Both the position numbers and the translations under genes were made by a program. Below, in pieces: positions 1-64,000 of a stretch of DNA of 64,000 nucleotides; within the stretch, counting starts at the first letter, position 1, and each line of letters opens with the position of its first letter. This DNA comes from Desulfurispirillum indicum S5 (GTDB lineage Bacteria > Chrysiogenota > Chrysiogenetes > Chrysiogenales > Chrysiogenaceae): assembly GCF_000177635.2 (NCBI RefSeq), contig NC_014836.1, forward strand, positions 2,864,378 through 2,928,377. Reading direction: 5' to 3'. Under the pieces are notes generated by a model that searched no databases, had not been told where the DNA came from, and saw only the letters and a list, made by a program, of their open reading frames with translations.

Positions 1-128
1 GTGAAATACCAGATGAACCAAGCATCTGCAATCAGCACTGCTTCCGCGCGGCAAACATCAGTAAAATAATGCCTTAAGCTAAGACGACCAGATGCGAAAC
101 TTCAGTTATTAACTGATCATTGAAAAAC

Positions 129-262
129 CAGAAAGCAGCAAGCAATTGAAAAATGCTCAGGTGCAAGGCGCGGGCAAAGCGAGGAGCGAAGCGTACCCCC
201 TGTACGTCGCAGTGACGAGTGATGACCGGCAACGCCGCAGATGAGTGTTTTTCAGCAGCTTG
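129..262 (+). repeat. Dispersed MITE-like repeat, copy upstream of uvrA
   Basis: Shares long blocks with the copies at 6709, 24337 and 36010: the AATTGAAAAATGCTCAGGTG block, the GTACGTCGCAGTGACGAG block, the CAACGCCGCAGATGAG block and the end TTTTTCAGCAGC. The left terminus is degenerate here. It ends about 15 bases before the uvrA start codon, so the uvrA leader is largely repeat-derived. No gene is seen in bases 1-277. Confidence 0.8.
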
Positions 263-277
263 CAAAGGAGATATACC

Positions 278-3103
278 GTGGCCAAAGATACCATCGTCAT
301 CAAAGGTGCCCGTGAGCACAACCTGAAGAATATCAATCTGGAAATTCCCCGCGACAAGCTGGTGGTCATCACCGGGGTCAGTGGCAGTGGCAAGTCCACC
401 CTGGCCTTTGATACGATTTTTGCCGAAGGGCAGCGCCGCTATGTGGAGTCGCTGTCCGCCTACGCCCGTCAGTTCCTGGAGCAGATGGACAAGCCCGATG
501 TGGATGCCATCGAGGGCCTGAGCCCCGCCATCAGCATTGAGCAGAAGAGCATCACCCGCAATCCCCGCTCCACGGTGGCGACCATCACCGAGATCTATGA
601 CTACCTGCGCCTGCTTTACGCCCGCGCCGGCACACCCCACTGCCACGAGTGCGGCAAGCCCCTGGTTTCCCAGACGGTACAGCAGATGGTGGATGCCATC
701 TGCCAGCGGGAGGCGGGCAGCCGCCTGATGATCATGGCGCCGGTGGTGCGGAGCCGCAAAGGGGAGTACAAAAAGCTCTTCGAAGACCTGAAGAAGAAGG
801 GCTTTGCCCGCGTGCGCCTGGATGGCGAGGTGCTGGATATGGACAGCGCCATGGCGGTGAAGCTGGACAAGAACACCAAGCACAGCATTGATATTGTGGT
901 GGACCGCATCTCCGTCAAGGAGGGCATCGAGCGGCGCGTCACCGACAGCGTGGAGACGGCCCTGCAGTACAGCGAAGGGCTGCTGCTGGTGGCCGACCGC
1001 GAAGGCAACGAAGTGCTCATGAGCGAAACCGCCGCCTGCCACGATTGCGGCGTCAGCATGCCCGAGCTGGAGCCGCGCCTGTTCTCCTTCAACGCTCCCG
1101 AAGGGGCCTGCCCCAACTGCAGCGGCCTGGGCGCTTCCCTGGAGCTGGACGCCAACCTCATCGTCCCCAACCCCTCCCTCTCCATTGCCGAAGGGGCCAT
1201 CGCCCCCTGGGCCCACAAGAGCTCCACCCGCTTCTGGGAAACGCTGCAGATGGTAGCCGAACGCTATGATATCGACCTGAACAAGCCCTGGTCCGCCTTG
1301 ACGGAGGGGCAGCACAATATCCTGCTCTACGGTACCCAGGAAAAGGTACCCCAGCCCTCGGCGGGCAAGTTCCGCAAGATCGTGGAAGCGCGCTTTACCG
1401 GCGTTATCGGCTATCTGCAGAACCTGTTTGCCGAAACCACCGTCTCCTACATCAAGGACTATGTGCAGCGCTTCATGCGCGAAAAACCCTGCCCCGCCTG
1501 CAACGGCGAACGCCTGAACAAGCAGGTGCTCAGCGTGCTGATCAATGGGCAGAATATCTCCCGCTTCACCGCCATGAATATCGGCACCGCCCTGCAGTTC
1601 GCCACTTCCATCCACTTCGATGACCACCGCCAGGTCATCGCCCAGCGCATCCTGCGGGAAATCTGCGAACGCCTGAGCTTCCTCAACGACGTGGGCCTGG
1701 ACTACCTGGAACTCAGCCGCAAGGGCAGCACCCTCTCCGGTGGCGAAGCTCAACGCATCCGCCTGGCCACCCAGATCGGCTCCAAACTCATGGGTGTGCT
1801 CTACATTCTGGATGAACCCAGCATCGGCCTGCACCAGCGCGATAACGACAAACTCATCGCCACCCTCAAGAGCCTGCGGGACAACGGCAACACCGTCATC
1901 GTGGTGGAACACGACGAGGACACCATCATGCAGTCGGACTTCGTGGTGGACATGGGCCCCTTCGCCGGACGCAAAGGGGGCGAAGTGGTGGTGGCCGGCA
2001 CCCCCGCCCAGGTTATGGCCTGTGAAGCCAGCCTGACCGGCAGCTACCTCAGCGGCCGCGAAACCATACAGGTTCCCGCCCGCAGGCGCTCCGGCAAGGA
2101 ATATGTGGAACTGCAAGGCGCAGCGGGCAACAACCTGCAGAGTGTGGACGTGCGCATTCCCCTGGAAACCTTCACCCTCGTCACCGGCGTCAGCGGCAGC
2201 GGCAAATCCACCCTGATCATCGACACCCTGCTGCCCGCCCTGGCATCCACCCTGCGCACCGAAGACGCCGGTGGCGGCAGCCCCTACCGCAGCATCCAGG
2301 TCACCAGCCCCAAAATCAAAAAAGTCATCGCCATCGACCAGACCCCCATCGGACGCACCCCACGCTCCAACCCCGCCACCTACACCGGCGTGTTCACCCA
2401 TATCCGCGACCTCTTCGCCAGCGCCCCCGAAGCCAAAAAACGCGGCTACAAAGCCGGACGCTTCTCCTTCAACGTCAAAGGCGGACGCTGCGAAGCCTGC
2501 CAGGGCGACGGCACCATCAAAATCGAAATGCACTTCCTGCCCGATCTCTACGTCACCTGCGAAACCTGCAAAGGCAAACGCTTCAACCGCGACACCCTGG
2601 ACATCACCTACAAGGGCAAAAGCATCGCCGACATGCTGGACATGACCGTCAATATGGCCGCCGAATTCTTCGAGAACATCCCCAAGATCCAGCAGAAACT
2701 GCAGACCATCAGGGACGTGGGCCTCGGCTATATCAAGCTCGGCCAGGCCGCCACCACCCTCTCCGGCGGAGAGGCTCAGCGCGTGAAACTCTCCAAGGAA
2801 CTCAGCCGCAAAAACTCCGGCGACACCATCTACATCCTGGATGAACCCACCACCGGCCTGCACTTCCACGACATCCGCCAGCTCATCGAAGTGCTCAACC
2901 GCCTGGTGGACGCCGGCAACACCGTCATTGTCATCGAACACAACCTGGACATGATCAAGTGCGCCGACCACATCGTCGACCTGGGCCCCGAAGGTGGCAA
3001 CCGGGGCGGCCAGATACTCTTCAGCGGAACGCCGGAAGGACTGTGCGATATCGAAGCCTCCTATACCGGGCATTACCTGCGCAAGCTGCTGGCGAAAGAT
3101 TGA
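278..3103 (+). CDS. uvrA: UvrABC excinuclease subunit A
   Basis: The 941-aa product is the damage-recognition ATPase of nucleotide excision repair. It has two ABC ATPase halves: Walker A motifs GVSGSGKST near residues 34 and 637, and LSGGEAQR signatures near 485 and 827. Zinc-binding Cys pairs lie near residue 121 (CHECG), near 254-287 (CHDCG and CPNC) and near 737 (CEAC and CETC). Length and domain order are normal for UvrA. The GTG at 278 is chosen because AAAGGAG lies 7-8 bases upstream and the protein then begins [11 protein letters not shown], as in the family. An in-frame GTG at 245 lies inside the upstream repeat. The gene stands alone and is followed by a strong terminator. Confidence 0.97.
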
Positions 3104-3162
3104 CGCAATCTTTCAGTAAGAGAAGAAGCGGGTTCCACACAAAGCCCCCAAAGGCACCAAGG

Positions 3163-3200
3163 AAACAGCCCACGGTATACTCCGTGGGCTGTTTGTTTTT
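3163..3200 (+). terminator. Rho-independent terminator of uvrA
   Basis: A perfect 13-bp stem (AAACAGCCCACGG paired with CCGTGGGCTGTTT) closes a 6-base loop and is followed by GTTTTT. It lies 60 bases after the uvrA stop. Confidence 0.9.
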
Positions 3201-3202
3201 GG

Positions 3203-3230
3203 CAGGCTGCTGAAAGCCCTATCTGCATGG
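3203..3230 (-). repeat. Terminal fragment of the dispersed repeat
   Basis: CAGGCTGCTGAAA followed by a CCCTATCTGC block matches the reverse complement of the right end of the complete copy at 36010-36160. The rest of the element is absent. It directly follows the uvrA terminator. Confidence 0.6.
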
Positions 3231-3267
3231 GAGCAGCACAGTAATGAGCAATGGGACGGCCCTCTAC

Positions 3268-3326
3268 TATACAATTAGACGAAGCCATGATATACAATTA
3301 GACGACTACAAATCATGCAATTGGAC
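3268..3326 (+). repeat. Three tandem 23-bp repeats before the AAA_14 ATPase gene
   Basis: TATACAATTAGAC begins at 3268 and again at 3291, and a degenerate copy, CATGCAATTGGAC, begins at 3314. The period is exactly 23 bp. The last copy ends a few bases before the ATG at 3332, so these may be operator or iteron-like binding sites for an autoregulator. Function is unproven. Confidence 0.6.
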
Positions 3327-3331
3327 TGACA

Positions 3332-4591
3332 ATGATGAAAACTACTGTCAATCCTGAATACATCCCCCGACACCTTGCGACCAAGCTGCAAGAGGCCCTG
3401 ACAGATACTCCGGTTGTTTGCCTGCTGGGACCTCGCCAGTGTGGAAAGTCTACCTTGGTCCGTCACCTGGAGCCAGACCGAACTTACATCAACCTGGATG
3501 ATCGCAACTACCTGGAGGTAGCTCGGCGCGACCCAGAGGGTTTTATCGACAATTTACCCGAGAGGGTTGCCATAGACGAAATTCAGCGCGCTCCAGAACT
3601 TACCTTGGCAATCAAGCGCAGTGTCGACGCCAAACGCCATCCGGGACGTTTTCTGCTAACGGGCTCAGCCAACCTGCTGCAATTGCCACGACTGGCGGAT
3701 TCGCTGGCAGGACGTATGGAATGCCTTTACCTGCACCCGCTGACTGAGGCGGAAAAGCAGCACTCGCCTGGCCGTTTTCTTGATCTGTGGCTGGAGAAAA
3801 AGCTGGATACCAGCTTGCCAGCCAGTGGCACTTCCCGCGCAAGCGAGCTGCCTGGGCGCCTGGTGGCGGGTGGCTACCCTGAAGCATTTTTCCGTCAGCC
3901 CGTACGGGCGCGAAGCTGGCAACAGCAATATCTGCACTCGATAATCGAACGGGATATTCATGATATCGCCACTATCCGTGGAGCGATTGATGTGCAACGC
4001 TTGCTGGAATACCTCAGCCACCAGACAGCTTCGCTTATGAATATCGCAGCCATAGCCAATGCGCTTGGGTATGCACGCCCAACAATTGAGCGTTATCTGG
4101 GAGTACTGGAAAAGCTCTTCCTGATCCGCCAGTTACCAGCCTGGCACAGTAATCGCGGCAAGCGCCTCGTGAAGACACCAAAGATACATATTTGTGATAG
4201 CGGTCTGGCAGCAACTCTTTCCAACTTGCGGGCGGAGCAGTGGATTCCACAGCGCAAGCGCTTCGGTCACTTGCTGGAATCATTTGTGGTGCAACAAATT
4301 ATAGCTATGGGTGGCTGGTGCGAAAAGGATTTGCGTTTTCACTACTACCGTGACAAGGACCAGGTAGAGGTTGATCTCATCATTGAGGCAGATGGCACCG
4401 TGTGGGGCATTGAAGTAAAGGCTGCCGCTACCCTGGAAGCGCGTGATGGCCGTGGGCTTATGCGCCTGGCGGATGTGGCTGGCACTTCATTCCACGGCGG
4501 CCTGATTCTCTACGATGGCGATGCGGTTCTCCCGATTGAGCCGAAACGCCATATCTTTGCCGTACCTTTTGGCAAACTGTGGGAGCTGTAG
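3332..4591 (+). CDS. AAA_14/DUF4143 family ATPase
   Basis: The 419-aa protein has a P-loop, GPRQCGKST, at residues 33-41, a Walker B-like VAIDEIQRAPE near 77, and a sensor-like LLTGSANLL segment. A C-terminal DUF4143 domain ends in a nuclease-fold-like pattern, EVDLIIEADG followed by GIEVKAA. These proteins are widespread accessory ATPases whose cellular role is poorly defined. The gene stands alone between uvrA and an antitoxin-like gene. It is preceded by 23-bp tandem repeats and flanked by related 40-bp segments near 3117 and 4617, which suggests acquisition. Start is ATG 3332 or 3335; neither has a clear Shine-Dalgarno. Confidence 0.85.
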   Translation: MMKTTVNPEYIPRHLATKLQEALTDTPVVCLLGPRQCGKSTLVRHLEPDRTYINLDDRNYLEVARRDPEGFIDNLPERVAIDEIQRAPELTLAIKRSVDAKRHPGRFLLTGSANLLQLPRLADSLAGRMECLYLHPLTEAEKQHSPGRFLDLWLEKKLDTSLPASGTSRASELPGRLVAGGYPEAFFRQPVRARSWQQQYLHSIIERDIHDIATIRGAIDVQRLLEYLSHQTASLMNIAAIANALGYARPTIERYLGVLEKLFLIRQLPAWHSNRGKRLVKTPKIHICDSGLAATLSNLRAEQWIPQRKRFGHLLESFVVQQIIAMGGWCEKDLRFHYYRDKDQVEVDLIIEADGTVWGIEVKAAATLEARDGRGLMRLADVAGTSFHGGLILYDGDAVLPIEPKRHIFAVPFGKLWEL

Positions 4592-4616
4592 TTTTCGTAA
4601 CTCTTCACAGTGGAAC

Positions 4617-4665
4617 CGCAAGAGAAAAAGCGGGTTTAACGCAAAGGCCTCAAAGGCACTAACAA
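4617..4665 (+). repeat. Partner of the related segment at 3117-3165
   Basis: AAGAGAAAAAGCGGGTTTAA here and AAGAGAAGAAGCGGGTTCCA near 3118 begin two segments that stay similar over about 43 bases, ending in AAAGGCAC(T/C)AA. They lie directly outside the AAA_14 gene in direct orientation. They could mark an inserted unit or be chance members of a GCAAAGGC-type repeat family. Confidence 0.4.
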
Positions 4666-4791
4666 GGCAGTGTTTCTCGCCCGTTCGCCACTCTCACTTG
4701 AGACGCGGGGCACGCGGAGGAAAGACAAGGGAAATGTACCTGGCAACCCTGCACCGTTACAGGTTGACAATCTTCGGAGGAGGCATACCCT

Positions 4792-4827
4792 ATGAATATT
4801 ATTCACCGCAAGAGGTATTCCAGATGA
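4792..4827 (+). CDS. Possible 11-residue leader peptide coupled to the antitoxin-like gene
   Basis: ATG 4792 is preceded by a strong GGAGGAGG and encodes MNIIHRKRYSR. Its TGA at 4825-4827 overlaps the ATG at 4824 (ATGA). This is the best ribosome-binding site in the interval, so the next gene may be translated by coupling. Only the sequence arrangement supports this. Confidence 0.3.
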   Translation: MNIIHRKRYSR

Positions 4828-5096
4828 ATCTCCAGGAACTTATAGCTGAAGCACTCCACCTCTCCATGGAAGAGCGGGCACACCTGATTCAGCAACTCGT
4901 ACTGAGTATGGAATCTCCCTCGGAAGACGAACTGAAAGCCGAGTGGATAAAGGAAGCCCACCGCAAAGCCAACGAACTTACCCACCTTCGCGAGCAGCTG
5001 CAAGTCGGCATCAACCAACTTGACCAGGGGCTGGGAACTACAATCAATTCGCACGAAGAGCTGGATGAATTATTCGTTACAATCAAAGGGGCATAG
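4824..5096 (+). CDS. Antitoxin-like addiction module component (TIGR02574-like)
   Basis: The 90-aa product begins MNLQELIAEALHLSMEER and continues AHLIQQLVLSME, the pattern of short 'unstable antitoxin' proteins normally paired with a RelE/ParE-type toxin. No toxin ORF follows: the next gene is the AT-rich SIR2-like gene 117 bases away. It is therefore an orphan or has lost its partner. ATG 4824 gives the family N-terminus. The frame stays open further upstream, without any family similarity. Confidence 0.6.
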   Translation: MNLQELIAEALHLSMEERAHLIQQLVLSMESPSEDELKAEWIKEAHRKANELTHLREQLQVGINQLDQGLGTTINSHEELDELFVTIKGA

Positions 5097-5212
5097 ACTT
5101 ACCTCAACGCCGCAAACGCAGAAGTGTGAGATTTGATGTGCCTTCATGCGAATAATTCACATACAACGCAAAGCGCAAACAATCAATTAAACCAGCAAAA
5201 AGGAGATTGAAC

Positions 5213-6408
5213 ATGACATGTTATGTTGTTGGTGCTGGTGCTTCAAAGAGTTATGAAAAATCGCCAACAGGCTTATTAATGCCTCTTGCAAAAGAGTTTT
5301 TTCAAACATTTTCAAAACTGAAAATATCAGAAAATAACCATGTGCTCGTTGGACATATATTGCACTATCTTAAAGAGTTTCACGGGTTAAGTTATTCAGA
5401 ATTTTCTTGCTTTGAAAGAGACATTGAAGAGCTACATTCGGAAGTAGAAAGCAGACTTAACGAAGCACTTATTAGTGGGGATCATGCTACTCGAATCCAG
5501 CTGTTATCTGTTTATAATCAACTGACATTTTTATTCACATCTGTTATTAACGAAATTCAAAACGGAAATCCATCTACATCGCATATAAATTTTATCGAAA
5601 ACTTAATGCCACAAGATTCGATAATAACATTCAACTGGGATACGTTAATTGATCGTGCGCTACTTATAAGTGGCAAATGGCACTGCGATACTGGGTATAT
5701 ATGTGAGCCAAGTGGCATATATAGAGACGGATGGCAGAACTCTGACCCAAGCAAAACATCACAAATTAGACTTATAAAACTTCATGGGTCAAGCAATTGG
5801 CTCACATCATATGTAGTCTTTGATGAAAATGAAGAAATTTCTTTTTCGCATGACGGCGCTGCTGATTCCTTTTTCGTCTACGAGTCTACAACCAAGCCCT
5901 ACCCGTGCTACGATGGCAGATATATACCAGGATATGTAGATTTTTCTTACGGTTACTACCCACCAAATTTGCCAGCCAATTCTAAATTTACTCGCGAAGG
6001 TTTTATCGAAATGCGAGTAGTTCCTAAACCACCTTTTGCGCCGAATGGAAGTAATAATAGATCAGATTGACTTCCATGCCGCTTATCATTCCACCAGTAA
6101 AACATAAGCAATACAACATGTATGGCGAATTGTTTAATCAATTGTGGCGTAATGCCGAGATGGAGTTGGCATCAGCAGATAAAATCGCAATTCTTGGTTA
6201 CTCGTTTCCTGCAACCGATGTCAGAGCGACATCTTTATTTATCAATGCGTTTATGCGGCGAGAGTCTATACCAGAAATTGTAATAGTAAACCCATATCCT
6301 GATCAGATTTACTCAAAATTTAAATATGAGTTTGGTGTCCCAAGTTATAAAATTAACACGATCAAGGAGTGCATGACGGAGGATTTTGACTTCCAAAAGC
6401 TATTTTAA
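5213..6408 (+). pseudogene. SIR2-like domain gene, frameshifted
   Basis: ATG 5213 has AAAAGGAGA upstream and encodes 285 aa beginning MTCYVVGAGAS, a nucleotide-binding loop of SIR2-like proteins. Later come a FNWDTLIDRAL segment and KLHGSSNW. The frame stops at 6070. The missing C-terminal part is encoded in another frame from about 6061 to 6408 (PLIIPPVKHKQY, then ADKIAILGYSFPATD), which SIR2-like proteins carry in a single chain. A one-base loss near 6061-6070 would explain the break. No slippery heptamer is visible, so I call a pseudogene; two interacting halves remain possible. The region is much more AT-rich than its neighbours, which suggests transfer. SIR2-like proteins are often NAD-consuming defence effectors. 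Confidence 0.75.
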
Positions 6409-6708
6409 CACTGGTTTACAGCAATAGACCATGCAAGATAATTTGCAGTGTGCATCACCCCATCATATCTTGGGCAAATTGCCCTTATTGCACGTAAAAA
6501 CCTTGAGAACACAAGTGTGAAAGCAGCCTTTTCCACCCATCACAATTTCCGGCTGAGTATCTCCACCCAACCATCCTTCCCTTGACCATGCAATCACAAC
6601 CACTTGACAGGGCAGGGGCTCCTCAGTATACTGCCCTGTCGTTTTGCTGTCTGCGCTGAGAAAGTGGGGCATTCCCCTTCTTCCCAAATGCGCGGCAGGT
6701 GGTTTTCA
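6409..6708. other. Gene-free stretch between SIR2-like gene and ffh
   Basis: I see no credible coding sequence. Apart from the hairpin at 6606-6640 it holds nothing recognisable before the repeat copy at 6709. Confidence 0.6.
6606..6640 (+). terminator. Hairpin, possible weak terminator
   Basis: A perfect 10-bp stem, GACAGGGCAG with CTGCCCTGTC, closes a 15-base loop and is followed by GTTTTG. The short T run makes termination uncertain. Confidence 0.4.
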
Positions 6709-6812
6709 CAGCTTGCAGAAATACTTCAAAATACGCAGGCAATTGAAAAATGCTCAGGTGCAATGCACGCGACGGCGAGCAACGCCGCAGATGAGGGTTT
6801 TTCAGCAGCCGG
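6709..6812 (+). repeat. Dispersed MITE-like repeat, internally deleted copy before ffh
   Basis: It starts CAGCTTGCAGAAATACTT and ends TTTTTCAGCAGCC, matching both ends of the complete 151-bp copy at 36010. About 45 bases are missing from the middle. It ends 16 bases before the ffh start codon, so it contributes the ffh leader. Confidence 0.8.
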
Positions 6813-6828
6813 TTAAGGATAGAAGCCC

Positions 6829-8217
6829 ATGTTCTCCCAACTCCAGAACTCCTTCCAGAAAGTCTTCAAGGACCTGCGCGGGCAGGGGAAGATCAGCGAA
6901 GCCAACATTCAGGAGGCCCTGCGCGAGGTGCGGGTTGCCCTGCTGGATGCCGATGTCAACATCAAGGTGGTGCGGCAGTTCATTGCGCAGGTGAAGGAGA
7001 AGGCGCTTGGGCAGGAGGTTCTGCAGAGTCTGACTCCTGGTCAGCAGTTCATCAAGATTGTTGATGCGGAGCTGACGGAGCTGATGGGGCAGACCCATAC
7101 AAAGCTGCATCTTTCCAGCACTCCACCCACGGTGGTGATGATGTGCGGTTTGCAGGGCAGCGGGAAGACGACGACGGCTGGCAAGCTGGCGGCTTCGTTC
7201 AAGAAGCAGGGCCGCAAGGTTATGCTGGCGGGTGCCGATATTTACCGTCCGGCGGCGGTGGAGCAGATTCGCGCCCTGGCGGAGCAGGTGGGTGTGGATG
7301 TGTACGCCCCCGGCACGGATATTTCGCCGGTGGAGATTTGCGCCCAGGCCAGAAAGCTGGCCATGGGAAAACAGATTGATTTACTGATTCTGGATACGGC
7401 GGGGCGTCTGCATATTGATGATGCCCTGATGGAAGAGCTGGTGCAGATCAAGGCCAGCGCCCGCCCTGACGAGATTCTCTTCGTGGCCGATGCCATGACG
7501 GGTCAGGAGGCGGTCAATGTGGCCCAGTCCTTTGATGAACGCCTGGATCTTTCCGGTGTCATCCTGACGAAAATGGACAGTGACGCCCGTGGCGGTGCGG
7601 CCCTTTCCATCCGCGCGCTGCTTGGCAAGCCCATCAAGTACATTGGTGGCGGCGAGAAGATGGATGCCCTGGAGCCTTTCCACCCCGACCGGGTGGCTTC
7701 GCGCATTCTGGGCATGGGGGACATGCTCACCCTGATCGAGAAGGCTGAGAGTGTCTACGACGAAAAGACGGCCAAGAACCTGGAACGCAAGATCCGCGGC
7801 AATGAATTCAGCATGCAGGATTTCAAGGACCAGCTTTTGCAGATAAAGAAGATGGGGTCACTGGGCTCCATTATGAAGATGATTCCCGGTATGAGCTCAA
7901 AAATGGGCGATATGGATATAGACGACTCCCAGTACAAGCCGGTGGTGGCGATTATTGATTCCATGACGCCCCAGGAGCGTGAGAAGCCGGAGATCATCAA
8001 CGCCAACCGCCGACGCCGCATCGCCAAGGGTTCGGGACGCACAGTGCAGGAGGTCAACCGCCTGCTGAAGCAGTTCCAGGACATGCGCAAGATGATGAAG
8101 CAGTTCTCGGGCGCGGGGGGCAAGAACAAGAAGCAGCAGCAGGCCATGATGCGCCAGCTGCAGGCCCGTATGCCCAAGGGGGCTATGGGCGGGAAGATGC
8201 CTTTCGGGCGTCGTTAG
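6829..8217 (+). CDS. ffh: Signal recognition particle protein Ffh
   Basis: The 462-aa SRP54 GTPase binds signal peptides of nascent membrane proteins and 4.5S RNA. The N domain is followed by a G domain with GLQGSGKTTTAGKLA near residue 106, DTAGR near 188 and TKMDSDARGG near 246. The C-terminal M domain, from about 325, is rich in methionine and ends in basic and glycine residues. Length is normal. It heads the classic ffh-rpsP-khpA-rimM-trmD-rplS order. The TAG stop at 8215-8217 directly abuts a CAGGCTGC repeat terminus. The start is ATG 6829, with AAGGAT upstream. Confidence 0.97.
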   Translation: MFSQLQNSFQKVFKDLRGQGKISEANIQEALREVRVALLDADVNIKVVRQFIAQVKEKALGQEVLQSLTPGQQFIKIVDAELTELMGQTHTKLHLSSTPPTVVMMCGLQGSGKTTTAGKLAASFKKQGRKVMLAGADIYRPAAVEQIRALAEQVGVDVYAPGTDISPVEICAQARKLAMGKQIDLLILDTAGRLHIDDALMEELVQIKASARPDEILFVADAMTGQEAVNVAQSFDERLDLSGVILTKMDSDARGGAALSIRALLGKPIKYIGGGEKMDALEPFHPDRVASRILGMGDMLTLIEKAESVYDEKTAKNLERKIRGNEFSMQDFKDQLLQIKKMGSLGSIMKMIPGMSSKMGDMDIDDSQYKPVVAIIDSMTPQEREKPEIINANRRRRIAKGSGRTVQEVNRLLKQFQDMRKMMKQFSGAGGKNKKQQQAMMRQLQARMPKGAMGGKMPFGRR

Positions 8218-8324
8218 CAGGCTGCGCAAACGCACTCACCTGGCGCATACCGGGAGAGCAGCCTGTTGAAAAATGTTCAGCTGCAAGGCGTCCACATCCT
8301 GCAGATGGGCGTTTTTCAGCAAAC
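8218..8324 (+). repeat. Degenerate dispersed repeat copies between ffh and rpsP
   Basis: CAGGCTGCGCAAA starts directly after the ffh stop codon. A second segment at 8259-8324 begins CAGCCTGTTGAAAAATG, contains GCTGCAAGGCG and GCAGATGGGCG, and ends GTTTTTCAGC. Both resemble the ends and short body of the family element. Confidence 0.65.
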
Positions 8325-8372
8325 TCACTTTGGATAAATTTTTTATCATAAAAACTTTTTTTGGAGGTCACA

Positions 8373-8660
8373 TTGGCTGTCAAGATCAGACTCAAACGCC
8401 TGGGATCCAAAAAGCGACCCTTCTACCGAATCGTCGCCATGGACTCCCGCACCCCACGGGATGGACAATCCCTCGAAATCATCGGTACCTACAACCCCAT
8501 CAAAGAGCCAGCCGAACTGCAAATTAACGAAGAAAAGGCTCTTTACTGGCTGGGTGTGGGTGCTGAACCCAGTGACACCGCGCGCAATCTGCTCTCCAAG
8601 CAGGGTGTCATGCAGAAATTCCACGAGCTGAAGCTGGAGAAAAAGAAGAAGTCTGAGTAA
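8373..8660 (+). CDS. rpsP: 30S ribosomal protein S16
   Basis: The 95-aa protein begins (M)[20 protein letters not shown], the S16 N-terminus, and continues DSRTPRDG and EIIGTYNP. The start is TTG 8373, with GGAGGT 4-5 bases upstream. An in-frame TTG at 8361 overlaps that Shine-Dalgarno. The lysine-rich tail is usual. It lies in the SRP/ribosomal maturation cluster. Confidence 0.95.
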
Positions 8661-8695
8661 CGCTTCTCTCAACGAGGCAAAAGAGGTCCGAAGTC

Positions 8696-8926
8696 ATGAA
8701 AGAGTTAATCGAATATATTGTCAAATCCATTGTTGATCATCCCGATGAAGTGGAAATAACGGAAACGGAAGCGGAGAAGACGACCATTATCGAACTGAAA
8801 GTGGCTTCAGACGACCTGGGGAAAGTCATCGGCAAACAAGGACGCATGGCAAAAGCGCTGCGCACCATCGTCAGTGCCTCTGCCAGTAAAGATGGAAGAC
8901 GGCTGATCCTTGAAATCATCGAGTGA
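8696..8926 (+). CDS. khpA: KH-domain RNA-binding protein KhpA
   Basis: The 76-aa protein is a single KH domain with the diagnostic GKVIGKQGR loop near residues 43-51. KhpA-type proteins bind RNA, often with KhpB/Jag, and lie between rpsP and rimM in many bacteria, as here. The stop overlaps no gene, but rimM starts one base later, so the two are probably translationally coupled. Confidence 0.9.
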   Translation: MKELIEYIVKSIVDHPDEVEITETEAEKTTIIELKVASDDLGKVIGKQGRMAKALRTIVSASASKDGRRLILEIIE

Positions 8927-8927
8927 A

Positions 8928-9428
8928 ATGCTGTCCATCGCCCGCATCACCAAAACCCGTGGCCTGCGGGGCGAGCTGCAACTGTTCAGCCTTTTCAATG
9001 AGCCTGGGCGCTTTGAAGGCCTGAAGCATCTCCATATCGGAGGGGTCAGGTTTGCCGTAAGCCGTCTGCGTATTGCGGACAGCCAGCGGCTGGTGGTCAG
9101 CCTGAAGGGTGTGGACACCATCGAACAGGCGGAAGAGCTGGTGGGGCAGGATGCCTGCCTGCCGGTCGATGAGATACCCCGTTACGAAGACGAATACTTC
9201 GATTTTGAACTGCAGAAGCTTCGCGTCATCAATGATGACGGCGAAGAACTTGGATCCTTAACACAGATTATTCACACGGGCGCCAAAGACGTGTACGAAA
9301 TCCTCTCTCCCGGGGGCAAGCGGTGGATGATTCCGGCCAACCATGAATTCATCCCCGAAATCAACCTGGAGGAGGGCTACATGCTGGTGCGACCCATACC
9401 CGGAATGATGGACGAAGATGCGCTTTGA
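8928..9428 (+). CDS. rimM: 16S rRNA processing protein RimM
   Basis: The 166-aa protein has an N-terminal RimM barrel (IARITKTRGLRGELQL, then LVGQDACLPVDEIP) and a C-terminal PRC barrel (YFDFEL, then GSLTQIIHTGAKDVYEI and WMIPA). It assists 30S head assembly by binding S19. ATG 8928 is one base after the khpA stop. The 3' end overlaps trmD by 11 bases. Confidence 0.93.
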   Translation: MLSIARITKTRGLRGELQLFSLFNEPGRFEGLKHLHIGGVRFAVSRLRIADSQRLVVSLKGVDTIEQAEELVGQDACLPVDEIPRYEDEYFDFELQKLRVINDDGEELGSLTQIIHTGAKDVYEILSPGGKRWMIPANHEFIPEINLEEGYMLVRPIPGMMDEDAL

Positions 9429-10728
9429 TATCATAACCCTCTTTCCCGAAATGGTTCAGAGCTGTTTTGCCGAAGGTGTTGTGGGTCGGGCGCTGCAGCG
9501 GGGTGATATCGCCCTGAAGTGCGTGAACCCGCGCGATTTCACCAGCGATGTGCACCGTACCGTTGACGACACCCTCTACGGTGGCGGCAGCGGCATGCTG
9601 ATGAAGGCCGAACCCTTGGCCAGCGCTGTTTCAGCAGTGGAGCGCGCCAGTCGCAGCCGGGTCATCTACCTTTCGCCCCAGGGCCAGCCCCTGAATCAGG
9701 CCAAGGTACGTGAACTGGCAGAGCTGGAGCAGCTCATCCTGGTGTGCGGACGCTACGAAGGCGTTGATCAGCGTTTTATCGACCACTATGTGGACGAGGA
9801 AATCTCCATCGGTGACTATGTCATCAGTGGGGGCGAGCTGGCCGCCAGCGTAGTGATCGACAGCGTGGCCCGCTGCATTCCCGGTGTTATCGGCCAGGTG
9901 CAGAGCGTTACAGAAGACTCCTTCTTTGAAGGTCTGCTGGACGCGCCCCACTACACCCGGCCCGCCGAATTTGAGGCTGAGGCTGTTCCCGCTGTCCTCA
10001 GCGGCGGACACCATGAGCACATCGAGCAGTGGCGCGAGGAGCAATCCCTGCGCCGCACCTGGCACAAACGCCCCGATCTGCTGGAAAAAACCGTACTTTC
10101 CACCCGCCAGCGCACCATGCTGCGGAAGATCATGCGGGAGGACTGGCAGCAGCGCGGCATGCCCGGCGCCAATGTGAGCATCGCCCTGATTCACTATCCG
10201 GTGTACAACAAGCGCCATGAAGTCATCACCACTTCGGTGACCAACATGGACCTGCACGATATCTCCCGCACCGTGCGCACCTTTGAACTGACCAACTACT
10301 TTGTGGTGACGCCAGTCAAAAGCCAGCACGAACTGATGGGACGTATCACGCGCCACTGGACCGAGGGCTACGGCTCCACCTACAACCCCGATCGCAAGGA
10401 AGCTTTCGATCGTATGCAGTTTGTCCACAGCCTGGAGGATGTGCGCGAGCACTTCCGCAAGCGCGGGCAGCGGCTGGTGATTACCGCCACCAGCGCCAAC
10501 CCCAAGTGGACCAACACCACCTACCCCCATCTGTCACGCATGATGGATCAGGATCGCGAAACCCAGCACCTGATCCTCTTCGGCACCGGCTGGGGACTGA
10601 CAGACGAAATCATGGAAGCAGCCGACTACGTGCTGCCCCCCATAGATGGCAATGGTGAATACAATCACCTTTCCGTAAGAAGTGCCGCCGCCATCACCCT
10701 TGACCGGGTGTTCCGGCGCTACCCGTAA
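9418..10728 (+). CDS. trmD: tRNA (guanine37-N1)-methyltransferase TrmD fused to a second RNA methyltransferase-like domain
   Basis: Residues 1 to about 240 are a full TrmD: MRFDIITLFPEM, DDTLYGGGSGMLMK, YLSPQGQPL, CGRYEGVDQRFI and the knot segment SIGDYVISGGELA. It makes m1G37 in tRNA. Residues about 244-436 form an extra domain (ANVSIALIHYPVYNKRHEVI, HLILFGTGWGL and YNHLSVRSAAAITLDR) resembling the PF09936-type SPOUT methyltransferase, often a separate gene next to trmD. The join is in frame with no stop, giving 436 aa against about 240-250 for ordinary TrmD. The substrate of the second domain is unknown to me. The start overlaps rimM. Confidence 0.93.
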   Translation: MRFDIITLFPEMVQSCFAEGVVGRALQRGDIALKCVNPRDFTSDVHRTVDDTLYGGGSGMLMKAEPLASAVSAVERASRSRVIYLSPQGQPLNQAKVRELAELEQLILVCGRYEGVDQRFIDHYVDEEISIGDYVISGGELAASVVIDSVARCIPGVIGQVQSVTEDSFFEGLLDAPHYTRPAEFEAEAVPAVLSGGHHEHIEQWREEQSLRRTWHKRPDLLEKTVLSTRQRTMLRKIMREDWQQRGMPGANVSIALIHYPVYNKRHEVITTSVTNMDLHDISRTVRTFELTNYFVVTPVKSQHELMGRITRHWTEGYGSTYNPDRKEAFDRMQFVHSLEDVREHFRKRGQRLVITATSANPKWTNTTYPHLSRMMDQDRETQHLILFGTGWGLTDEIMEAADYVLPPIDGNGEYNHLSVRSAAAITLDRVFRRYP

Positions 10729-10758
10729 CCACGTACTCTTCATGTTTGGAGGAAAATA

Positions 10759-11112
10759 ATGAATCCTGTACAGATGATTGAACAGGAACAGGTACAAGAA
10801 GTACCCCAGTTCAAAGCCGGCGATACCGTCAAAGTTCACTACAAAGTCATAGAAGGCAATAAAGAGCGCGTTCAGGTATTTGAAGGCGTGGTACTGCGCC
10901 TGAAAAAAGGTGGCATCCCTACCTTTACCGTGCGCAAAGTCTCCTTTGGCGTTGGCGTGGAGCGTATCTTCCCCCTCTACTCGCCCAAAATTGCCAAACT
11001 GGAAGTGACCAAGATCGGTCGCGTGCGCCAGGGCCGCATCTACTACCTGCGCAACCTGCGCGGCAAAGCTGCCCGTATCAAAGAGCAGATGAACTACAAC
11101 CGTCCCAAGTAA
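10759..11112 (+). CDS. rplS: 50S ribosomal protein L19
   Basis: The 117-aa protein contains [27 protein letters not shown] and [17 protein letters not shown], all L19 hallmarks. It ends the SRP/S16/TrmD operon. GGAGG precedes ATG 10759. A strong bidirectional terminator follows. Confidence 0.96.
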
Positions 11113-11132
11113 TTCCTGCGGACGCGAAAAAA

Positions 11133-11158
11133 GGGAGGCAAATTGCCTCCCTTTTTTT
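11133..11158. terminator. Bidirectional terminator between rplS and the DUF134 gene
   Basis: The stem GGGAGGC/GCCTCCC has a 5-base loop, an A run before it and seven Ts after it. It serves both converging genes and lies two bases beyond the stop of the minus-strand gene. Confidence 0.9.
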
Positions 11159-11160
11159 AT

Positions 11161-11478
11161 TTACAATTCCGTTTGTGCATCCGGCGAAGGCGCAGTACCT
11201 TCCACACAGAGGGCCACGCCTTCCACCAGTCCCAGGGCTACTTTTCGCCGAGCCGAAACCAGCAGGCGCTGCACGGTTCCACGGGATACGCCCATACGCT
11301 CACCCGCCTCCTCCTGGGTCAGGCCCAGACCATCACACAGATAGAGTGACTCCAGTTCATCGTGGGCAATGCGCTCGTGACGCAGCTGCCTGCCGGGAAT
11401 ACCCGCAGGCTTAAAAACCCGCTCCACCGTATCGGGGAATGGGCAACTGCAGTGGCGCGGCTTACGTGAACGCGGCAC
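11161..11478 (-). CDS. DUF134 family helix-turn-helix protein
   Basis: The 105-aa protein starts MPRSRKPRHCSCPF and contains LTQEEAGERMGVSRGTVQRL, a sigma-factor-like helix-turn-helix. DUF134 proteins typically have this layout with conserved N-terminal cysteines, and often neighbour NifX/NifB-like cofactor-binding proteins. The GTG start at 11476-11478 immediately follows the TGA of the upstream gene, so the two form an operon. It may repress its own operon through the palindrome at 11893-11928 (inference). Confidence 0.85.
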   Translation of the reverse strand: MPRSRKPRHCSCPFPDTVERVFKPAGIPGRQLRHERIAHDELESLYLCDGLGLTQEEAGERMGVSRGTVQRLLVSARRKVALGLVEGVALCVEGTAPSPDAQTEL

Positions 11479-11880
11479 TCAGTGGTTCCCACAGCAGGAG
11501 TGTCCCCCCGATCCGTGGCCGTGACCATGGGAAGAGCAGGAGCCCTCCAGCTTCATTTCAGGCAGGGCGTTCTCCCGCAGCATCTGCATGTTTTCCGCCA
11601 CGGTTTTCCCCAGCGCCTGATAGACCCGGATGCCTGCGCGACGCAGCTGATTCAGCGCTCCTGCACCTATACCTCCAGCCACCACCGCCTCAGGGCGCAT
11701 TTCACCAAGGGCTTTCAGGGGTTGACACTGACTGGCCTGATGGTTCAGGTCTCCGTTGCTGAGCTCCCGCACAGCACCCGTATCCATGTCCGCCAGGACA
11801 AACAGTGGTGCAGAGCCAAAGTGGTCAAAGACAATACTCTCCAGGCCAAGATTCTGAACAATGGGAAAACAGACATTCAT
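11479..11880 (-). CDS. NifX/NifB-like dinitrogenase iron-molybdenum cofactor domain protein
   Basis: The 133-aa protein starts MNVCFPIVQNLGLESIVFDH and has FGSAPLFVLAD and VVAGGIGAGALNQLRRAGI, as in the Nitro_FeMo-Co (PF02579) family. The C-terminal tail is metal-ligand rich (HGHGHGSGGHSCCGNH), suggesting metal or cluster binding. No nif genes are present, so nitrogenase involvement is unlikely. It is first in the operon with the DUF134 gene; a strong GGAGG precedes its ATG. Confidence 0.85.
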   Translation of the reverse strand: MNVCFPIVQNLGLESIVFDHFGSAPLFVLADMDTGAVRELSNGDLNHQASQCQPLKALGEMRPEAVVAGGIGAGALNQLRRAGIRVYQALGKTVAENMQMLRENALPEMKLEGSCSSHGHGHGSGGHSCCGNH

Positions 11881-11892
11881 AGGTCACCCTCC

Positions 11893-11928
11893 GGGAGATA
11901 TTTTGTGCATATGCACAGAATATCTCCC
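11893..11928. promoter_or_regulatory. 36-bp near-perfect palindrome upstream of the NifX-like operon
   Basis: GGGAGATATT and AATATCTCCC flank an inner palindrome, TGTGCATATGCACA, with one mismatched (T/G) position per arm. It lies 12 bases upstream of the NifX-like ATG, between that gene and plsY. Neither side has a T run, so an operator or a leader hairpin is more likely than a terminator. The DUF134 protein is a candidate binder. Confidence 0.7.
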
Positions 11929-11976
11929 CGGAAGACGTTGCTGTCAAGAAGAAAATCCGACGCCTGCCACAAAGAA

Positions 11977-12002
11977 AAAGAGGCATGTGCCGCTTTTTTT
12001 TT
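11977..12002 (+). terminator. Hairpin with T run, uncertain role
   Basis: AAAG-A-GGC, loop ATGT, then GCC-G-CTTT and a nine-T run give a terminator-like structure with one mismatch. No plus-strand gene lies directly upstream, so it could attenuate plsY or be fortuitous. Confidence 0.35.
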
Positions 12003-12062
12003 GTATTCTGTTGCCACGCCTGTCATGAAACAGTGCGCTGAACTGCTTTTCGGGAGTAATCC

Positions 12063-12668
12063 ATGGGAATTCTCTTCTACCTTGCGCTGGCCTATATCCT
12101 CTGTTCTATTCCCTTTGGCCTTGTCTTTGTCTACCTGGTCAAAGGCGAAGATATCCGAAAGTTCGGCAGCGGCAATATCGGCGCCACCAATGTCTTCCGC
12201 TTCGGCGGGGCACCGGTGGGCATCCTGACCCTCTTTTTCGATGCCCTTAAGGGCTACCTCCCCGTGGTCCTCGTCATGAAGGCCTACCCCGAGCAGCCGC
12301 TGTACCATGTAATGGTTGCCATTGTCGGCATTCTCGGCCACTCCTACAGCATATTCCTCAAATTTCGCGGTGGCAAAGGGGTTGCCACCGGCCTTGGCGT
12401 CTGCCTGGCCCTGCTGCCCCTGCAGGTGGCTCTGGCGGCCGTGGTGTTTGCCGCCCTCTTCCTCACCAGTGGTTATGTCAGCCTGGGTTCCGTGGGAGCG
12501 GCGCTGAGCCTGCCCCTCATCAGCCTGCTGACGGGAGTGCCCGGCCTGTACCTGCTGTTTACCATAGCAGCGGCCGCCCTGGTGATCATCCGCCACCAGG
12601 AAAATATCCGCCGCCTGCTGCTGGGAACGGAAACAAAGATTCTGTGGAACAAAGACAGGGAAAAGTAA
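12063..12668 (+). CDS. plsY: Acyl-phosphate glycerol-3-phosphate acyltransferase PlsY
   Basis: The 201-aa inner-membrane enzyme transfers the acyl group from acyl-phosphate to glycerol 3-phosphate, the first step of phospholipid synthesis. It has five hydrophobic segments. The loops GSGNIGATNVFR (residues ~39-50) and KFRGGKGVATGLG (~100-112) match family motifs. ATG 12063 follows GGGAG with short spacing. It converges with the DUF3108 gene. Confidence 0.95.
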   Translation: MGILFYLALAYILCSIPFGLVFVYLVKGEDIRKFGSGNIGATNVFRFGGAPVGILTLFFDALKGYLPVVLVMKAYPEQPLYHVMVAIVGILGHSYSIFLKFRGGKGVATGLGVCLALLPLQVALAAVVFAALFLTSGYVSLGSVGAALSLPLISLLTGVPGLYLLFTIAAAALVIIRHQENIRRLLLGTETKILWNKDREK

Positions 12669-12685
12669 CTGAATGAATGCGCTGC

Positions 12686-13459
12686 CTACTCGGGCAGCAC
12701 AATGCGCTGCAGAAGATCCATATCGCCTTTGAGTGAACTGATGGTCACCGTGGCGCTGCCCACAGCCACGCTGATGCGCATGCGCACCAGCAGCCCGGTC
12801 TCTTCATCAATCCAGAACCGCCAGCTGCCCTGGGGCGAAAGAGCCCCATCCTCATCTTCAGCCTTGGGGGTGATATCCAGGCGTCGGGTGCGGAAGGTCT
12901 GGCCGGCGGCTTCAATGGTATCCCTGCCCCGATAGCGAAATTCCACACTGCCGGTTTCACCGCCGAAAAACAGGGGCAGCTCACCCCGCTCTTGCCGAGT
13001 CAGTTGCAGGGAGAGGCTCAGAGAGTAGGGGTCGTGGAAGCCTGACTCCTCAAAGGTACCCACGTTATTGCTGCGTACACGGCCATCGCTGTGGTAGCGC
13101 ACGATGGCGTAGTCAATACCCTCGTCATGAAAGGTATAGTCGTGAACACGTGTTCCACGCCGGTTGGACTGCTGCTGGGTGTAGACAAGCGGCTTGAGTG
13201 GGTGGATTGCAAGCACCGACTGGCTGCGCTCTTCAAAGCGGCGCACCGAGTCCACCAGGCCAGTGGTGCGGGCAAAGGACTCCACTTCAAGCCGATCATC
13301 TGCCGCCAGGCGATAGGTGATGCAGGTTTCACCGACGCGGAAGATATAAAAGGCGTTGTAACAGGCCTCCAGAGATGAGGAAAAAGCCTCGGACGCCAGC
13401 GCGCAAACCACAATGACGCTCAGCCAGATACTCTTTAATCTCACTTTTTCCCTCCTCAT
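12686..13459 (-). CDS. DUF3108-like exported protein
   Basis: The 257-aa protein has an N-terminal signal segment (SIWLSVIVVCALASEAFSSS) and then a beta-rich body. RFEERSQSVLAIHPL, GTRVHDYTFHDEG and FWIDEETGLLVRMRI resemble DUF3108 lipid- or envelope-associated proteins that report a substrate property. Function is unknown. The start, 13459, is one base after the dnaE stop, so it is co-transcribed with and possibly coupled to dnaE. GGAGG overlaps the start region (MRREK), so an internal start is possible. Confidence 0.65.
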   Translation of the reverse strand: MRREKVRLKSIWLSVIVVCALASEAFSSSLEACYNAFYIFRVGETCITYRLAADDRLEVESFARTTGLVDSVRRFEERSQSVLAIHPLKPLVYTQQQSNRRGTRVHDYTFHDEGIDYAIVRYHSDGRVRSNNVGTFEESGFHDPYSLSLSLQLTRQERGELPLFFGGETGSVEFRYRGRDTIEAAGQTFRTRRLDITPKAEDEDGALSPQGSWRFWIDEETGLLVRMRISVAVGSATVTISSLKGDMDLLQRIVLPE

Positions 13460-13460
13460 A

Positions 13461-16400
13461 TTACGCGCTATGACAGCGCAGGACATCGTGGCCGAAACGC
13501 TCCCCGAGGGCACGCACCATGCTGGCATCGGGGCGGACCTTCACGCCGGTGCGGATAACGGCTTCGTACTGTTGGGGGGTGAATATTTTAACAAAGAAGG
13601 ATCTATCCCCAGGGAAGCTTTTTACCAGAGCTTCCAGCTCTGTGAGTAACTCTGTGGAAAACTCCAGGCGGTTGATGTTGAATTCAACGGCACTTACACA
13701 ATTGCCCAGCGCCTCGTCTACACTATAAATGCTTTCTGTAATTATGGTTACACTGTCATCCTTTGGCTCGGTTTTCCCTTCAATGATCAGAATACTATCG
13801 ACACTGAGTTGTGAATAAAACTGTTCATAAGTTTTTGGAAATATTGGTATTTCGAGCTTTGCCGTCTGATCCTCCACCACGATGATAGCCATTTTTTTCC
13901 CTGCCTTGGTGGTTTTGGGCTGCAGGGAAGAGAGGACCCCCGCAATGCGCACCCTGCCCTTTTTCTGGGCTTCCAGCACCGACGCAATGGGAGTGGTGTA
14001 GCCTTCCAGAACCGACTGGAAGGGCTCAAGGGGATGTCCGCTGACAAAAAAGCCCAGGCACTCCTTTTCAAAGGCAACCCGCGTGGTGGTATTCCAGTCT
14101 TCCACATCGGGATACTCCTCATGGTGGCTCAGGTCGTCGGAACTGTCATCCTGGGCCTCCATCTCAAAGAGCGAGATCTGCCCAGCCTCGCGATCTTTCT
14201 GGATGGTCTGCCCCAGGGAGAAGGCGTGGTCCAGCGCGCCGATCAGCTGACGGCGATTGGCGTGTACGGAATCGAAGGCACCACACTTGATGAGGTTTTC
14301 CACCACCCTTTTGTTCACACTGCGCAGATCCACCCGCTCGGTGAAGTCATAGAGGGAGGTGAAGGGCCCATTCTCCTGGCGCTCCTGCAGAATAGCCTCC
14401 ACCGCTTTGGAGCCAACGTTCTTGATGGCGGTCAGGCCGAAGATGATGCTGCGGCCATCTTCGTCCACGGTGAAGGAGTGGCCGGAGAGGTTGATATGGG
14501 GTGGGTGCACCTCAAGCCCCATGCTCTTGCACTCGTTGATGAACTGCACCACCTTGTCAGTGTTATCCATCTCGCAGGAGAGCAGGGCCGCCATCAGCTC
14601 TGATGGGTAGTGGGCCTTCAGGTAAGCTGTCTGGTAGGCCACCAGGGCGTAGGCCGCCGAGTGAGACTTGTTGAAGCCGTAGCCGGCAAAATAAGCCATC
14701 AAATCAAAGACCTGCTCGGCCTTCTTCAGGTCAAAGCCCATGGCCTTGGCACCGGGAACCTTGTCACCATCGCCGTGGAGGAAGATTTCCTTCTGCTTGA
14801 CCATCTCCTCTTCCTTCTTCTTGCCCATGGCGCGGCGCAGCAGGTCGGCAGCTCCCAGGGAGTAGCCGCCGATGGTGCGGGCAATCTGCATGACCTGCTC
14901 CTGGTAGACGATAACTCCGTAGGTGTCTTTAAGGATGGGCTCCAGTTCGGGAAACAGGTATAAAATCTCGGAACGACCCTGTTTGCGATCCACGAAGTCA
15001 TCCACCATGCCTGAACCCAAAGGACCAGGACGGTAGAGGGCCAGCACGGCCACGATATCCTCGAAGTTTGAAGGCTTGAGTTTGGTCAGCAGGCTGCGCA
15101 TGCCCCCCGATTCCAGCTGGAATATCCCGGCTGACTTGCCGGAGCACAGCAGGTCATAGGTGGGCTGATCGTCCATGGCAATGGCGCTGATATCAAATTT
15201 GGCGGGCAGCTTCTGGGTCTGCTGCACAAAGCGGCAGGCTTCGTCAATGACCGTCAGGGTCTTCAGGCCCAGAAAGTCAAACTTCACCAGCCCGATATCT
15301 TCGGCCTTGTCCTTGTCGAACTGGCAGACCGGCTCGCCTTCAGGGCCACGGGAGAGGGGCGCGTAGGTGTAAATTGGCTCATCGGTGATGACAATCCCGG
15401 CGGCGTGCATGCCCGCCTGGCGGAAGAGGCCCTCCAGGGCCAGGGAGTACTTCAGCAGGTTCTCCCCGTGGGGCATGGCGGCTGCCGCCTCCTTGAGCTT
15501 GGGCTCCATGGAGATGGCCTCATCCAGGGTAATGCCCAGCTTGTTCGGCACCAGCTTGGACAGCTTGTCACCGTCACTGTAGGGCAACCCCATGACCCGG
15601 CACACATCCCGCAACACCCCCTTGGCCTGCAGGGAAGCGTAGGTGACAATCTGGCAGACGTTCTGGTCGCCATACTTTTTGCGCACATAGTCGATGACTT
15701 CGCCCCGGCGGTTCATGCAGAAGTCGATATCGATATCGGGCATGGAGACGCGCTCAGGGTTCAGAAAGCGCTCGAAGAGCAGGTTATAGGGGATGGGATC
15801 GATGTCGGTGATCTTGAGGGCGTAGGCCACCAGGCTGCCGGCAGCGGAACCCCGGCCCGGCCCCACGGGAATATCCTGATCCTTGCCCCACTGAATAAAG
15901 TCGGCCACGATGAGGAAGTAGCCGGGAAAACCCATGCTGTTGATAACATCCAGTTCAATTTCCAGGCGCTCTTCATAGGCCGGGCGATCGTAGGTCAGCC
16001 CCAGGCGGTCAAACTGGGCAAAGCGCTCCAGCAGGCCCTTGCGGGAGACTTCGCCAATATAGCTCTCCAGGGTATGCTCGGCGGGAATATCATACTTGGG
16101 CAGATAGACCTTGCCCATCTCCAGCTGCACATTGCAGCGCTCGGCGATTTTCACCGTATTGGCAATGGCGTCCTTGATATGGCCGAAGTCCTTGTGCATG
16201 GTCTCGGGGGATTTGAAATAGAGCTGGTCGCTGTCAAAGCGGAAACGCTTTTCATCGTCAAAGTTGCTCTGGGTCTGGATACACAGCAGGATATCGTGGG
16301 CCTTGGCGTCTTCGCGGTTGAGGTAGTGGCAGTCGTTGGTGGCCACCATGGGGATGCCCGTCTCCTCCGCAAGGGCGATCAGCTGACGATTGACGGCCCG

Positions 16401-16952
16401 CTGGTCATCCATGCCGTTTTCCTGCAGCTCCAGGAAGAAGTTGCCTTCACCGAAGATCTCCAGGTACTCCAGGGCACTGCGACGGGCGCCCTCCGTGTCC
16501 CCGGCCAGCAGCTGGTTGGGCACCTCGCCCCCCAGGCAGGCCGAGAGGGCAATAATACCCTCCGAACACTCCCGCAGCAGTTCCTTGTCGATACGCGGCT
16601 TATAGTAGAAGCCCTCCAGGTAACCCTGGGAGACCATATAGATGAGATTGCGATAGCCCGTCATATTTTCGGCCAGCAGCACCAGGTGGTAGGCCCCTTC
16701 GTAGACCCCTTCGGCGTTGCGCTTCTCGCGCATGCTGCCGGGAGAAACATAGACCTCGCACCCCAGAATCGGCTTGATACCAGCCTTGGTACACTGCTTA
16801 TAGAAATCCACCGCGCCAAACATATTGCCGTGGTCGGTCATGGCCACCGCGGGCATGCCGTATTCCTTGGCCTTCTTTACCAGCTCGGGAATTTTGATGG
16901 CTCCGTCAAGGAGGGAGTACATGGTGTGCAAATGCAAATGGACAAAAGACAT
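13461..16952 (-). CDS. dnaE: DNA polymerase III alpha subunit
   Basis: The 1163-aa replicative polymerase begins MSFVHLHLHTMYSLLDGA, a PHP domain. The catalytic PDIDIDF motif is near residue 404, with GPGRGSAAGSLVAYAL before it and YQEQVMQIA after it. The C-terminal OB-fold region includes GRVRIAGVL and MAIIVVEDQTAKLE. Length is standard. ATG 16952 gives the family N-terminus; an in-frame codon ten residues earlier adds non-conserved sequence. Its 5' leader contains a small hairpin. Confidence 0.97.
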   Translation of the reverse strand: MSFVHLHLHTMYSLLDGAIKIPELVKKAKEYGMPAVAMTDHGNMFGAVDFYKQCTKAGIKPILGCEVYVSPGSMREKRNAEGVYEGAYHLVLLAENMTGYRNLIYMVSQGYLEGFYYKPRIDKELLRECSEGIIALSACLGGEVPNQLLAGDTEGARRSALEYLEIFGEGNFFLELQENGMDDQRAVNRQLIALAEETGIPMVATNDCHYLNREDAKAHDILLCIQTQSNFDDEKRFRFDSDQLYFKSPETMHKDFGHIKDAIANTVKIAERCNVQLEMGKVYLPKYDIPAEHTLESYIGEVSRKGLLERFAQFDRLGLTYDRPAYEERLEIELDVINSMGFPGYFLIVADFIQWGKDQDIPVGPGRGSAAGSLVAYALKITDIDPIPYNLLFERFLNPERVSMPDIDIDFCMNRRGEVIDYVRKKYGDQNVCQIVTYASLQAKGVLRDVCRVMGLPYSDGDKLSKLVPNKLGITLDEAISMEPKLKEAAAAMPHGENLLKYSLALEGLFRQAGMHAAGIVITDEPIYTYAPLSRGPEGEPVCQFDKDKAEDIGLVKFDFLGLKTLTVIDEACRFVQQTQKLPAKFDISAIAMDDQPTYDLLCSGKSAGIFQLESGGMRSLLTKLKPSNFEDIVAVLALYRPGPLGSGMVDDFVDRKQGRSEILYLFPELEPILKDTYGVIVYQEQVMQIARTIGGYSLGAADLLRRAMGKKKEEEMVKQKEIFLHGDGDKVPGAKAMGFDLKKAEQVFDLMAYFAGYGFNKSHSAAYALVAYQTAYLKAHYPSELMAALLSCEMDNTDKVVQFINECKSMGLEVHPPHINLSGHSFTVDEDGRSIIFGLTAIKNVGSKAVEAILQERQENGPFTSLYDFTERVDLRSVNKRVVENLIKCGAFDSVHANRRQLIGALDHAFSLGQTIQKDREAGQISLFEMEAQDDSSDDLSHHEEYPDVEDWNTTTRVAFEKECLGFFVSGHPLEPFQSVLEGYTTPIASVLEAQKKGRVRIAGVLSSLQPKTTKAGKKMAIIVVEDQTAKLEIPIFPKTYEQFYSQLSVDSILIIEGKTEPKDDSVTIITESIYSVDEALGNCVSAVEFNINRLEFSTELLTELEALVKSFPGDRSFFVKIFTPQQYEAVIRTGVKVRPDASMVRALGERFGHDVLRCHSA

Positions 16953-16976
16953 AAGCTGCTCCAGGAGAAGTCCGCA

Positions 16977-16999
16977 CCGCAAGGATATGCGCCTTGCGG
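16977..16999 (-). other. Hairpin in the dnaE leader
   Basis: CCGCAAGG and CCTTGCGG form an 8-bp stem with a 7-base loop, 25 bases before the dnaE start. There is no T run. It could be a leader structure or a remnant terminator of the upstream gene. Confidence 0.3.
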
Positions 17000-17069
17000 G
17001 AAAGGATACTATACCACAGCAAAGACCGGATTGACATGATGGATCAGCAGGGGGAAAGCTGCCCGCTTC

Positions 17070-18188
17070 TCAGCCTTGCAGGCGCTCAGCGACATCTTCA
17101 AAGCCGGGATCTTCCGCCAGTATCCGGGAGAATTCCTCGCGGGCGCGGGCCTTTTCTCCCATGAGTTCGTATACCAGTGCCCGCTCATAGCGCAGCGAGC
17201 GCAGCACGATTTCACTGCGATCCTTGCGGCGGCGCAGTGCCGCGGTCAGGGTATCCCGAGCCTCTGCCAGCTGCCCCAGCCTCTGCAGGGCTCGTGCCTT
17301 GTAAAGCATCAGTACACTGTGAACGGAGCTCTCATTCTCCACATTTTCGCAAAGATCCACCACTTCCTGCCAGGCGGCCGGATCCGTAGGCCTTCGCACA
17401 CACTTGCGGGCGGCAATACCGTCGGATTCCACCATCTCCCAGACGGTCGACTCCTCCGGAATCGTCTCCAGCATAATCTCCACCAGGGATACCCGCACCA
17501 CCACGTCGTCTGGGTTGAGCTTCAGAAGGGTCTGCAGACACGCCTGGGCCGCGTCATACTGCTGCAGCTCCTGGTGTGCCTCGGCCAGCGCCAGCAGCAC
17601 GCCGCGACGCGACGGGGTGATATGAGCCGTCACTTCCTCTGTAATGGAGAGATCAAAACGCAGATTCAACCGGTACTTCTCGAAAAGCTGCCCCAGGAGG
17701 TGATGCTGCTCTTCAACCCTGGTAAGCGTCTGCACCGCGTCCTGGAAACGGCTGCTCTTGAGCTGGCAGAATCCCGCCATAAAAGCATTATCAGCAGCAT
17801 TGCGGCCTCGCTCGAAAGCATGGAGGGCCTCCAGAAAGTTTCCCTCCACAAAATGCCGCAACCCGTTGATAAAGGCGATTTCCCTGGCTGGGGTAACGAG
17901 GCGCCGAAAGAAACCCAGGTGCAGGGTCTGCTGCACCACGCTGGGATCACAGACGGTCTCCCGCGACGGTGCCACCGCTGAGCTGTTGCGGCGGGAGAGC
18001 TGTGCCCAGGACTCATGGTCCGTATAGTAGAGGCCGCTCCCTGGCAAACCCAGTGTTGTACGCACACCGCGATGCCCCACCGTCATTCGGGCACCGCGGG
18101 GCCCCAGAGATATGGAGCCACCGGATTTGCTGAGATTGAGGGAAATGCCCGGAGCCAACCTGATGCGACGGAAAAAACGAAAAGACAT
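17070..18188 (-). CDS. DUF4236 and TPR-like repeat protein
   Basis: The 372-aa protein starts MSFRFFRRIRLAPGISLNLS and continues GGSISLGPRGARMTVG and GVRTTLGLPGSGLYY. This is the DUF4236 domain seen in phage- and toxin-associated and hypothetical proteins. Residues ~100-372 are helical TPR-like repeats (LALAEAHQELQQYDAAQACL, ALVYELMGEKARAREEF). No membrane segment is visible. Combining DUF4236 with TPRs suggests a scaffolding role, but the function is unknown. It lies upstream of dnaE on the same strand, with a 117-base gap. Confidence 0.75.
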   Translation of the reverse strand: MSFRFFRRIRLAPGISLNLSKSGGSISLGPRGARMTVGHRGVRTTLGLPGSGLYYTDHESWAQLSRRNSSAVAPSRETVCDPSVVQQTLHLGFFRRLVTPAREIAFINGLRHFVEGNFLEALHAFERGRNAADNAFMAGFCQLKSSRFQDAVQTLTRVEEQHHLLGQLFEKYRLNLRFDLSITEEVTAHITPSRRGVLLALAEAHQELQQYDAAQACLQTLLKLNPDDVVVRVSLVEIMLETIPEESTVWEMVESDGIAARKCVRRPTDPAAWQEVVDLCENVENESSVHSVLMLYKARALQRLGQLAEARDTLTAALRRRKDRSEIVLRSLRYERALVYELMGEKARAREEFSRILAEDPGFEDVAERLQG

Positions 18189-18315
18189 GAGAACTCTCTC
18201 AGGGTAGGTATTTCGTATGCTTACGGAATTTTAGCCAGCAAACACGCTTGTTGCAAGCAATAAGTTCCAAAATGGCAATGACTCTCGCTGGAGTCACAGG
18301 TAAGCGGGAAAGCGT

Positions 18316-19821
18316 TCAGGGATTGCGCAGCTCGATGCGGAAAAAAGCGCCGCGCTCCCAGTTTCCAGGGGTGATGGAACCGCCGAAGTGATCCTCGATG
18401 ATCGTCTTGCAGAGGGAGAGCCCGATACCCGTTCCCGCCTGCTTGGTGGTGAAGTAGGGGGTAAAGAGTTTGTCCATGATATGGGGAGGGATGCCACCCG
18501 CGTTATCACGGATGGTGACGGCGTAGCGATTGCCGTTCAAGGGTTCAATCTCGACACCGATTGTGAAGGGTTCGCGCACCTCTGCCCTGCCTTCACGCTC
18601 CATAAAGGCGTCCTTGGCATTGTTAAAGAGGCTCAGGATCACCTGCTTAAACTCGTTGGGATAGCCGATGATCTTTGCCGCGCTGGCCTGCTCGGCATCC
18701 TGATACACCACCTTGATGTTGCTGGTGCGCAGCTGCTCCCCGAGAATAGCGTCCACTTCACGCACCGCCTTGAGCAGGGAAAAGGAGACTTTCTGCTTAT
18801 CGGGATCAAAGAAATTCTTGAAATCGTCAACGGTACCCACCATGAAGCTGACCTGCTGCAGGGTCTTCTCAATGGCGTCTTCAAGGGCCTGGGGCTCAAG
18901 GGTGCTGTTGCGACTGATGTCGCGCAGGTTCTGCATGAGAAAGGCGATGATGTTCAAGGGCTGTTTCCACTGGTGGGCAATGGCCTGAATCATCTCGCCC
19001 ATGGCCGCCATCTTGGAAGTCTGCACCAGCAGGCGCTGCTGGTTCAGGCGCTTGTCCGTCTCCTCCCGTACACGTTTTTCCAGGTTTTGATTCAGTTCCC
19101 GCAGCTGCGCTTCCACCCGTTTGTAATTGGTGACATCACGACCGATGACCAGCTCACCCTGATCGTCAATGGGCAGCCGGCTGACATCAAAGCTGATGGC
19201 CCCTTCGGGGCGCTGGAGCGTCACGGATTCATGGTTTCCCTGGATGCGCAGCGGCAGGGGGATCTCACCAAAGAGTTCCTGGTCGCTTTTCCCACGGAAT
19301 CCCGCAGGGAGCTCAAGCAGATCCACAGCTGAGCGGTTGGCCTCCTGCCAGCGGTCTTCGCGATCACGGAAGCAGACAAAATCGGGCAACGCGTCAATCA
19401 GCGTGCGCAGGCGACGATCACTGTTACGCAGCAGGCGCTCACGGTGCTCCGCCGCGCTCACGTCAACCACCTGCACCGCCACAAAGAGCTCCTGTTGCTG
19501 GTCCCGGATCGGCGCAATACAGATCTGCTGCTGAATACGGGTTTCGCTGAGTCGCATCTGGTTTGAGGCGTACAGAGGCAAAGGCGCCTTGTTGAGAGAG
19601 TGGGAGAGCAGCGAGGAGTGGCCGCGCAACGCGTCCTCCAGCGCCAGGGAAAAGCGGCCGTTGACCGGCTCGACGAAAATATCCCCCAACGTTTTGCCCA
19701 GAGCTGCTGATCCACTGATTCCAGAAAACTGCGCCATCCACCGGTTCCAGAAGACAACTGTCCGATCCTTGTTCAGGACAAACAGGCCAATCATGAGGTT
19801 GTGGAGAACGGACTCGTGCAT
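18316..19821 (-). CDS. PAS-domain sensor histidine kinase
   Basis: The 501-aa cytoplasmic kinase has no membrane segment. Two PAS-like regions (residues ~1-120, MIGLFVLNKDRTVVFWNRW; and ~130-225, LIDALPDFVCFRDREDRW) precede a coiled coil. The phosphoacceptor box is AIAHQWKQPLNII near 280. The HATPase has NNAKDAF, DNAGGIP and GTGIGLSLCKTI. It is last in an operon with a receiver protein and a CheC-like phosphatase. Confidence 0.9.
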   Translation of the reverse strand: MHESVLHNLMIGLFVLNKDRTVVFWNRWMAQFSGISGSAALGKTLGDIFVEPVNGRFSLALEDALRGHSSLLSHSLNKAPLPLYASNQMRLSETRIQQQICIAPIRDQQQELFVAVQVVDVSAAEHRERLLRNSDRRLRTLIDALPDFVCFRDREDRWQEANRSAVDLLELPAGFRGKSDQELFGEIPLPLRIQGNHESVTLQRPEGAISFDVSRLPIDDQGELVIGRDVTNYKRVEAQLRELNQNLEKRVREETDKRLNQQRLLVQTSKMAAMGEMIQAIAHQWKQPLNIIAFLMQNLRDISRNSTLEPQALEDAIEKTLQQVSFMVGTVDDFKNFFDPDKQKVSFSLLKAVREVDAILGEQLRTSNIKVVYQDAEQASAAKIIGYPNEFKQVILSLFNNAKDAFMEREGRAEVREPFTIGVEIEPLNGNRYAVTIRDNAGGIPPHIMDKLFTPYFTTKQAGTGIGLSLCKTIIEDHFGGSITPGNWERGAFFRIELRNP

Positions 19822-19853
19822 GGGGCGTTTTTCCTGTAGAGAATAGAGTATGC

Positions 19854-20486
19854 TTACCTGTTGTGAATAAAGTGATCAACCTGCGCGATAAAGTCATCAA
19901 ACGATGGGGCATCCAACATGAACGCCACATGCCCGTGAATGGATTTCGATTCCAGCTTGAAGTCAATCAGCAACATGAGCACGACATCGTCTTCATGTTG
20001 ACCATCTGATGGAGTGACATCCAGCTGGAGGATGTTGGAGAAGCTTCCGGCATGAAAGACGGGAAGCGAGCTGGTGAATTCTCCCCTGAACAGCGACGCA
20101 ATGGCGCTGATACAGGCATTGAGAATAATATTGCCAATTTCCGTCATCGCTTCCTGCTCCATCTCCGACATCTGCTCGTGGGGCATGGTGTCTCCCACCA
20201 TCAGCCGCACCAGCTCGAGACTTTTATCCTCGGGAAAGAGCAGAACCGTATCCGCATTGAAAATGCCCTGAAAGTGCTGCACGACTCCGCAGACATTGCG
20301 CACAGACTCCTTATTGAGGTACTGGGAAAGTTCACGACGGGAAAAGAAATACACCGATGGCACCGAGAGGATAACCTCTTCGTTCACCATGGAACTCATG
20401 ACCGCAGCAGCCTGGCCGATACCGATGTTGAAAATTTCCACAATGGCATCGTGCTGCAAAGGTGTCAGACGCGGAGGGTGTGCCAT
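19854..20486 (-). CDS. CheC-like chemotaxis phosphatase
   Basis: The 210-aa protein has both CheC-type half-site helices: DAIVEIFNIGIGQAAAVMS near residue 13 and EMEQEAMTEIGNIILNAC near 107. The E-x-x-N pattern is the active centre in CheC/CheX/FliY phosphatases. It probably dephosphorylates the adjacent single-domain receiver. The gene lies six bases after the receiver gene and 32 bases before the kinase. CheX is the alternative family. Confidence 0.85.
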   Translation of the reverse strand: MAHPPRLTPLQHDAIVEIFNIGIGQAAAVMSSMVNEEVILSVPSVYFFSRRELSQYLNKESVRNVCGVVQHFQGIFNADTVLLFPEDKSLELVRLMVGDTMPHEQMSEMEQEAMTEIGNIILNACISAIASLFRGEFTSSLPVFHAGSFSNILQLDVTPSDGQHEDDVVLMLLIDFKLESKSIHGHVAFMLDAPSFDDFIAQVDHFIHNR

Positions 20487-20491
20487 AAGAG

Positions 20492-20857
20492 CTACTCCAG
20501 GTAGGTCAGAACCTGAGCCATACTTTCAGGGGTTATGGGTTTTTTGACAAAACCGATATCCAGGGAGTGCGCCCGCTGGGACATGCTCTCCTGCACATTG
20601 GCAGTCAGCAGAATCAGGCGCGCCTGGCACCCGGCCTGACGCAGCTTTTCCACCAGCTCGATACCATTCATTCCCGGCATATTATAGTCAATGGTAATCA
20701 GGTCAAAGTCGGAAGTGGCCGCCTTGGCCAGAGCGTCCTCGCCATGGGCCGCCTTCTCCACCATCCAATCAGGGTGCTTCTCAAGGATCAGATTTTCTAT
20801 CAGCGCCTGGGAAAAGCGGCTGTCGTCGACAATCAGTATGCTCCTGAGCTCAGCCAT
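20492..20857 (-). CDS. Single-domain response regulator
   Basis: The 121-aa receiver starts MAELRSILIVDDSRFSQALI. The phosphorylated Asp is in LITIDYNMPGMNG near residue 57, the Thr is in ILLTANVQ and the Lys is in VKKPITPE. No output domain is present, as in CheY. It heads the receiver/CheC/kinase operon. ATG 20857 is preferred over an earlier in-frame start because the family N-terminus begins there. Confidence 0.92.
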   Translation of the reverse strand: MAELRSILIVDDSRFSQALIENLILEKHPDWMVEKAAHGEDALAKAATSDFDLITIDYNMPGMNGIELVEKLRQAGCQARLILLTANVQESMSQRAHSLDIGFVKKPITPESMAQVLTYLE

Positions 20858-20913
20858 GGGAACCCCTTCAATCTGAAGTACTTCATTAACCAGACACAAT
20901 TTTACAAAAAATC

Positions 20914-20942
20914 ATCATAGATAAATGCCGCGCAACAAGCAA
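20914..20942 (-). promoter_or_regulatory. Sigma70-like promoter of the receiver/CheC/kinase operon
   Basis: On the minus strand TTGCTT, a 17-base spacer and TATGAT are found about 57 bases upstream of the receiver start. Confidence 0.5.
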
Positions 20943-21031
20943 CCAAAATAGGGAAAGTACCAATCCCAGAATGAATTCATTCCTTGGGCGAATAGGTATC
21001 GTTACACTGCTGATTCAGTGACGAATACTCC

Positions 21032-21841
21032 TCACAGCTCGGTATCACGACCGAAGACCGCATGGATAACCTCGCGGGCCGTCTCTTCCACCGATTTATT
21101 TGTCGTATTGACAATATGCCACTGCCGATTGCGCCGACACAGCTCATGGACAAATTCCACTTCCTCAAAAATATCCGCCAGATTGGTGTACGTGCTCTGG
21201 GCCCGATAGTGCCGCAAACGCTTGCTGCGCACTTTCTGCAGGACATCCGGGTCCATGATCAGACAGACAATGCGGTTCTGATCCACTTCAAAGAGCTTCT
21301 CAGACAGGGGAACCTGGGGAATCAGCGGAATATTCAGCACCTTGTGGCCATGCTGGGCCAGCACAAAGGACGTCGGCGTCTTGGAAGTGCGGGAAAGGCC
21401 CAGCAACACGATATCCGCCTTATCCAGGCCATCGAGATTCTTTCCATCATCGTGGGCCAGAGTATATTCCATGGCTTCAATACGCCGGAAATACCGGTCG
21501 TCCACTTTGCGGAAGATATTGGGATTCTCCAGGGGAGCGCTCTCCATGTACTGGCTCAGCATATCCAGCGATGGACCAATAATATCCAGAAATGGCAGGG
21601 AGTGTTCCCGGCAGTAAGCCGCAGCAAACTCGCGCAGATCCTTCTTTACCACGGTACAGGCCACGAGCACCTGCTCGCTGCGCGCCTCTTCCAGAAGCTG
21701 CAGCATCTTCTGCTGACTGTCGATCTTGGCATTCACCGTCAGCACCGTCTTATGCTTTTCATCAAACTGGGCCAGCGCCGCCTTGATCAGGTTGATCGCA
21801 CTCTGCCCCGTTCCATCGGATACGATATAGATGCGCTTCAT
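21032..21841 (-). CDS. ppsR: PEP synthase / pyruvate phosphate dikinase regulatory protein
   Basis: The 269-aa DUF299 bifunctional kinase/pyrophosphorylase begins MKRIYIVSDGTGQSAINLI. It has the P-loop-like GLSRTSKTPTSFVLAQHG near residue 149, and KVLNIPLIPQVPL after it. It reversibly inactivates PEP synthase or PPDK by ADP-dependent phosphorylation, controlling gluconeogenic flux. Length is normal. ATG 21841 is chosen on homology; an in-frame start six codons earlier is possible. Confidence 0.93.
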   Translation of the reverse strand: MKRIYIVSDGTGQSAINLIKAALAQFDEKHKTVLTVNAKIDSQQKMLQLLEEARSEQVLVACTVVKKDLREFAAAYCREHSLPFLDIIGPSLDMLSQYMESAPLENPNIFRKVDDRYFRRIEAMEYTLAHDDGKNLDGLDKADIVLLGLSRTSKTPTSFVLAQHGHKVLNIPLIPQVPLSEKLFEVDQNRIVCLIMDPDVLQKVRSKRLRHYRAQSTYTNLADIFEEVEFVHELCRRNRQWHIVNTTNKSVEETAREVIHAVFGRDTEL

Positions 21842-22075
21842 ATTCCCTCGCACAGACAATTTCCCTGAGTATACACGGATAGGAACATCGCTTACAGCGG
21901 AAAGTTGCAGAAGCCACGGAAGTTATCGCAAATGAACGCCAATAGACGTGAATGGGAAATGGCCACGCGTGGACAGTGGATCGTCTTTTATTGTGTGAAG
22001 CAGCCGTTTCAACAGCGCAGTAACCGCCTTTTTATCCCATCTATTGTGCATTCATTCGCGGTGCGCTCTTGCCCA

Positions 22076-23806
22076 TCACAAAATCTCAGACCTCTTCTCC
22101 CGCTTTTCCACCAACCTGACGGTAAAAATATTGCCATGTTGCCGACTTTCGCTGATATCCACGCGCCCGCCATAGGCGTGCACGATATGCTTGACGATGG
22201 AAAGGCCGACTCCCGTGCCGCTCTTGGCCCGATTGCGGGACTGGGACACGGTATAGAAGCGCTCAAAGATGCGTTCGCGTTCTTTGGCGGGAATGGCCGG
22301 ACCTTCGTCCTCCACTTCCAGCACCAGATGGGGCGGTTTCTGATGGACGCGCACATGAATCGTGCTTCCCGAGGAATACTTCATGGCGTTATCAATGAGA
22401 TTGGAGAGGATGCTGAGAACATGCTCGTAGGTGCACCATACCTGCATGCCTCCTGGCACGTCATAGTGGATAACCTTGCTGGTAATGGTGGCGAAGCGCT
22501 CCCGTAGGGTCAGGATGACGTCTTCCATCAGCAGGGGTTCATCTATGGCGAACTCCTGCCCGGTTTGCTCCAGGCGGTTGAGCTGCAGCACATCTTCAAT
22601 CAGGGCACTGAGGGAGTGAGAGCTTTTGTAAATAATGCGCAGAAAGCGCTCACGCCTTTCGGTGGGCAGATCGGGGTCGCTGAGCAGGGTTTCGGCGTAG
22701 CCCATGATCATGGTGATGGGCGTACGCAGTTCATGGGAGATATTCCCCACCAGTTCTGTCTTGTAGCGTTCGTACTTGTCTTCCTCGGTGACATCGAAGA
22801 AGGCGATGAGCTTCTCCTTGGCCAGTACCCGCAGATTCACCTCGTACACCCGGTCGCGGAAGCGGCGCTTGTCCCACAGGTTATTCTCTTCTGACTCCAG
22901 GATCTCCCGCAGAAAGCTGATGACCTGGAAGTCCTGGATGTCCCCCAGAAGGTTGCTGCCCACGTGGAATTCAACTCCCAGGAACTCCTGGGACTTGGGG
23001 TTGGAGTGCAGGATGGTGTTGTCCCGATCCACCAGGATAATTCCCTCCTCAAGGATACCAAAGATATTCTCAAGCTTCTCCTGCTCTTCGCGCAGGCGCT
23101 CCTGCTTGGCGATCATGGCGTGGTAGATGCGGGCGATGAGGTGGGAAATCTTGGCCATGGTAGGGTCGCGGAAGTGGGGAAAGTGGATGGAGCTGCGCCC
23201 CGATTCCACCGCCTCGGCGATATAGCTCAGGCGCTGGATGGGCAAAGAGATTTTCCGAGCCAGATAGGCGGAAACCAGCGCCGTGGCGGCCAGCAGCATC
23301 AGCAGGAAGATCAGGCTGCGCTCGCGGGCATCCTGCTCCAGACGGGTGATATAGGTGGTGGGGTAGGAGATGCGCAGAATACGGCCATCCTCCAGGGGCT
23401 TGGCGTAGTAAACCATCTCCTTGTGGATGGTGGTGCTGATACGCGTGAAATAACTCTCCCCCAGTTCCAGGGCGTCCAGCACCTCGGGGCGCTGGCTGTG
23501 GTTGGCAATCTGCTCCATCTGAGCTGCTGCCACATGGGAGTCGTAGGTAACGCTTCCATCGGTATGAATAAGCGTAATGCGCAGGCTGGTGGTGCGAGCC
23601 ATGGCGCGCAGGCGGTCGTGAAATTCCCGGTTGTACTCCTGGGGTATTTCCAGAGCCGCCATGATAGCCCACTTGGTCTTCATCTCTTCCATGAGGTTCT
23701 TGCGGGCACCATCCATCACGATGCCGTTGGCTATGTACACCAGCGGCAGAATGGCCAGGGCCATGGGAATGGCGATGATGAGGAATACACGTGCGAATGA
23801 GCTCAT
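22076..23806 (-). CDS. phoR: Phosphate regulon sensor histidine kinase PhoR-like
   Basis: The 576-aa membrane kinase has a first TM at ~5-28, a periplasmic domain (~30-165), a second TM near 170, and HAMP (ARKISLPIQRLSYIAEAVESG). A PAS domain (LEEGIILVDRDNTILHSN) follows. The HisKA box is VGNISHELRTPITMIMGYAE near residue 372; the HATPase has NLIDNAMKY and GTGVGLSIVKHIV. The neighbouring phoB, phoU and pst genes mark it as the phosphate sensor. It is separated from phoB by about 650 bases of repeats. Confidence 0.9.
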   Translation of the reverse strand: MSSFARVFLIIAIPMALAILPLVYIANGIVMDGARKNLMEEMKTKWAIMAALEIPQEYNREFHDRLRAMARTTSLRITLIHTDGSVTYDSHVAAAQMEQIANHSQRPEVLDALELGESYFTRISTTIHKEMVYYAKPLEDGRILRISYPTTYITRLEQDARERSLIFLLMLLAATALVSAYLARKISLPIQRLSYIAEAVESGRSSIHFPHFRDPTMAKISHLIARIYHAMIAKQERLREEQEKLENIFGILEEGIILVDRDNTILHSNPKSQEFLGVEFHVGSNLLGDIQDFQVISFLREILESEENNLWDKRRFRDRVYEVNLRVLAKEKLIAFFDVTEEDKYERYKTELVGNISHELRTPITMIMGYAETLLSDPDLPTERRERFLRIIYKSSHSLSALIEDVLQLNRLEQTGQEFAIDEPLLMEDVILTLRERFATITSKVIHYDVPGGMQVWCTYEHVLSILSNLIDNAMKYSSGSTIHVRVHQKPPHLVLEVEDEGPAIPAKERERIFERFYTVSQSRNRAKSGTGVGLSIVKHIVHAYGGRVDISESRQHGNIFTVRLVEKREKRSEIL

Positions 23807-23960
23807 GGTGAGTAACTTTCCTACCTAAGGTCAGGTTCATTTTTCGATGCATAGAATATTATGTACTTTTTACCCTGGCGCACCAAAAAGTACACAAAAA
23901 CGCGCCCCCCAACGCCCGTTTTTCCGGATCGTTTGCTCACCTGTTCTGGAGATCCGGCAG

Positions 23961-24050
23961 CAGGCTGCTCAAAGAGGCCCATCTGCTGCGTTGCCCGTCA
24001 TCGCTCGTCACTGCGACGTACAGGGAGTAGATTCGCGGGTACGCTTGGTT
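23961..24050 (-). repeat. Dispersed MITE-like repeat, inverted partial copy
   Basis: It starts CAGGCTGCTCAAA and continues CATCTGCTGCGTTGCCCG and TCGTCACTGCGACGTACAGG, the reverse complement of the right half of the family. Similarity fades after about 24030. Confidence 0.75.
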
Positions 24051-24336
24051 GAGCGTGAAGCTACCGAATCGGTTTTCTGTTGCACGGCATATTTTGTTTC
24101 TTTGCTCCTTTTGACTCGCCAAAAGGAGCGCAAAAGCGACCCCCAGTGTTGTCCTTTTCAGCCGCCCGCTTGCCTGGAACTGGGGACCGCAAACAACCGC
24201 CATCCATGGCTTTTGGTTTGCGGTTGCCGCCATCGTGGCGTCAACCCTGCGGGTCTACCGCGTTCCAGTCAGCGCGTCCTGGCTGGGACAACACACGGGG
24301 GAGAGGCAGAAGAAGTCAGTTCCCTCCAGTGAACAT

Positions 24337-24454
24337 GCAGGCAATTGAAAAACCTACAGGTGCAAGGCGCCCGCAAAGCAAGGAGTGAAGCGTACTCCCT
24401 CGTTGCAGTGACGAGCGATGACGGGCAACGCCGCAGATGGGGGGCGGCAGCCTG
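24337..24454 (+). repeat. Dispersed MITE-like repeat, copy abutting the phoB stop codon
   Basis: It contains GCAGGCAATTGAAAAA, GGTGCAAGGCGC, GTTGCAGTGACGAGCGATGA and CAACGCCGCAGATG, and ends GGCAGCCTG. The next bases, CTAG, include the phoB stop codon (TAG on the minus strand). The left terminus is missing. Confidence 0.8.
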
Positions 24455-25129
24455 CTAGAGATCCATTCCGTAGCCGACCTTGGGGATGGAGCGGATCATC
24501 TTGCCTTTGTCCCCCAGTTTCTTGCGCAAAGAGGATATATGGGCGTCCACAGTACGGGTGTATACTTCGGAGTCATATCCCCAGATGGAGCTGAGCAGCT
24601 GATTGCGGTGGAAGACCTTTTTGGGGCGCTTGAGGAACAGATGCAGCAGCTCGAATTCCTTCATGGTCAGCACCACTTCATTCCCATCCACATAGGCTTT
24701 GTGGGTCTCCATATCAATGGAGATGCTGCCGTAGGCGACGGTGCGGTTATCATGGTGCAAGGCCCGGCGCAGCACTGCGTCCACCTTGGCCTTGAGGACT
24801 TTCATGCTGAAGGGCTTGGTGATGTAGTCGTCTGCTCCCAGGCTCAGGCCCGTGACAATATCCTGCTCGCCGCTCTTGGCGGAGATGATGATGACCGGGA
24901 TTTCGCTGCGTTCCACCGAGTTCTTGAGGATGCGCAGAAATTCAAGGCCACTGAGCCCCGGCAGCATCAGATCCAGCAGAATCAGATCCACCTCGATATC
25001 TTCCAGCATCATCAGGGCGTCATTGGCGTTGTCCACCGACTCCACCTGAAACTGGCCGTCGCGCACCAGGTTGTATTCCACCAGCTCCCTGAGTTCTTCC
25101 TGGTCCTCAATCAGCAGAATCCGGTTCAT
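24455..25129 (-). CDS. phoB: Phosphate regulon response regulator PhoB-like
   Basis: The 224-aa OmpR-family regulator starts MNRILLIEDQEELRELVEYN. The receiver Asp is in LILLDLMLPGLSG near residue 51 and the Lys is in DYITKPFS. The C-terminal winged helix includes LTMKEFELLHLFLKRPKKV and YTRTVDAHISSLRKKLG. It should bind the 11-bp-phased boxes before pstS. The start overlaps the 3' end of the second phoU by 23 bases. Its TAG stop lies against a dispersed repeat. Confidence 0.92.
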   Translation of the reverse strand: MNRILLIEDQEELRELVEYNLVRDGQFQVESVDNANDALMMLEDIEVDLILLDLMLPGLSGLEFLRILKNSVERSEIPVIIISAKSGEQDIVTGLSLGADDYITKPFSMKVLKAKVDAVLRRALHHDNRTVAYGSISIDMETHKAYVDGNEVVLTMKEFELLHLFLKRPKKVFHRNQLLSSIWGYDSEVYTRTVDAHISSLRKKLGDKGKMIRSIPKVGYGMDL

Positions 25130-25805
25130 GGCTGTTATCCTTTCCATTCTGGACAAATTTGCGATGGCGGATGACCTTCCCCGTTTCCATGAAGTACACC
25201 TGCTCGGCAATATTGCTGGCGTGGTCGCCGATGCGCTCAATGCGGCGGGTGATGAAGATCAGCCAGATGACCGGTTGCGTCTTGCGCACATCCTCCAGAA
25301 TATACGTCAGCAGCTCCCGCACGATCTGGGCCTGAAATTCATCCACGGCGTCATCGCGCTGGATGACCTCCAGGGCCTTGTCCGTATCGCGGTGGAAGTA
25401 GCAGTCGATGGCGCCGCGCAGCATGTCGGCTGCCGCTTCTCCCATGCGGGGAATGTCGATATAGGGCTTGACCTGGGGAACCTGGTTGAGGTGAATCACC
25501 TCGCGACAGATGGAGGTGCAGTGGTCGGCAATGCGCTCCAGGTCGTTGATGATGCGCGAGACGGTCAGAATATGGCGCAGGTCCTTGGCTTTTGGCTCGT
25601 AGAGGGCCATGATTTTCATGCAGATATCATCAATGGTGATATCCAGATTATTGATCTGATCGTCCGAGTCCAGCACCTGCTGGGCCAGCACGGAATCCCG
25701 TGTGACCAGCGCCTTGATGGCATTCTCTATCATACTGACCGTATGGGTACTCATGTCTGCAATCAGGGACTTGAGGGTGAGGAAGGCATCGTCACGGTTT
25801 TTCAT
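25107..25805 (-). CDS. phoU: PhoU-like phosphate signalling protein, second paralogue
   Basis: The 232-aa protein has two PhoU three-helix halves. Metal-binding E/D-x-x-x-D patterns lie in NDLERIADHCTSICREVI (~90-107) and RRIERIGDHASNIAEQVYFM (~188-207). PhoU links Pst transport to PhoR inhibition. It overlaps the first phoU by 14 bases and phoB by 23, so all are co-transcribed. Two adjacent, divergent paralogues suggest divided roles or heterodimerisation (inference). Confidence 0.9.
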   Translation of the reverse strand: MKNRDDAFLTLKSLIADMSTHTVSMIENAIKALVTRDSVLAQQVLDSDDQINNLDITIDDICMKIMALYEPKAKDLRHILTVSRIINDLERIADHCTSICREVIHLNQVPQVKPYIDIPRMGEAAADMLRGAIDCYFHRDTDKALEVIQRDDAVDEFQAQIVRELLTYILEDVRKTQPVIWLIFITRRIERIGDHASNIAEQVYFMETGKVIRHRKFVQNGKDNSHEPDSAD

Positions 25806-26544
25806 GGGAGTCGCTCTTGCTTTGCTGTTTTGACAGTTCTTTCTCGATCTTCTTCAGGCTTTTATGCCGTACATCCATGCCCTTGGCAAGGTAAATTACA
25901 TATTCTGCTATGTTTTCGGCGTGGTCGCCAATACGTTCCAGGGCTCGCAGAATCCAGATGATATTGAGGGTCTGGGAGATGCAGCGCGGATCTTCCATCA
26001 TATGCATGACCAGTGAGCGCATGGCCCGCTTGTACTCCGCGTCCACATCCTTGTCCTGGTGCATGACCCGCAGCGCCGTGTCCGCATCAAAGTCGCTGAA
26101 GGCCAACAGGGCCGTGTCCAGCATGGAGAGTACCAGATCTGCCAGCTGGCGCACTTCCGAGTAGCCCACCACCGGACGCCCCTCTTCCATCAGGGAGAGG
26201 GCGCGGCGGGCCACCTTGGCCGCCTCGTCGCCAATACGTTCCAGATCGCGGCTGGAGCGCGCCACAGCCAGAATCAGCCGCAGGTCGGAAGCTGCTGGCT
26301 GGCGTCGCACGATGATCTCGGTACACTCATTGTCGATAGCCACTTCCATGGCGTCCACTTCCCGGTCATTGGCATTGACCGTTTCCGCCAGTTCACGGTT
26401 CTCCTCCAGCAACGCCTGCACCGCACTTTTCAGCTGGGTGCGGGCCAGGTTCCCCATGTCCAGAAGGCCATTGATGATATTGTCCAGGCTTTCGTTAAAC
26501 TGCTTGGAAATATGGGTGCGATGGATATTTTTGTCGATATTCAT
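25792..26544 (-). CDS. phoU: PhoU phosphate signalling protein, first paralogue
   Basis: The 250-aa protein has PhoU repeats: GLLDMGNLARTQLKSAVQAL near 28, SRDLERIGDEAAKVARRAL near 96 and LRALERIGDHAENIAEYVIY near 201. It starts at ATG 26544 and lies between pstB and the second phoU in the order pst-phoU-phoU-phoB. The C-terminal tail is lysine-rich. Confidence 0.92.
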   Translation of the reverse strand: MNIDKNIHRTHISKQFNESLDNIINGLLDMGNLARTQLKSAVQALLEENRELAETVNANDREVDAMEVAIDNECTEIIVRRQPAASDLRLILAVARSSRDLERIGDEAAKVARRALSLMEEGRPVVGYSEVRQLADLVLSMLDTALLAFSDFDADTALRVMHQDKDVDAEYKRAMRSLVMHMMEDPRCISQTLNIIWILRALERIGDHAENIAEYVIYLAKGMDVRHKSLKKIEKELSKQQSKSDSHEKP

Positions 26545-26617
26545 GGGTCATACCCCTTCATAAGTCAGTAAGAGATGGCAGGGAGCGAGGAAAGATGCCG
26601 CTCAGGAAGCAGCCCGA

Positions 26618-27463
26618 CTATCCGTAACGTCCGGTAATATAATCCTCAGTCTGCTTCTTCTTGGGATTGGTGAACAGGGCGGCGGTGTTGCCGAACTCCA
26701 CCAGCTCTCCCATGTGCAGAAAGGCCGTATAGTAGGACACGCGGGCCGCCTGCTGCATGTTGTGGGTAACGATGACAATGGTATAGTCGTTACGCAGCTC
26801 GTAGATCAGCTCCTCGATTTTGGCCGTGGAGATGGGATCCAGGGCCGAAGCCGGCTCATCCAGCAGAATCACCTCGGGCTGAATGGCAATGGCGCGGGCA
26901 ATAACCAGGCGCTGCTGCTGACCACCGGAGAGGCCGAAGGCGTTCTCCTTGAGGCGATCTTTCACCTCATCCCACAGGGCGGCACGCTTGAGGGACTGCT
27001 CCACCACCTCGTCCAGCTGGGAGCGGTTACGCACTCCCTGCAGGCGCAGGCCATAGGCGATGTTTTCATAAATGGACTTTGGGAAAGGGTTGGGCTTCTG
27101 GAACACCATGCCCACCTTGCGGCGCAGCTCCACCACGTCCACCTTCTTGTCGTGAATATCCTGCCCCTCCAGCAGAATCTGCCCTTCGATGCGACAGATA
27201 TCAATAAGGTCGTTCATGCGATTGAAGCAGCGCAGCAGAGTGGACTTTCCGCAGCCACTGGGGCCGATGAACGCCGTCACCCGGTAACGGGGAATCTGCA
27301 GGTTAATGTTTTTCAGAGCCTGATCGCTGCCGTAGAAGAGGTTGAGGTCCTTCACCTCGAAGGAGATCTTTTCGTCCTTGAGGTTGGTGGCATCAGCGGG
27401 CTTGCCGGCGAAGAAGTCGGCTCCAATGCCACTGTGGGTAAAGTTTTTATCTTTTTCCGTCAT
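26618..27463 (-). CDS. pstB: Phosphate ABC transporter ATP-binding protein PstB
   Basis: The 281-aa ATPase has Walker [20 protein letters not shown] near residue 68, signature [16 protein letters not shown] near 174, Walker [14 protein letters not shown], and [21 protein letters not shown]. It energises Pst phosphate import. The N-terminus carries about 30 extra residues before the conserved [11 protein letters not shown], so a later start is possible. Confidence 0.95.
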
Positions 27464-27580
27464 GGTATCCGTCCTTTATTCAGAGTTCTGATAAAACATC
27501 AGGAGAGTGACATTCGTTGTGAATCAAGGGTTTTTTCCAGCAGTCAAAACCATGACTCACGCCCGTTCGCTCCGCTCACT

Positions 27581-27645
27581 CAAGCCGCAAAGTCGCAAAG
27601 AAAGATCTTGACCTGCATTTTCCGCCTTGGCGTCTTTGCGGCTTG
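27581..27645. repeat. 12-bp inverted repeat between pstB and pstA
   Basis: CAAGCCGCAAAG and CTTTGCGGCTTG are perfectly complementary across 41 bases. The arms belong to the common GCAAAG type of intergenic repeat. It could form an mRNA structure between pstA and pstB. Confidence 0.55.
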
Positions 27646-27695
27646 GCGAGAGGCAGTGCCTTTCCTGTTTTGACAAGGCACTTGCCAGCGCCGGG

Positions 27696-29363
27696 CTAGT
27701 CGCTGTCACTGCGATACTTCTCCCGCAGATGATTCCGTATGGCAATGGCCGTCAGGTTCAGCACCACGATGATCAGCACCAGGGTCAGGGCCGTGGCGTA
27801 CACCAGGGGCCGAGCCGCTTCCACGTTAGGGCTCTGGAAGCCCACATCGTAGATATGGAAGCCCAGGTGCATGAACTTGCGCTCCAGGTGAACATAGGGG
27901 AAGTTCCCGTCAATGGGCAGGTTGGGGGCCAGTTTGACCACGCCCACCAGCATCAGGGGAGCCACTTCTCCGGCGGCGCGGGCCACGGCCAGAATCAGCC
28001 CCGTCATCATGGCAGGGGCCGAAAGGGGGACAATGACCTTCCACAGGGTCTCCGACTTGGTGGCCCCCAGAGCCAGGCTGCCATTGCGGATGGTGCTGGG
28101 GATGCGGGTCAGACCCTCTTCGGTGGAGACAATCACCACCGGCAGGGTCAGCAGGGCCAGGGTCAGAGAGGCCCAGATCAGACCCGGCGTACCAAAGGTG
28201 GGCGCGGGCAGAGCCTCGGGGTAGAAGAGACGGTCGATATTGCCCCCCAGGAAGTAGACGAAGAAGCCCAGGCCAAAGACGCCAAAGACGATGGACGGCA
28301 CCCCGGCCAGGTTGTTCACGGCGATGCGGATGGTACGCACGATGGGTCCCTGCTTAGCGTATTCGCGCAGGTAGATAGCAGCCAGCACGCCCAGGGGCGT
28401 GACCACGATGGACATGACGATAACCATCATGACCGTACCAAATATGGCGGGCAGAATGCCTCCTTCGGTGTTGGCCTCGCGGGGATATCCGGTGACAAAG
28501 TCTTTGAACTCGGCAGCATAGTGACCCATTTTCTGGAACACACCCATGGCGTTGGGGCGATAGGCCCGCACGATGTGGGCCAGGGGAATCTCCAATTCAC
28601 TGCCATCCATGACCAGGGCGGTGATGCTGTCCCGGGCGGCCTGCTGGCGCAGGGCCATCAGATCGCGGTGGAGGACGCTGTACTCGTCATCCAGGCTGGT
28701 AAGCTGGGCATCCAGCTCGGCCAGGCGCGTGGAAATTTCCTCTGGCGTAAAGCGCTCCTTCTGCAGCACCAGGCGGCGCTGGTCCAGGCGCACCTGCTCG
28801 ATGCGGAAGTTGATGCTGCCGATGTCGTAGCGCTCCAGGTGGTTCATCTGAGCTGCCAGGGCCAGGCTGCGCTTGAGGCGTTCCTGCAGTTCGCCCCAGG
28901 CTTCTTCACCGGAAGCAACGATCTCACCGCGCTCCTTCACGTTGATCAGACGACCATAGAAGTTGCCCCACTCCATGCGCTCCAGCACCATCAGGTCCTT
29001 GGGGATCTGCCAGTCCTTGATACGAAAATCCAGATACCACAGGAAATCGCGCCCGGTCAGATCCCGGTTGCCCTGCTTGAACAGGTGACGCTCCACCAGA
29101 TCCAGCTCCTCGGGGACATAGTGGCCCGCTTCGCGTATGCGGGTGGCCGTCTGGGTCTCGGAGCGGCTCAGTTCGCCGATAACCTGTACAATGCCCTGGT
29201 CGGGGTGGTCGTAGGTGATTTCATAGACCGTGGCGGGCCAGAAGTGAGAGAGACCGCGCACGGCGATCAGTCCCAACAGCCCCAGCACCATCACCAGGCT
29301 GATGGTGACGGCTCCGGCGTTCAGCCAGATCCAGGGGGTTCCCGAATTAAACCATTTTCTCAT
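27696..29363 (-). CDS. pstA: Phosphate ABC transporter permease PstA, long form
   Basis: The 555-aa permease has a TM at ~15-40, then a ~260-residue extracytoplasmic insert rich in charged coiled-coil sequence (SLALAAQMNHLERYDIGSI). The core permease (~300-545) contains VTPLGVLAAIYLREYA, NLAGVPSIVFGVFGLGFF and the EAA loop RNGSLALGATKSETLWKVI. Short PstA proteins are about 280-300 aa. It partners PstC. Confidence 0.93.
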   Translation of the reverse strand: MRKWFNSGTPWIWLNAGAVTISLVMVLGLLGLIAVRGLSHFWPATVYEITYDHPDQGIVQVIGELSRSETQTATRIREAGHYVPEELDLVERHLFKQGNRDLTGRDFLWYLDFRIKDWQIPKDLMVLERMEWGNFYGRLINVKERGEIVASGEEAWGELQERLKRSLALAAQMNHLERYDIGSINFRIEQVRLDQRRLVLQKERFTPEEISTRLAELDAQLTSLDDEYSVLHRDLMALRQQAARDSITALVMDGSELEIPLAHIVRAYRPNAMGVFQKMGHYAAEFKDFVTGYPREANTEGGILPAIFGTVMMVIVMSIVVTPLGVLAAIYLREYAKQGPIVRTIRIAVNNLAGVPSIVFGVFGLGFFVYFLGGNIDRLFYPEALPAPTFGTPGLIWASLTLALLTLPVVIVSTEEGLTRIPSTIRNGSLALGATKSETLWKVIVPLSAPAMMTGLILAVARAAGEVAPLMLVGVVKLAPNLPIDGNFPYVHLERKFMHLGFHIYDVGFQSPNVEAARPLVYATALTLVLIIVVLNLTAIAIRNHLREKYRSDSD

Positions 29364-29376
29364 ATTCTCACCTGCC

Positions 29377-29392
29377 GCAGGCTGCTGCCTGC
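29377..29392 (-). other. Intercistronic hairpin between pstC and pstA
   Basis: GCAGGC/GCCTGC, 6 bp, with a 4-base loop. There is no T run. It may stabilise one part of the pst mRNA. Confidence 0.35.
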
Positions 29393-29423
29393 CTCTGTAG
29401 AGTTATTCATTTCCATGCTCCTG

Positions 29424-31700
29424 TTACAGCGAAGCATAACGCTTCCGCAGCCGCTGCCTTACCAGCTCCGCGATGGTGTTCACCACAAACGTCAGGGCAA
29501 AGAGCACCAGGGCCGACAGGTAGAGGATGCGGTAGTGGGTGCTGCCCACGGCCGTCTCCGCCATTTCCACCGCGATATTGGCTGACAGGGTACGCATGCC
29601 TTCAAAGATATTGAAGTTGACCACCGGACTGTTGCCCGTGGCCATGAGCACGATCATGGTCTCACCCACGGCACGACCCAGGCCGATCATGATGGCCGAG
29701 AAGATGCCGGGGCTGGCGGTCAGCAGAACCACTTTGGTCACGGTCTGCCAGGGGGTGGCCCCCAGGGCCAGGGAACCCTGGGTCAGGTGCTTGGGCACGG
29801 TGAAGATGGCGTCCTCGGCAATGGAGAAGATGGTGGGGATGACGGCAAAGCCCATGGCAATGCCTACCACCAGGGCGTTGCGCTGGTCATAGGTGATGCC
29901 ATTTTCCGTGAACCACTGACGCATGCTGCCATCGAAGAACCATATCTCGATAAAGGGGCTGGCGGTGACACAGGCCCAGCCGATTACCAGGATCACAGGG
30001 ATCAGCAGGGCACTCTCCCAGCCATCGGGCACGATGTGCATGAGACGGGGGCGGACCTTGGTCCACAGATAGGCAAAGGCGATCATACCCAGGGGCATCA
30101 GCAGCAGGACGCTGAACACCGAGGGCAGGTTGTTTTCCACAAAGGGTGCCAGCCACAAACCGGCCAGGAAGCCGAGAATAACGGTGGGCAGGGCTTCCAT
30201 GATCTCAATGATGGGCTTGACCAGCCCGCGCATCTTGGGACTCATGAAGTAGGCGGTATAGATGGCGCCCATCACCGCCAGGGGAACCGCAAAAAGCATG
30301 GCGTAGAAGGCCGCCTTGATGGTTCCCACGGTCATGGGCACCAGGCTGAACTTGGACTCAAATTCGTCGGTGGCCGATGAGGACTGCCAGACAAAATCAG
30401 CTTCGCTGCGCCCTTCGTACATGACCTTTTCCCACAGGGCCGCCCAGGAAACCTGAGGATGGGGGTTGCGCAGCTCGTAAAAACGCAGCTGGTTGCGGTC
30501 ATCGGCGGCAATGAAGCCGTTGTTGCGGGGTGCCAGACCCATGGCCTGCACCGGATTCCCATCAAAGATTTTCTCCGCCAGCAGGGTGCGGGACGAGGTG
30601 CCATAGTGCACTTTTATCACTCCGCTGGCATCGCCGGTGACAAATCCCTTGCGGGCATGCTCCGCCGTAATGGCAGTAATGGGGGCGCTGTGGGAGTCAA
30701 ATTCCCGGATATGGGTCAGGTTGCGGATGTTTTCCTCGTCGCGCATCAGAAACCACTGGGCCACGCTGCCATCGCTGCTGCCCACCACTATGGACACGGT
30801 GCCCAACAGAAAAGCGAGAGAGCTGATGGTCTGCCCCTCGGCCACCACGCGAGTGCTGTTGACCAGGTGGGCGCTGGAGGGGGTGCTGATGTCATAGTAA
30901 TGGACATGGCCACGGTCATCGGCCACGTACATGGCCTGCATCATATTATCAAGGAGAATACGCTGAATGGTACTTCCGGGGTTTTCCAGTTCATAGGCTG
31001 TGCGGGTCACCGTCACCGCTCCCGTCATAAAGTGGGTCTGGGTACCGTAGACCACCAGCAGCAGGCGGCCATCAGCCGTGGAACCCGCCACAATGTAGCC
31101 CCGCGGCCCGCGCTGAATGGCCAGAGCCTCCAGGGGTTGCCCCTGGGCATCCACCACTACCGCCTCTTCCCCCAGCACATATTCCAGCTTGGGGGTGACC
31201 AGGCGCACATCATCGGGGTAGGAAAGGTCGTAGGCGTGGCTCACCACCAGCGCCTTGCCATTATCCAGACCAAAGGCCACCAGACCGGTGCGCTCCTCGG
31301 CATGGGCAAAGCTGGTGACCTGTTCCCCGGCGCCAAAGGAGACCTGTTCATCCAGGAGAGTCCGACCTTCGTAGGGTTCAAAAAACAGCACCCGGCCGGA
31401 GCGATCAAAACTCACCCCCACTTCCAGATAACGGTCCACCGATGTGAGCAGCACTTCCGCGCCACTTGTGGCTGCCACACTGTGCTGGGCCTTGAACTCC
31501 ATAGTCGCCGGCCGGAAGATGGGCAGAACCTCGATAAACAGAAAAATAAAAATCAGAGCCAGAGCTCCGATAACGCTGAAGCCACCAAAGGCGACCCCGT
31601 ACTTGGTGCCGTGGTCCTTGAAGCCGCGCCACTTACGCAACTTCTCCCGCCGCTCGGGACTGGGCAGAATAGATGACCCGTTGGCTGTTCGTGTTGTCAT
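29424..31700 (-). CDS. pstC: Phosphate ABC transporter permease PstC, long form with a large periplasmic domain
   Basis: The 758-aa protein has a first TM at ~38-60 (VIGALALIFIFLFIEVLPIF), then a ~380-residue periplasmic region. That region's repeated short strands (YVADDRGHVHYYDIS, VVGSSDGSVAQWFL, VTGDASGVIKVHYG) look like a beta-propeller. The permease core (~440-750) contains FLAGLWLAPFVENNLPSV and SLALGATPWQTVTKVVLLTA. Long PstC forms are known in Gammaproteobacteria. It lies after pstS, with a hairpin between. Confidence 0.93.
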   Translation of the reverse strand: MTTRTANGSSILPSPERREKLRKWRGFKDHGTKYGVAFGGFSVIGALALIFIFLFIEVLPIFRPATMEFKAQHSVAATSGAEVLLTSVDRYLEVGVSFDRSGRVLFFEPYEGRTLLDEQVSFGAGEQVTSFAHAEERTGLVAFGLDNGKALVVSHAYDLSYPDDVRLVTPKLEYVLGEEAVVVDAQGQPLEALAIQRGPRGYIVAGSTADGRLLLVVYGTQTHFMTGAVTVTRTAYELENPGSTIQRILLDNMMQAMYVADDRGHVHYYDISTPSSAHLVNSTRVVAEGQTISSLAFLLGTVSIVVGSSDGSVAQWFLMRDEENIRNLTHIREFDSHSAPITAITAEHARKGFVTGDASGVIKVHYGTSSRTLLAEKIFDGNPVQAMGLAPRNNGFIAADDRNQLRFYELRNPHPQVSWAALWEKVMYEGRSEADFVWQSSSATDEFESKFSLVPMTVGTIKAAFYAMLFAVPLAVMGAIYTAYFMSPKMRGLVKPIIEIMEALPTVILGFLAGLWLAPFVENNLPSVFSVLLLMPLGMIAFAYLWTKVRPRLMHIVPDGWESALLIPVILVIGWACVTASPFIEIWFFDGSMRQWFTENGITYDQRNALVVGIAMGFAVIPTIFSIAEDAIFTVPKHLTQGSLALGATPWQTVTKVVLLTASPGIFSAIMIGLGRAVGETMIVLMATGNSPVVNFNIFEGMRTLSANIAVEMAETAVGSTHYRILYLSALVLFALTFVVNTIAELVRQRLRKRYASL

Positions 31701-31772
31701 GGAAGGTTACTCCCTCAACCAGTTCTATATTTGCAAGGAGAAAAACAAGGTGCCTGCCCCTCACGCACCACA

Positions 31773-31798
31773 AGCCGTTGCGGTCTCCCGCAACGGCT
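31773..31798 (-). other. Stable hairpin between pstS and pstC
   Basis: A perfect 11-bp stem, AGCCGTTGCGG/CCGCAACGGCT, has a TCTC loop. It lies 29 bases after the pstS stop with no T run. Such a structure would protect or partly terminate the mRNA so that PstS exceeds the permeases. Confidence 0.6.
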
Positions 31799-31826
31799 CT
31801 GGGGGGGCAAGAGACGTCAGACGCTA

Positions 31827-32807
31827 TCAGTCAAGGCCAAGATCTTTGCGGATTTTGCCAGCCACTGACTCGGGCAGGGGCACAAAGCCATCGCGGTTTA
31901 CCACGTCCTGACCCTGCTTGGAGAGAACCATCTTCAGGAACTCACGCTCCATGGGAGGCAGGGGACGGTTGGGGTGCTTGTTTACAGCCAGGTACAGGTA
32001 GCGGGCCAAGGGGTAATCGCCGCTGGCAGCATTCTCGGCAGTGGCTTCAGCAAATTTTCCGCCATGCTCACGGGCAAGGGGAACCACGCGTACACCGGAA
32101 GTGCGGTAGCCAATACCGGAGTAGCCAATGCCATTCAGGGACTCAGTGACACCCTGAACAACAGAAGAGGAGCCAGGCTGCTCGTTGATGCTGTCCTTGA
32201 AGTCACCATCACACATGGCGTGCTGACGGAAGAAGCCATAGGTACCGGAAACGGCGTTACGGCTGTACAGGGTGATGTCACGGTTGGCCCAGGCACCGGT
32301 CAGGCCAACCTGGCCCCAGCGGTTGATGTCATTGCCCAGTCCGCAGCGACGGGTGGAAGAGAAAATGGCGTCAATCTGGGGAATAGACAGGCCCTGGATG
32401 GGGTTGTCCTTGTTGACAAACACCGCAACCATGTCGATGGCCACAGGTACCAGTACGGGGGGATATCCATGACGCTGCTCAAAGGCTGCCTTTTCCGTGT
32501 CGCGCATGCCACGGCTCATGGGACCGAAGTTGGAAGTTCCCTCTGTCAGAGCAGGAGGAGCGGTGGAAGTACCGGCACCCTGAATCTGGATGTTAACGTT
32601 GGGGTAGAAGCCCTGGAACTCCTCAGCCCACAGAGTCATCAGATTGTTGAGGGTGTCGGAACCAATACTGGACAGGTTACCGGAAACACCACGGGTTTCC
32701 TTGTAGGTAGGAAGCTTGGGATCGACATCTGCTGTGGCGGTGACGGCCAGTACGCTTGCCGATACCAGCAGGGTGGCCAGTCCTTTCATTACGCCTTTGA
32801 CTTTCAT
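31827..32807 (-). CDS. pstS: Phosphate ABC transporter substrate-binding protein PstS
   Basis: The 326-aa periplasmic protein has a signal peptide ([17 protein letters not shown], then D). Ligand-binding segments include [31 protein letters not shown] and [19 protein letters not shown]. It delivers phosphate to PstC/PstA. It is first in the pst-pho operon. The leader carries a phased Pho-box-like array. Confidence 0.95.
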
Positions 32808-32859
32808 GCATCTTCTCCTTGCGTTTTTTCCATGCGTTTGTGCAATTAAAACTGCAGAG

Positions 32860-32913
32860 AGGATACGATCCCGGTGTCATGGAACTATCAGCGGAATGTA
32901 AAAAAAATGTAAA
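32860..32913 (-). promoter_or_regulatory. Pho-box-like array and promoter of pstS
   Basis: Read on the plus strand, four related hexamers start exactly 11 bp apart: TGTCAT (32875), TATCAG (32886), TGTAAA (32897) and TGTAAA (32908). Read on the minus strand, the distal pair is TTTACA-N5-TTTACA. PhoB/PhoP boxes are 11-bp-phased direct repeats. Nine bases further on, a weak -10, TATCCT, faces pstS. The half-site orientation is opposite to the E. coli convention. Confidence 0.6.
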
Positions 32914-33157
32914 ACCTGAAAACAGAGGGGAAGATGGTCGCAAAGGCAACGCAGGTGCGGATGAATGAAACTTCAGTAGTGCGTTAAGAGCGAGCGGGCA
33001 AACCGGTTGAGCCATAAACAGGGAAATAGTCTGCACAAAAAGTTGCAATTTGTATCGCGCAATGGTTATTATTTTTAACTGTAGCTGATTTGCCATTTAC
33101 TGATGGAGGACGCTGACATGTGGCAAAACCCGCTTGCCGGAAAAGTATTGGTGAGCC
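32914..33157. other. Rest of the divergent region before the 7TMR kinase
   Basis: I see no gene and no clear promoter. It is AT-rich and includes the short leader of the kinase gene. Confidence 0.5.
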
Positions 33158-35104
33158 GTGCTTAACCACAGGCACTGGCGCGTACGCCTGCTGGCGGCTC
33201 TGGGCACTTCCCTGCTGCTGTGGCTCTCTGCAGCCAATGGGCAGATGGTTGCCTTTGATGCTGCCAACCGTGACCTGACCCCATCCCTCCTGTCCCATAT
33301 CGAATATCTGCCCGATCCCCAACACATTCATACCTACGCCTCAGCCAGGGAGAGCCAGGAGTGGCTTCCCCTGGAACGCAGCAATCTTGGCTATCTGAGT
33401 TATCCCATCTGGACGCGCCTGAACATTACCAACTCCCACCCCAGGGCGCAGGAACTGGTGCTATATAACCAGCGTCCATTCGTCAACCATATTGATGTGT
33501 TTGTGGAGGCAGAGCATGGTTTTGAGTTCCGTAGAAACCTGGGTTACTTCTCTGATCAGCGGAACCAGCATCAGGCCAGTCAGTTTGGCCACCTGCTGCT
33601 TTCTGTTGAGCCGGGCCAGACCTATACCCTGCTGACCCGCCTGGAAACGCGGGGAGCCATTGAGACTGACTGGCGGGTGGCTTCCCCGGCGGACTACTCC
33701 CGCGAGCAGGTGATTGAGCTGTTCAAGTGGGGCCTGTACTTTGGCCTGCTGGCGGCTTTGGCGATATACAGCCTGATGAGTGGACTAATGATGCGACGCG
33801 GCAGTATCCTGTTCTATCTGGGCTACTGCTTTTGTGCCTTTGGGTTTATGATGGGCTACAGCGGGGTTGCGCGCATTATTTCCCTGGGGATACCGGCACC
33901 GATCTGGTTTTACAGCAACTGGCTGATGGGCCTTGGATCAATTCTCTTTTTGCTGCTGCTTTGCATTTACTTCCTGGAAACCCGTCGCACCATGCCCACG
34001 ATGGACAAGTGCATAAAACTTATGGCGATACTGACGAGCCTGGCGATCCTTCTATTTGTGGCAGCACCCTGGTACCCGTGGATATACGCCAGCCAGAACA
34101 TCATAATGCAGCCACTACTGCTTCTTAGCTATGCGGGTTTAGTGGCAGCGGGCGTGCTGGCTGTCAGGCGAGGAGTCAGCGGTGGCTGGTTCTTCCTGAT
34201 GGGGCAGGTGCTCTTTATTGTCCTCCTGGCCGGTATTATCTTCCTGGCCCAATACGGCCTGATCAGTAACCTTAAGCTGGTGTTCTGGTCCATACCCGTT
34301 GGTCAGACCCTGTTGGTCACCATGCTCTCCCTGGCCATTGCCAAGCAGGCCCGTGACCAGCACCGTGAGCACGAAATGCAGCGCCAGCTTCTGGTGGAAC
34401 AGTCCCGTTTTGCAAGCGTGGGACGCTCAGTGGGGATGGTGGCCCACCAGTGGCGCTCGCCCCTGGCACGCATAGGCGCGTTGGTGAGTGAACTGGAGGT
34501 ATACCAGGAAGCAAAGGGTGAATCCACCTCCCATGATCAGCGCATCAATCAGGTGCTTGAGTACATGCACCAGTGCCTGGCCACCATGGGCGGAACCATT
34601 GAAGACTTCCGCAGCTTTTATTCCGCCAATACAAACTGTGAGGCCTTTTTCCCCCACACCATGATCAAGCATGTGCTGGCAATCCTTCATGAAAGACTGT
34701 TACAGCAGGGCGTTGATGTCCACTACACCTTTCCGGACAAGCCATGCCAGGTCGTAAGCCACCCCACAGCACTGGTCCATGCCACCATGGTGCTGATGGA
34801 GAACGCCCTGGATACCTTTCAGCTGCGTCGGGTAGACGAGCCTCGCATCCAGGTGACCCTCAGGTGCGCCAATGGGCGGGTTGCCTTGTCTGTTGCCGAT
34901 AATGGCGGCGGGATCGCTTCCCACTTACAGGGGAAAATATTCGAGCCCTCTGTAAGCGGCAAAACAGACGGAATGGGGATTGGGCTCTATATCGCCCGCA
35001 TGCTGGTGCAGGAGCGACTGAAGGGAACGATCAGCGTCGAAAACCGTAACGGTGGCGCGTGCTTCCACATAGAATTCCCCGCTTCGTCAGGTGACGAAGG
35101 GTGA
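33158..35104 (+). CDS. 7TMR-DISM sensor histidine kinase
   Basis: The 648-aa protein has a signal peptide (LLAALGTSLLLWLSAANG), a periplasmic 7TMR-DISMED2-like domain (~40-185; YPIWTRLNITN, YNQRPFVNHIDVFVE), seven TM helices (~190-390) and a kinase core. The His box is GMVAHQWRSPLARIG; the HATPase has LMENALDTF, DNGGGIASHL and GMGIGLYIARMLV. It probably senses an extracellular small molecule or carbohydrate. No receiver gene is adjacent. GTG 33158 gives the complete signal peptide; ribosome binding looks weak. Confidence 0.9.
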   Translation: MLNHRHWRVRLLAALGTSLLLWLSAANGQMVAFDAANRDLTPSLLSHIEYLPDPQHIHTYASARESQEWLPLERSNLGYLSYPIWTRLNITNSHPRAQELVLYNQRPFVNHIDVFVEAEHGFEFRRNLGYFSDQRNQHQASQFGHLLLSVEPGQTYTLLTRLETRGAIETDWRVASPADYSREQVIELFKWGLYFGLLAALAIYSLMSGLMMRRGSILFYLGYCFCAFGFMMGYSGVARIISLGIPAPIWFYSNWLMGLGSILFLLLLCIYFLETRRTMPTMDKCIKLMAILTSLAILLFVAAPWYPWIYASQNIIMQPLLLLSYAGLVAAGVLAVRRGVSGGWFFLMGQVLFIVLLAGIIFLAQYGLISNLKLVFWSIPVGQTLLVTMLSLAIAKQARDQHREHEMQRQLLVEQSRFASVGRSVGMVAHQWRSPLARIGALVSELEVYQEAKGESTSHDQRINQVLEYMHQCLATMGGTIEDFRSFYSANTNCEAFFPHTMIKHVLAILHERLLQQGVDVHYTFPDKPCQVVSHPTALVHATMVLMENALDTFQLRRVDEPRIQVTLRCANGRVALSVADNGGGIASHLQGKIFEPSVSGKTDGMGIGLYIARMLVQERLKGTISVENRNGGACFHIEFPASSGDEG

Positions 35105-35110
35105 CTCCTG

Positions 35111-35125
35111 CTAGCAGGCTGCTAG
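35111..35125. repeat. CTAG-CAGGCTG-CTAG scar of the dispersed element
   Basis: A 7-bp CAGGCTG, identical to the element terminus, is flanked by direct CTAG repeats. The right-hand CTAG supplies the TAG stop of the SIMPL gene. This looks like an excision footprint or minimal remnant with a 4-bp target duplication; chance is possible for so short a sequence. Confidence 0.5.
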
Positions 35126-35829
35126 AAGTCGAGGAAAATGCTCCCCCCCACCCGCACCTGAATGCGGCTGCTGCCAGATTCCATGGCCGGCGGCGCGATG
35201 GACATGGTGCTCACCTCCGCGCTGCTGCGCTGCAGGAACATATCGCGGGGAGGCTCCTGGCTGTAACTGTTCACGTGCAGCTGACCCAGGCGATAGCTCC
35301 TGGCCCCCAGTTCCTTGCGAATCAGCTCCGCCTGCTGGCGAAACTTCTGCAACGCCTGACGGGTCAACGCATCGCTTTGCCGGTCATGTAACTGAGGTGA
35401 GGGAGAAAATACCACGGAAGTCACCGCCAGCCTCTCCTGCAGGCGCGCAATGGCCTGCTGCATCTGAACGATATTTGTGGAGCGCAGCTCCACCTCCTGC
35501 TGCACCTGCCAGATGATCGGTTCGCGGCCCCGCTGTTCAGCACTCTGGGGCAGGGGAGTGGTGCGGTAGCCACGGTGGCGGCTCTTGACATCAGCAAAGG
35601 AGCCCAGCTGACGCTGCATCCACTCCATGGTGCGATTCACCTCATCGGCCGCCACAGAGGGCTGGGCAGACTGAGTCTGATATCGCAGCATTACGGTGAT
35701 GGTGTCGTTTTCCACCTCCCCTTCAGCGCTGACCTCAAACTGGATCATGTTTTCCGGAAATTCACCGGCCAGCACAGCCGGCACCAGGCACAACAGGGTT
35801 ACAAGCAAAAACAGCATAGGGTATTTCAT
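35122..35829 (-). CDS. SIMPL (DUF541) domain exported protein
   Basis: The 235-aa protein has a signal peptide (MLFLLVTLLCLVPAVLA). The SIMPL pattern follows: QFEVSAEGEVENDTITVMLR, then VKSRHRGYRTTP, and KFRQQAELIRKELGARSYRL near the end. DUF541 proteins are periplasmic or outer-membrane proteins of uncertain function, some linked to oxidative stress. It is oriented convergently with the 7TMR kinase, whose stop is 17 bases away. Confidence 0.88.
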   Translation of the reverse strand: MKYPMLFLLVTLLCLVPAVLAGEFPENMIQFEVSAEGEVENDTITVMLRYQTQSAQPSVAADEVNRTMEWMQRQLGSFADVKSRHRGYRTTPLPQSAEQRGREPIIWQVQQEVELRSTNIVQMQQAIARLQERLAVTSVVFSPSPQLHDRQSDALTRQALQKFRQQAELIRKELGARSYRLGQLHVNSYSQEPPRDMFLQRSSAEVSTMSIAPPAMESGSSRIQVRVGGSIFLDF

Positions 35830-35933
35830 GACGTGACTCCTTCTTCAGAGTTTCCTTGCATGGGCGAAATGGAGTTTCAAACTTTTCCCCATAGCGTACC
35901 TTGTACTATAAAACAACACCTTCAGGAGAGTAC

Positions 35934-36322
35934 ATGAAGAAACTGCAGATCTTCGGGGTTGGCTGCGCCAGGTGTCGCCAGCAAGTGGAAAACGCCCACA
36001 GAGCCATAGCAGCTTGCTGAAATACTTAAAAATACGCAGGCAATTGAAAAATGCTCAGGTGCAAGGCGCTCGCGGAGCGTGGAATGAAGCGTACTCCCCG
36101 TACGTTGCAATGACGCGCGACGGCGGGCAACACCGCAGATGAGGGTTTTTCAGCAGCCTGATAGAGGAAAGCGACGCCAACTATGAACTGGAAAAGATCA
36201 CCGATATAAACGCAATCATCGGAATGGGTATCATGATCGCCCCGGGAATCGCCATTGACGGTGAGCTGAAATCCACCGGCAAACTCCTGTGCACAGAAGA
36301 GATTAAAAAACTGCTGACATGA
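35934..36322 (+). pseudogene. Thioredoxin_3-type redox protein gene interrupted by the mobile element
   Basis: ATG 35934 follows AGGAGAG and encodes MKKLQIFGVGCARCRQQVEN. The reading frame runs into the 151-bp element at 36010. After the element the family C-terminus resumes: NYELEKITDINAIIGMGIM, then APGIAIDGELKSTGK and TEEIKKLL. Deleting the element plus one ATAG joins HRAI to EESDANYEL in frame and gives a 77-aa protein with a C-x-x-C site (CARC). Such small disulfide proteins often accompany permeases of the type at 38 kb. As written the gene is inactive. Confidence 0.9.
36010..36160 (+). mobile_element. Complete 151-bp MITE-like element with 4-bp target duplication
   Basis: The ends are CAGCTTGCTGAAA and, inverted, CAGGCTGCTGAAA (11 of 13 match). 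ATAG flanks both sides (36006-36009 and 36161-36164). There is no coding capacity, so transposition would need a transposase elsewhere. The body carries the AATTGAAAAATGCTCAGGTG, TACGTTGCAATGACGCG and CACCGCAGATGAGGG blocks seen in the other copies. The interrupted gene proves insertion. Confidence 0.88.
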
Positions 36323-36471
36323 CCCGATATCAGCAGTTCAGCCTGCCTCTCTCTACAGGCAAATTGATTTGACCGCTTCTCCCCCCCTGAACTATTGTGT
36401 GCCAAAGGAATGAATTGGAGTTCAGCCTCGATTCCACAGCCAGGAATTATCCAAGTGTGCAAGGAGAGAAC

Positions 36472-37497
36472 ATGGCCAAGGACCTGACCAGCTCCGCCAT
36501 TGATCGACAGAACATCCTCAACAACCCTTATGCCTTGGCTGAAATTGAAAAAGCGGCGGGTATTCAGGGTATTCCCTTTGAAGGCAAAAACGTTGTCCTC
36601 AAGGAGCAGGTGGCGGAGTTCTTTGAGGTAACTGTTCGTACTATCGAAAATTACCTGGAACACCACACTGAAGAACTGGCGCAAAATGGTTATGAGGTCA
36701 TCAAGGGTAACCGTTTGAAAACATTGAAGGAGTCCATTCTCGCATTGGGTGTTCACGAAACGAATTTCGGGAACATATCCAAGACTCCTCAGCTGGGAGT
36801 TTTCGATTTTCGAGCCTTTCTCAATCTTGCCATGCTTATTTCGGAAAGCGAGCGGGCAAAGCTGCTGCGCCAGGCTATTTTGGACATTGTGATAGACACC
36901 ATCAATCACCGTACTGGTGGTGGAACCAAATACATCAACCAGCGGGATGAGGAGTTCCTGCACTCCGCCTTCATCGAGGAAAACTATCGCAAGCAGTTTA
37001 CCGACGCCCTGATGGATTGCGTGGCAATGGGCAACTTCAAGTATGCAATTTACACAGACAGGATATATGTCAGCATATTCCGTGAAAAGGCACAGGAGTA
37101 CCGTAAAATCCTGCGCCTGGGGCAAAAGGACAAGGTGCGGGATACCTTGTATTCCGAGGTACTGGATCTGATCGCATCCTATGAGTGTGGTCTGGGGGAT
37201 GCGCTACGTAAGGCAGCCGACCAGGTTGGCAGAAAGCTATCGGTCGGCGAAGTGGATGCCCTGTTCAACGACTTTGCGAATCAGGCGCACTGGCGTCCCT
37301 TGATTGAAAAGGCGCGTTCGAAGATGGCCAGCCGTGACCTGGCCTTCCGGGATGCTCTCCATCTGCAGCTCAAGGAATATGTAACTCCGGTACAGCGGGA
37401 TGAGTTCGAACGCTTTCTGGGTGAAAAAAGCAAGGAACTGTCCGAGCGTCTGGAAGAGTCCAGAGATGTCATGAAGCGCCTGAAAGAGCGTGGTTAA
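36472..37497 (+). CDS. RhuM-like DNA-binding protein, presumed antitoxin of the Doc pair
   Basis: The 341-aa protein has an N-terminal helix-turn-helix-like region (LKEQVAEFFEVTVRTIENYL, residues ~45-64). A RhuM/KilA-like middle follows (FDFRAFLNLAMLISESERA, then QAILDIVIDTINHRTGGGT). The C-terminus is helical and charged. ATG 36472 has AAGGAGAG upstream; the frame stays open 25 codons earlier without a good site. The stop TAA shares its last A with the Doc ATG (TAATG), so the two are coupled. Its role as antitoxin and autoregulator is inferred from the arrangement. The order resembles other RhuM/Fic pairs. Confidence 0.75.
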   Translation: MAKDLTSSAIDRQNILNNPYALAEIEKAAGIQGIPFEGKNVVLKEQVAEFFEVTVRTIENYLEHHTEELAQNGYEVIKGNRLKTLKESILALGVHETNFGNISKTPQLGVFDFRAFLNLAMLISESERAKLLRQAILDIVIDTINHRTGGGTKYINQRDEEFLHSAFIEENYRKQFTDALMDCVAMGNFKYAIYTDRIYVSIFREKAQEYRKILRLGQKDKVRDTLYSEVLDLIASYECGLGDALRKAADQVGRKLSVGEVDALFNDFANQAHWRPLIEKARSKMASRDLAFRDALHLQLKEYVTPVQRDEFERFLGEKSKELSERLEESRDVMKRLKERG

Positions 37498-37943
37498 TGG
37501 CATTGGTCTATCTTACGCTGGATCAGGCCATAGAGGTCCATGCCAAAACAGTTGAAGTGAGTGGTGGTGGAACCCTTGGGCACCTGGAGCTTGGCAAGCT
37601 GGACAGTGTGCTTCAGAATATCCAGAACGATGACTACTACCCAACATTCGAGGATAAGCTCACCCACCTGTTCTTTTGCGCCTGCAAGTTCCACTGTTTT
37701 CAGGATGGGAACAAACGCATTGCCATAACCCTCTCTGCGCAGATGTTGTTGTTAAACGGCTACTTGTATTGTGCCAGCAGCTTTATCCGAGAAATGGAGA
37801 ATATCAGCTACCACGTGGCTGCCGGGAATATTGGCAAAGAACTCCTGAGGGAGCTCATTGCAGCCCATCTGGCCGAGGAATCCGACAGCGAGGAGCTGAA
37901 ATTGAAAATATGGCATGCTATTTCGGGAAGCCTTCATAACTGA
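37497..37943 (+). CDS. doc: Doc-type Fic family toxin
   Basis: The 148-aa protein starts MALVYLTLDQAIEVHAKTVE and carries the Fic core HCFQDGNKRIAITLS near residue 61, with a Doc-like Lys (DGNKR) instead of the Gly of AMP-transferring Fic enzymes. Doc phosphorylates EF-Tu. The usual partner is the small antitoxin Phd; here it is a 341-aa DNA-binding protein. The HPF position reads HCF. The start overlaps the upstream stop. Confidence 0.85.
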   Translation: MALVYLTLDQAIEVHAKTVEVSGGGTLGHLELGKLDSVLQNIQNDDYYPTFEDKLTHLFFCACKFHCFQDGNKRIAITLSAQMLLLNGYLYCASSFIREMENISYHVAAGNIGKELLRELIAAHLAEESDSEELKLKIWHAISGSLHN

Positions 37944-37985
37944 TACCCTGTTTCGCTCAACCACAACCCGCGCACTATTTGACAT

Positions 37986-38525
37986 TTATTTCTTTCCCCC
38001 TCCCTCCAACACCGTAAAGCTTTCGCGGAACCAGCGATCCATGATAATGGCAATGACAATAAACACTGGCAGGGTCACCAGGGAGCGCACAATGGTGAAC
38101 TGCAGCCCCAGAAAGGTGATTTCAAAGCCCAGCATGGGCAGCTTCATGGTGGAGAAGGCCCCGATATACACAAAGATATTGCGCACACTGGTGCCCTTTT
38201 TCCACATGAGATAGACGATAGGAAAGGCCACATAGAGGGGTCCGGCCTGGAACATGGCCAGCAGCACCATCCACAGCATGGAGATGAGCCCGGCGTCCTG
38301 CCCGGTGTGGCGCTGGACAAAATCCCGGGGAATCCACACATCCATCAGTCCGATGAGAATAAAGACAGCCGGCAGCACGGAGAGGACCTCCAGCAGGGAG
38401 TCGCCAAAACTCAGCCCAATCTGCACTCCGGAATTCCAGTCCAGCAGATGGGAGAGCCCAACGCCCAGGATAAAAAGCAAAATCACCCCAAGGCTGCGGC
38501 GATGCTGTGCCAGGTAGGCGCTCAT
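37986..38525 (-). CDS. Half-size permease, second gene (DUF318/ArsP-like)
   Basis: The 179-aa membrane protein has about four TM helices. SVLPAVFILIGLMDVWIPRD, then HTGQDAGLISMLWMVLLAM and AGPLYVAFPIVYLMWKKGTS, resemble the ArsP_1/DUF318 permease half. MSAYLAQHRRS is taken as the start; the frame is open far upstream over the neighbouring gene. It overlaps its partner by four bases (ATGA-type). Substrate is unknown. Confidence 0.7.
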   Translation of the reverse strand: MSAYLAQHRRSLGVILLFILGVGLSHLLDWNSGVQIGLSFGDSLLEVLSVLPAVFILIGLMDVWIPRDFVQRHTGQDAGLISMLWMVLLAMFQAGPLYVAFPIVYLMWKKGTSVRNIFVYIGAFSTMKLPMLGFEITFLGLQFTIVRSLVTLPVFIVIAIIMDRWFRESFTVLEGGGKK

Positions 38526-38998
38526 AGCATCCCCCACAGCAGCCACATGAGCACCCCGATCACCAGGGAACCCACAAAGCTCAGACCATTGCGGGCCAGG
38601 GCTATGCGCCAGCCAAAGTACTGCCGCTCCAGGGGGAGAGTCACCACCCCCACCATCATCAGTGACGTGACGAAGACGGCGATAATGGGATAGGCAACGC
38701 CATTGTTCAGCAGGAGCGCGGCGATGGGAAAAGCTACAAAGCCAGGCATCATGACCACCGCTCCCAGCAGGGCGGCTCCAAGGTAGGCTACCAGGCCGGA
38801 AGTCTGCCCAAGCCACCTTTCGATGGAAGCGGGGTCAAGCAGACTGAGTGCTATCGCAAGAGGAGCCAGTATGGCCAGCAGCGGCGGCAGGAGATTGGCA
38901 AACATTCTGCCGCCTTTGACAATACCCTCGCGGGTGCGGGAAAAATTGACGATGGCGCTGATGAGAACACACAACACCGTCATACTATAGAGCAGCAT
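38522..38998 (-). CDS. Half-size permease, first gene (DUF318/ArsP-like)
   Basis: The 158-aa membrane protein has four TM helices and the diagnostic MPGFVAFPIAALLLNNGVAY and TSLMMVGVVTLPLE. In one-chain relatives two such halves are joined, so the pair probably forms one transporter. MLLYSM at 38998 is preferred over a start 12 codons earlier. Some relatives export organoarsenicals; here the substrate is unknown. Confidence 0.7.
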   Translation of the reverse strand: MLLYSMTVLCVLISAIVNFSRTREGIVKGGRMFANLLPPLLAILAPLAIALSLLDPASIERWLGQTSGLVAYLGAALLGAVVMMPGFVAFPIAALLLNNGVAYPIIAVFVTSLMMVGVVTLPLERQYFGWRIALARNGLSFVGSLVIGVLMWLLWGML

Positions 38999-39318
38999 AA
39001 TGCACCTTTGAGAAATACGTATGCCAACGGGCATCTGCCATAGCTTTACTCCGAAACATCAAGGACATCAAGAGGCTGACTGATGCGTTACTATACCACT
39101 TGGAGCTTGCACACTCCTTGACGGGGAGGCACCGAAAAAAGCTCACCAGCTCCATTAAACATATTTTCTTCAAAGAGCTTAAATATATATGGCGTTTTCG
39201 CCATTAAAACTCATGCGCCTATCTTACAATGCTTTATATTGAAAATCTCATGCGCATTACCTTCCACTTCTCCATATAACAGGTATATTTCATTATGGCC
39301 TTTTATGCATACTTCTTC
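38999..39318. other. AT-rich gene-free upstream region
   Basis: I find no coding sequence between the permease start and the promoter at 39319. Short AT-rich stretches could host regulators, but no clear inverted repeat is seen. Confidence 0.5.
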
Positions 39319-39347
39319 TTGACAATATGGCAATTCTTGCATAGTAT
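39319..39347 (+). promoter_or_regulatory. Strong sigma70-like promoter of the rhodanese/porin operon
   Basis: TTGACA at 39319, a 17-base spacer, then TAGTAT at 39342. It leaves an approximately 110-base leader before the lipoprotein gene. Confidence 0.75.
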
Positions 39348-39464
39348 TAATTTGGGAAACATTTCACGTGATGGTTGCAAACCATTCAGCACGTTCCCGA
39401 CACTCAAGAAGGAGGCATATTCACCCGTTTACCGGTGCACAGCACCCATGGAGAGACAAACACT

Positions 39465-40763
39465 ATGAAGAAGGATGGAGGTATCATGAAAATGTTTTTC
39501 ACCCCATTGAAGCAGAGTAAACTGGTTCTGCTGCTGGCCATGATCCTGGCAACAGGCCTGCTGATCGTCGGCTGCAGTGGCTCCGACAGCTACACAAACC
39601 ATACCAAGCAGGCGCTGACGCTCACCCCGACTCCGCTTATCGAACCAGCGACCCTGAAGTCCTGGATGGATCAGGGGCTGGTGAATGCCGCTGCCCACAG
39701 TGAAAATGTGGTCATTCTGCAGGTAAGTCCTGACACTGCATACGATGACAGCCCCAGCATCCCTGGCGCCTACCTCTGGGATCAGGGTCTCCTGAACGCC
39801 AACCGCCTGGAAGGCCTGGCATTTAACGGTACCATGACCGCCACTGGCGAAACTATGGATGCGATTCTGCAGCCAGCTGGCGTCAACGGCAACTCCACCA
39901 TCGTGCTGACCTTTGTGGGCACTGGTGCAGCTGACTTATACCGGGTTTCCCGCGCCTACTTCCACCTGCGCTACTGGGGCTTCCCCAAAGAACGCATCAA
40001 GCTCCTTAATGGCGGGAACGCCGCCTGGGAAGCGTCCATCGCCGATAACAGCTGGGATATTGCAACCTACGGCATGGATGTTTATGTGAAGCCTGAGCCA
40101 CGCACCTCCAGTTTCAGCGTACGAGACAACGGCGCCCTGCAGGATGGCCTCCGCTACTCCATCGGTGAGATGCTGCAGGCGGTGGATGCCAATCTCGCCA
40201 GCATGGACGCCACGACCACGCGTACCATCAATATCATTCAGCAGGCGGCTCCTGGCGCACACATTATTCTGCACGCTACGGGTATCCCCCATGCTGAGTT
40301 CTCAAAAGAAGAAGACGGGCTGCGCAGGTTCAAGACCGCCGAGGAGCTGGTAACCCTGCTGGAGACCAATGACATAAACTCCAACCTGGTAACCATTACC
40401 CACTGTGTCTCAGCCACCAGTTGTGCACCCAGTTTCTTTGCCCTGGACGCCATTCTCGGCTGGCCTGCCGCTATTTATGACGGTTCTGCAAGCCAGTGGA
40501 ATGCCTACCGTGGCATCAAAACAGGTGTCGGTGAGGGAGGCGTTATTCCCAATACCGCCTGGGACACCAACCCCCGCTCCGTAGATACGGCAGGTACAAC
40601 AGCAACTGACATAATTGATCCAAAACTCAACACCCTGTACCTCACCATTGATGATCCCCGTGCCAATCAGATTGAGAATGAGGACTGGGAGTATATGCTT
40701 ACCCCAAGACAAACCACGACACCCCCCAGCAGTGTTGGTGGCGGAGCTCCTTCCGGCTGCTGA
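39465..40763 (+). CDS. Rhodanese-like lipoprotein
   Basis: The 432-aa protein has a lipoprotein signal (LLLAMILATGLLIVGC). It has two rhodanese-like folds: SWMDQGLVNAAAHSENVVIL, then YFHLRYWGFPKERIKLLNGG; and AEELVTLLETNDINSNLVTI with an active-loop candidate, HCVSATSCAPS (~330), having two cysteines five residues apart. The C-terminus is GGGAPSGC. Such proteins carry sulfane sulfur or selenium on cysteine. ATG 39465 has GGAGAG nine bases upstream; ATG 39486 is an alternative with a close GGAGGT. It is first in an operon with a porin and a small exported protein. Confidence 0.75.
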   Translation: MKKDGGIMKMFFTPLKQSKLVLLLAMILATGLLIVGCSGSDSYTNHTKQALTLTPTPLIEPATLKSWMDQGLVNAAAHSENVVILQVSPDTAYDDSPSIPGAYLWDQGLLNANRLEGLAFNGTMTATGETMDAILQPAGVNGNSTIVLTFVGTGAADLYRVSRAYFHLRYWGFPKERIKLLNGGNAAWEASIADNSWDIATYGMDVYVKPEPRTSSFSVRDNGALQDGLRYSIGEMLQAVDANLASMDATTTRTINIIQQAAPGAHIILHATGIPHAEFSKEEDGLRRFKTAEELVTLLETNDINSNLVTITHCVSATSCAPSFFALDAILGWPAAIYDGSASQWNAYRGIKTGVGEGGVIPNTAWDTNPRSVDTAGTTATDIIDPKLNTLYLTIDDPRANQIENEDWEYMLTPRQTTTPPSSVGGGAPSGC

Positions 40764-40810
40764 TTGAACAACGATATTGAGAACCATCGATTTACCTAGG
40801 AGGTAGCCTC

Positions 40811-42001
40811 GTGAAAATAGCAAAATCCGCGTCCCTTATGGCTGGCTTGTCGATGCTGGCAACACCGGCTCTGGCCGGCCCGATCTGGTCCTTCGGACCT
40901 GAGGATCAGGGGCTGATGAAACTCGACTACAAGGCCCAGTTCCAGATGAATCTCCGCGATACCGGTTCCGGCTCTGACGGGACGGGCAATACCAGTGAAT
41001 TCAACTTCCGCCGCAACCGCCTGGCCCTGATGGGAGCCTACGGAAGCAATTTCAGCCTCTATGTGCAGACCGAGTTCAACGAAGACAACAATATCACTCC
41101 CATGAACGTCAGCGACGGCAACAATTCGGATTTCCGCATCCTGGATGCCGTCATGCGCTTTCGTCAGAGCCCCAGCCTGAATGTATGGGTGGGGAAATTC
41201 AAGTACAACCTGACCCGCGAAAACCTGGAGTCATGTGAAGAGCCTCTGACCCTTGATCGCTCCGCTATGCTGCGCGCTCCCCTGGCCAGCAGCGGCACCC
41301 GTGACAAGGGCGTGGCGGTGTGGGGAAATCTGGCAGACAATATGTTCCAGTACCGCTTTGATGTCATGAACGGCCGCAATGACGCTGAGTCAGCGCCCAA
41401 TTCCAACTTCCGCTATAGTGCCCGTGCCCACGTTTCCCTTCTGGATCCTGAAGCAGGATATGGCTACAAGGGCACCTACCTGGGTGAACGCCGCGTTCTG
41501 ACCATTGGCGCGGCCTACCAGATGGAAGACGAGGTGGCCTACGCTGATGTGGCTGGCAGCAGCGACCCGGTTGACTACCGCGCCTGGACGGTGGATCTGT
41601 TCTTTGAGTACCCGGTGGAAGACGTGGGGACATTCACGGTTTCCGCGGCCTACGTGGATTACGATCTGGATGACGCCTACCAGGGTGCCAACCCCGATCC
41701 TGCCACAATCGGCCTGAACGGCGAAAAGAACGGTGGATACATCAAGGCCGGTTATATGCTGCCCAATCTGCCCCTGCAGTTCTTCGCCCGCAGTGAAAAC
41801 TGGTCGTTTGCCAGCCTGAATGGCGTTATTGGCCAGGAAGTTGACTGGAACAGTGTCGGCGTGAATTACTATCTGCGTGGGCAGGATCTGAAACTGACTC
41901 TTGAGTACTCAAAGGTTGACTTCGATCAGGAAGGCACCTTCGGCGGAGTTACCACGGAGAACTTTTCCACCCTCACCGCTCAGCTTCAGCTGATGTTCTA
42001 A
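40811..42001 (+). CDS. Outer-membrane porin
   Basis: The 396-aa protein has a signal peptide (LMAGLSMLATPALA). Alternating beta-strands follow (FNFRRNRLALMGAYGSNFSL, LYVQTEFNEDNN), as in phosphate/anion-selective porin O/P-like proteins. It ends in a terminal Phe (LQLMF), the Bam signal. The start is GTG 40811 behind AGGAGGT. It sits in the rhodanese operon and may admit an oxyanion acceptor (inference). Confidence 0.88.
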   Translation: MKIAKSASLMAGLSMLATPALAGPIWSFGPEDQGLMKLDYKAQFQMNLRDTGSGSDGTGNTSEFNFRRNRLALMGAYGSNFSLYVQTEFNEDNNITPMNVSDGNNSDFRILDAVMRFRQSPSLNVWVGKFKYNLTRENLESCEEPLTLDRSAMLRAPLASSGTRDKGVAVWGNLADNMFQYRFDVMNGRNDAESAPNSNFRYSARAHVSLLDPEAGYGYKGTYLGERRVLTIGAAYQMEDEVAYADVAGSSDPVDYRAWTVDLFFEYPVEDVGTFTVSAAYVDYDLDDAYQGANPDPATIGLNGEKNGGYIKAGYMLPNLPLQFFARSENWSFASLNGVIGQEVDWNSVGVNYYLRGQDLKLTLEYSKVDFDQEGTFGGVTTENFSTLTAQLQLMF

Positions 42002-42026
42002 AATACCACCGAATAAGGAGCACAGA

Positions 42027-42269
42027 ATGATGGCCAAAAGAATTTCAATTGTTTTTCTGGTATCCATAATCGCACTCTATGCCGCTGGAATGGCAGTTTC
42101 CGCTGAACTTCAGGGCAAAGTGGTCGATGTGAAGGGGAAAACCGTGACCATCGAGATCAACAAGGGCAAAGCTTCCGACCTGTCAAAAGGCGACACGGTC
42201 GAAATCAAGTCCGAGGAGAAAAAAGCAACTCCACCACGGCGTGGGCAGGATATGCTGATGGGCTGCTGA
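42027..42269 (+). CDS. Small exported protein with C-terminal cysteine
   Basis: The 80-aa protein has a signal peptide (ISIVFLVSIIALYAAGMAVSA). A short beta-rich domain (LQGKVVDVKGKTVTIEINKG) then a basic tail ends in MLMGC. It resembles small SH3-like or OB-like periplasmic proteins. Function is unknown. AAGGAG precedes the start. It is last before a strong terminator. Confidence 0.7.
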   Translation: MMAKRISIVFLVSIIALYAAGMAVSAELQGKVVDVKGKTVTIEINKGKASDLSKGDTVEIKSEEKKATPPRRGQDMLMGC

Positions 42270-42279
42270 GCAGCTTTCT

Positions 42280-42307
42280 GCGGGGCTGGAAACAGCCCCG
42301 CTTTTTT
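42280..42307 (+). terminator. Terminator after the rhodanese/porin operon
   Basis: The 9-bp stem GCGGGGCTG/CAGCCCCGC has a GAAA tetraloop and is followed by six Ts. Confidence 0.92.
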
Positions 42308-42418
42308 CTTGTGCAGATTCCTCGCCTTTGCCTTGTGAATGACATGACACGGGACGCCCTCATTGCTATACTTTGCTCCGTGTGACATTTTCCCGTATTT
42401 TCTCTGTCTGGATGTCCG

Positions 42419-44275
42419 ATGAACTTTCTCTTTCCCATACTCATGGCTCTGGTACTCATGATAGCAGGCTGCCAGCTTTCCCCATCTGAGCCCAAAGCGT
42501 CAGGGTGCGTGCAGTGCCATCAGGGCCTGGAACAGGTCTCCCCCAGCCATCATGACTGCACCCAATGCCATGGCGGCGACCCGGACACCATGGATGAAAA
42601 TATTGCCCACTGGTCCATGTATGGCCCCAAAAATCCCTCATCGCCGCAATACTGGGAGAGGACGTGCGGCAGCTGTCATACCTATCAACTGCAACGGGTG
42701 CAGTCGAGCCTGATGAACACGGCAACGGGAATGATCAAAAACATTCAGCTTACCTGGGAGGGAGAAGACGGCAAACTCTATGCCAGCAAGCCACTGAAAA
42801 CCTATGGCGCCGATGGTACGGAGCTGGTACTGGAGGGTGTGGAAAAGCTTGATCACCTGTCCGGTGAGCTGTACCGCAAGTTCTGCGCCCTGTGCCACGT
42901 CGGCATTGAGTCCAACCAGTCGTGGTCGGCAAGCCATGCTGCCGGATGCGCGGCCTGCCACTTTCCCTATAATGACAATGCCACCTACCAGGGCGGTGAC
43001 CGGCACCTGCAAGGCAAGTGGCCTTACTCCGAGACCCATGCCATGCAGGTGCTGCCAGAGAATCGTGTCTGCTTCCGCTGCCACAACCGCAGCGGACGAA
43101 TTGCCATGAGTTATGAAGGTCAGAATGACGGCAACAACAGCCTTGTTCCCACCAATCAGGGGTATCCCGGCCCGGAGCTGATAAGCGGCATACGCAACGC
43201 GACGTCCATTGCCCCGGATATACACCACAAACGGGGCCTTGAGTGTATCGACTGCCACACATCACGGGATATTATGGGTGACGGCTACGCCTATGAAAAC
43301 ATGTATGAACAGGTGGAAATCCGGTGTGAAGACTGCCATGGCAGCGCAGACAGGAAGCCCGCCTACGCGGAAGTAGCCCGCGAGCACTCAGAAGCAGTGC
43401 GGGAATCGCAGCACTACCAGCGCCAGGTAAAAATGGGCGACAAGATGATCCTGACCTCCAAAGGGCGAAAATATTCCAATGTGTTTTATGAGGATGGAGC
43501 TGTCTGGCTCGTCAGTAAGCGCACCGGTGAACGCCACGAAAGCAAGGTGATCACCCAGACACCAGAGCATACCATCGCCGGCCACGAACGCCTGGAGTGC
43601 TACAGCTGCCACTCACGAAGTGTCGCGCAGTGCTATGGGTGCCACACCCAGTATGACCTGCGTGAGCAGGGAAGGGATTTTATCAAAGGCCGCAATACTC
43701 CTGGCGCCTTCAGCGAAACCGAGGACTACCGCACCCTCTACCCCTTCCCCCTGGCATTGAATCAGCATGGCAGAATATCTCCGGTCACGCCGGGTTGCCA
43801 GACATTTGTGACGGTCGTAGAAGCAGATGGCAGCCTTTCGAAAGACAGTTATGTCTCTGTGTACGATGGAAAACAGCGGTTGCGCTTTGCCCCTTTCTTT
43901 GGCCACAACATCGGCAGCAAGGCTGTCAGCTGCGAAGAGTGCCACGGAAATCCCGCTTTTGCCGGCTTTGGGCAGCATGTGGTTGAGGGGAACTCCATCA
44001 CGCCAACCCTGCTGTGTGAAAAATCTGACCGCAAGCCTCTGGATGGCTTTCTGACCCTGGAGGAGGGAACGCTGGAAGCGTTTTCGGCCATTACCCGTGA
44101 AAATTCACGCCCCCTGAACGCCCGGGAAATTCGGCGCATGTGGGCTGTCAACCAGTGCCTGATATGCCATACCGACCCCAAAGATCCGATATACCAGAAG
44201 GAGCTTGACTACCGTGTACTTTCTCGTTGCCTTGATCGTCCTGCTCATGCCCGCCCCGCTTCCGGCAGCCACTGA
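42419..44275 (+). CDS. Dodecaheme c-type cytochrome lipoprotein
   Basis: The 618-aa protein has a lipobox (LVLMIAGC) and twelve CxxCH sites: CVQCH, CTQCH, CGSCH, CALCH, CAACH, CFRCH, CIDCH, CEDCH, CYSCH, CYGCH, CEECH and CLICH. It is anchored by lipid, probably on the periplasmic side, and should carry electrons over a long chain. The 3' end overlaps the 10-heme gene. It heads a six-gene bc-type operon. Confidence 0.92.
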   Translation: MNFLFPILMALVLMIAGCQLSPSEPKASGCVQCHQGLEQVSPSHHDCTQCHGGDPDTMDENIAHWSMYGPKNPSSPQYWERTCGSCHTYQLQRVQSSLMNTATGMIKNIQLTWEGEDGKLYASKPLKTYGADGTELVLEGVEKLDHLSGELYRKFCALCHVGIESNQSWSASHAAGCAACHFPYNDNATYQGGDRHLQGKWPYSETHAMQVLPENRVCFRCHNRSGRIAMSYEGQNDGNNSLVPTNQGYPGPELISGIRNATSIAPDIHHKRGLECIDCHTSRDIMGDGYAYENMYEQVEIRCEDCHGSADRKPAYAEVAREHSEAVRESQHYQRQVKMGDKMILTSKGRKYSNVFYEDGAVWLVSKRTGERHESKVITQTPEHTIAGHERLECYSCHSRSVAQCYGCHTQYDLREQGRDFIKGRNTPGAFSETEDYRTLYPFPLALNQHGRISPVTPGCQTFVTVVEADGSLSKDSYVSVYDGKQRLRFAPFFGHNIGSKAVSCEECHGNPAFAGFGQHVVEGNSITPTLLCEKSDRKPLDGFLTLEEGTLEAFSAITRENSRPLNAREIRRMWAVNQCLICHTDPKDPIYQKELDYRVLSRCLDRPAHARPASGSH

Positions 44276-45464
44276 CAAAAACTGCCTGGACTGCCACCAG
44301 AACCATGTCACGGGAGCTCATGCGGAGGTCTCCTGCTCCGCGTGCCACGGCACCTTTGACGAGCACCATCAGGCTGGGGTGCCATCCCTTATTCAGCACC
44401 GCTGCCAGGCGTGCCATGAGGGCACTGTCGGGATTTTTCAGGGCCCCATGGCAACGCGCCATAAGGAAAAGGCTTTCGTTGAGCGCAGCTGGGGAAAGGC
44501 AGATCCTGATTTTTTTCAGATAAACTGCAAAGGGTGCCATGTACAGAGTTGCTTTGACTGCCATGGTTTCGAACGCCAGACCCATCGGTTGACCAGGCCC
44601 GCCACACTGAGTTGCCACTCCTGTCATCGGGGATATTATGTTGGAGCCGATTACTACGGCTATGCCCCGCGCGAGGATGCCCTGCGCTATCAGCGGGGTG
44701 CCGATATTCAGGGGGAGAAATATCTGAAAATGCGGCCTGATGTGCATCAGCGCGCCGGAATGTCCTGCGGTGACTGCCACAGCATGCCGAGCCTGGCTGC
44801 CGGAAAAAGCAGCGCGAAATACTGTCGCGACTGCCACACACCCGACCCGAAAATTATCGAACACGGAATACCTGCCCACATGGAAAGGCTCGAGTGCTAT
44901 GCCTGCCACTCGGGCTGGGGCGCTCAGGAATACGGAACCTTTTTTGTTCGCTTTACGCAAAGCCCTTTTCAGGAGTACTTCCACGTCCGAACCGGAAATA
45001 CCGCCGAAAATTATATCCGGAGCGCTTACCTGAAAAGGCAGGATCTGCCTCCGCTCGGCATAAATCAGCGCGGTCTTGTCAGTCCGATCCGCCCACAGTT
45101 TCTGGCCTACTTCAGCGATATCAAAGCAGAAGAGGTCGTCGGCGAAGAAAACCGGCTACTGGCAGCAGAGTGGAAGGCGTTTTTCCCCCATACGGTTCAG
45201 CGGGGAACTCCCATGTGTGACGCCTGTCATAACAGTCCACGCCGGTTTCTGCTGGAGAGCCCGGAAGACCGCATTTACCTGCCGGCAGCTGATGGCCTGG
45301 GACTGGATTCATTCTGGCAGCAAGAGAATCAGGTGATGGTCAACGGATCCTTCTACGAGCGCCAGCGATTTGATAGGATGTCACGACGTGACAGCAATTA
45401 CACAAAAGCATATGTGGAAAAATGGAAACAATTTCTGGAAAACGTCGACGATTTCTCACACTAG
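44214..45464 (+). CDS. Decaheme c-type cytochrome
   Basis: The 416-aa protein has a signal peptide (FLVALIVLLMPAPLPAA) and ten CxxCH sites: CLDCH, CSACH, CQACH, CKGCH, CFDCH, CHSCH, CGDCH, CRDCH, CYACH and CDACH. GTG 44214 lies ten bases after AAGGAG; a TTG at 44205 is too close to it. It overlaps the upstream 12-heme gene by 62 bases and the Rieske gene by 43, so translation is coupled. It shares general architecture with the 12-heme protein. Confidence 0.88.
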   Translation: MYFLVALIVLLMPAPLPAATDKNCLDCHQNHVTGAHAEVSCSACHGTFDEHHQAGVPSLIQHRCQACHEGTVGIFQGPMATRHKEKAFVERSWGKADPDFFQINCKGCHVQSCFDCHGFERQTHRLTRPATLSCHSCHRGYYVGADYYGYAPREDALRYQRGADIQGEKYLKMRPDVHQRAGMSCGDCHSMPSLAAGKSSAKYCRDCHTPDPKIIEHGIPAHMERLECYACHSGWGAQEYGTFFVRFTQSPFQEYFHVRTGNTAENYIRSAYLKRQDLPPLGINQRGLVSPIRPQFLAYFSDIKAEEVVGEENRLLAAEWKAFFPHTVQRGTPMCDACHNSPRRFLLESPEDRIYLPAADGLGLDSFWQQENQVMVNGSFYERQRFDRMSRRDSNYTKAYVEKWKQFLENVDDFSH

Positions 45465-45814
45465 CCCTTGGCCTGCTGACGCTTGGCGGTATTGTACGCT
45501 TTCTGCGCCCAAATATCGCCCGTCAGGATGTGCGCCTTCATGTTGATTACGAGCCAGTTCCCGCCGGTGGGGCTCTGGTCTACCGGGAATCGCGGGTCGC
45601 CCTGATCCGCAATCAGGCTGACCAGGTGTACGCTCTTGATCTCACCTGTACTCACTTGGGCTGCACACTGACGGTGACCCCATCAGAGATTGTCTGCCCT
45701 TGCCATGGAAGCCGTTTTGATCGATCCGGAAATGTACTGCAGGGGCCAGCGGAGCGCCCACTGCGTCAGCTCCATGTCTCCCGCGACGCGCAACACTGGA
45801 CTGTCAGCCAATGA
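45422..45814 (+). CDS. Rieske [2Fe-2S] protein
   Basis: The 130-aa protein begins with a basic RRRF stretch and a hydrophobic anchor (LTLALGLLTLGGIVRFL). Cluster-binding boxes are CTHLGC near residue 76 and CPCHGS near 92. It takes electrons from quinol in a bc-type complex. It overlaps both neighbours; the last four bases are ATGA with the cytochrome b start. Confidence 0.93.
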   Translation: METISGKRRRFLTLALGLLTLGGIVRFLRPNIARQDVRLHVDYEPVPAGGALVYRESRVALIRNQADQVYALDLTCTHLGCTLTVTPSEIVCPCHGSRFDRSGNVLQGPAERPLRQLHVSRDAQHWTVSQ

Positions 45815-46446
45815 AAGTACATGAACCCCTCAAAGATTTCCTGGTACATCTTTTTCCGCGAGTCGTCATCAGAAAAAACCTGCGGATTCAGTATACTTTC
45901 TGCCTGGGTGGCCTGGCACTGACGTCCTTTCTGATGCTTCTTTTCAGTGGATTTCTGCTTGTTTTTTACTATCAGCCCACCAGTGAGGGCGCCTACGCGT
46001 CGATTCTTTTCCTGGAGGAACATGTGAGCGGCGGTAAATTCATCCGCAGCCTCCACCGCATGAGCTCCCACGCCCTGCTGATTCTGATCTTCCTGCACAC
46101 CCTGCGTGTGATTCTGACAGGTGCCTATCGCCCGCCTCGCCAGATGAACTGGCTGATCGGGTTCGCGCTTCTCTGCCTGGCACTGTTTGCCGCCTATACG
46201 GGATACCTGCTGCCCATGGATCAGCTGGCTCTCTGGGCAACGCAGACGGGAATGGAGCTGGTGGCCATTGTGCCCGGAGGAGGCTATGTCCGCGACTTCC
46301 TGCTTCCCGATGGTATTGGTGGAACCCTCTCAATTCTTCGTTTTTACGCGCTGCATATTGTCGTACTGCCCGTGCTGATGATCATTCTGTGCGCCCTGCA
46401 CTTTTATCGTATCCGCAAAGACAAAGGACTGCTGCCATACCTATGA
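45811..46446 (+). CDS. Cytochrome b (PetB-like, b6-type length)
   Basis: The 211-aa protein has four TM helices. Two bis-His hemes are indicated: SLHRMSSHALLILIFLHTLR (14 apart) and ALHIVVLPVLMIILCALHFY (15 apart). The length matches b6 rather than full cytochrome b, with the remaining helices encoded by the next gene. ATGA overlaps join it to both neighbours. Confidence 0.92.
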   Translation: MKVHEPLKDFLVHLFPRVVIRKNLRIQYTFCLGGLALTSFLMLLFSGFLLVFYYQPTSEGAYASILFLEEHVSGGKFIRSLHRMSSHALLILIFLHTLRVILTGAYRPPRQMNWLIGFALLCLALFAAYTGYLLPMDQLALWATQTGMELVAIVPGGGYVRDFLLPDGIGGTLSILRFYALHIVVLPVLMIILCALHFYRIRKDKGLLPYL

Positions 46447-46859
46447 AGCACGAATATATCAAGAGCTCACCTACTTTTTTCCAATTGATTCTGAGGGCCA
46501 TGGGCGCAGCCTGCGTATTTCTGGTAACCCTGGCTCTCCTGATCCCCGCGCCACTGCAGGAAGCGGCTGATATGTCAGAGGTGCCCAACCCAGCGCACTC
46601 CGGCTGGTTTCTGCTGTGGATGCAGGAACTGGTGAGCTATTCCAACGCCTTTATTTACCTGATCATCGCCCTGGGAGTCTTTTTCGGCATGCTTCCCTGG
46701 CTCCCACGCACCCGCCCGGCAGAAAAAGCCCAGTGGTTTTCCAGGGATCAGGGAATCATCAATTCCATTACACTGATCAGCTTTGCCGGTATTCTTGTGC
46801 TGACGGTCATAGCACTTTACTTTCGGGGGGAAAATTGGTCCTTCGTTCTGCCATTCTGA
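46443..46859 (+). CDS. Cytochrome b subunit IV-like protein
   Basis: The 138-aa membrane protein has about three TM helices. LLIPAPLQEAADMSEVPNP then HSGWFLLWMQELVSYSN is the PetD pattern, although the quinol-site PEWY is not conserved (SGWF in its place). ATG 46443 overlaps the cytochrome b stop. Confidence 0.82.
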   Translation: MKHEYIKSSPTFFQLILRAMGAACVFLVTLALLIPAPLQEAADMSEVPNPAHSGWFLLWMQELVSYSNAFIYLIIALGVFFGMLPWLPRTRPAEKAQWFSRDQGIINSITLISFAGILVLTVIALYFRGENWSFVLPF

Positions 46860-47644
46860 TTGGAGTGCTGCTGGGAAGCGTTATCCTGACGACAGATGCT
46901 GCAGCAGTTCAGCCACGCTGCATGAGCTGCCACACACCCCACTCCCAGCACCTGACCAGCTGTACCGACTGCCACCGTGGTGATCCCCGCTCTTCGCGCA
47001 AGCAGATTGCCCACGCTGGAATCATCCCGGCAGCCTATGCCCGGTTCAACCTCGATCGCTCCCAGGAAGTTGAAATGGGAAATCAGGCCATAGATTCCTT
47101 CGCGTGCCGTCGCTGCCATACGATAGGCGGGCGGGGAAACGCCCTGGCCAGCAACCTTGATCGCAGCGCCATGGCAAACGCTCCCGGCACCCTGGCCCTG
47201 GCCATAGCCTCACCGGTCACCTCCATGCCTCAGTTTCATCTGCGGGAGTCAATGATTATAAGTATCGTTAACGCCCTTTACGCCTCATCCCTGGGTGCCA
47301 CACCCCCCAGCCAGGGAGAAGTTCCCCAGGTCATCTACTTTGATGATCCGAGCACCCACAGGGATGATGTTTTCACAAAGCACTGTGGCAGCTGCCACCG
47401 CGTACTGACAGCCATACGGGGCAGCCTCGGCAGTGGCGAAGTGGCACCGGATCTTTCCGGCCTGCTGACAGATTATTACCCGCACACCGCACGGGATCAG
47501 CGCCCCTGGAACAGGGAAAATCTCGAAACATGGCTGCACAACCCCCGGGAAAAACGATCGGCATCACCCATGCAGCCTCTCCGCCTCTCCCGCCAGAATC
47601 TGCTTGAACTCCTGGATATCCTGGAGGAAAAGGGCACACCGTAA
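46835..47644 (+). CDS. Tetraheme c-type cytochrome
   Basis: The 269-aa protein has a signal segment (AILIGVLLGSVILTTDAAA). Four CxxCH sites, CMSCH, CTDCH, CRRCH and CGSCH, are present; a C-terminal helix follows. TTG 46835 follows a GGGGGG run and overlaps the subunit-IV-like gene by 25 bases. It is the probable electron acceptor of the bc unit. Confidence 0.85.
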   Translation: MVLRSAILIGVLLGSVILTTDAAAVQPRCMSCHTPHSQHLTSCTDCHRGDPRSSRKQIAHAGIIPAAYARFNLDRSQEVEMGNQAIDSFACRRCHTIGGRGNALASNLDRSAMANAPGTLALAIASPVTSMPQFHLRESMIISIVNALYASSLGATPPSQGEVPQVIYFDDPSTHRDDVFTKHCGSCHRVLTAIRGSLGSGEVAPDLSGLLTDYYPHTARDQRPWNRENLETWLHNPREKRSASPMQPLRLSRQNLLELLDILEEKGTP

Positions 47645-47651
47645 TTCCCAT

Positions 47652-47673
47652 AAAAAAACCCGCCGAAGCGGGT
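47652..47673 (-). terminator. Terminator of the minus-strand reductase operon
   Basis: On the minus strand, ACCCGC/GCGGGT, a 6-bp stem with a TTCG loop, is followed by seven Ts. It separates the two converging operons. Confidence 0.82.
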
Positions 47674-47707
47674 AAAGCAGAAGAAGGAAAAAGAAGGAGA
47701 GAATTGC

Positions 47708-48193
47708 TTATTTTACGGGATAGCCTTCCGCCATCCAGGCATCCATGCCACCAACAACATTGGTTACGCTGGGATAGCCAAGATCAATAAGAGCTTTTGA
47801 CGCGAATATTCCCCGTGCACCTGACTTACAGATGACATAGATGCGCTCGTTGACATCAACCTGAGCAGGCGCGCGGAACTCCAGCAGTCCACGGGAAATG
47901 GTCTTGGTTCCTGCAAAATCAATAACGCCGACTTCCCACTCATTTGGGTCGCGCACGTCAATGACAGTAATATTTTCGCCTGCCTCTATCATCTTATTCA
48001 GTTCCTCAACGGAAATCTCAGGCGTAACCTTGCGGGCTTCTGTCAGCAGGGCGATGCGATTGGCAATCAGGTCATCAGCACTGGAGGCAGCAACCGTAAT
48101 CGGAGCCTTTGCCGCATGTCCACAGCCGATGGTGATAAAGGCAAAGAGCAGAAGGGCGGTAAACGGCATGATCCTGTTTTTCAGAAAATGCAT
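47708..48193 (-). CDS. Single-domain rhodanese lipoprotein
   Basis: The 161-aa protein has a lipobox (LFAFITIGC). The rhodanese domain has VIDVRDPNEWEVGVI and the active loop CKSGARG near residue 120. ATG 48193 is six bases after AAAGGAG; an ATG six bases earlier touches it. It is last in the reductase operon. Confidence 0.85.
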   Translation of the reverse strand: MHFLKNRIMPFTALLLFAFITIGCGHAAKAPITVAASSADDLIANRIALLTEARKVTPEISVEELNKMIEAGENITVIDVRDPNEWEVGVIDFAGTKTISRGLLEFRAPAQVDVNERIYVICKSGARGIFASKALIDLGYPSVTNVVGGMDAWMAEGYPVK

Positions 48194-48258
48194 AGTCATC
48201 TCCTTTTTTAAAAAAATCTCCAGAGCGCGGAGAAGGCGCGCCCTGGAGTTAATGAGAC

Positions 48259-49428
48259 TTACTGGATAGTAAAGGTTCCGTCAGCACGAATCTGAATGGT
48301 TTTATCCAGATACTGAATGCCTTTGGGGAACTTCACTTTTTCATCTTCGATCACAAAGAACACGCCAGCTGCGCGGGCGCCTGTAGCACAATGGATAACC
48401 ACGGGCTTGTCAGTGGGCACCTTTTTAATGGCAGCATCAAAATCGCCCATGAAATCGCCATCGGGAATGTGAATGGCGCCGGGGATCATGCCGTTCGCCA
48501 CTTCGCGGGCTCCACGTACGTCGATGATAGTGTAGTTGCCGGAAGCCACGGCTTTTTTGAAGTCATCGGCTGAAATGGTAGCGCTTGCGCCAGTGGAAGG
48601 AGCCGCAACAATGCCGCTTGACTCGTTGCCCCAGGTGGGGTTTCCTGCTTTTTTCCAGTCAGGTACGCCAGCAGAGTACACTTTCACATTTTTGTAGCCC
48701 ATTTTCAGAGCAGCGGAAGCGGAGAAGTGGCTCAGGTCACAGTGGTGGCCACCACACAGGAAGATCAGGTTGGTACTCTTGTCGTTGGGCAGCAGGCCTT
48801 TTTTCTGGTCAAAAATAACCCAGGGGATGGACACGGAACCGGGGATATGCTCCTTGGCATATACCAGCGCTGGACGTGAGTCCACCACAAGGACGTTTTC
48901 CTTGTCACGGGCGTCAACCATGCGCTTCACATAGGGAGTTTCACTGATCAGATAGTTGCCGGCAGCTTTCCAGCCTGGATCGCCTTCATAGTAGACTTTC
49001 ACGTTGGTGTAGCCATTTTTCTTGGCAATTTCTGCTGCCTCGGGGCTCAAGTGACAAGCCAAACCACCGCAGTAGAATATGATCAGTTTATCCTTGGGCA
49101 GCTTGTTCAGGTTAGCTTCAACGGCAGCAGGGGGCATGTGGATAGAACCGGGAATGGTGCCTTCCTGGAAACGTGGCAGGGGGCGGGCATCCACCATCAG
49201 GAAGCTCTTGTTCTTCTTGAGGGTTTCCTCGATCAGAGGCGCGTCACCATACTCCTTCTTGAACAGATCCATCACTTCCTGGGTAGTGATACGCAGAGCG
49301 GGATCCTGGGGTACGTGGTTGGAGGTATCAACAGCGGATTTCGCTGCCTGACCACCACATCCCACGGCAACAAAGGCAAAAAGCAGCAGAGCAACAAAAG
49401 GCATCAGCGTTTTTTTCATGAAGGCCAT
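48259..49428 (-). CDS. Triple-rhodanese lipoprotein
   Basis: The 389-aa protein has a lipobox (LLFAFVAVGC) and three rhodanese domains. The loops are YCGGLACHLS (~120), LCGGHHCDLS (~225) and HCATGARAA (~347). The first two are unusual in carrying a second Cys (CGGxxC). It could bind several sulfane sulfur or selenium atoms at the membrane surface. AAGGAG precedes ATG 49428. Confidence 0.88.
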   Translation of the reverse strand: MAFMKKTLMPFVALLLFAFVAVGCGGQAAKSAVDTSNHVPQDPALRITTQEVMDLFKKEYGDAPLIEETLKKNKSFLMVDARPLPRFQEGTIPGSIHMPPAAVEANLNKLPKDKLIIFYCGGLACHLSPEAAEIAKKNGYTNVKVYYEGDPGWKAAGNYLISETPYVKRMVDARDKENVLVVDSRPALVYAKEHIPGSVSIPWVIFDQKKGLLPNDKSTNLIFLCGGHHCDLSHFSASAALKMGYKNVKVYSAGVPDWKKAGNPTWGNESSGIVAAPSTGASATISADDFKKAVASGNYTIIDVRGAREVANGMIPGAIHIPDGDFMGDFDAAIKKVPTDKPVVIHCATGARAAGVFFVIEDEKVKFPKGIQYLDKTIQIRADGTFTIQ

Positions 49429-49451
49429 AATTCTCTCCTTATTCTCTTGGT

Positions 49452-50015
49452 CTACGAAATATAGTGCAGGTTCGGCTTCGTGCCTTTTTCCGGCTGCAGA
49501 ACACGGGCCTTGGGATTGGCCCTGAGCAGGCGGGATACAGCACTGTTGGGGTCATTCATATCGCCAAAAACACGTACCTTGGTGGGGCAGGTGTCAACGC
49601 AGGCGGGAACTTTGCCCTGGGCGACACGGTGGGAACAGAAATCACACTTGTCCGCCTTACGATTCTCGCTCATGTAGCGCGCGCCATAGGGGCAGCTGAT
49701 AACACAGAGAGTGCAACCAATACAGGTGCTCTTGTTCACCACTATGACACCGTCTTCTCTGGCGTAGGTGGCCTTGACGGGGCAGACGGGTACACAGGGG
49801 GGGTTAGCGCACTGGTGACACTGCTCAGGCTGAAAGGTCTGCTTCAGGTTCGGGTAGGTGCCTTGGATGCCTTCAGTTCCGATCCAGTTGCGGCGCACGT
49901 CCTGTTTGCCTTTGGCATCAATGCCATTCTCGCGCTTGCAGGCCACATCACAGGCCTTGCAGTCAATACACTTGTCCGGGTCGAGGACTATGGTCCAGCG
50001 TTTATTTTGTGCCAT
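49452..50015 (-). CDS. Ferredoxin-like electron-transfer subunit with four [4Fe-4S] clusters
   Basis: The 187-aa protein has four Cys groups: CIDCKACDVACKRENG, CHQCANPPCVPVCP, CIGCTLCVISCP and CDFCSHRVAQGKVPACVDTCP. This is the NrfC/PhsB/DmsB pattern. It is cytosol-like without a signal and would be exported with the Tat catalytic subunit. The gene is three bases after the catalytic subunit. Confidence 0.92.
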   Translation of the reverse strand: MAQNKRWTIVLDPDKCIDCKACDVACKRENGIDAKGKQDVRRNWIGTEGIQGTYPNLKQTFQPEQCHQCANPPCVPVCPVKATYAREDGVIVVNKSTCIGCTLCVISCPYGARYMSENRKADKCDFCSHRVAQGKVPACVDTCPTKVRVFGDMNDPNSAVSRLLRANPKARVLQPEKGTKPNLHYIS

Positions 50016-50018
50016 GGG

Positions 50019-52211
50019 TTACACCTTCCTGATCTCAACGAATGTTTCGTGCATGGCAGCATTACCGGAGATTGATTCGTAATGAGACTCCAGAATCTGC
50101 GACTGGGTAGCACCGCGCCCATAGACCAGAGGCTGTCCTTTCGACAGACTGCCATACCCATGGGCGTAGAATACGCAGTCGGGGCGGATGGCCTCGGTGA
50201 CCTGAGCCTTGATACGCGCCTCGCCACCAGTGCGGTTTCTCATGAGCACTTCATCGCCGGAGCTGATTCCCATCTCCTTGGCCTTGGCGGCATTGATCCA
50301 TACGGTATTCTCGGGCATATGCCAGTTCAACTCGGGGAAATTGGATGTCATGGAGTGGGTATGGATGGCATGGCGACCTACGATAAAGCGGAACTGGTTG
50401 CCAGCTGGCTGTTCAGGCTTGCGATAGACGGGCATGGGATCAAATCCACGGCTTTCAAAGTCCTCACTGTACAGTTCAACCTTGCCAGTTGGCGTATTGA
50501 TCCTGTTTTTGCCACTGCGATAGGCACCGATTGGTGCCGTGCGGCCATCGGTGTAGAAGGCTTTTTTCTTCAGCATCTCCAGAGCACCGGGCAAACCGGA
50601 TACCATATCCCTGGTATGGCTTTCCACATCGCCACTGAAGTACTCATCAAGGGTAAAGCCGTCTTCATCCTCAAAGTGGGCAGCCAGTCCAACGGAAATT
50701 TCAAAGCCGGACTTGGTGTCATACATGGGCGGTATCAATGGCTGGCGCAGAGTCAGCGTGGGCTCAATACCGTTTACCCCATAGGCATTAGGCGGATCAA
50801 GGCGCTCAAGGTAATTGGTTTCCGGAAGCACAACATCGGCAAACCAGGCCGTATCACTCATGAAGGTGTCTATGCAGACAATAATGTCCATCTTTTTAAA
50901 CAACTCCATGGTCTTGTTACGGTCGGGTACCGAGTCAACCACGTTCTGCTTGTAGATAAACAGTCCGCGGATGGCATAGGGATCACCCTTGAGGGCGCGG
51001 TCGCGCCAGGGAATCCAGGCCCCATCGCGGGGATTCAGAAAGGTGACGTCATCCGCCTCCAGGCGCGGCTTGGGATCAGTGTACCAGGCGGGCTCGTAGA
51101 AGTAACTCTTTGTGGGAATGGCAATATTGGGAATCAGTCCACCGGGGCGATCGAAACTGCCCACAATGGCATTGACCATGGCAATGGCGCGGCGGGTCTG
51201 CACATCATCAACCAACCAGGAAGAACGACGACCGGGATAGAAAACCGCACCGGGAGTTTTGGCAAATTCACGGGCGATTGCCTGAATGTCGGCAGCCGGA
51301 ATATCCGTTTCCTTCTCCGCCCACTGGGGAGTGTACTGCTTGACGTGTTCTGCCAGCTTGTCAAATCCTTCACAGTGCTTGCTGACAAAATCCTTGTCGT
51401 GAAGGCCTTCGCCAATAATCACGTTCATCATGGCCAGGGCAAATGCCATGTCAGTGCCCGGCTTGATGGGATACCACTTGCTCGACTTGGCCGCTGTCTT
51501 GGTAAAACGAGGGTCGAGGCAAATAATTTTTTTACTTTTATCTCCAAACATATCCATGGTGTCAGGGGTAAAGATGGATTCAGCCCGATCCGCACCCGCC
51601 AGGATAATGTAAGGGGAGTTCTTCACATCTGCGCTGGGATAGGTACCAAACACCGACATGAAGCCACGGATAACGGAACTCAGGCACAGCGTGGGGTGGC
51701 GCAGGGAGTTGGGCGACCCGAACACTTCGCGGAACTGGTTCCAGTAATGCTCGTGGTAGGTTCCTTCGGAGGAGACAAAACCGATGCAGGCGCGGTTTCC
51801 ATTTTCCTCTTCAACTACTTTGTTGGTCTTTTCGGCAATATAGGCAAAAGCCTCTTCCCAGGAAACCTTGCGCCATTTCCCTTCACCGCGTTCGCCTGTG
51901 CGGATCATAGGGTGCTTGACGCGATCGGGATCATAGGGAGTCCAGGCACCAGCGTTGCCGCGAGCGCACATCATACCCCTGGCCTTCGGGAAGTCGGGCT
52001 CAGGCTCAAGGCGCTTGATAACGCCATTGACCACCTGGCCACGGAAAACACATTTGTTGGTACAAATGGCACAGCTGGAGTTGACATAGCGCACCTGTGG
52101 CGCGGGTGAGCTCTCCTGGGCCTGGCTGACATACCGAAAACCCGGCACGGCTCCCATGGCTCCAAGCGTGGCAACCGAGCCCTGGAGAAATGTTCTTCTG
52201 GTGAAACTCAT
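50019..52211 (-). CDS. Molybdopterin oxidoreductase catalytic subunit (PhsA/PsrA/SrrA-like)
   Basis: The 730-aa protein has a Tat signal (TRRTFLQGSVATLGAMGAV). Its N-terminal [4Fe-4S] site is CAICTNKCVFRGQ, then MMCARGNAG. The likely Mo-ligand Cys lies in FGSPNSLRHPTLCLSS (~170). It belongs to the group of thiosulfate, polysulfide and selenite reductases. ATG 52211 is chosen for the Tat signal. No NrfD-type anchor is encoded nearby. With two rhodanese genes in the same operon, a sulfur or selenium substrate is inferred, not shown. Confidence 0.88.
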   Translation of the reverse strand: MSFTRRTFLQGSVATLGAMGAVPGFRYVSQAQESSPAPQVRYVNSSCAICTNKCVFRGQVVNGVIKRLEPEPDFPKARGMMCARGNAGAWTPYDPDRVKHPMIRTGERGEGKWRKVSWEEAFAYIAEKTNKVVEEENGNRACIGFVSSEGTYHEHYWNQFREVFGSPNSLRHPTLCLSSVIRGFMSVFGTYPSADVKNSPYIILAGADRAESIFTPDTMDMFGDKSKKIICLDPRFTKTAAKSSKWYPIKPGTDMAFALAMMNVIIGEGLHDKDFVSKHCEGFDKLAEHVKQYTPQWAEKETDIPAADIQAIAREFAKTPGAVFYPGRRSSWLVDDVQTRRAIAMVNAIVGSFDRPGGLIPNIAIPTKSYFYEPAWYTDPKPRLEADDVTFLNPRDGAWIPWRDRALKGDPYAIRGLFIYKQNVVDSVPDRNKTMELFKKMDIIVCIDTFMSDTAWFADVVLPETNYLERLDPPNAYGVNGIEPTLTLRQPLIPPMYDTKSGFEISVGLAAHFEDEDGFTLDEYFSGDVESHTRDMVSGLPGALEMLKKKAFYTDGRTAPIGAYRSGKNRINTPTGKVELYSEDFESRGFDPMPVYRKPEQPAGNQFRFIVGRHAIHTHSMTSNFPELNWHMPENTVWINAAKAKEMGISSGDEVLMRNRTGGEARIKAQVTEAIRPDCVFYAHGYGSLSKGQPLVYGRGATQSQILESHYESISGNAAMHETFVEIRKV

Positions 52212-52236
52212 AGGTACCCTCGTATTCGTTTCTTTT

Positions 52237-52749
52237 TCATATGCTGATTTTTCTGCTGGAGATGCTTGCCAAGTCCTCCAGCAATTGCTGAAGGTAGCGC
52301 GCCGCTTCCAGATAGAGTCCGCTGTCATCATGGGACTGCAGGCGCTGCACAAAGGCCTCGGGCCAGAGGGAGAAGTAATCTTCGAGATGGACTTTTACAT
52401 GTTCCGGTGCCATCTCGTTTTTTATCATCATGGCCAGCACTTCAAGCATCATGGGGATATAGTCCGGCGGATAGGAACGATCCAGTTCAATGCCACTGGA
52501 GCGTGCCAGACCACTGAAAGCCTCCATAAAGTCCAAGCGGTTCACATCCAGATAACACCCAGCAAAGGGAGGGGCTTTTACCCCTCCCAGGTCATTGACA
52601 AACAAGCGCACGTAGATGCTTTCCAGATCATTCAGTTCAAAACCCGCTGCCTGGGCCCACGCTTCCGCAGGATAGGCAAAGGTGTCAGCCACCTTCAGCA
52701 GCTCATGAGCAAGATCTTCCGCTCCTACCAGCACTTCAGTTGGCTCCAT
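52237..52749 (-). CDS. TorD/DmsD-family chaperone
   Basis: The 170-aa helical protein carries YVRLFVNDLGGVKAPPFAG near residue 46, the TorD-type loop. It probably guides cofactor insertion and Tat export of the next gene's product. It overlaps the upstream gene by ATGA. Confidence 0.8.
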   Translation of the reverse strand: MEPTEVLVGAEDLAHELLKVADTFAYPAEAWAQAAGFELNDLESIYVRLFVNDLGGVKAPPFAGCYLDVNRLDFMEAFSGLARSSGIELDRSYPPDYIPMMLEVLAMMIKNEMAPEHVKVHLEDYFSLWPEAFVQRLQSHDDSGLYLEAARYLQQLLEDLASISSRKISI

Positions 52750-53081
52750 CAGCCGCAGGACTCAGGCTTCTGGTTCATGGGGTTGTCGGAGTCGGAAGCA
52801 TGCTCGTAAAGGAACTTGTACACATGTCCGATGATGCGCTGGTTCAGTCCGGAACCGCCACAGGGCAGTTTGCCCTTATCGCTGGTGAGCATTTGCTGCC
52901 ATTCCGCACGGGTATGCGTTCCGGGAACAGGAATAGGATCTTTGCAGTCACGAGCCTGACCGGTAAACCACGCCCACTGGCCACGAGCAACGTTGCCATT
53001 TTCCCAGCCACTGAGGTCAAAGGCAAAGGATGGAATTGTGAAAAATAGGGCAACCATGGAAACAAGCAGAAATTTTTTCAT
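52749..53081 (-). CDS. Small exported cysteine-bearing protein
   Basis: The 110-aa protein has a signal peptide (LLVSMVALFFTIPSFA). ARGQWAWFTGQARDCKDPIP, then KGKLPCGGSGLNQRIIGHVY, looks like a c-type-cytochrome-like scaffold without CxxCH. Three Cys remain, one near the C-terminus (PESCG). Function is unknown. It is first in the reductase operon. Confidence 0.72.
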   Translation of the reverse strand: MKKFLLVSMVALFFTIPSFAFDLSGWENGNVARGQWAWFTGQARDCKDPIPVPGTHTRAEWQQMLTSDKGKLPCGGSGLNQRIIGHVYKFLYEHASDSDNPMNQKPESCG

Positions 53082-53301
53082 CTCTAAACTCCTTTGGAAA
53101 TTTCAAGGCACTCATTGCCTGAATTGACATTGTATGATGGCAATATAGTAATATTTCACAAAAATTCAATATAAATCGGCCCAAAGGTACCTATTCTTTC
53201 AGGGAAGCTCTTCGAAAAGGCCGCCAGCAGAAATACTCACACGTCTTAGATTCCCGGCATGGTGAGCGACTGAAGATCGGCATGGTTATGTGAAAAAGTT
53301 C

Positions 53302-53331
53302 TCGACAAAGGCCGCGGCTTCCCTCTAAAAT
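53302..53331 (+). promoter_or_regulatory. Sigma70-like promoter of the first hemerythrin chemoreceptor
   Basis: TCGACA, an 18-base spacer, then TAAAAT at 53326. It resembles the promoter before the second copy. Confidence 0.5.
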
Positions 53332-53374
53332 GCCACAACAAAAACGATTACTATTCCCCCTATGGAGTCACATC

Positions 53375-55003
53375 ATGCCACAAGGTTTCAAACTGCCGCT
53401 TCTTGTCATCCCCTCTGTCTCCATCATACTTTTCCTGACGGCATCTTTCCTGGTAAGTCATATGGATGCAAAAGTTATTATCGCGTCGATACTCTTCATA
53501 TTAACTATAATATCGATTCTCTTTCAGGTTCGCGCAGCAAAAGCCAGCAGCACTCCTTCAAAAGAGCTTCAGGCGGCCATTCTGCGCGATCCCGGCAACC
53601 TTGCCTTTCGCCTCAGGGGGCCTGCTTCCGCGCCATTCAATCAGTTTCTTGATTTTCTGTGCAGCCACATCAACCAGCTCAAGGGCGCTTCCGCAAGCCT
53701 CCAGCAGGAAACCGCCTACATGGGCGACACCGCCGCAAGCGTCACCACGGAGTTCAGGCATAAGGTCAGCAGCATCAACAACGTCGCAAAGGCCATGGAG
53801 GCCATGGCCACATCATCGCAGGATGTCATGCAGACCCTCCAGGATATGATCGAAAAAACCGATTTCGCCAACAGTCAGACTTCCGAGGGGAAAAAGCAGC
53901 TGGAAATGGCCACACAGAATATCGGGGTCATCAAGGCCAAGGCACAGAGCCTGGCGAGCACTATTCAGGAGCTCAGCCAGTCTTCCGGAAAGATCAGTGC
54001 CATCCTCAATGTCATCAACGATATCGCCGACCAGACAAACCTCCTGGCCCTCAATGCCGCCATTGAAGCCGCAAGGGCCGGGGACTCGGGGCGCGGTTTC
54101 GCCGTCGTCGCCGATGAGGTGCGAAAGCTGGCGGAGAGAACCCAGAACGCCACCAAGGAAGTCAGCGTTATCATTAACACCCTCTACTCAGAAACCGAGA
54201 GCGCGTTCAAGGAAATGGAAGAGGCCAACAAGAGTGTCGACGAGGGGGTCGAGGTTATTGAAAAGGCTGAAGCCGTATTCAACGATATTGTGGATTCCGT
54301 CCAGGAGATTGATCAGGCAAACGGCATGATCGGTTTTGCCATCAAGGAGCAGGACAAGCTGATTCAGAAGACCAACAGTGATCTGCAGCAGATGGCTGCC
54401 GGCCTGGAGAAAAGCACCATGTCACTGGCGGATATCACCGACACGGCCATGGGCCTCAAGGAAGCCACTGAACAGCTGGAGAGAACCCTCTCCCAGCTGC
54501 GTACCAGCGACCACGAACCGGTCGCTACTGCCGGCGCTCCCAAGGCGCTGGCGCCCGTGACCAGCAGCAGACCTGCGCACCCCAACGGGAAAAACCATGA
54601 CGGGCCGTTTTTTGTCTGGAACGATAAGCTGTCGGTAGGGATAGAGCACTTTGACAACCAGCACAAACAGTTGCTCTCCATTGTCAACCGTCTGGCCAGC
54701 GCCGTAAAAAAGGGCGAAGGCAAGCATGTTCTGGCGCCTACCTTCGAAGAGCTGCTGCAATACACCACCACCCACTTCAGAGACGAAGAGGCCTATATGG
54801 AAAAGCATGGGTACAGGGACATTGAACACCATAAGCAAATCCACGCCGATCTGGTGCAACAGGCGCTGAGTCTGAAGTCGAAGTTCGACGAAGGTGACCT
54901 GATGGTGGCTGCTGAAACCCTGGAGTTCCTCAAGAAGTGGCTCTCCAACCATATCCCCAAAGAAGACAAGCAGTATGGAGCCATTGGCAAACCTTTTCAC
55001 TGA
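53375..55003 (+). CDS. Methyl-accepting chemotaxis protein with C-terminal hemerythrin, first copy
   Basis: The 542-aa protein has two short TM segments ([14 protein letters not shown] and [16 protein letters not shown]) without a periplasmic sensor. A full signalling hairpin contains [20 protein letters not shown] and [13 protein letters not shown]. The C-terminal bacteriohemerythrin (residues ~410-535) has [20 protein letters not shown] and [14 protein letters not shown], an O2-binding di-iron site. It probably senses oxygen. ATG 53375 follows GGAG. Confidence 0.9.
53577..54635 (+). repeat. Direct repeat within two chemoreceptor genes, first copy
   Basis: About 1059 bases match 55327-56385 with four differences that I can see. 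The match covers the signalling domain and linker but not the TM region or the hemerythrin domain. The offset is 1750 bases. Confidence 0.92.
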
Positions 55004-55063
55004 AACACTCCTGAAGGGAATCTTTTCCACCAAAAGCTCTCCTCCAATGTGGAGTATCCTTAC

Positions 55064-55092
55064 TCGACAAAAGGAATTCCTTCCCTTATAAG
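55064..55092 (+). promoter_or_regulatory. Sigma70-like promoter of the second hemerythrin chemoreceptor
   Basis: TCGACA, a 17-base spacer, then TATAAG at 55087. It leaves a ~30-base leader before ATG 55131. Confidence 0.55.
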
Positions 55093-55130
55093 TGAAGGTT
55101 GATGACACTATTTCCCCCGAGGTTGCCCGC

Positions 55131-56756
55131 ATGAAACAGAACATTCAGAGTCTTCAGGTCACAATCTGTGCAGTAACCCTTTTCATCGTAAGTCTCTTAC
55201 TGCTGCGATACACCTCGGTGAACCCGCTGTGGATAGTGTTTGTCATCACCATAGCCATGACCGCGCTTGCCCTGATCTACGCCCGCAAAGCCAACAGCAC
55301 AGCGGATGAATACAGCACCCGGCTTCCCATTCTGCGCGATCCCGGCAACCTTGCCTTTCGCCTCAGAGGGCCTGCTTCCGCGCCATTCAATCAGTTTCTT
55401 GATTTTCTGTGCAGCCACATCAACCAGCTCAAGGGCGCTTCCGCAAGCCTCCAGCAGGAAACCGCCTACATGGGCGACACCGCCGCAAGCGTCACCACGG
55501 AGTTCAGGCATAAGGTCAGCAGCATCAACAACGTCGCAAAGGCCATGGAGGCCATGGCCACATCATCGCAGGATGTCATGCAGACCCTCCAGGATATGAT
55601 CGAAAAAACCGATTTCGCCAACAGTCAGACTTCCGAGGGGAAAAAGCAGCTGGAAATGGCCACACAGAATATCGGGGTCATCAAGGCCAAGGCACAGAGC
55701 CTGGCGAGCACTATTCAGGAGCTCAGCCAGTCTTCCGGAAAGATCAGTGCCATCCTCAATGTCATCAACGATATCGCCGACCAGACAAACCTCCTGGCCC
55801 TCAATGCCGCCATTGAAGCCGCAAGGGCCGGGGACTCGGGGCGCGGTTTCGCCGTCGTCGCCGATGAGGTGCGAAAGCTGGCGGAGAGAACCCAGAACGC
55901 CACCAAGGAAGTCAGCGTTATCATTAACGCCCTCTACTCAGAAACCGAGAGCGCGTTCAAGGAAATGGAAGAGGCCAACAAGAGTGTCGACGAGGGGGTC
56001 GAGGTTATTGAAAAGGCTGAAGCTGTATTCAACGATATTGTGGATTCCGTCCAGGAGATTGATCAGGCAAACGGCATGATCGGTTTTGCCATCAAGGAGC
56101 AGGACAAGCTGATTCAGAAGACCAACAGTGATCTGCAGCAGATGGCTGCCGGCCTGGAGAAAAGCACCATGTCACTGGCGGATATCACCGACACGGCCAT
56201 GGGCCTCAAGGAAGCCACTGAACAGCTGGAGAGAACCCTCTCCCAGCTGCGTACCAGCGACCACGAACCGGTCGCTACTGCCGGCGCTCCCAAGGCGCTG
56301 GCGCCCGTGACCAGCAGCAGACCTGCGCACCCCAACGGGAAAAACCATGACGGGCCGTTTATTGTCTGGAACGATGAATTGTCTGTGGGAATCAGACGCT
56401 TTGACGATCAGCACAAAAAGCTGGTCAGCATCATCAACAAGCTGGCGAACGCCGTCAAGCAGGGAGCCGGGAAAAGTGTCCTCGACAATGTCTTTGACGA
56501 ACTGCTGGACTACACCGTAACCCACTTCGAAGACGAGATTTCCCTGATGAAGAAGCACGGCTACCACGAAGCACCACAGCATCAGGAAATCCACGACAGC
56601 CTGGTACGACAGGTTCTGAAACTCAAGGAAAAATTTGACAAAGGTGATCTGCTGGTGGCAACGGAAACCCTGGATTTTCTGCGCAACTGGCTCTTCAAGC
56701 ATATCCGCCAGGAAGACAAGAAGTACAGCAGCTTCTTCCAGTCAAAAGGGATGTAG
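55131..56756 (+). CDS. Methyl-accepting chemotaxis protein with C-terminal hemerythrin, second copy
   Basis: The 541-aa protein has two TM segments ([13 protein letters not shown] and [17 protein letters not shown]), the same signalling region as the first copy, and a different hemerythrin ([36 protein letters not shown]). The hemerythrin and N-terminus diverge clearly from copy one. ATG 55131 is chosen because the GTG at 55092 lies in the promoter. Both probably report oxygen to the same Che pathway. Confidence 0.9.
55327..56385 (+). repeat. Direct repeat within two chemoreceptor genes, second copy
   Basis: Partner of 53577-54635. The visible differences include CAGAGG for CAGGGG, AACGCC for AACACC, GCTGTA for GCCGTA and TTTATT for TTTTTT. 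Confidence 0.92.
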
Positions 56757-56766
56757 AAAAACTCCC

Positions 56767-57192
56767 CTACCGCTTGCCGGTACTGCCAAGCCCTTTGCCA
56801 CCGCGCTGGCTGGGAGCAAGCTCCTGCACCTCTTCCAGCTCGGCCCGCACCACGGGAGCGATAACCAGTTGGGCAATGCGGTCCCCCCGGGCAATGTTAT
56901 AGGGTTTTGGCCCGAAATTGCGGACGACCACATGGACTTCACCGCGATATCCCTGATCCACCGTACCGATTTCAAAGGAGAGGTGAGTATTGAGGATCAT
57001 GCCGGAGCGTGGTCGTATCTGCCCTTCATAGCCTTCGGGAACTTCCAGACAGATTCCGGTCAGCACTTTGGCCACATCGCCGGTATTCAGAAGAACGCCG
57101 TGGGCGGCAAACAGATCCATACCGGAATCTCCGGGATGGTTGTACTGGGGAAGGCTGTAACAGTGGGACAGACGCATGATTTTGACTTTCAT
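56767..57192 (-). CDS. dut: dUTP diphosphatase
   Basis: The 141-aa dUTPase has the five family motifs: DSGMDLFA (1), RPRSGMIL (2), GTVDQGYRGEV (3), RGDRIAQLVI (4) and RGGKGLGSTGK (5). It hydrolyses dUTP to dUMP. It is divergent from aag with 14 bases between starts, so their leaders overlap. Confidence 0.96.
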   Translation of the reverse strand: MKVKIMRLSHCYSLPQYNHPGDSGMDLFAAHGVLLNTGDVAKVLTGICLEVPEGYEGQIRPRSGMILNTHLSFEIGTVDQGYRGEVHVVVRNFGPKPYNIARGDRIAQLVIAPVVRAELEEVQELAPSQRGGKGLGSTGKR

Positions 57193-57206
57193 CAGGTGTT
57201 CCTCTC

Positions 57207-57794
57207 ATGTCAGATGATACTCAATGGACTCAGATCACGCCACCTCTGCTCAGTTGCCTCGACGCTGTGGCAGGGGCATGCTTTCTGGTGGGAAAAATCC
57301 TGGTCATGGAGCGGGGAAGCACAAGATACAGCTGCCGTATAATCGAAACGGAAGCATATCATGGTTTTGACGACCCCGCATCCCACGGGTACCGGGGCCC
57401 GACTCCCCGCAGCCAGCCCATGTTCGAATGGGGCGGGCGCTATTACATCTACTTCATCTATGGCAACCATCATATGCTCAATGTGGTGACTGACGCCGCT
57501 GGTATGCCTTCAGCGGTGCTGATCCGCGCTGCGTTTCCCATGGAGGGCTTTTCTCCATCGGAACCAGGCCATACGCGCATTCTCAATGGGCCGGGAAAAC
57601 TGTGCCGCCACCTGGGGATCGACCTCTGCCTGAACAATACTGCCATACATCAAAGTCCCCTGAGCATCTGGAGCGATGGATACCAGCCACAGAACCTTGG
57701 GCAGGGAACGCGCATCGGCATAAAAAAGGGTACGCATCTTCCCTGGCGCTTTGCTGACCTGAGGTTCCGGGCCTTCCTTTCCCGACCCATCTGA
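57207..57794 (+). CDS. DNA-3-methyladenine glycosylase (AAG/MPG family)
   Basis: The 195-aa protein has the AAG signature ETEAYHGFDDPASHGYRG (~47-64), GGRYYIYFIYGNHHMLNVV and LNGPGKLCRHLGI. It excises alkylated purines. It pairs with dut, both limiting abnormal bases. Confidence 0.94.
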   Translation: MSDDTQWTQITPPLLSCLDAVAGACFLVGKILVMERGSTRYSCRIIETEAYHGFDDPASHGYRGPTPRSQPMFEWGGRYYIYFIYGNHHMLNVVTDAAGMPSAVLIRAAFPMEGFSPSEPGHTRILNGPGKLCRHLGIDLCLNNTAIHQSPLSIWSDGYQPQNLGQGTRIGIKKGTHLPWRFADLRFRAFLSRPI

Positions 57795-57811
57795 GAGGCA
57801 GGTACAGCTCT

Positions 57812-59218
57812 TCAGCTTTCACCTGCTTCCAGCAGGTTCTCGGCGACCACCAAAGCCAGCAGTCCCGTTCCATAGGTGTATTTCTGATTGCCGAATCCAC
57901 TGTAATTCTGCCGGAACATGGCCAGAACATTACGGGCGCACTCGCGATACATGGAGGCTTCCGTCAGTTCAGCCGCTTCAAGGCAGGCCAGAACAAACTC
58001 CATATTGGCGTCAAGCGGCCGCAACAACGGTAAACGGTCACTTTGATCCTTCGCCATCAATACTCCCCCCAGGGAGAGCATCAGGTGGGAGATCGCGTAC
58101 CCAAGTGCCCTCAGGCCTTTCTGAAGAAAGCGGGTTTCTTTGTTGTAGCGGTAACAGGCAAAAAAGGCGCGAGCACAGGCCACCTGGGTACTCAACAGGG
58201 GCACAGGTGCCCGCGCAGACGCAAAGGGCAGAACGGCAACGCTGCCATCATCGGCCACGGTCTGCTCAAGGCGTGCCGCAAAGAGGGAGATATTCGCCTC
58301 AAGTCCGGCTGGCAAAAGTTCTTTGTCCCGTGCCAGCAACAGGCAGCGCAGCAGGTGCATATTGTCGGCGGTATACATGGTCGTGGTGGAGGAGTAGGTG
58401 GAATAGAGCCCCTCATCCTTGGAAAAATTCCCTTCAATAGCCTGCAGCAAGGCCTCGATAGCTCGGCGCGAAGAAGTCTCGTCCTGCTGAGCAAAGCTCA
58501 CCAGCGCCTCCATGGCTTCCAGCTGATGGGAGAGTTTTTTGATGGGCAGGGGTGTCTCCCCCTGTATTGAGGCAAAAAAGCCATTATTGTGCGGATCCCA
58601 CAGGACGGCGGCCATGTGTTCCATGTACTGCCCTGCCAGACTGGTCAGGTGCTCATCGCGCAGTATCAGAGCTGCCTGGGTGACAAAGAGCAGCATCTTT
58701 CCCTCGAATCCGATAGTCTTCTGTTCCGACAGTGGTGTCGCAATCCGCTGCAGTTCCTGTTCACAGGAACGCATCAGCGCGCCAATAACCGTCTGAATTT
58801 CATTCATACCCCAGGAAAAGGCTTCCTGCACGGGATAGGCGGGCATGCCCACGGGAACACCTGCTTTGGTGCCCTCATTGATATATTGTCTGCGGGCCTG
58901 GAACAGCACTTCGTAGAGGTCTTTTTCCTGTGGCTGCACCACGCAAAGGATACGCCCTTCCGGGCTCAGCAGCAGGGTGGACGGGTAATAGCCGGGACTG
59001 AGCAGCAGCTCAATGTCGGGCCGTTCCTCCACGGTCACCTTCACCGGGAGAAAGTTGCGTTCAATTTCCTCCAGGGTATAGGCTTCCTGGGCACCTGGCT
59101 GAAACTGTGCGTCCATACTGCAACTGTTCAAGTCGGAAACCAGCATCAACAGTATCAGCTTCAGTTGCTCCGCTGCTTCTTCAAAAATCTCTTTACTCCA
59201 TGCTTTCCATATCATCAT
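57812..59218 (-). CDS. DUF255/YyaL-like protein, thioredoxin-like plus six-hairpin domain
   Basis: The 468-aa protein has an N-terminal DUF255-like fold (KEIFEEAAEQLKLILLMLVS, VTVEERPDIELLL, YPSTLLLSPEGRIL). The expected CHWC motif is missing; CSMDAQF lies at that position. The rest is helical with SHQLEAMEALVSFAQQ and STTTMYTADNMHLLRCLLL, as in six-hairpin glycosidase-type domains. It is shorter than typical YyaL (~600-680 aa). Activity is uncertain. It overlaps yraN by ATGA. Confidence 0.72.
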   Translation of the reverse strand: MMIWKAWSKEIFEEAAEQLKLILLMLVSDLNSCSMDAQFQPGAQEAYTLEEIERNFLPVKVTVEERPDIELLLSPGYYPSTLLLSPEGRILCVVQPQEKDLYEVLFQARRQYINEGTKAGVPVGMPAYPVQEAFSWGMNEIQTVIGALMRSCEQELQRIATPLSEQKTIGFEGKMLLFVTQAALILRDEHLTSLAGQYMEHMAAVLWDPHNNGFFASIQGETPLPIKKLSHQLEAMEALVSFAQQDETSSRRAIEALLQAIEGNFSKDEGLYSTYSSTTTMYTADNMHLLRCLLLARDKELLPAGLEANISLFAARLEQTVADDGSVAVLPFASARAPVPLLSTQVACARAFFACYRYNKETRFLQKGLRALGYAISHLMLSLGGVLMAKDQSDRLPLLRPLDANMEFVLACLEAAELTEASMYRECARNVLAMFRQNYSGFGNQKYTYGTGLLALVVAENLLEAGES

Positions 59219-59628
59219 TCATTCCCCCTGAAGGCATCCTGATAGTGTTCAAGAGCGGCACCATTGATGGCAATGACATCAAAGCGCACATCCCCGTCCC
59301 AGGGATGCTGACGCAGGTAATGGGCAGCGGTTTTCCACAGCTTGCGCTGCTTGGTGCGATCAACCGTATATTCAGCCAGTGTGGCCGGATGAGAGCGAAA
59401 GCGTACCTCGACAAAAACCAGTGTCATTTCATCCAGAGCCACTATATCAATTTCACCACTGCGGGTGCGATAATTGGTGGCGCGGATGACAAAACCCTGA
59501 TTCCGCAGATAACCACTGGCCATCTGCTCATGATGCAGGCCGGTATCGCGGGTTGTTGCCCTATCCCCGGGGGCATCCGGGGAGTTTGATGGTAAAAGTC
59601 GTTCCCAAACCTTCCTGAGATTCAACAT
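59215..59628 (-). CDS. yraN: UPF0102 family YraN-like nuclease-fold protein
   Basis: The 137-aa protein has HHEQMASGYLRNQGFVI, RTRSGEIDIVALDEMTLVFV and EVRFR, the family's nuclease-like core, with Arg where Lys is usual. It overlaps the kinase gene by 68 bases in another frame, so a later start (near MASGYLRN) is possible. Confidence 0.85.
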   Translation of the reverse strand: MLNLRKVWERLLPSNSPDAPGDRATTRDTGLHHEQMASGYLRNQGFVIRATNYRTRSGEIDIVALDEMTLVFVEVRFRSHPATLAEYTVDRTKQRKLWKTAAHYLRQHPWDGDVRFDVIAINGAALEHYQDAFRGNE

Positions 59629-60727
59629 TCAGCACTCCCCCATGGGCCTCGACAATGCGGTTGACGATGGAAAGGCCCAGCCCGGTGCCCCTGGCCCTGG
59701 TCGTGTAGAAGGGGATAAAAATTTTGCGCAGCGTCTCCTGATCCATTCCCTTGCCATCATCCTCCACCCGCAGTACGCAGGCATCGGAATCGGTATCGCG
59801 CTCTACCGTCAATGCAATGGTCCCACTTTCCTCGATGGCATTGACGGCGTTCTGCACCAGGTTGAGCAACACCTGGTTGAGCAGGTCAAAGTCTCCGTGC
59901 AGCTCGACGCCGGAAGCAACCTCTCTGATGGTGCGAATATTCTTTTTATATTTCAGATGCTCGCTGAACTTCAATACCTCGTCCAGCAGGGCCGTCGCGT
60001 CAAAGGTCTCTTTCTGGATACTGAGATTACGGGTGAAGAGCAGCAGATTGCTGATGACGCTGTTCAGGTTGCGTACTCCACTGACAATATTGGCAGCCAG
60101 TTGCTGTTTTTTGCTGTCATCGGCGAGATCGCGAAAGAGCAGGGAAGCAAAGAGCTCGATGGAACCCAGGGGGTTGCGGATCTCATGGGCTATATTGGCA
60201 GCCATCTCCCCCATGGCTGCCAGCTTTTCGTTGCGGGCCGCCTGCTGCTCAAGCTCGATGATGCGGGTGAGGTCGCGGAAATAGAGGATGGTTCCGGCAC
60301 TTCCCTCCAGGGGCGTCAGGTTGTACTCAATAACTCGACGCTTCTGGCCCGGCAGATAAAGGGTTGCCTGACGGGAAAAGTTCTGGAGGTGATCGCTGGT
60401 GAGATCTTCGCAGGAGTCAAGGATATCGCTGAAGATGGACAGGTGCCAGATATTGCGCCCCAGGATATCGTCATCGTGCTGTATAAGCAGCATTTCCTTG
60501 GCGGCGCGGTTCACCACGGTGATGGTCCCATCGGCATCCAGCCCAAGCACTCCGTTGGAAATGCTCTCCAGAATATTGGTGAGATAGCGGTTTTTCTCAT
60601 CGAGGGCCAGATTCAGATTGGCAACTTCATCTTCAAGTTTGGCGTAGGATTCGGTCAGGCGCCTGGACTGTTCATTGAAGTAGTCCATGGCCTTCATGAG
60701 TTCCTGAAGATCCAGTTGCTCACTCAT
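59561..60727 (-). CDS. PAS-domain sensor histidine kinase (FlrB/AtoS-like)
   Basis: The 388-aa cytosolic kinase has a coiled coil at the N-terminus and a PAS domain (~50-155; ESISNGVLGLDADGTITVVN). The His box is AANIAHEIRNPLGSIELFAS near 182; the HATPase has NLVQNAVNAI and GTGLGLSIVNRIV. It resembles NtrC-partner kinases such as FlrB, but no regulator is adjacent. ATG 60727 overlaps the TPR gene stop. Confidence 0.88.
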   Translation of the reverse strand: MSEQLDLQELMKAMDYFNEQSRRLTESYAKLEDEVANLNLALDEKNRYLTNILESISNGVLGLDADGTITVVNRAAKEMLLIQHDDDILGRNIWHLSIFSDILDSCEDLTSDHLQNFSRQATLYLPGQKRRVIEYNLTPLEGSAGTILYFRDLTRIIELEQQAARNEKLAAMGEMAANIAHEIRNPLGSIELFASLLFRDLADDSKKQQLAANIVSGVRNLNSVISNLLLFTRNLSIQKETFDATALLDEVLKFSEHLKYKKNIRTIREVASGVELHGDFDLLNQVLLNLVQNAVNAIEESGTIALTVERDTDSDACVLRVEDDGKGMDQETLRKIFIPFYTTRARGTGLGLSIVNRIVEAHGGVLNVESQEGLGTTFTIKLPGCPRG

Positions 60728-63700
60728 CGCAGTTGTTCCCGCATACGCCGGTTCCACTCGTAGGAGTCGAGTTCCTGTTTGGCCCGCAGCCCGGTAACGC
60801 TTTCGGGGCTTCGCTCGTAAATGCTTTCGTAGATGGTGATGGCCTGCGCTACCCGGTTCGTGCGTTGATAGGCTATCGCCTGCTGCTCCATGAAGTACAG
60901 GATACGTTCGGATGATGCTTCTTCATGACCGTTCAACAGCTGCAGCGCTGATTCGCTCAGGCCAATAACGGTCTCGTGGTCACTCTGCGCCGCCGCCATG
61001 CTGACCAGTTGCTGATACGCATCAACCACCACCGGATCAAGGGTGGGATTGATCTCGTAGTTATCAACAATATCCTGGTACTGCTGGCGGGCTTCGTCAT
61101 CCCGGCCAAGGCTGCGCAGCAGCTGAGCTCCTTCAAAGCGCATGCGCCGACTCTGGGCCGGATCATCGTCACTCAGCAGCTCAGCCGCTTTCAGGAAGGT
61201 TTCGACAGCGCGGTCGGAGCGGTTCAGACGGGAGAAAGCGTTCGCCAAGGCTTCATAGGCTTCCACCATCAGGGGTTCATCCCGCTCCATTCTGGGCTCC
61301 AGGGCGCGTACGACCCGCTCATACTGTTGCAGACCCCAGTAATTGAGCGCCCGCAGGTCATCCAGTTTTTCCGAATAGGCCGCAGGCAACACCTGCTCCA
61401 TGTCGTTGATATGCTCCAACCCGCGATCATGGAAACTCAGGCGCGTATAGGCAAGGGAAGCCAGCTTGGCCGCCTCAAAATACTCTTCCGCGCTCATGGC
61501 CAGGTATTTTTCATACACGTGAAACTGGTCTATAGCCTCCACATAGTTACTGGCATTGAAGGCCTGCAGCACATTTCCTTTGCCAGCTGCCACCAGAAAA
61601 CGCTGGGACATGGCGGCGTAGGGGGTTTCGGAAAATTCGGAGAAGATGCGGTCGAAGTAGGTTGATCCATCCTCGTAGTTACCGTTGTTAAAAAAGAATT
61701 CTCCCTGTTTAAACAGAGCGTAGACACGCAGATCACGGAAGTCAGCACTGCGATACCCGGTTTCATAGTTCTGCACCGCTTCATTGAGCCGGCTGATGGC
61801 CCGCTGAAACTGAAGACCATCTATCTCTTTATGAGCCAGGCGATGCTGCAGATCGCGAATGTGGCGCTCCACCTCTTCGTGTCTGGCTTCGCCATTATAG
61901 AGTCCAGCATAGCGCTTCAGGTGCTCCAGCGCCCGATAGGGATCCTCATCCATCATGGCAAGACCGATGATGACAAAGTTCTCCTGGGCCAGCTCCACAA
62001 TGGCAGCATGGTTTTCCTCGTCGTTAGGCAACAGGGGCTGATTATTCAGATACGTACGCAGCAGATCATAGGAAACGCGAAAGTTCCCTTCTTCATGTTC
62101 AAACAGGGCCCGCAGGTAGACTGCCCGGTGCTGCTTGGAGCGCACCTCCTCCGCTTCATCGGCCAGGGGAAAACTGCGCAGGAAACTTCTGGCCATGCTC
62201 TCGGCAACTTCATAATTGGCCAGGCAGATCTCACCGTCAATTTTCCCGAGAATAACCTCTTTTTCCAGTTCTGCGCTGTGAATACCAAATTCAACCAGGG
62301 AGTACAGGCCCATGGCATCCTCACACAGATCCTTCTCCATCAGGATTCTGGCATGCAGCAGCTGCCCGCGCGAGGCATCCAGGGTATCGGGGTACTTTCC
62401 CGTCAGCTCACTGATAAACATCTGGGCCAGGTCGGTGTTGCCCACGGTGTGGTGAATGGTCGCCAGCTCAAGAAAAGCCTTGGCAGCACCATCAAAATGG
62501 GGATACACATTGATGACTCGCTGCAGATTCCAGGCAGCCTTACGCAATTCACCCACCTGGTGGTAGGACTGGGCTGCTTCCAGGAGAAGCTGGGGATCAA
62601 AGGTAAAAAGTTCAGAGTACTCATTCTGCAGGCGGGTAAAGTAATCGGCGCTGCGCTGATAGTGGTCGGCCTTAAACTCAAGCCGAGTCAACTGGCGCAG
62701 GGCTTCCATGCGCCAGTGATCTTCGTCGTACTGCAGCAGTGTTTCCATAGCCTCAATGGCTCCACGGACACTGTCCTGCTCAAGTTCAAGCCGCGCCACT
62801 GCCAGGAGTGCCGGACCTATGTACTCATTGACGATTGGTGACGGAATCATCTCGTAGTGAAACTTCGCGGCTGCCGGGTTGCCCAGGGCTTCATAGGACT
62901 GGCCTATGCCATAAATGGCGCGGGGAACAAAGCGACTGCCAGGATACAGATCAATAGCCTTTTCATACACGGTAATGGCGTCACGAAACTGTACTCCCGG
63001 TGGTTCCTGGGGAATATTATGATAGGCATCACCCAGGAGAAAAGTGGCTTCCTCCACCAGAGGTGATTCCGGGTGCTCCCGGATAATATACAGCAGCTCA
63101 TCCAAAGCCTGCAGATCATTGCCTTCCCCAAAATAACTGTAGGCCTGGCGCAATGCTATGGCGTCAGGGGTATTCAATTCCCTGAGCTGGCGATCACTGC
63201 GATAGGGGTCAAGCATTCCGATAGCACTGCTACGCAGCTCCAGCTGATAGAGGTCTTCTTCTGTCAAACCTGGCCCCATGGGGCTTTGGGGGGAAACCGG
63301 CCCGGTAAGTACGGGAGTTTCAGGAGTTATCTGCATCTCCTGAGCCAGTGACTGCAGCAACTGGGCTACATTGGCCTGAACCTGGGATATACGCCGCCGA
63401 TCGGCATCAAGAATAACCTGGATAACAAAGGGATCGTTATCAAAACGATCGGAAATGGTGACCGGAACATGTCTGAGGTGAATAATGAGGTTCCCTCGAT
63501 AGGAGGTTACCTTTTCCACCAGCGTTGAGTTAACACTACTGAAAATTATCTCGGGCATATCAACATCGAAGCCGGGAATTTCTACCAGCACCTGCTGAAT
63601 AATAGTATAATCCCTTACAATATAAGGAACCGGTTGATCCATGACAAAGGAAACCACTTCACGGATTCTGCCATCCTCATCCTTTTCCACTTTAAAGCTG

Positions 63701-63780
63701 ACTGTGGCTCCCTGGGCGAATCCGCTCAGCACAAAGACAGCAATCAGGGCACGGATAAGGTGCAAAGGGGAATAAACCAT
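60724..63780 (-). CDS. Large exported TPR-repeat protein
   Basis: The 1018-aa protein has a signal peptide (LIRALIAVFVLSGFAQG), then an AMIN-like beta domain (~20-125; SFKVEKDEDGRIREVVSFVM, GNLIIHLRHVPVTI). More than twenty TPR-like helical repeats follow (EATFLLGDAYHNIPQEP, RAIYGIGQSYEALGNPAAAK). It probably scaffolds a periplasmic or envelope assembly. ATG 63780 has AGGAAG upstream; a start five codons earlier has none. Confidence 0.85.
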   Translation of the reverse strand: MVYSPLHLIRALIAVFVLSGFAQGATVSFKVEKDEDGRIREVVSFVMDQPVPYIVRDYTIIQQVLVEIPGFDVDMPEIIFSSVNSTLVEKVTSYRGNLIIHLRHVPVTISDRFDNDPFVIQVILDADRRRISQVQANVAQLLQSLAQEMQITPETPVLTGPVSPQSPMGPGLTEEDLYQLELRSSAIGMLDPYRSDRQLRELNTPDAIALRQAYSYFGEGNDLQALDELLYIIREHPESPLVEEATFLLGDAYHNIPQEPPGVQFRDAITVYEKAIDLYPGSRFVPRAIYGIGQSYEALGNPAAAKFHYEMIPSPIVNEYIGPALLAVARLELEQDSVRGAIEAMETLLQYDEDHWRMEALRQLTRLEFKADHYQRSADYFTRLQNEYSELFTFDPQLLLEAAQSYHQVGELRKAAWNLQRVINVYPHFDGAAKAFLELATIHHTVGNTDLAQMFISELTGKYPDTLDASRGQLLHARILMEKDLCEDAMGLYSLVEFGIHSAELEKEVILGKIDGEICLANYEVAESMARSFLRSFPLADEAEEVRSKQHRAVYLRALFEHEEGNFRVSYDLLRTYLNNQPLLPNDEENHAAIVELAQENFVIIGLAMMDEDPYRALEHLKRYAGLYNGEARHEEVERHIRDLQHRLAHKEIDGLQFQRAISRLNEAVQNYETGYRSADFRDLRVYALFKQGEFFFNNGNYEDGSTYFDRIFSEFSETPYAAMSQRFLVAAGKGNVLQAFNASNYVEAIDQFHVYEKYLAMSAEEYFEAAKLASLAYTRLSFHDRGLEHINDMEQVLPAAYSEKLDDLRALNYWGLQQYERVVRALEPRMERDEPLMVEAYEALANAFSRLNRSDRAVETFLKAAELLSDDDPAQSRRMRFEGAQLLRSLGRDDEARQQYQDIVDNYEINPTLDPVVVDAYQQLVSMAAAQSDHETVIGLSESALQLLNGHEEASSERILYFMEQQAIAYQRTNRVAQAITIYESIYERSPESVTGLRAKQELDSYEWNRRMREQLR

Positions 63781-64000
63781 GTACTTCCTGTCCATTTGGA
63801 GTCACTTCGCCCGCTGGCCAGTGTTTACTTTTCCGGCAAAAGCAGATACAAATTCAACGGACATTTTTACAGGTTTCGCCTGTATAAAACAACCGTTCCG
63901 CTATGATCTTATCATAGTATAGGAAAAATAGAGTGTATAGCCCTATTTTCCAGTGATCATCGACTTTTCCGGATGCTTGCCACTATCAGAAGCCACGATG
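63781..64000. other. AT-rich stretch at the window end
   Basis: No gene is seen. ACAGG and CCTGT around 63872 form a small hairpin that could be a leader structure of the TPR gene. Confidence 0.4.

Follow-up and report, generated by a model that had tools for sequence, protein, structure and literature searches.

The window, i.e. the whole stretch of DNA analysed here, comprises the final 64 kb (64,000 nucleotides) of the single-contig genome of Desulfurispirillum indicum S5 (2,928,377 bases; phylum Chrysiogenota). On its plus strand, a gene for a protein of the Thioredoxin_3/ArsE family is split into two parts. The 5' part (35934-36009) carries a CxxC site as codons 11-14 and terminates in the sequence ATAG, and the 3' part (36165-36322) is free of further stops and frameshifts. 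As it stands, the gene opens with ATG at 35934 and runs for 28 codons before it meets a stop within the intervening sequence. When this sequence and one ATAG were removed in silico, a frame of 77 codons ending with TGA at 36320-36322 was obtained, as the original prediction had claimed, and the rejoined product of 77 amino acids matched the Pfam family Thioredoxin_3 with 68.9 bits (cut-off 24.8) and the NCBIfam family TIGR00412 (MTH895/ArsE-family thioredoxin-like) with 77.9 bits (cut-off 62).

The empty form of the gene, for which a search had been recommended, exists both in D. indicum and in its relatives. An intact paralogue at 399714-399941 (G000:C1) is 72% identical and aligns without a gap across the insertion point, and six aligned homologues from relatives (35-44% identical) likewise continue through it without a gap. 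In the paralogue and in these six homologues, nothing is inserted between HRAI and EESD, and no intact homologue containing the sequence was found. The thioredoxin-like gene at 35934-36322 is a pseudogene, broken by insertion of the element, and annotators should treat it as such. The insertion probably was a recent event, because the remainder of the broken gene is still open and in frame, and the closest other copies of the element share 99% identity with it. Directly downstream, at 36397-37943, there are a RhuM-like ORF and a Fic/Doc-like ORF, both named by eye from the sequence, which possibly form a toxin-antitoxin or defence pair. They are followed on the minus strand (37986-39034) by two overlapping ORFs resembling the halves of a permease, where a frameshift may be present.

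The inserted element

Within 35931-36330, ATAG occurs at exactly two places, 36006-36009 and 36161-36164, which as left and right copy of a target duplication on the plus strand flank the sequence at 36010-36160; the 151-bp length, the exact duplication and the boundaries of the original prediction were thereby found to be correct. The element starts with the outer left terminal inverted repeat CAGCTTGCTGAAATA (36010-36024, plus strand) and finishes with the reverse complement of CAGGCTGCTGAAAAA, the right terminal inverted repeat (36146-36160, read on the minus strand). A search of the genome for the terminus with at most one mismatch gave 126 matches, and the reversed control pattern gave none in the same genome. 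With 151 bp, the element lies within the size range of 50-500 bp of non-autonomous mobile elements (MITEs) lacking a transposase gene; the ORFs overlapping it are short and none encodes a transposase. Together with the target duplications and the dispersed copies described below, this makes the element very probably a MITE with IS5-type ends. Its target ATAG deviates by one base from the usual YTAR. ATAG likewise flanks both ends of a deltaproteobacterial copy (L293), indicating that this variant of the target is tolerated.

MITEs as a kind are already known, and this family appears to be undescribed in the sources searched. No element-like DNA was found in the plasmid and phage collections, and the sole match of a literature search for the terminus sequence was an unrelated paper on Borrelia. 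In their general plan, the ERIC and Correia repeats are similar, being small, palindromic, dispersed, of roughly similar size, mostly intergenic and equipped with arms able to pair in RNA, but they occur in other hosts, and their termini and target sites are probably other than those of the D. indicum element. For both of these repeats, RNase processing is known (PMC10969869). Compared by description, the Chunjie MITE of Geobacter uraniireducens is likewise short and non-coding, with several dozen copies of which one lies inside an operon, but its full length is 235 bp instead of 151 bp (PMC10969869).

Dispersed copies and IS5-type ends

The genome of D. indicum contains at least 40 dispersed copies of the family (E up to 5e-33), and among the matches listed the three closest copies are 99-100% identical and located at different places, suggesting recent movement. 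In addition to the copy in the thioredoxin-like gene, the window harbors a decayed copy (119-262, plus strand), a copy with an internal deletion joining family positions 1-63 to 107-149 (6709-6810, plus strand), a fragmentary copy (8257-8321, plus strand) and a partial copy (23961-24029, minus strand). At G000:C1:552758-559556 (L034), five copies whose flanks are identical are embedded in an array of small genes for coiled-coil-like products (about 110-136 aa). These were rejected as separate insertions, as a tandemly repeated gene carries them and they probably multiplied along with it, and they were collapsed to one in the count of independent copies because of their identical flanks.

Identical 4-bp flanks were present in 8 of the 35 independent copies, compared to a mean of 2.35 when the right flanks were shuffled among the copies (p about 6e-4; 59 of 100,000 shuffles reached 8). 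Further copies with matching flanks, which the original prediction had proposed to look for, are thus present, and its claim that the family moves as a unit is supported by these perfect duplications and by the dispersal. In the other 27 copies, including L003 with 99% identity (GCAA/CTGA), the duplication is imperfect or absent, which requires decay or inter-copy recombination as an explanation. A YTAR motif was found on the left of 20 and on the right of 13 of the 35 copies, compared to 0.14% of window positions. Matching flanks were also present in G002, which belongs to the same family, in 7 of 13 copies (2.8 shuffled; p 0.0016). A Methylomirabilota genome (G061) showed a weaker excess (9 of 28, 4.8 shuffled; p 0.02), and a deltaproteobacterial genome (G060) had 3 of 28 (0.9 shuffled; p 0.05). 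At the search sensitivity used, the family was found only in D. indicum and G002 among 59 genomes searched, which suggests horizontal arrival or loss.

The ends of the element are much more widespread. When GTDB genomes were scanned for YTAR followed by CAGGCTGCTGAAAAACYC, at least 119 contigs matched, and those listed include Acidobacteria, several proteobacterial classes, Dehalococcoidia, Nitrospira, Spirochaetes, Bacteroidetes and others. Several of these matches are elements of 99-176 bp (MITEs) with perfect CTAG, TTAG, CTAA or TTAA duplications, most of which resemble the D. indicum element in their ends only. The locus thereby offers a clear-cut insertion, in a phylum of which few genomes are available, that is linked to same-ended MITEs across many bacterial phyla. 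In Candidatus Nitrotoga, a transposase comprising DUF772 and DDE_Tnp_1 domains (NF033581 IS5 family, 264 bits) comes directly after the same end; the opposite end of this element was not found on its contig. Two plasmid-borne relatives of the Nitrotoga element are bounded on both sides: on the Bradyrhizobium plasmid pBoOM27, an IS5-family transposase lies between perfect CAGGCTGCTGAAAAAG ends with TTAG/TTAG outside, and an ISPst12-type element has CAGGCCGTTGAAAAA ends with CTAG/CTAG outside. Such insertion sequences of the ISPst12/NF033581 type share with the D. indicum element the termini, CAGGCTGCTGAAAAA or CAGGCCGTTGAAAAA, and the 4-bp YTAR duplication. They encode a DUF772 and DDE transposase of about 360 aa, whereas the D. 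indicum element is non-coding and only the ends are common. Since autonomous elements thus have the same ends and the same YTAR duplication, and YTAR is the target duplicated by IS5 (PMC10359306), the ends of the element belong, as judged from sequence comparison, to the IS5 family.

The structured core

The element contains a second, imperfect end, CAGGCAATTGAAAAATGCTCAGGTGC, which begins at element position 28 (window 36037) and forms pairs with the right end along some 26 positions. With this inner left arm (36037-36062, plus strand) begins a core (36037-36160, plus strand) that recurs in at least two other major bacterial groups. It includes a central hairpin, AAGCGTAC-TCCCC-GTACGTT (36087-36107, limits approximate, plus strand), with compensatory changes between lineages. 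Elements in the Methylomirabilota genome follow the same plan, with 75% identity over 116 interior bases and tens of copies, and those of the deltaproteobacterial G060 match the Methylomirabilota version by 68-75%. Of 147 genomes around G060, 84 were matched by a covariance model of the core, often with at least 24 scored candidates per genome. Rfam 15 covariance models matched nothing in the window at the gathering score, and four core loci were likewise without a match at E up to 1. This more conserved inner structure, the YTAR consensus and the non-independence of the copies at 552-559 kb go beyond the original prediction.

We compared the conservation of the regions in three genomes, each with its own consensus; G002 was aligned but left out of the means because its consensus gave no recognisable inner-arm motif. 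Mean identities to the consensus for the left arm, right arm and outer left 27 bases were 98%, 98% and 85% in G061; for left arm, right arm and outer left end they were 98%, 97% and 58% in G060 and 94%, 96% and 82% in D. indicum, in copies found via the core and therefore biased toward conserved cores. When G060 was searched again with the 74-base middle alone, the arms still reached 88% and 93% and the outer end 57% (random about 40%, 9.5/24), the outer end being scored without gaps so that some decayed ends are under-rated. Many G060 copies retain the core though the outer left end is gone, and in the middle-only search about 10 of 30 copies combine two preserved arms with an outer end at the level of random stretches. 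In five G060 loci (L281, L282, L295, L298 and L301), a further common sequence, CGCTCGCTATGCGTGTT or a close variant of it, stands ahead of the core, giving the impression that a different module has taken the place of the left end. Core-only copies, such as the one at window 24331-24454 (plus strand) and L028, L049, L060, L200 and L161, begin near the inner left arm; some have YTAR on the right and none a duplication on the left. We did not take the inner arm for an insertion end, as the short copies starting there were inspected for a 4-bp duplication and showed none.

Pairing was analysed with 20 cores from three lineages, which were hand-picked to include copies with changed arms and are not a random sample. 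Standard pairs made up 97.0% of the cells (shuffled mean 90.2%), changes on both sides were found in 11 of 32 pairs (shuffled mean 6.2), and 49 cells were changed on both sides (shuffled mean 14.9). None of 500 shuffles was as high in these statistics, although relatedness of the sequences inflates this comparison and, of the four helices, two are supported by few pairs. The signal disappeared when the partner columns were displaced by one to three positions. In G060 alone, with 33 unpicked cores, double changes were observed in 7 pairs and 21 cells (shuffle maxima 6 and 15). RNAalifold gave almost nothing when all 101 cores were aligned together, probably owing to misalignment between the lineages, and separate folding per lineage worked: the fold was clearly deeper than in column-shuffled alignments for the Methylomirabilota core (-68.7 vs -26.5, minimum -36.4) and the deltaproteobacterial core (-21.5 vs -4.6, minimum -15.0), and less clearly so for the Chrysiogenota core (-13.4 vs -4.5, minimum -15.2). 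On the strand given, there were 48 G-U cells and 8 A-C cells in a fixed geometry chosen with that fold in view, and this excess suggests RNA of that strand.

These data bear on a reading that adds to the MITE interpretation and does not replace it, namely that selection maintains the inserted core as a structured RNA or DNA element; the family would then be partly domesticated like ERIC and Correia repeats, and mobility would be only its means of spread. We hold this reading tentatively, as somewhat short of probable. It is consistent with the arms at 94-98% identity beside an outer left end at 58-85% in three genomes, with the same trend in the middle-only search, with the compensatory changes and the G-U excess favouring RNA, and with the wide spread across genomes. 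Conversely, the arms may be conserved through serving transposition in the source copies, and quasi-palindrome correction during replication can produce paired changes without selection, which is why we put forward retention of the core by selection as a hypothesis and not as a result. A rough ORF-based survey placed most core copies between ORFs and gave an even orientation relative to the neighbouring genes, the latter also speaking against this reading. A regulatory 3' or 5' position was thus sought in this survey and not found, and no regulatory role is indicated by position. Somewhat more doubtful still is the full proposal of a structured element that is shared across phyla, has not been described before and probably acts as RNA of the given strand; this core would have spread via borrowed IS5-type ends and been kept by hosts after decay of the outer end, in genomes without the transposase. 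If the core is truly retained by hosts, the family would provide a natural experiment on selfish repeats turning into host RNA or chromosome elements in a culturable organism. The structured core and the missing transposase are the part that deserves follow-up.

The moving enzyme

For the insertion itself, a DDE transposase of IS5 type would paste the 151-bp element, with its terminal inverted repeats of about 15 bp of the CAGGCTGCTGAAAAA type, into a 4-bp target that is usually YTAR and here the variant ATAG, and the target would be duplicated on gap filling. The insertion broke the Thioredoxin_3/ArsE-like gene, with the intact, 72%-identical paralogue remaining. From the shared ends we infer that the D. 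indicum copy was moved by an IS5-family transposase supplied in trans. This enzyme has probably since been lost from D. indicum or was only briefly present, because no such gene was found in the present genome. A transposase type with matching termini, which the original prediction had suggested to search for, and with the same target duplication was thus encountered in other genomes but not in D. indicum. No DUF772 transposase (IS5/IS1182-type, PF05598) was detected in D. indicum, G001 or G002, with Nitrotoga and the Bradyrhizobium plasmid as positive controls, and none in eight other core-rich genomes, some of which probably are MAGs whose repeats may have been lost in assembly. A cognate transposase in the same genome is usual for an IS5-derived MITE, but is not required.

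The lack of DUF772 in D. indicum, the two searched relatives and the eight core-rich genomes would also fit a MITE that was moved in D. indicum by a transposase of another family with similar ends and a YTAR target, e.g. an unannotated one. We consider this unlikely in view of the identity of the terminus over sixteen bases and the same target duplication in autonomous IS5-family elements. Moreover, DDE_5 (IS701-type), tried as such a mover, was rejected because it is also absent from D. indicum. A chance match of the ATAG pair, with the sequence as a long-standing native component of a degenerate locus, has next to no probability: a given 4-mer pair matches by chance about once in 210, but this reading is refuted by boundaries that are the family termini in dozens of copies, by the exactly restored frame and by homologues without the sequence.

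All 16 DDE_Tnp_1 matches of the D. indicum genome derive from a 930-bp IS5-like element with unrelated ends, GAGCTTGTCCATAAAT, which was rejected as a partner since these do not match those of the MITE. The copies of this 930-bp insertion sequence (e.g. L041-L056) are about 97-100% identical, and it is possibly still active.
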